A DNA stretch of 64,000 nucleotides from Gigantopelta aegis (taxonomy: Eukaryota > Mollusca > Gastropoda > Neomphalida > Peltospiridae): positions 74,182,674-74,246,673 of the forward strand of contig NC_054706.1 in assembly GCF_016097555.1 (NCBI RefSeq), in the 5' to 3' direction. The translations under genes and the position numbers were made by a program. Of this stretch, positions 1 through 64,000 are shown piece after piece (position 1 is the first letter of the stretch; the number at the start of each line of letters is the position of its first letter). The notes below the pieces were generated by a model. That model ran no database searches and had not been told where the DNA came from. It saw nothing but the letters and a program-made list of their open reading frames with translations.

Positions 1-990
1 GTCCACTCGATGATTGCATTTTTTTCAAACATATTAATAGTTATTTCTTTGACATTGTAATCGTTTCTCAACATTATTTTGTGGTATACTATAACCAAAA
101 AAGTAAAATAGAGTTAAAATTCAACATTAATATCCAGTTTTTATTAACTGTTTGTATTCATTATCATGCGGACGATTCGTCCACTCGCTCGTACATTATC
201 TCACGTCACGATGAGGTAAATAGGTAATGCAAGCCTCCGCGTCGGAAGACTTTATTACCATGCCATGTTCTCCTTCAATGGCGTAAATTCTACCCTCCCT
301 CGTCACATGTTATCCCCATATGGCATATGCCTAATAACCTCGAAATAAAATAAAACCTCGTTGTCTTCAATTCCAATTTAATTAAATGTTGTTTTAGATG
401 CTACTGGATCCAACTTGGTGAAACAAGCTTAAGCTAATTACTTCACAATATCACAATAGAGGACACCTGGGCCCCGTTTTACGAAGAGATCTTTGCGCTA
501 AGATCACCTTAAATGCATTATGTACACTTAATTGGTAAAGCAAACAGAAACCAAACTAGTTGAAAGGGAAGGGCTAAAGATTATCTTTACTGGGCATATT
601 GTACTAAAAACATCCTACGACATGTAGCGTGAAAGGCGTACATTATAGAAACAAACAATAACCAAATAAATAGAAACGCCAAAGAATTATGTCTGCAGAG
701 CATTGTTACAAAAACATCTACCAAGTGTAATCTAATGCACTATAATTTATTTTCACCTTTGTTACGTATTGTAAATTTATGACAGCAAAAAAAAAAATAC
801 GGGGTAAAATATATCTAATAATTTATTTAGCCCCCACGTACATGTAGTACACATTATTTAGTCCGTGGACGAAATGTACTGGGGAAATAAAAACCCAGTG
901 GACGAATCGTCAGGAACTGATTTTTTGTAGTGGACGAATCGTCTCGAGTTCCTCAGTGGACGAATTTTCAGTGGACGAATCGACTGCATC
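1..990. other. Gene-free flank with repeated GTGGACGAATCGTC motif
   Basis: No coding region is recognised. The motif GTGGACGAATCGTC or close variants recur at about 862-878, 898-912, 929-943, 955-968 and 972-985. Reverse-complement forms lie at 171-186 and at the left edge (1-10). This arrangement could be the two arms of a mobile element, but no target duplication is visible because the left arm meets the window edge. 473-560 matches a dispersed repeat (GGGCCCCGTT..ACGAAG) also seen near 24,779 and 54,088. Confidence 0.4.
473..560. repeat. Dispersed repeat beginning GGGCCCCGTT
   Basis: The block containing CCCCGTTttACGAAG and CTAAGATCACCTTAA recurs at 24,779-24,840 and 54,088-54,135, giving at least three copies. 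No coding content is seen and the family is not identified. Confidence 0.5.
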
Positions 991-991
991 C

Positions 992-1055
992 CTGCCCATG
1001 ACAGCGTGCTTGGACCTTAATTGGATATAAGCACAAAAATAAGTTGAAATGATCG
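992..1055 (+). repeat. 3' tail fragment of SINE (head-B family)
   Basis: The words CCCATGACAGCGTGCTTGG and TTAATTGGATATAAGCAC match the 3' part of the full-length SINE at 33,594-33,848. Only the tail survives here. Confidence 0.6.
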
Positions 1056-1112
1056 TTAATAGGAATTAAAAATTTTTTTACTAATAAAACTAAAAAAAAA
1101 AATCCCTATTCG

Positions 1113-1378
<266 letters not shown>

Positions 1379-1959
1379 GAGCGATTTTACTGACACCTCA
1401 GGCTCAAGAACATTTTAAACCATAACTATTTGATGTGTAAAAGGGGCGAAATGTATAGCTCATGCAGTGGTAGAGTGCAACCAGCAGGACTATTTTAATC
1501 CAAAGTCTGCCTGGTGGTTCAAATGTACAAAATCAATTCCTATTACCGATAATGTTAACATTTACTAATAAAACTGACATAAATTATATTTAGTCTGCCT
1601 GCATATGGCCCATGGGTCATTCTATAGAAAGCACCACTTTTGAAAATACAAATTCATGATAAACAATTGAAGATAAAACGTTTTACTGTTACTTTTCAAA
1701 ACTACATGAACAATGAAACATAAAATCATATCTGGCCACGCAGCACTGTAATCGGCTTGCACGTGCAGACACTTCTTACTCCATGAACAAGATCATTATG
1801 CCATTAAATTATTCAAGGGTGTGATTTTGCATTTCCACACACATATTGTACATATGTGCCTTAAATTGTAAACCATAGCAGTTTTGATTATTTAAACATA
1901 TAGAGACCTTAAATCAAAATTCATAACAAAACAACAAAGGGATCAGCTCTGTTTTCCTT

Positions 1960-2086
1960 AAACTGTAAACAGAAATGACCGAGAACTGAACAAACTATCA
2001 AAAATCAATAATGAAAACTGAACAAACTGTAACAGAAACCAATAAGGAGAACTGAATAAACCGTATCTAATGAGAAATTAACAAAC
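1960..2086. repeat. Left remnant of 34-bp satellite array
   Basis: Three to four copies of the GAGAACTGAACAAACTGTAA unit that fills 18,619-23,435. The remnant stops at ACAAAC (2,086), where the 3' end of the LINE begins. The array resumes in matching register at 18,619 with GTAAACAGAAACGAATTGG, so this short piece and the long array were once one locus. Confidence 0.85.
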
Positions 2087-2195
2087 AGAACAGAACAGAA
2101 CAGAACTTTATTCAACTCAGATCACCAAACGGTGATGCATTGAGGTGGTTTACAAACATATACAGACGGCTGCAGTAAACGCTTGACAAATATAT

Positions 2196-2235
<40 letters not shown>

Positions 2236-5200
2236 GATATACACATAATACACAATAGGTATAATAATATAACAGTGTTATAAGCAGTAGTATACTTTAA
2301 ATGTTAACCATTACGTATTGTCTGTAATTATGCTGTATAGATATGAGAACAGAGTTAATCACATTTAGGAACATACATAATTTCTTTGTCGTTGATCGCT
2401 TTTTCGAATTAAATAATTGACAGAATTTATAAGTATTGGGTCTGTCATAATAATATTTTTTTAGATATATGAATCTTTCATTTGAGAAATATGTACACTG
2501 AAATAAATAATGATACTCATCACCTAAAGTGGTGTTACAGAGAGGACATTTTCGTTCTTGTCTATCGATATTTTGCCATCGGCCAGTTTCAATTGGTAGA
2601 TAGTGATTACAAGTCCTGAATCGACAATATATTGTTCGCAGTTTTTCAAGTAAATATAGAAGATAATGTTCGCATGAAAGAGTCGATTTGAAAATTCTGT
2701 ATGTGGAACATTTCGGATATGAATTTAAATGATCATTCCAAGCTTGTATATACTGATCTTGTAGTCTTTGACTTCAATATGAGTAAATGCTTTCTTACTT
2801 GTAATATTTTGATTTAACCAATAATTTCCCAAGCCTAACATGTTTAGGGTATCTTTTATCTTAATTAACCAATTAAATCTATATCCATGATTAATAGTTT
2901 CACATATCATGGTTCTGTATAATATTGCTGATATCTTAGAGGCTTTTCCAGTTATGAGCGAAGCCCAAACATTTAGCATCCTGGTTTTAATCTTAACATC
3001 TAGGGGAAAAACTCCCAATTCACCATAAATCATAGGGAGTGGGGAACTCTTTCTAAGTCTCAGTATGTCTCTTAAGAAATTTAATTGAACTTGTTCAATA
3101 TTTTAGCTATTACCAAGTCCCCAGATTTCTGAGGAATACAGGAAAATTGGGACAATAGTACTATAAAAAATACGCAGCTGGCAATCTATAGGTAGATTTA
3201 AATTTCTAATTCTAATGTTTAGTAACGTCATTGCTTTTTAAGCCTGCGCTATAAGAGTTTGTTTGGCGTCAACAAATGATCCAGTTCTAGAAAATATAAT
3301 GCCTAAATATTTGTATGTATCAACAATGTTCAATTTGATGTCTTTAATATAAAATGATTTATTTCTTGGTGGTTTTGAACCAAATATAAGTATTTTAGAT
3401 TTCTCAATATTTATTTTTAATCTCCATTTTTAACAATATTCTGAAAAAACATTTAATGATTTTTGTAGGTCCTCAGGGGATTCAACTAGAATAACAGTGT
3501 CATCAGCGTATAGTAATAAAGTAATTACTATAAATAAATCAATGTTGTCTTTTTTGTACTCTAATTTAATACCAGTGCATTGTTTCTCTTTTAATGAGTC
3601 CTGTAGGTCGTTTAAATATATAGCAAATAAAATGGGTGAACGATTTTCACCCTGATGTACACCGTTTTGACATAGGAAATAAGCAGAATATTAGTTACTA
3701 TGACTAATGCATGATTTAATTCCTTGGTACATGTTATAAACAATTCTTAAGAATTTACCATTTACATCTAAATTTAACATCTTTTGCCATAAACCTGTTC
3801 GCCATACTGTATCAAATGCTTTAGAAAAATCAACAAAGGCACAATACAGTTTTTTCTTTCGTTGTCGTATGATTTCATATAAAGCATATACGGAAAAAAT
3901 ATGATCATTTGTACTATAATGTTTACGGAAACCGGCTTGATTTTCGCTGACCTTTTCAGTAGATTCAACAAAAACAGTTAATCTGTTATTTAAAATAGCT
4001 GTAAAGAGTTTTCCAAAACAACGAACAAGTGTAATAGGTCTATACGACTCGGGTTCTTTTGGACTACCATTCTTCTTGTATATAGCTTTAATAATACCCT
4101 TTAACCAATCATCTGGCAGTATGCCACTATTTAGAGTAAGATTAAATAATTTTGTAAAAATAGGAAGGAGTTTACTTTCTGCATATTTAAGATATTCGTT
4201 TGGAATTTCATCAATGCCCATAGCTTTGTTGTTTTTAAGATTTTTAATAGCATTTAATTATTTCACCATTAAGTATATTATTTTCATACGAAATATCGAT
4301 ATTTATTTCATCATTTTCATCATCATTCGTTTTATTAATGTCTTTAAACTATTCAAATAGTTTATCTATTTCTGTTTGTTTCACTTGTAGTACTATTGTC
4401 ATTTATTGAGTTAAGTAATTTCCAAAATTCTTTAGCTTTACTTGTTTGCATGTTTCTTATTTTTTCTTCCGATGACTTATCATGTTTCCGTTTATAAAAT
4501 TTCACATTTTTTCGATATTTCTTGCCGAGATTTATCATAGATAAGCGATCAATATTACATTTTGAATGGTTAAATTTAAGTCGTGCTTTGTGAAAATGGT
4601 ATCTTGCTATTCTACATTCCTTACCAAACCTAACTTTAGATGAAGGTTGTTGTCGGTTTTTTACTGCATTAGTCTGATCAGAAATACCAACAGTTTTTTT
4701 GGCACTTGTTTTCATAATATTCGCCAAATTGTTTACTAATCTGTTTATTGTTTCTTCATTAATTGCATCACTATTTATAGATTCATTTTCGATATCGGAT
4801 AAAAACAGTTCTATGTCTTCGTCGTCAATGTTATTACAGTATGTATTTGCCGAGTTGATATAAAGTTTTCTTATTTTGTGTTTCCTTTTACATTTGTTAG
4901 TAACTTGATGTACTTTCGAATTAGTATCAGCTGAAAATTCCAGTTCGAGATAAATTGGGCAATGGATATCAGAAAGTATAGGACTGAAATCGTTAATCTG
5001 GAATTCGTTTATATGCTTTAGAAGCGATAGAGAAGCAATATTAGTCAACTACAGATGCGTCTTTACATGTAAATTTTTCTATATATCTGTCGTTGCCAAG
5101 GCGACCATTTACAATAAACAAGTTAGTAGATTTACACGTATCTAGCAGTTAAAAACCTGTGTTATTAGTTTTAACATCTTGGCTAATTCTATTCAAAGGG

Positions 5201-5923
5201 ATATTCAAGTTAGCTAGACATGTAGCACTATTCAAATATCCATTCACTCGTTCATCTAGATCAAGCAGGTCAGCAATATTACAATCAGCAATAAAATCAG
5301 GTAAAGTACTAGTCCTGGCATTCATACCACCAAGTAGAAGAATATAGTCCGTCTTATTTACATGCTTTTGTATTTCTTGTTTTACAGTATAAAAAGTGTC
5401 ATCATTATAATATTTTGAGTTGTCTGATGGAATATAGACCGCACCAATATGTAAATCATCCTGCAATTTTAAATACTTTCTGTCAATTTTACACCAAAGT
5501 AAATATTCCGATTCAATGTCTAAAACAGTTACATATTTGCTTATTTCTTGCTTAATAAGTATAGCAATACCTCCAGATCTACGTTTGGTTTTGGTCTGAC
5601 GGTTATTACAGCGCATAACATAGCCTGGGATATCAATACTGTCATAACAATCTAGTTTCGTCTCTAGGAAACATACAATGTCATAATTATTAATAAAATC
5701 AAACATTTCTGGAAAATTTAATTTCTGTCGAAGACCACAGACAGTTAATGTTGCAATCCTTAGATATGCTTGCTTAGCATTGGTCTCTTCACTGATACTG
5801 TATATTTTTTCATTATCGGGATTGCATTAGTACCGTTTATATTTGATGTATCCGTTATGTTATGTGCTGCATCATTGTTGCGATCATAAAATAAAGTTCT
5901 AGAAGCATTATTATAAACATAGT

Positions 5924-6903
5924 TGTGACGGAACATGCTCTTATCTTTTCGCCTGTGGCGATGTTAATTGTTTAGAGGGCCGTGTGCAGCTTGGTTACGT
6001 AATACGCCCCGCGCGACGTGGTAGAGCTGCGTCCCAATATGCACTTAGACCAAGTGTGGAGGCCATGTGGCCAGTAGTTACGTAATAACTCAGGTAGTGC
6101 GGTTTACGACCGGGGTATTTCTAGCGAACTGGCGACAGTAAGTCTGGCCATCTAAGAAGAAAATACCGTCCCTGGGAGTTGTGGAACTATCACATGATAG
6201 GTGAAGTACCGCGTTGTGCCCCCAGGCGATATTCTCTGTCTCTCAGATTTTTGAATAAATAGATAGGATTTTAGATATATCGGGGAGAAACATTGGAAGG
6301 CTCCCGGGGAACGTAGTCCGACTGGACTGGTAAAAATATTTTTTCTGCTCTGTTGTATAACCTTGATGTGATTGGTGTGACTTTAAATATTTTAATACTG
6401 TATTATACCAATATTCTTTAGACAGTGTCTCCGGTAATCTGACGAAGTAAATTGTAGGCTTCACTGTTCTAATATTTTTTATACGAGTATTTGGTAAGAT
6501 AAAGCTTAACCGGTCATCCTAGAGGACCTAGGTAAACTGTATGTTATTGTCTTTATTGTGATAGGTACCAGTATTAATTCTGTATTACAAGGTTACTGAA
6601 TGAGTATTTAAGAGTTAATTAAAAATTAACCAGTTAGGAATAGAGTTGTAATTCCTTTATTAATTAAGTTCCCCTGGCAGCGTTTCTCAATTATCACACG
6701 TGTGTGTGTGTATCACAGTGAAGTGATTAGAATATTGTGTAAACTAGACACCTAGTGAGTAACTAATTAAGTGATTAGTTCTGGGTTGTTATTATATTGT
6801 TGTTGTTAATTAACTACTGCGGCAAGTACATTTGTCAGCGTAGTGTTAATACAAATTCCAAAGTGTATTGTGTTTTGTTGTGTTTTCTAGTGAACTAAAC
6901 GTG

Positions 6904-6978
<75 letters not shown>

Positions 6979-7121
6979 TCTTATCTCTGATTATACCTTG
7001 AGCCGAGCCACTCGTGTATTAGACTGCCCGATACAGAGAGATCTAAAAGAAATACAGCTAGAAGAGATATTTGGATAATCGTGTTTTATTCAGTTACGGG
7101 TATTATAGGATCCCCGTGACA
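5924..7121. mobile_element. Solo LTR of an LTR retrotransposon inside the LINE
   Basis: The 1,198-bp segment begins TGTGACGG and ends CCGTGACA, the TG..CA form usual for LTRs, and is flanked on both sides by the same 5 bases ATAGT (5,919-5,923 and 7,122-7,126), the duplication size typical of LTR elements. No internal coding part is present, so it is a solo LTR left after recombination. It contains a long TA microsatellite. LINE coding runs on either side in one frame, so the LTR arrived while the LINE was recognisable. The family (Gypsy, Bel or other) is not determined. Confidence 0.82.
6903..6976. repeat. (TA)n microsatellite in the solo LTR
   Basis: About 37 TA dinucleotides in an unbroken run after GTGC. 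A similar GTGC(TA)n block occurs at 13,558-13,591. Confidence 0.97.
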
Positions 7122-7266
7122 ATAGTGCTGTGACAAATCATTACGATTTGCAACATCGTCTAACAAGGCATTATATAATGTGCTGTCACAGCGAGAAGCA
7201 TCACGTTGCATATTGATATTATGTACATGTACATGTTTACTATAATTATTGACTGTACCATCTTTA

Positions 7267-7698
7267 TCAATAAAAAAAATCTATAACATGGCTGTACGAC
7301 ACATCGTTTCCATTTACAACGTCATTTGTCATAGGGTTATATACAATGTTGCCATGAATAACCTCACACGGTATATTCATATCATGGAAGTTGTTTGTTC
7401 CAGCCGTTATATCTTCTTTGACGACTGCATGAATGGGAGTTCGATGTGTCACACAACGCTGATCAACAGAAGTTGACCACTGAACACAGTTGGTATGCCC
7501 AAGCTGACACGAGTTGCAGTCGTTTTGGTAACAGTATATTAGCTTGGTTATAAATGAATGGCTGGAACAATGTTTGACACCACTAGCCAAACTGATAGCT
7601 GTTCTGTTGGGGTAGGTGAGGAGCAGTGGGTCCATGTGGGGTATGATTGACTACATGTTGTGGATAATACAGTGTCTGTGGTGGTAATGAGCCCGGGT
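7267..7698 (-). pseudogene. LINE ORF1 end and start of ORF2 region
   Basis: On the minus strand, the segment next to the Polinton (about 7,560-7,698) reads as a proline-rich tail with SLPPQTLYYPQHV that is in frame with the ORF1 tail at 18,165-18,300 across the Polinton. A second open stretch (7,267-7,635) has a cysteine-bearing segment (CNSCQLGHTNC) and leads toward the ORF2 linker. No independent host gene is implied. Confidence 0.55.
7693..7698. repeat. Polinton target-site duplication, left copy
   Basis: CCGGGT directly precedes the AGTAGTATGGGGG terminus and is repeated at 18,159-18,164. Six-base duplications are the Polinton/Maverick norm. Confidence 0.88.
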
Positions 7699-8004
7699 AG
7701 TAGTATGGGGGCCTATATAGAGCCATGACCTACTTTCCGTGACCTTGACCGTGATGACGTCACGGCCTTGTCACGTGATCTCGTCCTACTGACCCAGCCC
7801 TGACCTACTTAGACTGGCCTACTGTGCCGTGTGCAACGTCCTACTGACCCGGCCCTGACCTACTTAGACTGGCCTACTGTGCCGTGTGCAACGTCCTACT
7901 GACCCGGCCCTGACCTACTTAGACTGGTCTACTGTGCCATGTGCAACGTCCTACTGACCCGACCCTGACCTACTTAGAATGCCCCCTGACCTACTTAGAC
8001 TGGC
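7699..8004 (+). repeat. Left terminal inverted repeat of the Polinton, with 55-bp subrepeats
   Basis: The outer part (7,699-7,784) carries a TATATAG word, a perfect CRE-type palindrome TGACGTCA (about 7,755) and CACGTG (about 7,773). The inner part is four 55-bp units starting at 7,785, 7,840, 7,895 and 7,950, each with CCTACTGACCC, GACCTACTTAGACTGG and TGTGCCGTGTGCAACGT. The reverse complement of the whole arrangement lies at 17,850-18,158. Confidence 0.93.
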
Positions 8005-8012
8005 ACGAAGAG

Positions 8013-8020
8013 TATAAAAA
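8013..8020 (+). promoter_or_regulatory. TATA box for PC4-like gene
   Basis: TATAAAAA immediately inside the left terminus, 65 bases before the ATG at 8,085. Similar boxes precede the other Polinton genes. Confidence 0.6.
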
Positions 8021-8084
8021 GGATAGATACGGTTTAATTGTCATTCGCTCGCCGAAAAAGATCAGATCTACGTTCAATTCAGAG

Positions 8085-8342
8085 ATGGCCTGTTCCACAA
8101 GTGATGAAGCGAGATGTCGTCTAGAACTTGGAACTAACGTCTACGTGGTGGCCAAGTTATGGAAAGGGGACACCGCTATTCACATAAGGAAATTTGACAG
8201 TGACAAGGGGAAAACTTTCCCCACCAAGCGAAGTATTGCCCTTAGTTTAAAGCAGTGGATCGAACTGTGTGGATGTACGGGTCAGATAGACGAAAGGTTT
8301 TCAGCCTTGAAACAAGGGAAGGATGACACATGTTCATGCTAG
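8085..8342 (+). CDS. PC4-like single-stranded DNA-binding protein (Polinton)
   Basis: 85 aa counted from the ATG downstream of the TATA box at 8,013; the open frame extends upstream into the terminal repeat, but that part is unlikely to be translated. Residues about 17-75 match the PC4/Sub1 fold: VYVVAKLWKGDTAIHIRKF, then a turn, PTKRSIALSLKQW and a short acidic end. In eukaryotes PC4 domains bind single-stranded DNA and assist transcription; in a mobile element a role in replication or late transcription is plausible but inferred. It sits first in a plus-strand gene row and is followed by a second PC4-like unit. Confidence 0.8.
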   Translation: MACSTSDEARCRLELGTNVYVVAKLWKGDTAIHIRKFDSDKGKTFPTKRSIALSLKQWIELCGCTGQIDERFSALKQGKDDTCSC

Positions 8343-8343
8343 T

Positions 8344-8601
8344 ATGGACAAGAACTTTGCTGGGGTGGACCTGCGACAGTGATGGTGGTGTGATGAAACG
8401 AAATCCGTGAAACCTTCGAAGAAGGGAATATTCCTTTCTCTACCACAATGGGGGAAACTGAAAGGCTGTTTCACAGTCATATGTGACTTTGTACCAGAGC
8501 TGAACTCGATTGTTCCCTGCGCCATGCAAAACGACCATCAAAACCAGATGGGATTTCTTCAGTGTAACTTCTGCAACCCTAACGAGTGTCACCAGTGGTG
8601 A
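8344..8601 (+). pseudogene. Second PC4-like unit (Polinton fossil)
   Basis: The stretch contains KPSKKGIFLSLPQWGKLKG, which closely resembles the PC4 core motif, after a GGVDLRQ-like strand. The unit seems to be a tandem paralogue of the preceding gene, or the second half of a double-PC4 gene, and is partly decayed. The C-terminal part (CNFCNPNEC) may be a metal knuckle. Confidence 0.55.
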
Positions 8602-8630
8602 ACGAGTTTTGTTTTGGATGAACTCGAAGA

Positions 8631-8638
8631 TATAAAAG
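8631..8638 (+). promoter_or_regulatory. TATA box for BIR gene
   Basis: TATAAAAG lies 62 bases before the ATG at 8,700. The ATG at 8,640 is only two bases downstream of the box, too close to be in the transcript, which decides the start chosen for the next gene. Confidence 0.6.
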
Positions 8639-8699
8639 AATGGATTTATGGTTTACACTTCATTTGCTTTGTGACTGTGCTAGAGAACAGACGTGTTTT

Positions 8700-9275
8700 A
8701 TGATTCTGACATTCCTGTGTCTTGTTGCACTCTATCTGGAACGAAGATATTCGAGCAGTGTTAGTAGCAGCAGCAGTAGCGACGAGGATGACATCTTGGT
8801 CTGCAAATGTTCAGAAAGACATACAATCAAATGTAAAAGAGTGGCTACCAAACCAGAAGAACATTTCATGGATCAAACGGATGCTGCCTGTGACAATATG
8901 GATGAAAATGAAGATGGTGAAATCAAAGAAACCATGGATAAAACAGATGCCGCTCAAGAATATAAAACAGACGCTGCCTGGGATGATGAATATGAAGAAG
9001 ACTGCTGTTCGAGACGTTACCTGTTCTGCCATCGTCCCGAAATGCGCCACGTCTACACGAGGATGCAGACATTTGGGTGGTGGCCAATACAGTTACGCCA
9101 GACACCGAGGGAGCTCGCCAAGGCTGGTTTCTTCTACACAGGGGATCACGATGCCGTCGTCTGTTACTTTTGTGGTCTACGCGCCTACCGATGGCAGATA
9201 ATGGATGATCTAGTGATGGAACATTACAGACTTTCTCCAAGATGTCCCCATGTGAATAACGTGTTCAGACATTAG
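8700..9275 (+). CDS. BIR-domain (inhibitor-of-apoptosis-like) protein in Polinton
   Basis: 191 aa from the ATG at 8,700. A short hydrophobic N terminus (ILTFLCLVALYL) could anchor the protein in a membrane. It is followed by a serine-rich and acidic linker with three short TDAA-containing repeats, then one BIR domain in the last 85 residues: MRHVYTRMQTFGWWP, ELAKAGFFYTGDHDAVVCY, C..C, EHYRLSPRC. The CxxC..H..C zinc ligands and the Gly-Trp surroundings are present. BIR domains bind caspases or IAP antagonists and can block cell death; viruses use them to keep host cells alive, so that role is inferred here. No RING finger follows, so it would not be a ubiquitin ligase. The gene looks whole. 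Confidence 0.88.
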   Translation: MILTFLCLVALYLERRYSSSVSSSSSSDEDDILVCKCSERHTIKCKRVATKPEEHFMDQTDAACDNMDENEDGEIKETMDKTDAAQEYKTDAAWDDEYEEDCCSRRYLFCHRPEMRHVYTRMQTFGWWPIQLRQTPRELAKAGFFYTGDHDAVVCYFCGLRAYRWQIMDDLVMEHYRLSPRCPHVNNVFRH

Positions 9276-9369
9276 ATGTTTCAAACACGTGTGAGACACC
9301 TGTATGTTTTTGTCATAACTGTATGTTTTGTCATATATTTTATGTACTACATTTTTGAATCTGTTGTTT

Positions 9370-9376
9370 AGTAATA
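9370..9376 (+). terminator. Polyadenylation signal after BIR gene
   Basis: AATAAA-containing word (TAATAAATTTTG) about 95 bases after the stop codon, with T-rich sequence downstream. Confidence 0.5.
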
Positions 9377-9753
9377 AATTTTGTGTTGTATCTTTTGAAT
9401 CCGTTATTTATAAATAGCATGACTTTATGACATATAGGCTAGTTAAGAATTATGTCTCAGTGGGAACGGTATCTCGATGGATTTACTTTACTTGGTATAT
9501 GTTTTCCCCAATATCCATAGCTAAAGTAGGGTAGTGTGTAAGTGTGTCCCTGCATGTGTAAAATGTCTAAAAAGTGTCCCTCTAGTGTAAATATGTGTCC
9601 CTGAGTGTGTCCCTGGGCTGGCTCGGTGGGATCCTGGGTGGGAAGTTTATAAATCAGATGAGAGGGCAAGTTCATTTACGTTTGATACTTCTGTGTGACA
9701 GACAGACACAAAATCAAATGTTAAAATAGCACGAGAAAGTCACAGGAAGTAGG

Positions 9754-9763
9754 TATATAAATA
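9754..9763 (+). promoter_or_regulatory. TATA box for the 102-aa protein gene
   Basis: TATATAAATA, 51 bases before the ATG at 9,814, in line with the spacing of the other Polinton promoters. Confidence 0.55.
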
Positions 9764-9813
9764 AAATAGTTTTGAAAACTCGTCATTTGAGGTAGAACCT
9801 TCAGAGGAGCAAC

Positions 9814-10122
9814 ATGTCAGACCAATACAAATTATATGTACCCGACGTAGACAAATGGACCCGTTTCTACAAACTGCAGGCACAAGGCAAACTTCAACCT
9901 CACTTCGAAATTCAACGTGGTGGGAAAAGTCAGATCATATACAGCGTGGATCGATGCCTAGAACTCTACGATCCCACGTGGAAAAAAGAAAAAGAGGAAC
10001 AGAACAAACCCTCGGCACCCAATGTTGTCATGGTCTCCCCAACACAACAGGTGGTAGAGAAAGTCGAGGCCGAGCAGAAACGGAAACGAGAACAGAGTGG
10101 CGTGGAACAGAAACGACGATAG
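9814..10122 (+). CDS. Small basic-tailed Polinton protein of unknown function
   Basis: 102 aa. Residues 1-55 form a compact, mixed-charge segment (YKLYVPDVDKWTRFYKLQ, then HFEIQRGG and RCLELYDPTWKK). Residues 55-102 are charged and end in KRKREQ and QKRR, which look like a nuclear localisation or nucleic-acid-binding tail. I recognise no family. It lies between the BIR and ATPase genes, where Polintons may carry minor virion or accessory genes, but no such function can be read from the sequence. It has its own TATA box and the frame is intact. Confidence 0.65.
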   Translation: MSDQYKLYVPDVDKWTRFYKLQAQGKLQPHFEIQRGGKSQIIYSVDRCLELYDPTWKKEKEEQNKPSAPNVVMVSPTQQVVEKVEAEQKRKREQSGVEQKRR

Positions 10123-10167
10123 CAGACTGGCATGAGTCAAAAACGGCACAAGCATTTCTGAGAAGAC

Positions 10168-10176
10168 TATAAAAGG
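10168..10176 (+). promoter_or_regulatory. TATA box for zinc-finger/ATPase gene
   Basis: TATAAAAGG, 56 bases before the ATG at 10,233. It is the best TATA consensus in the element. Confidence 0.65.
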
Positions 10177-10232
10177 GGGCATGGCAGTTTCAACATCGCC
10201 AGTTCAGGTCGAACACTTCAACAGTCAACAAC

Positions 10233-10380
10233 ATGAATCAGTGTTACATTTGCGAAAAAAAATATGTTTGGACCCACGACCTAACTCGGCATGTACGAAC
10301 TAAACATGGACTCTTGGAATCTGAAAATAAGCCGCAGCAGTAGCAACAGCAACAGCAGCAGCAGCAGCAGCAGCCCCTAA
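10233..10380 (+). pseudogene. C2H2 zinc-finger leader with CAG tract (Polinton fossil)
   Basis: Begins MNQCYICEKKY and completes a C2H2 finger (C-x2-C-x12-H-x4-H) within 25 residues. A CAG/CAA-rich glutamine tract follows. The segment runs straight toward the ATPase coding region and may have been its N terminus. The fossil is not intact. Confidence 0.6.
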
Positions 10381-11502
10381 GATTGTTACATCCGTTCACC
10401 ATGATCGTGTCGGGACCCACGTCGTGTGGAAAGACATTTTTGTTGTACAAACTTCTAAGGGATGGTAAGATCTTCCCATCGCCTCAACGCATCATTTGGC
10501 TCTACAAACGATGGCATCCCCTCTATGATACGATCAAAATGGTTGCTCGAGTGAAATTTGTTCAAGGCATACCCGAGAATTTGGAAAAGGATCGTTATTT
10601 GGATTCGAGAGTCAGAAATCTCATTGTGTTGGTCTACAGCTGGAAAAGACTCTCGCATCACCGACCTGTTCACGGAAGGAAGTCACCACAGAAACCTCTC
10701 TGTGATTGCCATCAACCAGAACCTCTATAACAGCAAGGACCCGACACAGAGAAGAAACTGTCATTACCTGGCACTGTTCAACAACCTCATCGACAAGCAG
10801 CAAGTCCTAACCTTGGCACAGCAGATATATCCTGGAAATACTCGTCATTTCATGCAGCGGTTTGAGGAAGCTACCCACAGGCCCTACGGACATCTCTTGG
10901 TGGACTTGAAACCGACCACGCCCGAACATTGGCGCCTTCGACCTAATGGTTTAGAGACGGGGCCGTCCGAATGGTATAAAAGCACGAACGTAACGGCGAA
11001 TGTTTCAGAAGAGTTGCAGCCACCGACGGGGAAAGAGCTCTACATGCAAATCATGCAAAGAAACGCATTCAAAAGAAAACTACCAGGCATACCCGCCTAC
11101 GAAAGTGACGACGAAGAGGTGGAACCCTATCTGAAAAAAGTCAAGAGGATGCAGTCTTGCGATACGTGTGGTCTGGTCTTTAAAGACGGAAGCGACTTGC
11201 AGCGACATCTGCGATTTAAAACGTGCGAGGAGGGAAATGAAAAAGAAGAAGAGCTGTCGCCCGACCTGGAAAACGAAGGCATTCGTCTCATGGTGGAACG
11301 TGAATTCGACATCAATCATGACTATATCGAAAGCAAGAGAAAACGCTACGAAGAAAAAAACATGTCCCAAGATGCCATCGAAAAAACCATGAAGACTTTA
11401 CAATGGAAGTTATTTAAAGACACGTACTCTCGCTTTCTGACCTATATGCATTACTTTGACAAAGACCCCAACACGAGGAAACTTCTAGTCTGTGAATCCT
11501 AA
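10381..11502 (+). pseudogene. A32/FtsK-like DNA-packaging ATPase (Polinton fossil)
   Basis: An N-terminal Walker A motif GPTSCGKT with preceding hydrophobic strand (FTMIVS) and a following QRIIWLYKRW segment are typical of Polinton and NCLDV packaging ATPases. Further on, LSVIAINQNLYN and RRNCHYLALFNN match the sensor region of that family. The C-terminal third adds a second zinc finger (CDTCGLVFKDGSDLQRHL) and a charged helical tail. The enzyme would pump genome DNA into a capsid. The copy is broken, with about one break in this gene. No capsid gene is found nearby. Confidence 0.82.
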
Positions 11503-12190
11503 CCGAGATGTCAGACCACAGATTTGTTCTAAATTAAATCAGTATCGTTCCTGGATCGGCGAATATTTGGACGAAGTAGACGACCACGATACCGATGATG
11601 ATAATACTGATGATGAGGACGAAGATGAAGAGAAATGAACACTAATATTATTCACATGTCGCCCTTAAGGCCTCTTGATGTAACCCAATGTGTGCCCATT
11701 TTATATATGTGTCAGTGATTTGTAATTTAGAAATAAATGAAAAACCAAACCATTGCGTTTGTTTTTTGTGTTTTTTAATCTATGACTAGATTTGTGATTG
11801 GATATTTCTACCGCTACTTTATAGTAGCAAGAGCTGTGTGTACAAGACAGAACATACCACGACCTTTGATATACCAGACATAATACACTGGTTGTCTATA
11901 AAGGAAATACTCTAGGGAAATACTTGTGTTTAAAATGCAGTTAAAATATCATAGGTTAGGTTGGAGCGTTGAGTTGCAGTCACGCGTTCTTTCTTCAAAG
12001 CAATGGGCTGGGGTGTTTCACACACACACACACACATTCCTTTCTTCCCTTAACAAACATTCCTTTCTTCTCCTTAACACATATGCCTTTTTTCTTAACA
12101 AACATTCCTTTCTTCGAGACAAATATGTCTTTCTTTCCCTATGACTAAAACAAAATATTAAAAATAAATATTTGTGTTCAATTAATCTTT
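11503..12190. other. Polinton non-coding stretch after ATPase
   Basis: A short acidic coding-like remnant (Asp/Glu-rich, ends about 11,638) follows the ATPase. AATAAA-type words occur near 11,731. 11,800-11,900 holds a decayed SINE middle (ACATACCACGACCTTTGATA). 11,960-12,130 has a CA run and repeated CATTCCTTTCTTC words. No gene is supported. Confidence 0.5.
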
Positions 12191-12197
12191 ATTTTAC

Positions 12198-12491
12198 AAG
12201 GAAGGAAATGTTTTATTTACTCAATATATTTTATTTTACGGTTATACGGACATATGGTTAAGGACCAAACATATTTTGAGGGAGGAAACCCGCTGTCGCC
12301 ACTTCATGGGCTACTCTTTTTGAATAACAGCAATGGATCCTACACCATCCCACAGACAGGATAGTACATACCACGGCCGTTGTCCAGTTGTGGAGCACTG
12401 GCTGGATATAGCCCAATGGGCCCACCGACGGGGATCGATCCCAGACCGACCGCACATCAAGGGAACACTGAGTTACGTCCCGTCCCCACAG
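12198..12491 (-). mobile_element. SINE, head-A family, near full length
   Basis: On the minus strand it begins with a tRNA-like head: GGGACGTAACTCAG (A box) and GGTCTGGGATCGATCCC (B box). It continues with the CCAGTGCTCCAC and GGATGGTGTAGGATCC body and ends in AAATAAAACATTTCCTTCC. It is inserted in the Polinton next to the ATPase. Confidence 0.85.
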
Positions 12492-12519
12492 GGTTATTAG
12501 AGGCTGCTTGAAAAAAAAA

Positions 12520-12580
12520 TCGTAACATAATAAATAAATAAATAAACAAATACAGTAAATAAATAAAAACAAATAAATAA
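12520..12580. repeat. (AAAT)n-rich simple repeat
   Basis: Runs of AAATAAATAA interrupted by CAAATA. Similar A/T tetranucleotide sequence is found at 16,500-16,540. Confidence 0.8.
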
Positions 12581-13030
12581 ACTTTCAATAACTAACTCAT
12601 AATAATAAAACTCTTAGGAAAAGGAACTCAGTACCCTCAAAAATGTATTTTAAAAAAAAGACAGGAGTGTTTGAATGAATGTGTGTGATAGGTATGACCA
12701 GTGTCTCTCCGCTCAAAACGATGGACGGATGGATGTAGGCACTGTGTTTTGTTTTCACTACAATATATATATATTGCCAATGATTTGAAAATTTCAAATT
12801 TCACTGTGGATACTGGGAAAAACATATGTCAAGTAAATCCACTGTATATCAGTCATGCCTAATTGTGGGGACCATGCAAATTACATTGATCACCTGTTGC
12901 AAAAATTTTAGATGTGTACATGATGGGTAGCATTGAACCATTGAACAACACAATCTCTGTATATTTAATAGGTTACATCCACATATACTGACTAAAAACA
13001 AAATCACAATACACCTCTAAAGGCATACTA

Positions 13031-13270
13031 TTATCCTGTTCAATTATTTAGACCCAAAGTTTTTTGCAAATGTTACGTTTATTTCCTATTCGATATTTGT
13101 TTTCTTTGCATTTACATGAAAACAAACCCAAACCCCGACAGGTTTTATATACAAATCATCATATAAAATGCACGAAGTTGACTTAATTCCACTTTTTAAA
13201 AATCTCTGTGTGTTCGGAATGCACGTTATTTCTCCTATAAATAACTAAGGACATTTGCATATCAAAAGAT
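13031..13270 (+). repeat. Left terminal inverted repeat of mariner-like element
   Basis: Pairs with 16,107-16,346 over about 240 bases with few differences; blocks such as AAAGTTTTTTGCAAATGTTA and GAATGCACGTTATTTCTCC appear reverse-complemented on the other side. Confidence 0.93.
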
Positions 13271-13557
13271 TGGGATCTGAGGCTACGTGAAGGCCATTAT
13301 AGCTTGTTTCACTAAATCAAGGTTATTATTGTTTTGCAGTGTGTAACAGCATTGTCTAATCTTTCCGTTAAACATAGATGTAAACAAACAGAACATGTAA
13401 CCCTTTCTTGTAGGTGCATTATATTTAATCAATTTAGCTAATGTATTATGTATTTTTATTTTATTATATCAATTATATATTAGCATACCATACCTAACCT
13501 AACACAACTGAGGTGTAGCACAGTAATAAACACAAATCACCTCACACACCGCAGGAA

Positions 13558-13561
13558 TGTG

Positions 13562-13594
<33 letters not shown>

Positions 13595-13622
13595 CAGAAG
13601 ACCGGGGGGGGGGGGGGGGGGG
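13558..13622. repeat. (TA)n followed by poly-G
   Basis: GTGC(TA)n to 13,591, then CCCAGAAGACC and a run of about 20 G residues (13,602-13,622), a common assembly weak spot. Confidence 0.9.
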
Positions 13623-13635
13623 ATAAAATGTCAAA

Positions 13636-13826
13636 GGCCACCAACATCAAATAATAATAAAAATGTTATTTAATTTGCCTCTAAATTGGGAACTCATACA
13701 TATATATATATCGTCATCAGCTTTCCGTTGACGGTGTAATTAAATCTACATCTGATGAGTGAGAGCAATAATTCAACTCTCTCACGAAACAAGCCTGTCA
13801 TGTAGAGAAAAACATACACTTTTTAA

Positions 13827-13862
<36 letters not shown>

Positions 13863-13948
13863 TTTATGGTGGTGCTAGGGGCTGGGCCACCAACATCAAA
13901 TAATAATAAAAATGTTATTTAATTTGCCTCTAAATTGGGAACTCATAC

Positions 13949-14008
<60 letters not shown>

Positions 14009-14033
14009 TTTATGGTGGTGCTAGGGGCTGGGG
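13636..14033 (+). repeat. Tandem 249-bp repeat, retrozyme-like, two copies
   Basis: Copy 1 is 13,636-13,884 and copy 2 is 13,885-14,033. Both begin GGCCACCAACATCAAATAAT, share TTTGCCTCTAAATTGGGAAC, and end in TA runs plus TATTTATGGTGGTGCTAGGG. Copy 1 contains a complete hammerhead ribozyme between its TA runs. In copy 2 that middle is replaced by TA repeats only. Direct tandem units of a few hundred bases with one hammerhead each are the known form of metazoan retrozymes. Confidence 0.82.
13726..13828 (+). ncRNA. Type I hammerhead self-cleaving ribozyme
   Basis: All core elements are present in order. Helix I inner strand is CTACAT (13,746-13,751), followed by the CTGATGA core (13,752-13,758). 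Helix II is GTGAGAG / CTCTCAC (13,759-13,765 and 13,779-13,785) with a 13-nt loop. GAA (13,786-13,788) is followed by helix III ACA / TGT with loop AGCC (13,789-13,798), the cleavage-site C at 13,799, and helix I return ATGTAG (13,800-13,805). Helix I extends outward past an internal loop by GTGTA / TACAC (13,734-13,738 and 13,815-13,819) and CGTT / AACG (13,726-13,729 and 13,825-13,828). The termini open in helix I, so it is type I. All seven core bases and the UH cleavage rule are met. Confidence 0.93.
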
Positions 14034-14295
14034 TTTGAGGGTGGGGTGTTACATTTGTAATGCGAAAAACCAAAGGGCTATTGTTCGGACTCGTATGGGT
14101 TCAACCACTTTTTCATCCCACAGACATAGCCCTGAATGTCCAAAATACGATAGCATTGCTTGGTCAATAACATCATTATTTCGATCTATGACTGCACGTG
14201 CTATTGTAGCAATGTGTAAACCACGTAAAATACAAGTTAGGTAGGGTATATAAATTCATTGAAAATGTATTAGTCGACATTCTTGTTATTGTTAT

Positions 14296-15182
14296 TTGAG
14301 GAAAAATATGGGTAAATCGAAAAACACTTCAGTTGATGTAAAATCGTGTATTAAGAACGTTTTCGATTATTGTGAAGATGAATATCAGCGCGGTAGACCT
14401 AGGTATGCTTCTTATCGAATTGTCAATCGAGTTGCCGCTGCACTTAAAGTTTCGGTTTCAACAGTAAAAAGAACTGTGAAAAATCTAAGCTCTACGAATC
14501 CGAGCACAGAAATCACTGTTAAAAAACGCGACCGAAAACTCATCGATTTATTTGATAAAGATGTTATTAGACGACGAGTATACAGATTTTATAGAGAGGG
14601 CGAATTACCTACATTACATAAGATTAACGTGGCTTTAAGGGAGGAATGTGGAATCAACATATCCATATCAACTTTACGAAGAACACTCCATGACCTCGAT
14701 TTTAAATACCAACATATGTCTACAACCGGAAAAGTGATTTTTGAGGACGCCAATATATCAGACAGGAGACTGTCTTATCTCCATGAAATATCCAGTTTAC
14801 GAGAACAGGTGTATTTAATAGTGTACCTGGGTGAATGTCAACCACACAACATCCCACCACTGGACAGATATCCGCCCGGGCACAAGTACCGCCAATCATC
14901 TGCCGAAATCAGACGCTGCTGATCGAGTTCCTAAACTCTGTTCGGTGACTGGGAAGGGAAAAAGACTTATTAAATGATGGTAAAATGACCACGGTGCGGA
15001 GAGAACTTGCACATGCATTGAACTCTGTCACACCTACACACTTCTCTGACGCAGTTAAACATGTAATAAAGATCGAAGAAGATTTTAGAAAACAAAATAG
15101 TTTTATAAGAAATAAAATACCCAATGTGATAGTCCCCCTTAACGAAGATAGTGATGAAGAAATGAGTTTGTCGACTGATTAA
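14296..15182 (+). pseudogene. Mariner-like transposase, DDE core missing
   Basis: The first open stretch (14,296-14,922) has two helix-turn-helix/winged-helix segments of the IS630-Tc1-mariner type: RYASYRIVNRVAAALKVSVS with TVKRTVKNL, then LPTLHKINVALREECGINIS and STLRRTLHDLDFKY. After about residue 160 the expected DDE catalytic domain is not recognisable. A second stretch (14,985-15,182) reads like the family C terminus, with SVTPTHFSDAVKHVIKIEED and an acidic serine end. The middle of the enzyme has therefore been lost by deletion or rearrangement around 14,810-14,990, and this copy cannot move itself. Confidence 0.72.
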
Positions 15183-15344
15183 GTTATTTCTCCATACCCA
15201 TCAGGAGTATTACTTTAATGTATGCATGAACTCTTTAACACCAAAAACAATTTATTTCCATATCATTCACTATCAAACAACCTAACAACCTATAAACTAA
15301 TCGACTAGAAATGCATATAGACTACACATACATACGAGAGAAAT

Positions 15345-15664
15345 GTTTATTTAACGACACACTCAACGCATTTGATATACGTTTATGTGGCGTCAGACAA
15401 AACGGTTAAGGAGCATTATGACAGTGAGAAAGAAACTCGCTACCGCCACATGGGCCACTGTTTCCGATAAGCAATTTTGATAAGCAATAAGGGACGTTTT
15501 ATATGCACCATCCCATAGACAGGATAGCACATACCACAGCCTTTATACATCAGTTGTGGTGCACAGGCTGGAACTAGACACAACCCAATGGGTCCACCAT
15601 GTGGGATCGATCAGTCGACCTACCATGAGCGAACGCTTTACCTCTGAGCTACGTCCCGCTCCAT
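15345..15664 (-). mobile_element. SINE, head-A family, inside mariner-like element
   Basis: Minus-strand copy: head with GACGTAGCTCAGAGGTAAAG (A box) at the right end, body with CACCACAACTGATG and AGGATAGC-type words, and left end ATTTAACGACACACTCAACG. Diverged, with no clear target duplication. Confidence 0.82.
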
Positions 15665-15810
15665 ATACAAAAGAAGCCTTAAGTGGGGTTGGGGTTGTGC
15701 AGAGGGTCACACCTCCACCAATCGCATGCATACCATATTCTTCTCTCTCTCTCCCTATAACCATATAACCATAGATTAAAATATGTTGAGTGCGTCGTTA
15801 CATAAATGAC

Positions 15811-15812
<2 letters not shown>

Positions 15813-15882
<70 letters not shown>
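15813..15882. repeat. (CT)n microsatellite
   Basis: 35 CT dinucleotides without interruption. Confidence 0.97.
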
Positions 15883-15886
<4 letters not shown>

Positions 15887-16106
15887 GTATGTCTCTCCCT
15901 TCTGCGTGCGCTTGTGTATCCCACAATATAATTATAATATTTGATACATATTTTTTTTTCAAACTGAGGTTTTGTCACTTGAACTCCCCACCTGAATCCG
16001 CGTCTGCTTCATGTTTACAGATATTTTCTTAAATATAGGTCATACTACGATTTGTGCGGATAGGACGATAGAACCGAACATTAGTTTGAAACGCACTATA
16101 GAATGA

Positions 16107-16346
16107 TGCTTTTGATATGCAAATGACCGTAGTTATTTATAGGAGAAATAACGTGCATTCCGAACACACAGAGATTTTTAAAAAGTGGAATTAAGTCAAC
16201 TTCGTGCATTTTATATGATGATTTGTATATAAAACCTGTCGGGGTTTGGGTTTGTTTTCATGTAAATGCAAAGAAAACAAATATCGAATAGGAAATAAAC
16301 GTAACATTTGCAAAAAACTTTGGGTCTAAATAATTGAACAGGATAA
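16107..16346 (-). repeat. Right terminal inverted repeat of mariner-like element
   Basis: Reverse complement of 13,031-13,270; ends GAACAGGATAA next to TA. Confidence 0.93.
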
Positions 16347-16349
16347 TAG

Positions 16350-16984
16350 TTTTAAATCTTCTCTGTATACATGGTACAGTTTTAAAGCGTAAATGTCCTT
16401 ATATATGAGTGTGAATATATATGTACCCTAAAATCTAATATAAATTAATTAAACTGCTGTTTAAACATGAAATGTTAAATTTCAAAACAACTTCGTAACA
16501 TAATAAATAAATAAATAAGCAAATAAATAAATAAACTATAAATTATTTTTAAAAAATTAAAATAATAGAAAAAATATAATTTCCCCACTTCAGATACCAA
16601 CGGCGTACCTTCCGCGCTGGACGCGAACTCATTCGCAGTTGACAATTCACGCATGTAAACAAAGTCTGTCATTTAAACCACATATACATATATGCGAGCG
16701 GCGAAGCGCGTTCTTTGGGTATGTTAAAATAGTTCATAATAATCTTGTGAATGCGCTAGCGCGGGAGATATAGTGGGACGAGAATTCTATTTTACACCAC
16801 TTTAAATAATTTCAATTTTCACGTCTTTAAGAATGTAACTTCTAGTTCCGAAGAGTATTGTCACCGACAATAAAACAGAATACCAACGCTTCCCGGGTGT
16901 AAGCAGTTACAACCATTCAACATTCAGTGCGCTAAAATTAAACACACTAGGCCTACCTCGCGTCGGGCTGAATCCGTAGAAGTG
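16350..16984. other. Non-coding Polinton remnant
   Basis: An AAATAAATAA tract at 16,500-16,540, then GC-richer unique sequence (16,680-16,980, with GCGAGCGGCGAAGCGCG). No open frame with a recognisable domain on either strand. Confidence 0.4.
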
Positions 16985-17828
16985 GTTTTGTTTAACGGCA
17001 CCACTAGAGCACCTTGATTTATGAATCATCAGCTATTGGATGTCAAACATACTTTTGACAGTTTTAGAGATGAAACCCGCTACACTTTCCCATTAGTAGC
17101 AAGGGATCATCAATCTAATTAAAATTAGCTCCACTATTACATGTGGATCTAACACCAGCCAGATGGAGCTCATGTCCACCAATCAAAACCTTACTTGCAG
17201 AATCCTGCCAGTGATTTAAAAATAATTTGAAAACATTCCGAATTATCCTGAGGGTATACGATATGTTTCATGTGAATTACGAATGCCTTATTTAGACCAG
17301 TAAAACTAATTTTAATCGGATTGCTAACAACACTGCGTAGTCCCCAATGTCCAGGTAACATTTCGTCTGTAAATAATAATTTAAATGTTGACCAATCACA
17401 CTTCGCCTTTTATAACGTTATTTGGGAGCATACAAATTCTAAAAATATCAATTTTAGTGGCCGCAGTACAGGGAACCATACCAATACGTACGGGATGGGT
17501 TATCAGTCTTCAATTTTACATTAAAAATTATTTATTTATTTATAAAAAAAACAAAAACAACTAAATCAGTCTTCAGTTTTACATTACATATTATTTATTT
17601 TATAAAATAAAACATGTTTTAAGGCATTCGTAATTCACACGAAACATGTCGTATACCCTCAGAATAATTCGAATGTTTTCAAATTATTTTTAAATCACTG
17701 GCAGGATTCTGCAAGTAAGGTTTTGATTGGTGGACATAGCTGGCTGGTGTTAGATCCACATGTAATAGTGGAGCTAATTTTAATTAGATTGAAGGGATCA
17801 TACACTTCCCACAGACAGGATAACACGG
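16985..17828 (-). mobile_element. SINE remnant split by a 681-bp MITE
   Basis: 16,985-17,110 is the 3' part of a head-A/B type SINE (TTTAACGGCACCACTAGAGC, ATCATCAGCTATTGGATGTC). The body resumes at 17,792 with AAGGGATCATACACTTCCC and ACAGACAGGATAACACGG. The interruption is the MITE at 17,111-17,791. The tRNA head is missing. Confidence 0.78.
17111..17791. mobile_element. MITE with about 175-bp inverted repeats
   Basis: Begins CAATCTAATTAAAATTAGC and ends with its reverse complement. The arms 17,111-17,287 and 17,624-17,791 are inverted copies with few changes. AAGGGATCAT lies on both sides (17,101-17,110 and 17,792-17,801), an 8-10 bp duplication of the kind made by hAT or Mutator elements. 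No transposase is present. Confidence 0.85.
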
Positions 17829-17849
17829 GCGTTGCTAAGTACGACGGAT

Positions 17850-18158
17850 CGGGGCCGGGCTAAATAGGTTAGGACTTGACTAAGTAGGTCGGGACTGGTC
17901 CAAGTAGGTCACGGCCGGCCTAAGTAGGTCGGGGCCAGTGAGACGGGGGCCGGGTCAGTAGGACGTTGCACACGGCACAGTAGGCCAGTCTAAGTAGGTC
18001 AGGGCCGGGTCAGTAGGACGTTGCACACGGCACAGTAGGCCAGTCTAAGTAGGTCAGGGCCGGCTCAGTAGGACGAGGTCACGTGACAAGGCCGTGACGT
18101 CATCAAGGTCAAGGTCACGGAAAGTATTCCATGGCTCTATATAGACCCCCATACTACT
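17850..18158 (-). repeat. Right terminal inverted repeat of the Polinton
   Basis: Reverse complement of the left terminus, with GTCTAAGTAGGTCAGGGCC subrepeats, CACGTG, TGACGTCA and the CCCCCATACTACT end. The innermost subrepeats are more diverged than the outer ones. Confidence 0.92.
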
Positions 18159-18164
18159 CCGGGT
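18159..18164. repeat. Polinton target-site duplication, right copy
   Basis: CCGGGT following the CATACTACT end. Confidence 0.88.
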
Positions 18165-18618
18165 GTGGTGGATATTGACAGTTACCATGGTAAGATGGGG
18201 ATGGGCGGAGGTGCGGGTTGGGGAGGATTTGTATTGGTGTTCGGAGAAACACGCATTCCATTAATAAAGAGTTTATCTTTGACAAGTCTGGCATGTTCTC
18301 CTCTAGCCTTAGCTTGACGCAGGAGCGGGTAAAGTTCGCGTCTTCGTTCCGCAATCTCCCGTGGAAACTGTTCATTTACACCAAACGCCGTGTCCCGAAG
18401 TTTCGCCGGCGCAGCGGAGCGTACTAACTCCCTTTGTTTGAACCAATGGAAGCGTGCAACAATCGTCCTCGGTCGTGGTCCTGTTCTGCCTGGGGCCCTA
18501 TGTGGTGCGCATTTTGGAATATAATATCTTCCTCAATGCCGAGTTTTTCTTTTATGAATGTTTTTTGTAATGTATCACAATTCTCGTCTTGCTGTTCTGG
18601 TAATCCACTAAATAAAAG
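18165..18618 (-). pseudogene. LINE ORF1 (RRM/Transposase_22-like), 5'-truncated
   Basis: Minus-strand reading gives FSGLPEQQDENCDTLQK, then KEKLGIEEDIIFQNAH, an RTIVARFHWFKQRELVRS-like segment, NEQFPREIAERRRELYPLLR and a VKDKLFINGMRV end, the usual order of an L1-type ORF1 RNA-binding protein. A frame change near 18,480 breaks it. A proline-rich tail continues on the far side of the Polinton at about 7,698. The LINE ends at 18,618, where the satellite resumes, so the ORF1 N terminus was never inserted here. Confidence 0.75.
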
Positions 18619-21600
18619 GTAAACAGAAACGAATTGGAACTCAACAAACTATAACAGAAATTGATAATGAGAACTGAACAAACTGTAACTAATGATAAAT
18701 TAACAAACTGTAAACAGAAACGAATGGGAACTCAGCAAACTATAACAAATTGATAACGGGAACTGTACAAACTCTAACAGAAATCAATAAGGAGAACTGA
18801 ACAAACTGTAACTAATGAGAAATTAACAAACTGTAAACAGAAACGAATTGGAACTAAACAAACTATAACATAATTTAATAATGAGAACTGTAACAGAAAT
18901 CAATTAATGAGTACTGAACCACCTGTAACAGAAATCAATAATGAGAACTGAACAACCTGTAACAGAAATCAATAATGAGAATTAAACTGTAACATAAACG
19001 CATAATGGGAAACGAATAAACTATAAACAGAAAAGAATAAGAACTGAATAAACTGTAGCACAAATCAATAATGAGAACTGAACAACTGTAACATAAACGT
19101 ATAATGAGAAACGAATAAACTATAAACAGAAAAAAATAAGAACTGAACAAACTGTAACACAAATCAATAATGAGAACTGAACAAACTGTAGCAGAAACCA
19201 TTCATGAGAACAAAACAAACTATAACAGAAATGAATAAAAAACTGCATGTTGCACAGACCAATAATGAAAACAGAACAAACTGTAACATAAACGTATTAT
19301 GTGAAATGAATAAACTGTAAACAGAACGAATGAGAACATAACAAACTGTAGCACAAATCATTAATGAGAACTGTACAAATTGTAACAGAAATCAGTAATG
19401 AGAACATAACAAACTGTAACAGAAATCAATAATGAGAACTGAACAAACTGTAACATAAACACGCACGTATAATGAGAAAGGAATAAACTGTAAACAGAAA
19501 AGATTAAGAACTGAACAAACTGTAACAAAAATCAATAATGAGAACTGAACAAACTGTAGCAGAAACCAATCATGAGAACAAAACAAACTATAACAGAAAT
19601 GAATGACAAACTGCATATTGAGAAATGAACAAACTGAAAAGGAATGATAACTGAACAAACTATAGTAGAAACCAATAACGAGAACAGAACCAGTTATAAC
19701 AGAAATCAATAATGAGAACTGAACAAACTATAACAGAAATTAATAATGAGAACTGTACAAACTAACAGAAATCAATGAGAACTGAACAACCTGCAACAGA
19801 AATCAATAAACGAATGAGAACTGAACCAACTGTAAACAGAAACGATTGAGAACTGAACAAACTGTAACAGAAACCAACCACGAGAACAGAACAAACTGTA
19901 ACAGAAATCAATAATGAGAACTGAACAAACTGTAACATAAACGTATAATGAGAAATGAATAAACTGTAAACAGAAACGAATAAGAACTGAACAAACTGTA
20001 GCACAAATCAATAATTAGAACTGAACAAAGTGTAGCACAAACCAATCATGAGAACATAACAAACTGTAACATAAACGTATTATGAGAAATGAATAAACTG
20101 TAAACAGAACGAATGAGAACATAACAAACTGTAGAACAAATCATTATTGAGAACTGTACAAACTGTAACAGAAATCAGTAATGAGAATATAACAAACTGT
20201 AACAGAAATCAATAATGAGAACTGAACAAACTGTAACATAAACACGCACGTATAATGAGAAACGAATAAACTGTAAACAGAAAAGATTAAGGACTGAACA
20301 AACTGTAAAAAAAATCAATAGTGAGAACTGAACAAACTGTAGCAGAAACCAATCATGAGAACAAAACAAACTATAACAGAAATGAATGACAAACTGCATA
20401 TTGAGAAATGAACAAACTGAAAAGGAATGATAACTGAACAAACTATAGTAGAAACCAATAACGAGAACAGAACCAGTTATAACAGAAATCAATAATGAGA
20501 ACTGAACAAACTAACCCAAATCAATAGTGAGAACTGAACAAACTGTAACATAAACGTATATTGAGAAATGACTAAACTGTAAACAGAAACGAATAAGAAC
20601 TGAACAAACTATAGCACACATCAATAATGAGAACTGAACACACTGTAACATAAACATATAATGAGAAACGAATAAACTATAAACAGAAAAGAATAAGAAC
20701 TGAACAAACTGTAGCAGAAACCATTCATGAGAACAAAACAAACTATAATAGAAATGAATGAGAACCTGCATGTTGCACAAACCAATAATGAGAACAGAAC
20801 AAACTGCAACATAAAGTTACAATGGGAAATGAACAAACTGTAGCAAACGTATAATGAGAAATGAACAAACCGAAAATGAATGAGAACTGAACAAACTACA
20901 GTAGAAACCAATAACGAGAACAGAACAAACTATAACAGAAATTAATAATGAGAACTGTACAAACTAATAGAAATCAATGAGAACTGAACAACCTGCAACA
21001 GAAATCAATAAACGAATGAGAACTGAACCAATTGTAAACAGAAACGATTGAGAACTGAACAAACTGTAACAGAAACCAACCACGAGAACAGAACAAACTG
21101 TAACAGAAATCAATAATGAGAACTGAACAAACTGTAACATAAACGTATAATGAGAAATGAATAAACTATAAACAGAAACGAATAAGAACTGAACAAACTG
21201 TAGCACAAATCAATAATTAGAACTGAACAAAGTGTAGCACAAACCAATCATGAGAACATAACAAACTGTAACATAAACGTATGAGAAATGAACAAACTGT
21301 AGCAGAAAGCAATCACGAGAACAGAACAACCTGTAACAGAAATGAATGAAAAACTGCATGTTGCACAGACCAATAATGAAAACAGAACAAACTGTAACAT
21401 AAACGTATTATGAGAAATGAATAAACTGTAAACAGAGCGAATGAGAAGATAACAAACTGTAGCACAAATCATTAATGAGAACTGTACAAACTGTAACAGA
21501 AATAAGTAATGAGAACATAACAAACTGTAACAGAAATCAATAATGAGAACTGAACAAACTGTAACATAAACACGCACGTATAATGAGAAAGGAATAAACT

Positions 21601-23435
21601 GTAAACAGAAAAGATTAAGAACTGAACAAACTGTAACAAAAATCAATAATGAGAACTGAACAAACTGTAGCAGAAACCAATCATGAGAACAAAACAAACT
21701 ATAACAGAAATGAATGACAAACTGCATATTGAGAAATGAACAAACTGAAAAGGAATGATAACTGAACAAACTATAGTAGAAACCAATAACGAGAACAGAA
21801 CCAGTTATAACAGAAATCAATAATGAGAACTAAACAAACTAACCCAAATCAATAGTGAGAACTGAACAAACTGTAACATAAACGTATATTGAGAAATGAC
21901 TAAACTGTAAACAGAAACGAATAAGAACTGAACAAACTCTAGCACACATCAATAATGAGAACTGAACACACTGTAACATAAACATATAATGAGAAACGAA
22001 TAAACTATAAACAGAAAAGAATAAGAACTGAACAAACTGTAGCACAAATCAACAATAAGAACTGAACAAACTGTAGCAGAAACCATTCATGAGAACAAAA
22101 CAAACTATAACAGAATGAATGAGAAACTGCATGTTGCACAAACCAATAATGAGAACAGAACAAACTGCAACATAAAGTTACAATGGGAAATGAACAAACT
22201 GTAGCAAACGTACAATGAGAAATGAACAAACCGAAAATGAATGAGAACTGAACAAACTACAGTAGAAACCAATAACGAGAACAGAACAACCTATAACAGA
22301 AATTAATAATGAGAACTGTACAAACTAACAGAAATCAATGAGAACTGAACAACCTGCAACAGAAATCAATAAACGAATGAGAACTGAACCAACTGTAAAC
22401 AGAAACGATTGAGAACTGAACAAATTGTAACAGAAACCAACCACGAGAACAGAACAAACTGTAACAGAAATCAATAATGAGAACTGAACAAACTGTAACA
22501 TAAACGTATAATGAGAAATGAATAAACTGTAAACAGAAACGAATAAGAACTGAACAAACTGTAGCACAAATCAATAATTAGAACTGAACAAAGTGTAGCA
22601 CAAACCAATCATGAGAACATAACAAACTGTAACATAAACGTATGAGAAATGAACAAACTGTAGCAGAAAGCAATCACGAGAACAGAACAACCTGTAACAG
22701 AAATCAACAATGAGAGCTGAACAAACCGAAAAGGAATGAGGACTGAACAAACTACAGTAAAAACCAATAACGAGAACAGAACCAATTATAACAGAAATCA
22801 ATAATGAGAACTGAACAAACTAACCCAAATCAATAGTGAGAACTGAACAAACTGTGATATAAACTTATATTGAGAAATGACTAAACTGTAAACAGAAACG
22901 AATAAGAACTGAACAAACTGTAGCACAAATCAATAATCAGAACTGAACAAACTGTAACATAAACCAATAATGCGAAGAACTAAATAAACTGTAACAGAAA
23001 TCAATAATGAGAACTGAAAAAAGTATGACAGAAATTAACGAACGGAACAAATTGGAGCAGAAAACTAATAATGAGAAACGAACAAACTGTAACATAAACT
23101 TATAATGAGAATTAAAAAACAGTAAACAAAAACGAATGAGAAATGAACTATAACAGAAATAAATAAGATCTTAGCAAACTGTAATAGAAATGAACGAACT
23201 GAACAAAGTGAAAAATAATACAATAATACAAAATGAACAAACTGAAGCAGAAACCAGTACTTAGCCTAATGCGAAGTGAACAAACACTTTAAAAAATCTA
23301 TAGGCTAATAGAGAAAACTGTAATAGAAATCAGTAATGAGAAATGAACAAACTAACAGATGTGATTAATGGAAACTGAACAGACGAAATTGAACAAGACA
23401 TTCAAGCTGAATAAACGAAACAGAATGTTTAGCAT
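18619..23435. repeat. Satellite array of about 34-bp units with higher-order structure
   Basis: Over 100 imperfect copies of a unit containing CAATAATGAGAACTGAACAA and ACTGTAACAGAAAT. Longer blocks recur: a TCAGTAATGAGAACATAAC block at 19,391 and 20,174 (783 bases apart) and again near 21,500, and an AATCAATAAACGAATGAG block at 19,801, 21,003 and 22,364 (1,202 and 1,361 apart). Many apparent minus-strand Cys/Phe/Ser-rich frames are artefacts of the unit lacking stop codons in some phases. Units decay toward 23,200-23,435. Confidence 0.95.
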
Positions 23436-23439
23436 ACGG

Positions 23440-23745
23440 GAAAAGGTAAGAGTAGGCCCCTATCCCTCACCGCCTTGGGCGAGTTTGCTGCATTTCATTC
23501 CGAATTATACAAACAAATAAACAAGAAAACAAAAACACAGTGTTTAACAATCGTAATATACATATCAAAAACAAGAAAAAAAGAGAAAAAAAAGAAGTTC
23601 ATAATGATAATTAAGTACAAGCATGCGTACATAAAGAAGACGAATGAATGAATGAATGAATGTTTAACGACACCCCAGCACAAAAATACACATCGGCTAT
23701 TGGGTGTCACAAATGGTAAGAAAGACGACTACAACGAAGAAATTG
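23440..23745. other. Flank of satellite with SINE 3' fragment
   Basis: A-rich sequence to 23,650. 23,655-23,718 is a SINE end fragment (GTTTAACGACACCCCAGCAC, ATCGGCTATTGGGTGTCAC) next to a GAAT tetranucleotide run. Confidence 0.55.
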
Positions 23746-24023
23746 TTTTTTGTTTAACGACACCACTAGAGCACATTGATTTATTAATCATCGGCTATTG
23801 GGCGTCAAACATTTGGTAATTTTGACATATGGCTTAGTCTTAGAGAGGAAACCCGGTACATGTTTTATACGCACCATCCCATAGACAGAATAGCACATAC
23901 CACGGCCTTTGATATACAAGTCGTGGTGCACGAGTAATAGCCTAATTGGTCCACTGACGGGAATCGATTCTAGATTGACCGCGCATCAGGTGAGCGCTTC
24001 ACCACTGGGCTACACCATGCCCC
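23746..24023 (-). mobile_element. SINE, head-A family, near full length
   Basis: Right end is a tRNA-like head with CAATCTAGAATCGATTCCC on the minus strand. The body has ACCATCCCATAGACAGAATAGC on the plus strand. CGAAGAAATTG on the left and CGAAGAAGAATTG on the right look like a short target duplication. Confidence 0.8.
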
Positions 24024-24036
24024 CGAAGAAGAATTG

Positions 24037-24192
24037 GGGGGGGGGGGGGGGATCAGGCAGGGGTAGAATGGACGAATGTTTTAGGGTTTTTTAATTTTTT
24101 ACGTTGAAGAATCCGAGGAATCCCTTCAAGAACGTGTGTGGCCCTTGGCCACGTCATTAATTGTCTCTCCTCCCCCCCCCCCCCCCCCATCA
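24037..24192. repeat. Poly-G and poly-C tracts
   Basis: G runs at about 24,037-24,052 and C runs at 24,173-24,189. Confidence 0.9.
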
Positions 24193-24228
24193 CAAATTAA
24201 TTTCCTGGACCCGCTACTGCTCTGCACT

Positions 24229-24345
24229 GGCGTAGATATTTTGCTTTATATTTGCTTTATAATAGTGTAAAAGAGTGTAAATATAAAAGTGTGCCCCACC
24301 CCCCACCCCCACACTTTGTGGCACCTTCCCACGCCACTGCTCTGT
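24229..24345. repeat. Short inverted-repeat element (GGCACCTTCCTACGCC family)
   Basis: Contains TATTTTGCTTTATATTTGC, GTGTAAATATAAAAGTGTGC and TTGTGGCACCTTCCCACGCC. Relatives lie at 43,935-44,030, 49,505-49,627 and 51,253-51,398; the copy at 49,505 shows clear inverted ends. Confidence 0.6.
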
Positions 24346-24349
24346 ATAA

Positions 24350-25750
24350 TTAGGCCTACAAAAAAGAAAGAAAAGAAAAAATCTGATTTGTATTCCCCAC
24401 TAAAAATAGTGCTTCCCCACCCAACTTAAGATATCATTTCTACGGGCCTGAAAAGAACATGAAAAAGAAACCAAAAGAAAAACTCACCGATCTTCCAAGC
24501 GCTTCCATAAACTCACCGTAATAATAATATGACGTCAAATCATTGATGATGTCAACAATATATGTTTGTAGCCAAGGGGATCAGTACATCCTAGCGGTTG
24601 CTTCTAAATGAAACTAAAAGCGAATTTTATTGTTTTTTTAAATATATTTTTGGGGGGTACTTCGCTATCTCCTGCATAATTTTTTGGCACATGCGTCTGG
24701 TGATGTATGAATCACCTGACACTTAGTGTAACACATAATATCATTATTAGAGGGCTAAACTTCGTTTGAGTTGTGGACTGGGCCCCGTTCCACGAAGCGA
24801 TCTTAGCCCTAAGATTACTTTAAGCGCAAGTCAATATAATTGTGGTGCTGTGCAATGAGTTACAGTTAATATGTATTGTAGTATTACTGTCGTATATTAA
24901 TTGAGCCTATTTGTAGTTATTTTTCTTTGAGCCTTTGAGCTTTGAGCCTTGAGCTTTGAGCTTTGAGCCTTGAGCCTGAGCCTGAGCCTGAGCTTGATGT
25001 GAGCTTTGTGAGCCATGCGAACCTTGTGTGTCATATGTGCGTTAGCGAGATGACAGTGAAGTGATCAGCCGCCTTCTATTCTGCAAGAGATGTCTACAGC
25101 AGGCTAGCATGATATGGCCGACTGTTAGGATATCTGAAGGAGATGTCTACAGCCAACCAGACGAGATGGACTAGTGACTGACTGCTTTGTCCTTAAGATG
25201 ATACTGAATGAGATATTCGTGTTCAAGGCTGATGGCAACGATGACAGTGAATTTCATATAAACATTAAACTGGCTGCAGAAACAGATTATTTTGAGGCTC
25301 AAATTACCAGAAAAGTTAGTAGGCTAAAATTAGTGAATCATGACATTAGAAGATCGTATTCTGAGGTTGCAATAGTGCCGTCCATATATTCATATTTTGC
25401 ACATAAAATGTGCAGAAATGTTTTGTTGTTTGGGGTTATTGTTTGTTTTGTTTTTTGTTGTTTTTTAGGGGGGAGGGGGGCAGTAATAGGAAATCAGTCG
25501 TCCTCGCGCGTGTAAATAATTTTGTTCTATGGCAGACAAATGTTTTTATTATTTACTTTGACAGTCGGCGCCTATATAAAGTGCATTAAAACAAGCTGTA
25601 CGCGCGCGCGTGCGCACACACACTGAACTCGAAAACGCACCAGTCACATTTTTATTTGTAAAAAGGATATGAGAAGAAATAACACATTTGACTAGTTTTA
25701 CACAATTGGATTTATTCTGGTAGACAACAGATAAAAAGTCTGTTTGTTTT
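24350..25750. other. Gene-free stretch with GAGCTTTGAGCCT minisatellite
   Basis: 24,779-24,840 is the GGGCCCCGTT dispersed repeat. 24,925-25,005 is a short tandem repeat built on TTTGAGCCTTGAGC. An open frame at 25,174-25,515 (113 aa) has no recognisable domain, ends in low-complexity TTTG-rich sequence and cannot be supported as a gene. 25,598-25,622 is a CG/CA run. Confidence 0.4.
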
Positions 25751-25754
25751 GTAA

Positions 25755-25835
25755 CTAATGACACCACTAGAGCACATTGATTTATTAACCAGATCGGCTA
25801 TTGGGTGTCAAACATCTGGTCATTTTGGTAAACAA
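25755..25835 (-). repeat. SINE 3' fragment
   Basis: GACACCACTAGAGCACATTG and GGCTATTGGGTGTCAAACAT match the SINE end found in the full copies. Confidence 0.7.
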
Positions 25836-26219
25836 TTGATGACCCACAAATTGTATACAAGGGTGAGAGTTTGTGTTAGGGTTACGATTAGGGAGAGGGT
25901 TTAGCATGCAAGACTGAAGCAAGCAGCCGACGTTGAACAGTGAGCTTGTCTGTGATCGCGCGTTGTTCAGGGTTTGGTGGAACCTTTTGGAATCGGTTTG
26001 GAGGGTGCGATTTACCAGTCTCATTATTGTCGAATAATGACATCAAAGCCGTTGTGCTATGGCGTGTTCATTTAAGCCTAATATGCATGCCAAATGTGCG
26101 TTCACGCTATCACTGTGTGATCTATGGGTGGGTTTTCATTGGACTTATTTTATACCATATTTGCAACACGTGCAACTCGCCTTGGAATACTTTTTCTGTG
26201 TGGAAATACTGAATTTCAA

Positions 26220-29200
26220 ATTTTGCTAGATTTCTTTATTTCAAGTGTTTTGAAAGCAGATTGGGCCGTTTTAATACAGCATTAGAAATGGTCTCCTAAC
26301 TGTTTCCATACATTATTATATGTTTTCTGTGATAAACTCACACATGTATATACATACTCTAAAACAATTTATAATTGTAGACAGAAAACCCCATGTTCAG
26401 ATCTCTGTAACAGCAGTAATTAGTGATACCCCCTCAAAACATAGTTAAGTTAAGACCATTAGAAAAGAAATGTAAAATTAAATGATTAAGAAATAATAAT
26501 TAAAAAAAAAAAAAATATTTGTGGAGCATAGGCTATCTTGATTATTTGTTCTGTGAATCGGTTACATTCCAGATGGACATTGCTGTAATAACATTTCTTA
26601 GGAAAATCAACTGGTTTTAACAATGTTTATTTACTACATGGATATAGTGATTACAAGTATGTTGTTCACTGAATGCATGTAGTTTTAATCCAGCAACTAC
26701 ACTAGTAATGGTGATCTTTTTCATTATTTTGTTATTTTCATGTTTTACATTTACAATGACTTAGATATTATACTTCCCAAATTAAAATGTCCTAAAACAC
26801 TAAAATTAGAATGAAAACTAATAAATACTAAGCTGAAAAAATCTACTATAGATTCTTAAAGAAAATCAAACCATTATTTGGATTTTAACATTTTTATTCT
26901 ACACACACAATAAATGTACGTAACAAGACAAAGAAGTTAGACATGACAATATACCAATAGTCGTGTAGTTAATAGTATAATAAAATACAAGTGTATATAG
27001 AGTAAAGTTGGTGAGCACTTTCATGTTTGACAAAAGGAAAATAAAATCACAGTAGATGACTTGTAGAACAGATCTGAGACAAAACAATTGGTGGCAGTAT
27101 GTAATGCAAATTACTAACAAGTCACTTCCAATTATCTGCATACACAGTAGAGATCAAATCACTCAAATATAAATGTCAATTTTGTAACTTGAAATATGTT
27201 TTTGTTGAGCCAAAGGATCAACTAGCTGAAATGTTAGCAAAGCATTCCAGTTAGAATTCCACATATGGATGTAGTGAACATATTGTGTGAAGCAATGGTC
27301 TGACCTTAAAATTTAAATATAATCCAAAATACAGGAATGTAAACTTAATACAGACATGGTGACAGTTTTGATTATCATAAAGATAACATTGAGCAAATAA
27401 AAGGAGACCGGTGGGAGACAATAATCATCAATTGAAATGAATAAACATTTTCTTAAATAACATTGAACTTTTAAAACATTTAATATATATATATATTCTA
27501 CATGTTTTATATATTTCATTTATAAATAAAACTGATATACATATATATATATCTACGTATAGTTTGATTTTGTAGACTAATTCTAAAATTGTCATTTACA
27601 TTTTTCTTTTTACACCCAAATAGATTACACTAATTATACAAATAAATCGGTCCCCATTTTCGTCAATAAATGAATAATAGTTAGAGGACGAGAAACAATA
27701 CTTTATCGGCGTATAAAGGTAGTGTCGCACGAGACAAAGGTGAGTCGTTAGCCGAGCGTTTTCTCGTGCGACACTACCTTTATACGTCGATAAAGTATTG
27801 TTACTCATCCTCTAACTGTCTTAGAGCAGAGCCAAAATCTCGTGCAGCAATACCGCTTATAAAGTGAATGTCTGAAGTACTTTATCGGGATATAAATGTA
27901 CTTCACGTGACCAAATATGAAGCTCCCATTGGACTAGAAATTCAACTGTGCTCTAACAACTTGATAAAAGAAATCACAAGAGTTATAAATATTAATACAC
28001 AATTGTGAGACTTATTGGTCCTCTAAAAAAATCCCTGATTTTATCCACATACTGAATATATATACATATATATATATATTTATATTAATTATTAATGAAA
28101 TTTTATAGGAAGGAAAATAATAAGTAAAGTGTTCACAAACTGTACATTTTACCTCATCAGCTAAAACAATATGTAATAATAACAATGTAACACAATAAAT
28201 TTAAGTTCAATACAATATTTCCCCCCTAGTATTTTATAACCCAAACAGTTTGGAGATTTTATACTCACAGTAAAACCATAAATTGTTTGATCATTTAGTT
28301 GATAATATTTGAAAAATATACCAATAAATATTAATTTTAAATATGCTACAAATCTCGTTTAGAGCTAAAAATATGGTTTCACAAATCAAAATAAAGCCTT
28401 TATAAAAAGCAGCATTTTTGTAACAAAAACAATATTTCTTTGCAAACTTTTCCAATATAAATTAGCTTACAGCAGACATAATGACTCAATGAACATTCAA
28501 AATAATTATTTTACATGAACACAAGTTGGGATAAAATAATATGACTAGATAATACTGACAACAGCAATAAAGAATTTTAGTATATTATTTTGAAAATTTT
28601 GCTGGAAATGACACAAGTATACATGTAATTTTATGCATATAGAAACCAAACAAAATACTTTGTATGAATGCTTATTAAAAGCTATCATAAAACGGATTTC
28701 TAAATAGACAAAAGAATGGATTCTTAAGTTTTATTCTTAATCAGTAATAAATTAATGCCTCCAAAAACAAAACAAAAAAGTGTAGATAACAAATATGTAA
28801 AAGTATCACAACATTTATAACATTAAAAGTTTGTTAACAATTGTGTTGGAATTATTACAGTAAAGTCAATTTTGCATGTTAGTTTTCTTCCCATTAACAG
28901 GACTTGTATTTGAAAATCAATCGGAATCTATCCAGTATTTCATTTAAACCTCAATGACTTCTCCCCAAAATTGAGCGATTATTGTGGAATGATAAAGTAA
29001 ACTTTTCCAATGATTTCATACTTAAAAATCACTAAAATCTTGTACCCCAAATCAAGCAGTATATTATTCCCATATGTATCAAGTTTATACATGTGTCCTA
29101 ATGGATTAATATATACATGTATATAACTTTCATAATATTCCGTGACTGAAAAATTCCAATTATTATCATTTTGACTTTTTGATTTTTATAATTAAGATGA

Positions 29201-32200
29201 AAATTTCATTCAAAACATTTTATATTTTAGAAAAACTATTAATAATATAAACTAACAAATATTTGTAATCTAAGTACGCTTAACAAATACAAATATAGAA
29301 GAAAACAAAACCATAGTTCTCAAAATCGAACTAACACAAAATGAACACATCAGATTAAGTGATTAATAAATTGTAAACTGATTTAAATTGATTTGGAACA
29401 TACCTGTGAATATAAATACACCATTAACAAAACAGATCTTGATATGCCTAAAAGTATGTAGTAAATTTAAAAAATAAAATGTTTATTTCATGGAATTTAT
29501 CAATATGATAAAACAAGTGAAAGAAATATTGGAATTTTAACATTGATTGTAATAAGTGTTCTGTTTTTACAATATCATAAAGATGTTTTTGCAAAAAAAA
29601 TTATTTATTAGAAGTTGTAGTATATACTATTTCTATATTAATTATGATGTTTACAATGTAAACATTACAATAACACAATTGCACACTGAACAAGAATCAC
29701 AAAGAAAAACAAAACCAACCATCATCCATCTTTTCGCTGTTGAATTAAACAACTAATGTTAACAAAACCTCCCAATACAGGATCCCTGCAACAAACTCTG
29801 ATGAATATGGTGCAACACCTTTCTATCCAATCCCTGCTTAAAAAGTTACATTAATGCAAAGCTAAAACTGAATTTTGCTGACAAAATTATGGTGAACTCT
29901 TTCAGAACTCGGAAAAAATCATAAACAATCCAATGAACCATTATGAATTCACTGGCTAGCACTTTCAAGAAAACTGCAAAACACCAGATGTTTAGCATAA
30001 GTCACAGGGAGAAGGGTAATGCATTATTGAACAGATCACCAAAATATAGCTCATCACAAATCTCTTGATTATAATAATACCAAACAGCCATCTATATATC
30101 ACAGTTCTTTCAATTGGTACTGCACTCATTGGACCTGTAAAAAATAAATCTATTGTCCGTTGTTCAGCACCAAACCTATTTCCCTCAGAGAACAGCATCA
30201 GTATTTTCTTTACCATCACCTCACGGGGAAAATCAAATTCATGTTATCACTGCCGTAACAAAACAATACACAGGCTACTGGTACCAGTAAACACAAGACA
30301 AAACTGACCTCTTTAAACAGTTATTACAGAGGAAAGATTTTTCTTCACTATTTCACCTTCCCCCATCAATACGAATGTATCCTCATCCTCAACCAGTGAC
30401 ACCCATAGGACATTTTTCAAACACAACAACTTTCCAAATGTTGGAAAACGTTAATGGATACCATTTTGTCACTTGTCAAGGGCATAAAGAAGGACAAAAT
30501 GGGTAATTTTGAAAAACAGTTTTGCAAACATTGAAAGAAATTGATATGGATTTTGTCATCAATATCAAATTTCAAAGCTATCGAAAGATGCATCTTCTAT
30601 TACATCTAGTTTTGAATACGTTTAGGATTGGGAGTGGGATGGGGGTCGAGTGAAGGAAGAGTGCATACAAACACCTCAGTTCAGACCTAACCTTCAAATG
30701 AAATAAGTGATGCCAGCTTTTTTTTAATAACATGTCACTTTTACCCTCTAATTTGAAATACCATTACAGAGTTTAACACTGACCCAATACATTATTACCA
30801 ATTTGGGCAGAAAACCTGTAGCCAAATTCAAGTTTTTGTTAGCCTATGAAAAAATATATAATTGAACTGTTTAATGATGGTATTTGTTTGATTATTTAAT
30901 GAACTTTTTGGCAATTTAATAATGAAAACTATTTGCCAAATTTGCATTTTCCAAATTAATGATACATGTAGTTAATGTTAGCAATACTTTTGATTGAAAA
31001 AGAAAACAGTTTACAAAGTGCCATGTATATATTTTTCTACTCAAGTAGATCACAAATACAAAATACTACTATCCAGAACCAGTGAGATCATGAATTAAAA
31101 TGACAAATAATAAACGGATTTACAAATGATCCAATGTATAACAATAATATATTTGATTATCATATATGCAATCTACTTTATCCATCATAACTTATGCCAA
31201 TGTCAACTACAGCTTTTAACAATGTAAAACCTGAGATCTTAAAAAACAACCCTGTTATTATAATTATGTTAAAATGACAAATACAGTTGGAATTTCCATT
31301 GCTAATTTGGTGCTTATTTTATTTAAACTACATATTTTAGTGTCCTTTAGCTTTGTGTTTTTCAGTGTATCAAAAAAAGAATATTAACTCGAACAATTAT
31401 TTAGATTTTTCAACATAAATGATAAACATCTAGCTTATGACTGTGTCAGATCAAAAATAAAACACACTGTAGTCTTTAACACGTTTAAAAAATAAAACTT
31501 CGGCAGTACAACAAACTATTTTAATTCCTGTAAACATAAAATAATTCAATATTTTATAAAAAAATATATTTGAACCTTTTAATTATGATATTAACAGTTG
31601 TTAAAAGACAACAAGATTGCTGTTAGTGTTGGTGGTCAGTTAAACAGAGAAATGTGCACTTAATCTTAATCATGACAAAAGTCTTCTAAGTTCTATTCCA
31701 TTTTTCTTTTGTTTCAAGCCCATTATACCATTTCATGTGTAGTTGCCATAAAAACCTGTTACTGAAAATTGCTGGATAGTGAAAACAAAGTAAGAATTTG
31801 AAAAAATAAATAATAAAAATGTGTGCACATATTTTCTGCCTCAATTATACTAACATTCATATGAGGGGAATATGTCATTGCTTTCTACAGACTCTTTAAC
31901 AAAGAGTTGATAAATGCAAACCGTATAAGCATTGATATTCAAAACAATCTTATTAGAATCATTTTGACAAATTATTAATTAGTATAGTTTTAATGTGATT
32001 TCTAAAATGATTATTATTCTATACTGCAATAACCAACTATAATTTTTTTTTAAATTTTGATATAGGCCCCTGTAACAATAAAAATTTATTGAACAACTTT
32101 ATAAAATTCCCCAGTGGGCAAGTTCATTGTAGTCTGATGTCATAGTAATATTAATGTTAATATTTGCTAATTGTAAAACCACAAAAATACTCAGGAAAAC

Positions 32201-32697
32201 ATTGACACATCATACCTAATCACCCCTTGATTTTACTACCAAAAATTCCACTGTTCAAGTTGCATTATCAAAGTAGAAATTTACTTGTTTAAATAATTAT
32301 GTATTTAGTTACATATTATATCATATATACATGTAAAATGAACTCATAGGAAATGTTTCTTAAAACATTAATTACACCAACATTATTACAACTAAGTAAT
32401 TAACTGATGGGAGTATTCAATAAATAATCTATTCGTTAATAATATTAATGGGTGACACATTGATTTTAATGTGTAATTTCAGAAAGAGAAAATGCCATAA
32501 TATTACAACTGTAACTACATATCTGGCACGATTACAGTTTTAATTTTTTTTAAATTTTGTTTTATACAGATATCATCATTTTTGTTTTTTAAATTTGCAT
32601 ATGTTATGTTAAAGTATATTTATGCAACTTTGATATTGCTTAGTAACCAAGTTTTTTTAAGGTAGTGAAGAGTGGTGAAAAGGTTATGTATTCCTGA
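26220..32697. other. Long AT-rich stretch without recognisable exons
   Basis: About 70 percent or more A+T, unusually free of SINEs. It lies directly downstream of the stop codon of the minus-strand carboxypeptidase gene, so part may be a long 3' UTR; the minus-strand signal AATAAA is found at several places (for example near 32,086 and 26,891). The only marked structure is the palindrome at 27,679-27,817. No exon or RNA gene is recognised. Confidence 0.4.
27679..27817. repeat. Long palindrome, 56-bp arms and 27-base loop
   Basis: The left arm 27,679-27,734 and right arm 27,762-27,817 are inverted copies with about four differences (AGTTAGAGGA.., CTTTATCGgCGTATAAAGG, TAGTGTCGCACGAGA). The RNA would form a long hairpin. 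A related half-copy with GTACTTTATCGGGATATAAA follows at 27,877-27,910. A short foldback transposon or a precursor hairpin are the options; neither is proved. Confidence 0.85.
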
Positions 32698-50011
<17,314 letters not shown>

Positions 50012-50396
50012 TATAGGATATTTTTTCTGTTATTTGTCTTATGCAAGACGGAAGCAAATGTTGTCCCGATAAGACAAAAGTTCCCCGTGCTGCAAACCAA
50101 ACAGTGAATGGTGACAGCGAATCTTTTAGTATAATTTATTCTACAGAGGTGGTTTGTTTACGAAGGCTTGACGTCAGAAGGAGATATCATTGCAATGTTT
50201 TCCTTTACAAATTAACAAAGTACAGTAGACGTGACAGATTAATTCAGTCTTCTCAAGAATATACAGTGTAGCATATTATATATTTACATATTATTACAAA
50301 GGTCCAATTATAAAAAAAAGAAGTGTGCCATATACTTAAATTTTAAAAATAAATTTGCAATAATTACTCCCTTCACCCGCGCCGCCCACGCTAAAT
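50012..50396. promoter_or_regulatory. Shared CPE/TFAM intergenic region, probable bidirectional promoter
   Basis: 385 bases between the carboxypeptidase ATG (50,011, minus) and the TFAM ATG (50,397, plus). It must hold both 5' UTRs and start sites. No canonical TATA box is placed convincingly for either gene; a CCCGCGCCGCCCACGC block lies just before the TFAM ATG. Promoter function is inferred from the head-to-head arrangement. Confidence 0.65.
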
Positions 50397-53300
50397 ATGG
50401 CTGGCACAATGTGTGCTAGTCTGCTTTGGAGAAATTGCTTGCAAAGATTCTCATGCATACCACAGAGGTAGTTTTTGACAGTTGCCCTGCATCATTCGTA
50501 ATTTTTAGATATATATATGCTGGTTATGTCATTAACACTGATTTGATCATATTTTGCTGAAAATGACAGATTATGTAGCATCCAGTGTCGAAGTGACAGT
50601 AAGGATGCCCTCCGAATCGCGAATGAAATGGCGCCTTTACAGCTTTTAACTAAATAGTTATAGCTTTAAAATTATATTTACTCAGTAAATGCATACATAA
50701 GTTAGTTATTGAATGAAATAAAATTAATCTGTAATAAAGAAATATTAAAAAATAATTATAATATTAAATTATTAAAAACGTGTTTCCTTTACATTAAGGG
50801 GAGGTAACTCCTTTTAAGCTAATGCATTCCATTTGAACATTAATAAACCAATACTACTAATAAGAAATTTGATAATAAAATATAATCTTGTAAATTGTAC
50901 TTCATGAAAACCGATTGCATTAAAATAGTTGAGTTGCTTGAATCACAGGATCAAATGACCTCTATGGAGCTGATTGGTTTTTTTCTCTCGTTCCAACCAC
51001 TGCACCACCATTAATGCAGTGCTCTACAAAGTGAGTAAAATACTCGACATGGCGACTAAAAATATTCTCTGGCGTCTAAAAAATAAAATCACATTCACCA
51101 GTTGGTGACTGTCCAATAATTTTACTTTAATCTGTAAACAAAACTGGACATCGGAACACAGTGGACCAGTTGCAATTTATCTTCCATAAAACATGTTTTC
51201 TATTGGTAGTTTGTTTGCAAAATAAAAGTTTGAGACAAGTTAATCAGACTCATTGACGTAGGAAACGGGGGTAGGCAAGGGGGCATGTGCCCCCCACTTT
51301 TCAGATATTTTGCTTTATATTTGCTTTATAATAGTGTAAAAGTGTGTAAATATAAGAGTGTGCCCCCCACTTTTTGGCACCTTCCTACACCACTGCAGGG
51401 CTCACCCTGGATCAAAAATACCTGTAGCCAAAATATTAGCCAAATGGAATTTTTATTAGCCATATTGAAAATGCTTAGCCAAATTTGTTTTACGCAGTAC
51501 TGTATAGAGTATTTATATATGAATATGAAAATATATTTTTTTCAGCTAATTGTGTACAAACTGGAATAAATAGGAATAACAAAACCTCAATGAGGGTAGG
51601 GGCAGTTAATATATTACTTCGATTTTTCAGCGGGCGTGGGGTTGGGATGGGGTTATGCAATATCTTCAGAGTTTGAAGCCAGTACCCCATACACCCACCC
51701 CCACTTCTAAGGCCTATGGCATTAAATTAACAAACATACAGAAATATGGGGGTGGGTTGGATGTTTATGGATGTTTTTGTTTTTTTCTTCCTTTTTTTCC
51801 AAATAAAAATTTTGAGAGTTTTTTTTTATATATAGAGCTCATTATTTCTTTAAATAGCAATATTTATGTTAGTTTGAATTGCTTTTTTTTCTCTCTCTCT
51901 TTTTTAGGTGACCCATCAATTCCTCACCACAGACAATTTCATAATTTGTGCCATGTTGTTGCGGTTGATTTCAGCATCGTGTTAAATGCTTGTTGTGATT
52001 TCTGCTTACAAAATACCTTGGCTAAGAATGCCGACTTCATAGTATACTCCATTTATTAAAAAACAAAAAAACAAAACAAAAACTTTAATAAAATACAAAT
52101 TTAGTCTTTTTAAAATCCGTCTAACTTATTAAATGTCACCTAACAGTCTTACAATTTATATCTAAAATTATCTAACAAATATGATTATTGTAAACTAATT
52201 TTATTCAGTGTACATTTAACTGCAATTTGTATAATTTAAATGCTGCATGTTCATTTCCGGCGATCGCGATCTGCATGCATGCTCTCGACCATGGGTACGA
52301 AATTAACAAAGACAAAGGAATAAACAAAAACTGCAGTTAGGTATTCATTGATGCAAATAACTATTGTTTTTCTACAAATTTACATCAAGATTTACTTTTG
52401 CGTAATCGTACTGTTTAAACCGGCCTCGGTGGCGTCGTGGCAGGCCATCGGTCTACAGGCTGGTAGGTACTGGGTTCGGATCCCAGTCGAGGCATGGAAT
52501 TTTTAATCCAGATACCGACTCCAAACCCTGAGTGAGTGCTCCGCAAGGCTGAATGGTAGGTGTAAACCACTTGCACCGACCAGTGATCCATAACTGGTTC
52601 AACAAAGGCCATGGTTTGTGCTATCCTGCCTGTGGGAAGCGCAAATAAAAGATCCCTTGCTGCCAATCGGAAGAGTAGCCCATGTAGTGACGACAGCGGG
52701 TTTCCTCTCAAAATCTGTATGGTCCTTAACCATATGTCTGACGCCATATAACCGTAAATAAAATGTGTTCAGTGCGTCGTTAAATAAAACACTTCTTTCT
52801 TTCTTTCGTACTGTTTAATGTCCGCAACGATGTCTCTTGACACTCGGGTGTCAGCTGACTGAGGCGTGATGTATATTCCACCGAGAGCTGTTCAGTTCAG
52901 CCAACGAACGTTCTTCCTAACGTTCGCGAACTATTTGATTGGTGTTCGTCGTGTCCATTTGGTTTAATATGAAGCGCACAAACCAGTCTAGAGAACGTTT
53001 TGTTTTCGCTCGATCTGGCTGAACTCGGACCTTGAGATGGCCTACATGTCTTTCGGCCCTGAACTGGCATGTGTATTCAAATTGACACGCATTGTTGGTC
53101 TGTTTTTATTAGCCTACTTTGGTTCAAAGATTTTACAACGTAAAAATAACAAGTTACAGATTTTCCAGACATTGCTGTCATACATGTTGAATGCATGCCG
53201 TTAAAATTAATAACCGTGATTATTAAAATAAGCAAACATTATAAGGCCTACGCTGTATTCTGCATGACACCGTTTCTCGTTACCGGTCACGAGATCGCTA

Positions 53301-56300
53301 TTACGCTAATTGAATATTTGGTAGTATTATTATGTTTGAGGTGTCGGATAAATTATGTAACCGTTTGTTCACATCAGAAGACAGAAAATGGCTTAGCCAA
53401 AATTTTAGCCACTTGCAAATTTTAATAAAAGAGTAAACACGGTGATGTTAAGGGAGGTAATACTTCATTATGATGTTATCTCCCTTAACTTTCCCTCCAC
53501 GATAACGATGTCTCCAGTTGTGAATGTTGTTTTAATCACGTCGAAAATCATGTTCACCTATTTCTATTTTCATGACTCGACTTTAAACGGCTTTAAAGAC
53601 ACAACTATTTACAAAACAGTATTTATGGATTTACAATGCAGTATATGATGAAAATAAATATTATTTAAACCAAAATTAAGGTAGCCGATTGGTAACTACT
53701 AGTAACACGTTGAAGCCTGGTAGATATTATCACAATGCTTTTAATTAACTTTTAATGAGTACTGCAATTTAAATGCATATCCTAGCAGTGCCATTAAAAT
53801 AGTAATTTGCATGATTGCGTTTAATAAAATTATTGGTTACGGAATTTGATAATGATAGTTAACAGTCGTTCACTGTTTTAGTGGAACCGGACACAAACAG
53901 TAACTTGAAATTACTATTTAACAACTAGGAATTACCCCTTCACGAGTTCATTCGAATGCTTTCCTAATAACAATTACGGCATTAGTAATGTGCCATAAAA
54001 TGGCAGATGAATCAATTTAATTACAAGTATATATTAGCTGGCTACTAAATATAAGTGACTGGTGATTAAAGATTATACTTTACTGGCCAGGGCCCCGTTC
54101 CACGAAGTGATCTTAGCCCTAAGATCAACTTAAGTGTTTTTAAGCTCTGTCTCCCTCTTTAGGTGATGTATCTTATTATTACTATTACTTAGTAAAATTG
54201 TATTAACTTAAAGTAAAGTAAATTTTTTAAATCACTGATCCCATGGCTAGTGGATTTTATAAAAATTCTAGAAGCCCTGTATAATAATTTTGCACCAACC
54301 ATTCAACTTTGATTATACAATCAGTTAGAATTATGTGAATTCAAGAAGGATTTGAATTATTAAAACAATACACCTATTGTCATGTTAAAATACAGTATAT
54401 ACTTGCTTCGGCATGTGTTATTGATATTTGTTTTTAATAAAAAGAATTTTCAGTTATTTCAAAAAAAAATTTCTGCATTGTTTTTGTTCCAGATTACCTC
54501 TTGAAGTTCGTTGTATGGTTTCAAGAAGCTATCCTTGCCAAACTGTTGATCCTCCAAGACGACCGACTCCTTCCTTTTTTCTGTTCTTCAAATCCAAACA
54601 AGAGGAGATTGCTCAAAATAATCCAGGTTTACCACACTGTTCAGTTTGTCAACTGGGTTCATTAGTATCATAATGTCTGTATTTTTTAACAAGAGGAAAT
54701 GGCAATATACAGTGAAACCCCATAATAAAGACTAAATATCTTAAAGAACTAGAAACATAACCTGTGCTTATGATTTTCATCTACGAAACTGATAGTTGGG
54801 TTAAATTAATTCTATTTTTGATATCTCAATTAATTACCTAAAACTTGCATTGAACTTGTATTTTAATGACAGTATTTCCAGTAGATACTGTAATTTTAAG
54901 CAAACTAAAAATATGCAATGAAACTATTTTATTGCAAATCATTAAAGAAGTTTCTTTGATATTATGAAAGGTGACTGGGTTTTTAATATTTTGTTGCAAA
55001 TCATTAAAGAAATTTCTTTGATACTAAGAAAGGTGACTGGGTTTTTAATATTTTATTGCAAATCATTAAAGAAGTTTCTTTGATACTGTGAAATGTAACT
55101 TGTTTTTTCATTGTTTTAATTGGATTTTAAGTTGCCTATAGCACATGCTAACAAAAGGAAAATGAAGATGATATGTAATATGATTTATGTCAGATGTTGG
55201 TGAATTATATGGGTCTGATGTGTCTACTCTGTAAACATACAGAAATGTTAACCTTTACACTACTGGATTAATTTTTGACAAAAACCACGTTGAGTGGGTA
55301 CAAGTTTATAATTTTTACTCACATATATTCACTTAAATGTTTTATAAATACATAAAATAAAGTTCATATATGAATCGGTAAGTATTATTTTTGTGGGTTA
55401 TTGTAATTTTTATGTTATTTTAGATTCATTATTGGTGATTAAAATTAGGCAAAAAAAAAGTTGTGTTTACTTACGGGCATTTGTAGCCAGCTGTCCAGTA
55501 TTTATGTCCATTATTCCCGATAACAGTGATTTTATGACTAGATTTTTTGTTTAAAACTAACTACGATTTATATCCCAATATTTGGTGATTTTCATTGTTG
55601 GTAAAACTATCAAATTAGCTGTCACAATCGATCCCTGAAAATGACCGCGACGTGCCGCCATTGTTGTCAAGTGAAAATACTTGCCGAAAACCACTTTTTG
55701 AACTCAACGTTTAAATGTATTTTCCTTTGAAACATAACAAACAAAAACTACCATGCTGTAAAATAAACTGTTTCCTGTTAAGAATTTTTTTTCCCGGTGA
55801 ATGTCGTGTTCAAAACGGCGGGAAATATGAATTGGGGAATGCACTGTACAGTGTACAGTATGTCAACTGGTGTGATGTCGGGCGAGATATCTCACCTGCA
55901 ATACTCAGAAGGTTAATGTTGGGTGGTTGTATCTGGTGAGAGATCAGCTTGTTATGTTTGCATTGGGCAAAACAATTTATGAAATATTGGTCTAGACCAA
56001 AGGTAATTATCCCCATATGTTTTGCATAACCGCATATTAAACAATGTGCTGGGGTGTTGACACATGTATGCCTTTCATCCTAAAGTCTTTTCTTTCAGAT
56101 CTGCGAATCCATGAGCAAGCCAAGATTGCAGGACAGTTATGGCGAGAACTTGACCAAAAAGATAAAGATGTAAGCGGTTAAAATATTCTTTAAAGTCTCG
56201 GTCATACGAATCCACTAAGATATTGTGACTTGAAATCTTAGTGTGTACAGTCCTTTCCCAGCTAGTGCACCCATTCTTTGTTGTTTTTTCCCCTGTTCCA

Positions 56301-57281
56301 ACCAGTATCCCACAACTGGTAAATCAACGGATGTGGTATGTGGTGTAGTGTTCCTTGTTTGGATATGCACAAGGCTTGAAATTCATTTTGTGGAAAGCAG
56401 TCTTTGCTTCTCATTTTAATCTGGAAGCAACATTTTGTAGAAATTGACGGTCAGTTCTGTCTCAAAATTAGAATCCAATCTAAGGCAGACAGTGTGTTGG
56501 AGATAAAAGGCTGGTATTGTTTCTTTAAAACAGACCAAAGAGCATATAATGAATCGGGTTTAACTGGCTTACATCCAATCTAAGCCAGACAGTGTGTCGG
56601 AGATAAAAGGCTGATACTATTTCTTTAAAACAGACTAAGAGCATATAATGTTTACGGTGTTAAAACAACCTAATTTAGAAAAAGATTGATAGCCTGTGGT
56701 ATTTGTATTTGTAGCTTTATTGTTTTATTCTTTGATCTTGTACAGAGATTTCACCAAGAGGGATTGGAAAGATTTGCAGAATATAAACGGCAGTATGAAA
56801 ATTACCTTAGCAACTTGACACCCAATGAAATTAAGGAAATTAAAGAAAAAAAGAGACAGCGTAGAATCTCTTTGGCAAAAAAGAGAAAGAAGAGGGTATG
56901 TATGTCAGCATGTAATAAGCCCTATATATATATATGTCATAGTCATAGTATATCAAACACATTGTGTATGCATTTGAAATGAAGTGAACGTGAAAAGTAT
57001 TTTTAAAAACTGCAATGTTTTTTGGTTGAATATATGCTTTGTTTTGCACTTTTTTTTAACTCAGAATTGCCAGCATTCATACAATGTTATGAAATGGCAT
57101 TTTTTTTTTTACTTAATATTAAATGAATTATAGGCCGAAACCAGTGACGTTGTTAATGAGCAAAAAACCCATGTATTTTGCTGCCAATCTCAATACGGTC
57201 ATTTCCAAATTATAATTATCCTAAAACAAATACCCCCCCCCAAACAAAAATATTATAAAAATAAATTGTAGCAGTCTTCTT

Positions 57282-57326
<45 letters not shown>

Positions 57327-57345
57327 ACCCCCCCCCCCCCCCCCC

Positions 57346-57380
<35 letters not shown>

Positions 57381-59791
57381 ACCCCATCCATCCATCTATG
57401 CTGCACTCACTGTAAATCAACAGTTGCTTTTGTCCTGCATGTACAGTTGGACCTGTCGGAGTCAGATCAGCTGTGAATCCAGTTTATCAGTGGTTATGTG
57501 TTTTGTTTTTCACAAACATTTAAATCACAAGATTTTTTTTCTTGGAGATAGCTGCCAGTTTTAAAAAATTTAATATTTTCAAGATATCTCTAATTTTTTA
57601 TCAAAACAAAGTTTCTCAATTTAACAGGGTGGTATTTTGGACAGGCTAACACTAATTAGTTTAATTCCACGTTTTTAGTTTTAATATGTTAAAAGCCATA
57701 TGGATGAACAGTAAACAAATGAGCCACATTGAGGGCATTACATTCGCTGTATCAGGTTTTATATATTTATTTTCTTTATTAGATTAAAAAAGAAAAATAA
57801 ATTATTGAGAGATAAAATGGTGGAATGCAGGAAATGCTTATTTTGTTGGTGTGTTGCGTTGACTAAATAAATTAAATGTGTTCTACTATTGGCAGGAACT
57901 GAAGCAGTTGGGAAAGCCTCTGAGATCACGGAATGCCTTTAGTTTGTTTTTAAGATCGTCTAAACTGGAGAGGGGAGATGCTGATGTACAAGTAAGTAAT
58001 TGATTAATAGCATATTGTGTTAGCGACCACAGTGGTGTAATTGTTAGACAATCAAGTCTAAGGCTGGTAGATGCTGAGTTCATAACGTAGTACCTGGAAC
58101 ACCTCAGAGTCAGTTAACAGTTACAGACAAATGAGGGCTTTCTGCACAGTTCACTTCCGGGGGAAAGTTCATTCATAACAGTCCACAATAGTTCCTAATT
58201 GTAAACTACAATGTATCACTTCTAATAATTTGGTTAAGAAATCTGGGCTACTGACATACTGACCTCAAAACGGTTAATGTCAAAACTACTGATCTTTTGT
58301 GTATTGCTTTATCGTATACTGTTACAAATCAGGTTTGATTTTCATGGACAGTTGCCCATTTTTATGGCCCTTGAATTTAGGAGATACAAAAATTTGTTGG
58401 GCCCAGTATGTGGACATATATTGCTTCAGCAATATTCTCAGAATGCTTGTTTATAAATGTGTCGTGGCACTATTTTGCATTACCAGACAACTCATTTTGT
58501 ACACGACTGAACACATTTATTAACATTTTTATTATAGTAGTGCTGTTTCTGTTACTTATTCATATAAAGTTTATTATTATTATTACTTTTGCAGACCTTT
58601 CTGAAAGGAATAGTTGAATATTGGAAAACAATGCCAGAAAATGAAAAGGAGGTAAGGCCAGCGTTTTATAATAATGTATTGAGTTGTTAGTGTGTATGTT
58701 TATCTCATGCTTGTTATTTATCAAGTTCAGTTTCACTCTACATGTTACACAGGGGCAGGACGTAGCCCAGTGGTAAAGCGTTCGATTGATGCGCGGTTGG
58801 TCTGGGATCGATCCCGTCAGTGGGCTATTTCTTGCTCCAGCCAGTGCATCATGACTGGTATATTAAAGGCTGTGGTATGTGTTATCCGGTCTGTGGGATG
58901 ATGCATATAAAAGATCCCTTGCTGCTAATCGAAAAGAGTAGCCCATGAAGTGGCGACGGTAGGTTTCCTCTCAATATTTGTGTGGTCCTTAACCATATGT
59001 CTGACGCCATATAACCGTAAATAAAATGTGTTGAGTGCGTCGTTAAATAAACCATTTCCTTCTTCTACATGTTACACTGTTAATAATGAAAGTGTACTCA
59101 CTTATCATTGCTTTAAAAATGGTGTCCTCACTTTTTATACAAGTGAAAACTAAACATGAAAACAATACTATAGTAGTAGCTTTCGTAGCAGATAGAAAGT
59201 ATCTGTATTGATTCTCAACAAAACCTGTACACCCGAAGTGCAGTGGTCATTTGTAACTGTTAGAAAAACATTTTTTAAAAGCTTTTTTGTGTCCAGCTGG
59301 AGCTGATGCAGTGATTCAAAATTCCCATTGCCTGATGACCCTGCTAAGTCAAATTTTCCTGTAGGACAAGTAATTATGTTAAATGTGTATCACTGCTCTT
59401 AATCTTTATTATTGTTCTCACTCAAGGCATAACCATTTTCATTTGCTAGCTTATCATGGCTTCAGTTACAGAATGCCATATGAATAACACCTGTATCCTA
59501 TTATATATTTGAACGATTTCGTTCCAGATATATTACCATGATGCTGCACTTGACAAAGAACGTTACGACAAAGAAATGGCTGCTTGGGAAGACAAAATGA
59601 AGAAATTAGGCAGAGAAGACCTAGTGAGGAAAGCCAGTAGAACCAAATCTCCAAGGAAAAAGAGAACTGTGGTAGCCAAGAAGAAAAAGCCTGTTTCCAG
59701 ACTAAAGGAAAAGGTGTCAAAAAGCGGAACGAAACCAAAAAGAAAACGTAAAACCGTGTCCAAATCTACACAGACTGGAGATGATGACTGA
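50397..59791 (+). CDS. TFAM: Mitochondrial transcription factor A, seven exons
   Basis: Exons: 50397-50467, 54493-54626, 56099-56169, 56746-56895, 57896-57991, 58595-58651, 59528-59791. All have GT/AG borders and consistent phases; the product is 280 aa (human TFAM is 246). Residues 1-24 (MAGTMCASLLWRNCLQRF) are rich in Arg and hydrophobics with no acid, as in a mitochondrial presequence. HMG box 1 is about 45-113 (PPRRPTPSFFLFFKSKQ, AGQLWRELDQKDKDRF). The linker 114-142 is Lys-rich (LTPNEIKEIKEKK). HMG box 2 is about 148-216 (GKPLRSRNAFSLFLRSSK, VEYWKTMPENEKE). The MAAWEDKMKKLGREDLVRK segment matches the TFAM C-terminal region, and a long basic tail follows. It should bend, coat and transcribe mitochondrial DNA. 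Exon 1 is the least certain, resting on phase match and presequence character. Confidence 0.92.
51253..51398. repeat. Short inverted-repeat element (GGCACCTTCCTAC family)
   Basis: GACGTAGGAAACGGGGG at the left and TTTTTGGCACCTTCCTACACC at the right, with GTGCCCCCCAC twice inside. In TFAM intron 1. Confidence 0.65.
51399..51485. repeat. Fragment of GGGCTCACCCTG dispersed repeat
   Basis: GGGCTCACCCTGGATCAAAA and AATATTAGCCAAATGGAA resemble 48,495-48,560. A shorter piece (GGCTTAGCCAAAATTTTAGC) is at 53,390-53,422. Confidence 0.5.
52419..52805 (+). mobile_element. SINE with head B joined to the common body, full length
   Basis: TCGTACTGTTTAA flanks it at 52,406-52,418 and 52,806-52,818 (13-bp target duplication). 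Head with CGGCCTCGGTGGCGTCGTGG and GGGTTCGGATCCCAG; body and 3' end TAAATAAAACACTTCTTTC as in the head-A SINEs. Little diverged, so fairly recent. Confidence 0.95.
54088..54280. repeat. Two dispersed repeats joined
   Basis: 54,088-54,135 is the GGGCCCCGTTCCACGAAG repeat. 54,135-54,275 is a reversed partial copy of the MITE-like element with TCTAGAAGCCCTG at its end. Confidence 0.65.
54926..55105. repeat. Tandem repeat, 62-bp unit, three copies
   Basis: Units begin ATTTTATTGCAAATCATTAA at 54,926, 54,988 and 55,050. In TFAM intron 2. Confidence 0.95.
57224..57386. repeat. Long poly-C tract
   Basis: Nearly pure C from 57,283 to 57,380 with single A breaks, after a shorter C run at 57,233-57,241. 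Probably hard to sequence, so its length is uncertain. The glycine frame on the minus strand is an artefact. Confidence 0.95.
58018..58155 (+). repeat. Old SINE-like fragment (head-B type)
   Basis: CACAGTGGTGTAATTGTTAG and CTAAGGCTGGTAGATGCTGA resemble the tRNA-like head B in decayed form. Confidence 0.4.
58751..59063 (+). mobile_element. SINE, head-A family, full length and young
   Basis: TCTACATGTTACAC flanks it exactly (58,737-58,750 and 59,064-59,077). The head shows an A box (GTAGCCCAGTGGTAAAGCG) and B box (GGTCTGGGATCGATCCC); the body ends AAATAAACCATTTCCTTCT. Best reference copy of the family in the window; in TFAM intron 6. Confidence 0.97.
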
Positions 59792-60134
59792 TATGCATTT
59801 ATTATGTAAATGAGCTGTGGTTGATCTGTTTTGTATTCTTATATTCCTGGTGAATTTATCACATCGAGTGTTGGACCAAACAGTTATGAACCTAAGTATA
59901 CATGTGCTTTGAGAAATTATAACACATTGTATACTGTAGAGTTGTTTCTTGATTACCAACTGCAGTTTGTTGAAGTTTTGTAGGTGTGGCTTGTTTGTAG
60001 GTTTATAATGTATTCCAAAAATGGCAGATCAATAGTATGTGCGGTTCTTGTAAGCAAGGACAGAGAAGTCGCAACTGAATTGAAAACATGATGTTTGTTA
60101 GCATAATGAGTTTAACATGTAGAGTGCTAATATT

Positions 60135-60235
60135 GAGAAATGTAGTGTTTTGGTAAGAGTGCTTGCCTGATGTGTGATGTGTCATGGGATTGATCCTTGT
60201 ACAGCACCCATTGGTATTTTTCTACCATTCCAACG
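60135..60235 (+). repeat. SINE head fragment
   Basis: GGTAAGAGTGCTTGCCTGATG and CATGGGATTGATCCTTG fit a decayed tRNA-like head. Confidence 0.45.
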
Positions 60236-60706
60236 TCTGCTCCAAAACTCCAAAAACATTGTGGGAAATATTACTCCATTTGGGGGTATTCCTATCTCCA
60301 GAAATGAAGGGGGGCATTGGATTAGATTATAAGGGCTCATGCAACAAGGTGAGAAGTGATTGAAGTGAAGTATTGATCAGCCTGTCTTCAGTCTGTCATT
60401 GTCTTGGCAGTAAAATCGATGTCGCCTTGTAATAATTGTAATGGTCACTTTCTTAATACACAGTCATGGATGGATGATGAAAAACTTGAAGGAAGCTACA
60501 TTTGAAAACCTATTTGTAGTGTCAATGCACTTATCTGAGTCTTTAATGCATGCGACACCCTTGGCACAACACAAAACAACACAGTCAAAAATAGGTCTAG
60601 CCCAGATCACACTAATGTGTGGTGTTCAAAGTAAAATGTGCTAGTGACTATTGAAATGTAATTTTTAGTACTGGTCGTCCTAACATTACTTACTTCTTTT
60701 GCATAC

Positions 60707-60712
60707 AATAAA
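60707..60712 (+). terminator. Candidate TFAM polyadenylation signal
   Basis: AATAAA 916 bases after the stop codon. It is one of several possible signals; no cDNA evidence is available. Confidence 0.3.
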
Positions 60713-61329
60713 TATACAGTAACGATTTAAAGCTTGGTTTAATTTGCTCAGTGAAGTCTTCTTCATAATCACTTATTTCTCACTAAAACAATCTTGTCTC
60801 TTGATGATAAATGGTGGTACTGTTTATTACAGTTTTGTTATTGGTACAAAATTAATATATTTGCACCACCTGGTGGAATTGATCTATTTCAATTTAAAAG
60901 ACAAAATAAAAGAACAGAACATTTATTATTCCATTATTATTAGATCACTTGAAATCATTATTAAAATAGACTTTAATATAGCCTTTACAGAAATTGTTTG
61001 TACTCACTGGTTCACCAAAATAAAAGCCCATATTATATATTTATTTAGATATAGTAGCTAGTAGTCCCGTTTTAATGTGTTTTACCATATGCATCGACAG
61101 ATGCCAACACCTGGAGGGGCCAGTAAAATACTAATTTGCCTTTGGGAATGAGGGGATGTATTATGTTAAGTGTTGATGGGGCTAGTGCCCTGTGACTCTC
61201 CCTCCCGCATTTTCGTTTTTGTTTTTGGGGATTACACATTATTTGTCAGAGATAGTTTTCTTGTAATACATGTAACAAGGTGTAGAAGTAGTAAATTTAC
61301 TAAAATAATGGATTGAAATAAACGCATTG

Positions 61330-61552
61330 GTAGGCCTATTGGGCTATTTCTCGTTCCAGCCAGTGCACCACGACTGGTATATCAAAGGCTGTAGTATGTG
61401 CTATCCTGTCTGTGGGATGGTGCATATAAAAGATCCCTTGCTACTAATGGAAAAATGCAGCAGGTTTCCTCTAAGACTATGTCAAAATTACAAATGTTTG
61501 ACATCCAATAGTCGATGACAAATAATGATGTCGTTAAACAAAACAAACTGAG
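61330..61552 (+). mobile_element. SINE body without tRNA head
   Basis: GGGCTATTTCTCGTTCCAGC, CACCACGACTGGTATATCAA and TCCTGTCTGTGGGATGGTGC; ends GTTAAACAAAACAAACTGAG. Confidence 0.88.
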
Positions 61553-61626
61553 CTTTTTTTTTATATGTGTGTTTTTGAGTCATTTTTTTTTTAAACCAAG
61601 AAAAATCATGTCTTCCTCCTGTTGGA

Positions 61627-61627
<1 letters not shown>

Positions 61628-61658
<31 letters not shown>
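61628..61658. repeat. Poly-C and (CA)n run
   Basis: C run followed by ACACACACACA. Confidence 0.9.
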
Positions 61659-61659
<1 letters not shown>

Positions 61660-64000
61660 AAAATTAGGGGCTTGGTCTAAAGAATGAAAGAAAAAACCTG
61701 ATGCCAAAAGTTACACTTCGATAACAGCAACTTATGTTATTTTCCCCACAAACAGGATAACACACACTACACCATTTGACATACCATCTTGGAAGTACTT
61801 GGTTAAGTATGAGAAAGAAAGCTTGCCAAGTGGAGTAAAATCTTTTTTACGAACAGTTCACATAATCAACTTTCCTAAAAAAAAATATTTCCAGGAACAT
61901 TACAGAAAAAATTAGTAGGATCAGTTGGCAGTTGTGTTTTTTAACTACATTAAAAAAAATTCCACTTATTAATAAAAAAAACCCCTGAAGAAACGAACAA
62001 AGACCCCGATTAAAAACATAATGTTTTTGGTTTTTTTAAAAGCCTTGTAGAATGCTCGCTTGCCTGGTTTTTGAGCTTAACGTTAAATGAATACACTGAG
62101 GCCGCTTTGACAGATGCTCTGCCTCATGTTAATGTAAAAATATAAGAAATTCCACAAGGTTTATTCTATGTCTACAACTAAAACTAACCCTAACCCTAAT
62201 GTTTGAACTGAACAAATAATCAGATCTTAGTATTTCTGCTACAGCAAAATTACATTGCAGCCAGAATAATTTATGCCCAGAACATTTTGTAGCTTACACA
62301 TGAACCAGTCAAGTCAATAATAGTGAATATTTGCAACAAAACTCTGAACTAAATGGAACCCAGGTTAAAATGTCTATACTGAGAGACATAAATAATGTAA
62401 TGGGCATTTTACTGATATTTTCGGAAAGAAATGTCATATATATATTATGCATGCGAACAAATGAGATACTGGTAACAACTAAGAGAAAGAAGATCTTGTG
62501 TGGGGTTATTTTTTTCCACGCAATAAAACAATTTTTTTCCCCAGCATTACTTATAGAATATTGAAAAAAGATAGGAAAAAAAAAAAAAAGTTGCTTTCAT
62601 AGGGAGACCAGTGCAGGCAAAGCATGTGCAAAAATATTTTCATATGTAATGCTGTGTTGCAATAAACACCATGTTATGTTTTTTGCTTCAAACTCATTTT
62701 ATTCCTTACCCCTCCACCACTTAAACATAATCATCTTTCATTTACTGTTGTTACCATGTTATTTTGTCCACATGTTTAAGCTTAATATATATGATATGAC
62801 ATTTCTGTAAGAAAATATTCATGCAATACCCATTGCATTATTTATGCCTCTCGGTATATTTTTGTGTAGGGTTGCTGCCTAGTATTGTATTTATTTTCAT
62901 CCAATGCAGAAATTTCAAATTATACATGTAGTATTCCTAACATAATGAACTATTTTCATTTTAATTTCTGATAAAGCAGTACTGGTAGTTTTTTAATATG
63001 CATATCAGTGGAATTAAGTGCTTTTGATATTGTTACCAGTTTTGACAGTGGGTCATTATGTATCATGTCTATATGTATACACTATCCATTCACCAATATA
63101 TCTGTCACAGTGAGAACATTTTAAATATTGATGTTAAAAGTAGGATTTGAAGAGGTAGCAGTATTTATTTTCTGCACACTTTTCGTCCTTTTTTGTATAA
63201 TCACACCATTACGGGCATTAAAACTCCTCTTAAATTTTAAATTGAAAAAAAAAATTATGTTGCAAATACTTTAAAAATCACCAATATCCCAGGGGTGGGG
63301 AAAAATTAAATTGTTAATCGGTCCCGCTTGATGTCATCATTAACGGGGGGGGGGGGGGGGGGGGGGTGTGTGTGTGACAGGGAAAAAAAAGAAAGGAATA
63401 AAAAAAATAACTTTTTTTTTTTTTTATCACAGTGGAAAAAAACCACCCCACAAATTGTATATATTTTACATAATGGAATAAATAATATAAAAAAGGAATA
63501 AAAGTTATGAATTTAAATCCCATATATGTATAAAAAGTATGAGTATTCAGTACTGTGTCTTGAAAATTAATAAAAGATCGCACCGTTGAAGCGTTTGACA
63601 GCCTGAGCCAGCACGTTTAGACAAAGAGATTAATAACGTCATCACTGATTGGACGACATTTGACCTCTACTGGCTCTCGAGATAACCAGTACATGTAGCT
63701 GTTCTGCTTACTCCCACTTGTTAACAAAAAAGTGGAAACCTTTTATTAATTTTAAAATCCTCTATAATTATTGGATAGACTACATTGAACAGTCAACAAT
63801 AAATACATTTATAGATTATTTCAGTATATTTTATGCTATTTCAAGCAGTTTGTATTGCACAAAAGTCTCTTGCTTCGGACTGGGACACTCGACCGACAAA
63901 GCTTCGTACATAGGTGTTGACATGTTGATTGTAACCAGTTGCAAACTCTGGGTCCTTTGTTTTAATTGGAGTGTAATACCTTGATGGCTCTCTCACCAAG
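61660..64000. other. Gene-free right flank
   Basis: AT-rich, with a poly-G/TG run at 63,345-63,378 and T runs near 63,410. Short open frames (for example 63,718-63,984) have no recognisable domain. 62,172-62,190 has two CCTAA units, too few to be telomeric. No gene is seen. Confidence 0.4.

Follow-up and report, generated by a model that had tools for sequence, protein, structure and literature searches.

The window, i.e. the whole stretch of 64,000 nucleotides analysed, was assigned by genome search to G000:C8:74182674-74246673 of the 1.15-Gb assembly of the gastropod Gigantopelta aegis. Positions 7692 to 18163 are occupied by the remnant of a Polinton (Maverick), bounded by terminal inverted repeats (TIRs; 7692-7910 and 17947-18163) sharing 95% identity. 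Packaging-ATPase-like frames lie at 10344-11502, several of their homologs carrying PF04665, and other frames match PC4, BIR and C2H2 domains. None of the 10 frames scanned matched a pPolB or an integrase, and the element, assigned from TIRs and ATPase homologs, is therefore named a remnant only. The BIR (inhibitor of apoptosis) domain was detected, well above cut-off, in a frame at 8640-9272 (plus strand), the PC4 domain in a frame at 7941-8339. Tandem repeats of 55 bp (7782-7978, 17947-18075) reside in or beside both Polinton TIRs. Beside the right one extends an array of about 4.5 kb (18637-23125), made of 135 copies of a degenerate 34-bp unit (69% match), and related units occur also at about 1960-2100. 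The remnant of a LINE-type retrotransposon, featuring RVT_1 and endonuclease/exonuclease frames, is located at 3691-5706 on the minus strand. Copies of dispersed repeats are found at 12198-12470, 15340-15662, 16985-17108 and elsewhere in the window.

The Polinton remnant hosts, between its TIRs and as the preliminary description had recognized, a Tc1/mariner-like element (13027-16350, plus strand), within which one of the dispersed repeat copies falls. Its TIRs (13027-13268 and 16109-16350) are 242 bp long and 99% identical; TA precedes the left end, and TT follows the right one. A TA target, TIRs and a Tc-type transposase are hallmarks of the Tc1/mariner group, and all are present, the right end reading TT. 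The left boundary, TA followed by CTATT, is the same in all seven sister copies in which it was located, a string search having missed it in one of the eight. The N-terminal part of the transposase (14309-14922, plus strand) matches PF13592 and PF01498 below cut-off, and is 97% identical over 85% to the relative P0001. Close to the DETW motif of P0001 the frame is interrupted; a C-terminal-like frame follows at 14949-15182.

Upstream of the transposase a segment of the element has been duplicated. Copy 1 (13636-13884, plus strand) measures 249 bp and is split by an inserted sequence; copy 2 (13885-14033, plus strand) measures 149 bp, lacks any ribozyme, and serves as a built-in empty site. The two have in common a left part of 76 bp (99% identity), and about 27 bp plus TA at the right (100%); in our reading, the joint of the 149-bp duplication shows a short GG overlap. 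The preliminary description regarded this region as a retrozyme-like tandem of two 249-bp direct repeats, the second having lost its ribozyme. The copies are not of equal length, and sister elements contradict the supposed loss. All eight sister loci read contain a single direct copy of the left segment (A), next to which come a TA tract and sequences resembling the right segment (B), and the ribozyme is found in none. Since the eight copies are free of ribozyme and carry the repeated segment once, the ribozyme must have been inserted, not lost. The host segment A-(TA)n-B is ordinary mariner-like sequence. That A and B might be confined to the window was considered and rejected, as the 63 bp of A are a high-copy mariner sequence, 100% identical at the 40 places scored of 630 candidates. 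Sister pieces are mostly 91-98% identical to the window; one is 82%, and a TA-rich one 88% identical. The target tract, represented in sister copies by one TA tract, is divided in copy 1 into a left part (13699-13711) and a right part (13829-13859). After CATAC the eight sisters and copy 2 have G, whereas copy 1 has A; copy 2 therefore resembles the ancestral site. In our reading, the ribozyme entered copy 1 after, or around, the local 149-bp duplication. In one sister, L163 (G000:C3:33524367-33524510), the TA tract holds an inverted piece of segment A, indicating that such tracts also rearrange. At 13562-13592 of the window a TA run replaces about 37 bp found in sister mariner copies.

The inserted ribozyme is a hammerhead. 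Hammerheads of type I are defined by the core CUGANGA...GAA, the pair A15.1-U16.1, an H residue at position 17 and three helices, helix I being open. The core and the three helices are all found on the plus strand at 13745-13806, a stretch running from inner helix I to inner helix I and enclosed, as previously noted, by the mariner TIRs. Helix I (13745-13751/13800-13806) and helix II (13759-13765/13779-13785) count 7 bp each, helix III (13789-13791/13796-13798) 3 bp closed by an AGCC loop. CTGATGA lies at 13752-13758, GAA at 13786-13788, and C17 at 13799 fits the cut earlier predicted after 13,799. An outer extension of helix I with an internal loop (13726-13828, plus strand) folds as originally drawn (-23.5 kcal/mol); by itself this energy does not reach significance (z -1.57; 15 of 200 shuffles folded as stably). 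This is the single complete hammerhead detected in the window by a descriptor scan of both strands. Shuffled windows yielded on average 0.13 hits at loose thresholds and 0.01 when stems had to sum to at least 16 (100 shuffles); at another setting, two hits were obtained in 200 windows, both strands included.

A covariance-model match, proposed at the outset as a check, was obtained, and fell short in score: RF00163 matches a 106-base stretch with 26.6 bits and an E value of 5e-5 (about 0.03 by our scaling to the whole window), below the gathering score of 34 bits, which is a database threshold and not a structural feature. The assignment to type I rests on the complete core and on paired stem changes across families. 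An Rfam scan of the whole window gave no RF00163 match at gathering score, and a 601-base stretch gave none at E<=1, a silence read as a filter effect. RF00163 run over the own genome found nothing at E<=1e-3, and 14 control genomes were equally silent, which deprives this result of weight. Searches of viral contigs gave no match to the same ribozyme or to its flank; a generic type I pattern occurred there in at least 120 stretches.

Further places carrying the ribozyme disclose its source. The segment was found at 42 places at least, window included (40 of 1,087 candidates were scored), with an identity of 96-100% in 41 of them; the remaining one reaches 84% along a longer, TA-rich stretch. 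The existence of other genomic copies, on which the earlier interpretation relied, is borne out by at least 41 further scored places, though the tandem spacing seen among the places listed is that of much longer units. Four places follow each other on one strand at intervals of 2,397-2,398 bp (C3:53300221 to 53307414). This locus, L141, is a tandem array of a Penelope-like element (PLE); its units measure 2,398 bp, and every junction between them bears a hammerhead. In the numbering of units, position 1 is the first base past the predicted cut, and position 2398 the base that directly precedes the cut. Judging from sequence identity, the ribozyme segment is the 3' part of the PLE in the loci fetched. 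The window hosts a 5'-truncated solo copy (13712-13834, plus strand; 13712-13828 without TA), corresponding to unit positions 2311-2398 plus 1-35, 100% identical to the L141 unit over 123 nt, 117 of which are other than TA. Residues 13712-13762 encode the last 16 codons (RHQLSVDGVIKSTSDE) and the stop of the PLE frame, ending as the 768-codon frame of L141 does. The stop codon, TGA at 13760-13762, falls in helix II, as it does in L173-L176, where it starts 8 nt past C3. The final codons of the protein thus double as ribozyme sequence.

Of the three complete L141 units, two carry the 768-codon frame (counted from stop to stop) uninterrupted, and in the third it is broken. Of 7,992 proteins scored, 2,037 are homologous to it at E<=1e-3; the top-ranking homolog is from Solemya velum. 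The Pfam scan of the frame itself gave no match at E<=0.1, and the domain calls consequently derive from homologs and motifs: P0122 matches GIY-YIG (PF01541) above cut-off, P0223 matches RVT_1 (PF00078) at E 9e-6, below cut-off. The GLYRDD and GIY-YIG-type columns, which we take to be the reverse transcriptase (RT) and GIY-YIG motifs of the PLE frame, are invariant in the six aligned sequences. A C-terminal extension of about 35 residues is absent from five aligned homologs, in two of which a few residues are placed there; P0134, 97% identical, has it, with one additional residue in the part that encodes helix I. No solved structure matched P0123. RT and GIY-YIG domains in one frame, as denoted here by homolog domains and aligned motifs, are the mark of canonical PLEs according to the portions available of PMC11167929.

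The hammerhead is not confined to one family. A search of the same genome with the P0123 protein gave at least 65 matches (63 of 1,464 candidates scored). The family found in the window (Fam1) is mostly 58-63% identical to P0123; further PLE groups are about 53%, 47% and 50% identical. A complete hammerhead was found in 12 of 14 junction stretches fetched, distributed among three families. L171, a Fam2 copy, has a mismatch in helix I, and the 551 bases read of L172, from a fourth family (the 50% group), contain no hammerhead. Helices I, II and III measure 7, 7 and 3 bp in Fam1, 6, 9 and 3 bp in Fam2, 6, 4 and 3 bp in Fam3, and the paired bases of helices I and II differ among families, pair types being listed from hand-set helices. 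Conservation of the structure while the sequence changes supports a selected ribozyme. Shuffling of three junctions (10,000 times each) gave 1, 0 and 0 hits. Rfam found no hammerhead in the 14 junction stretches, not even in L173, which bears a hammerhead identical to that of the window, and this marks the scan as limited by the filter. The core lies 145 nt (Fam2) and 26 nt (Fam3) past the stop codon. Where it is visible, the ATG of Fam1 and Fam3 is located at nt 136-138 past the cut, at 138 in the Fam1 unit. The motif GAGC(A/G)CT(C/T)T starts 53-65 nt past the cut in Fam1, Fam2 and Fam3, and is repeated before the ATG in Fam1 and Fam3 (unit positions 53 and 120 in L141), present once in Fam2. 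The Fam4 stretch L172 also carries GAGCACTCT. The first motif copy sits between the two PLE 3' ends (L165-L178, L141), and the motif could possibly be an RT binding or start signal. The long 3' ends fall about 92-102 nt past the cut in all three families.

The ends of the PLE copies were mapped on 36 fetched, partly overlapping stretches, merged into 42 distinct aligned pieces that make up a non-random sample. A true 3' end is visible in 35 of them, at unit position 34-35 in 24 and at 98-100 in 11. Among the remaining seven, one is an arm split by BLAST at 2398 and continuing to 34, three extend beyond their stretch, and three belong to the interior of locus L127, which is rearranged with breaks at 1891-1893. 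None of the 35 arms ends at the predicted cut. As to 5' ends, the only entry at position 1 is the BLAST-split arm; the nearest real end is at 2393, and the others are scattered between 150 and 2372. The length of one 2,398-nt unit is exceeded by five pieces, one of which runs off its stretch. The 3' end runs into a (TA)n tract in 33 of 35 arms, 23 of 24 of the 35-type and 10 of 11 of the 98-type; the locus-finding query contained TA, which favours TA flanks in the former, not in the latter. In the window, too, the right TA tract is continuous with the PLE 3' end. TA tracts on both sides were seen in six of 35 arms, window included, two of the 35 having no 5' flank in view.

Arms are also arranged head to head. 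In the nine composites having both ends in view (L142, L143, L144, L145, L147, L148, L149, L151, L156) end 35 is invariably paired with end 98-100, in what is a non-random sample; two further composites are cut by the fetched stretch. The asymmetry looks as if each target strand had its own RT start. Tandem or partial-tandem copies with pseudo-LTRs (pLTRs), inverted head-to-head arms and an optional tail, the traits of PLEs, are thus all found here. The two classes of ends match the optional 'tail' carried by one of the inverted pLTRs of Penelope, as described in the accessible part of PMC3846280, and the two RT starts of PAc (PMC11167929, as far as available).

The locus is very probably explained by a 3'-terminal hammerhead of a young, multi-copy PLE, a 5'-truncated copy of which occupies a (TA)n tract belonging to a mariner-like element that in turn lies in a Polinton remnant. 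Identities of 95% (Polinton TIRs), 99% (mariner TIRs) and 100% (PLE) give an order of insertion, suggesting that the Polinton remnant is the oldest component, followed by the mariner-like element and then by the PLE. No report of a hammerhead nested in a mariner-like element within a Polinton was found in the literature searched.

A decayed retrozyme, whose 249-bp unit would be the monomer of a circular RNA and whose second ribozyme would have been erased by recombination between TA runs, is very improbable. Tandem layout, low GC, unit size and type I hammerhead do resemble metazoan retrozymes (PMC7229834, in the part accessible), and a circular fold of the 249-nt unit is lower in energy than 200 of 200 shuffles (z -3.1). 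The two flanks alone, without TA and ribozyme, however, pair no better than shuffles (92 of 300 and 482 of 1,000 as good); the retrozyme-like rod fold is thus owed to the TA runs and to the ribozyme, and was rejected. Moreover the flanks are mariner sequences, present once per element, the ribozyme belongs to the PLE, and at the 42 places listed, hammerheads sharing a strand are always at least 2,394 bp apart. Retrozymes are short tandem repeats (about 170-400 bp), each provided with a hammerhead; in the window a single hammerhead was detected, which cannot release a circle by itself.

A native origin of the hammerhead, as a functional component of the mariner-like element, has practically nothing in its favour beyond the position of the ribozyme, inside the element, sense to the transposase and upstream of its frame. 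Absence from the eight sister copies and identical copies within the PLE elsewhere speak against it. Just as negligible is the probability of a chance match to the motif: the score below the Rfam threshold and the modest fold z speak for it, but the expectation is about 0.01 per window, and hammerheads with changed yet paired stems mark the unit junction of three PLE families. Recombination or gene conversion between TA tracts, or misassembly, as the origin of the TA-flanked fragment is improbable, if somewhat less so than a retrozyme. TA tracts are unstable, and the 149-bp duplication, the TA run at 13562-13592 and the L163 inversion all bespeak rearrangement; against this, the 3' end in the window is the one used by 24 of 35 PLE arms, and five other arms reside in the same two-sided TA context.

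A severely 5'-truncated PLE copy (117 nt besides TA) was very probably reverse-transcribed into the mariner-like element, at its (TA)n tract. As the hammerhead makes up about the last 103 nt before the shorter PLE 3' end, even very short insertions keep the whole ribozyme, and the one in the window is a by-product of insertion, which could at most cut a read-through transcript. In the PLE, the RNA presumably self-cleaves in vivo, and cleavage would separate tandem transcripts into single-unit RNAs. The ribozyme may in this way process tandem transcripts into mRNAs, in competition with their use as templates. Retrotransposition would in turn draw on RNA uncut, or re-joined, at the hammerhead. 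All sampled arms with a visible 3' end start 34-100 nt past the cut, and read through an intact cut site. Because RT starts downstream of the cut, cleaved linear RNA lacks the start, and the sampled templates must have been uncut or re-joined; the lack of sampled arms ending at the cut likewise speaks against cleaved linear RNA as the template of insertion. In agreement with this, ribozyme mutants of PAc still insert in vitro (PMC11167929, portions available). Intact cut sites and pieces exceeding one unit would fit either a circle copied more than once round or an uncut linear multimer. It is on balance unlikely that the PLE replicates by way of a circular RNA processed by the hammerhead and then re-ligated, the route proposed for retrozymes.

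Hammerheads in PLEs are already known, and the case described here belongs with them; their role is posed as an open question in the accessible parts of PMC7761336 and PMC6155905. The same texts call the hammerheads of PLEs and Terminons minimal, devoid of helix III and of loop contacts. As in G. aegis, they are located in pLTRs; by contrast with those review descriptions, helices I, II and III measure here 6-7, 4-9 and 3 bp. The closest parallel is PAc, a Poseidon element of Anolis carolinensis. As far as PMC11167929 is available, PAc shares the single RT and GIY-YIG frame, tandem copies, a hammerhead at the unit junction in pLTRs, an AT-rich target, and two RT start sites downstream of the ribozyme. 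It differs in that its hammerhead, described with stems I and II, overlaps the start of the ORF (cut 26 bp in), whereas that of Fam1 overlaps the stop and has a 3-bp helix III. RT of PAc starts within the ORF, where the sequence shares no homology with the target; here both starts precede the ATG and adjoin TAT, the targets being (TA)n. In the Penelope families of Adineta vaga the tail is 31 bp, about 63 bp here, and the word 'hammerhead' is absent from the main text of PMC3846280. The non-LTR retrozymes of metazoans (PMC7229834, in part) similarly carry type I hammerheads with a helix III of two pairs plus a tetraloop, and are low in GC. What distinguishes G. aegis from them is the lack of a short ribozyme-bearing tandem array, and the presence of an autonomous protein-coding PLE along with a solo truncated copy.

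The genome offers three related PLE families, with open reading frames and hammerheads structurally kept yet different, and dozens of near-identical insertions, the ends of which can be mapped against the cut site. As no sampled arm ends at the cut, the ribozyme would act elsewhere, in mRNA processing, or before re-ligation. Whole ribozymes are at the same time scattered into other transposons, where they may be mistaken for retrozymes. If circles are used, an autonomous PLE whose hammerhead bears helix III would be the missing link that connects PLEs with retrozymes, and new retrozymes would have their seeds in 5'-truncated solo copies like that of the window.
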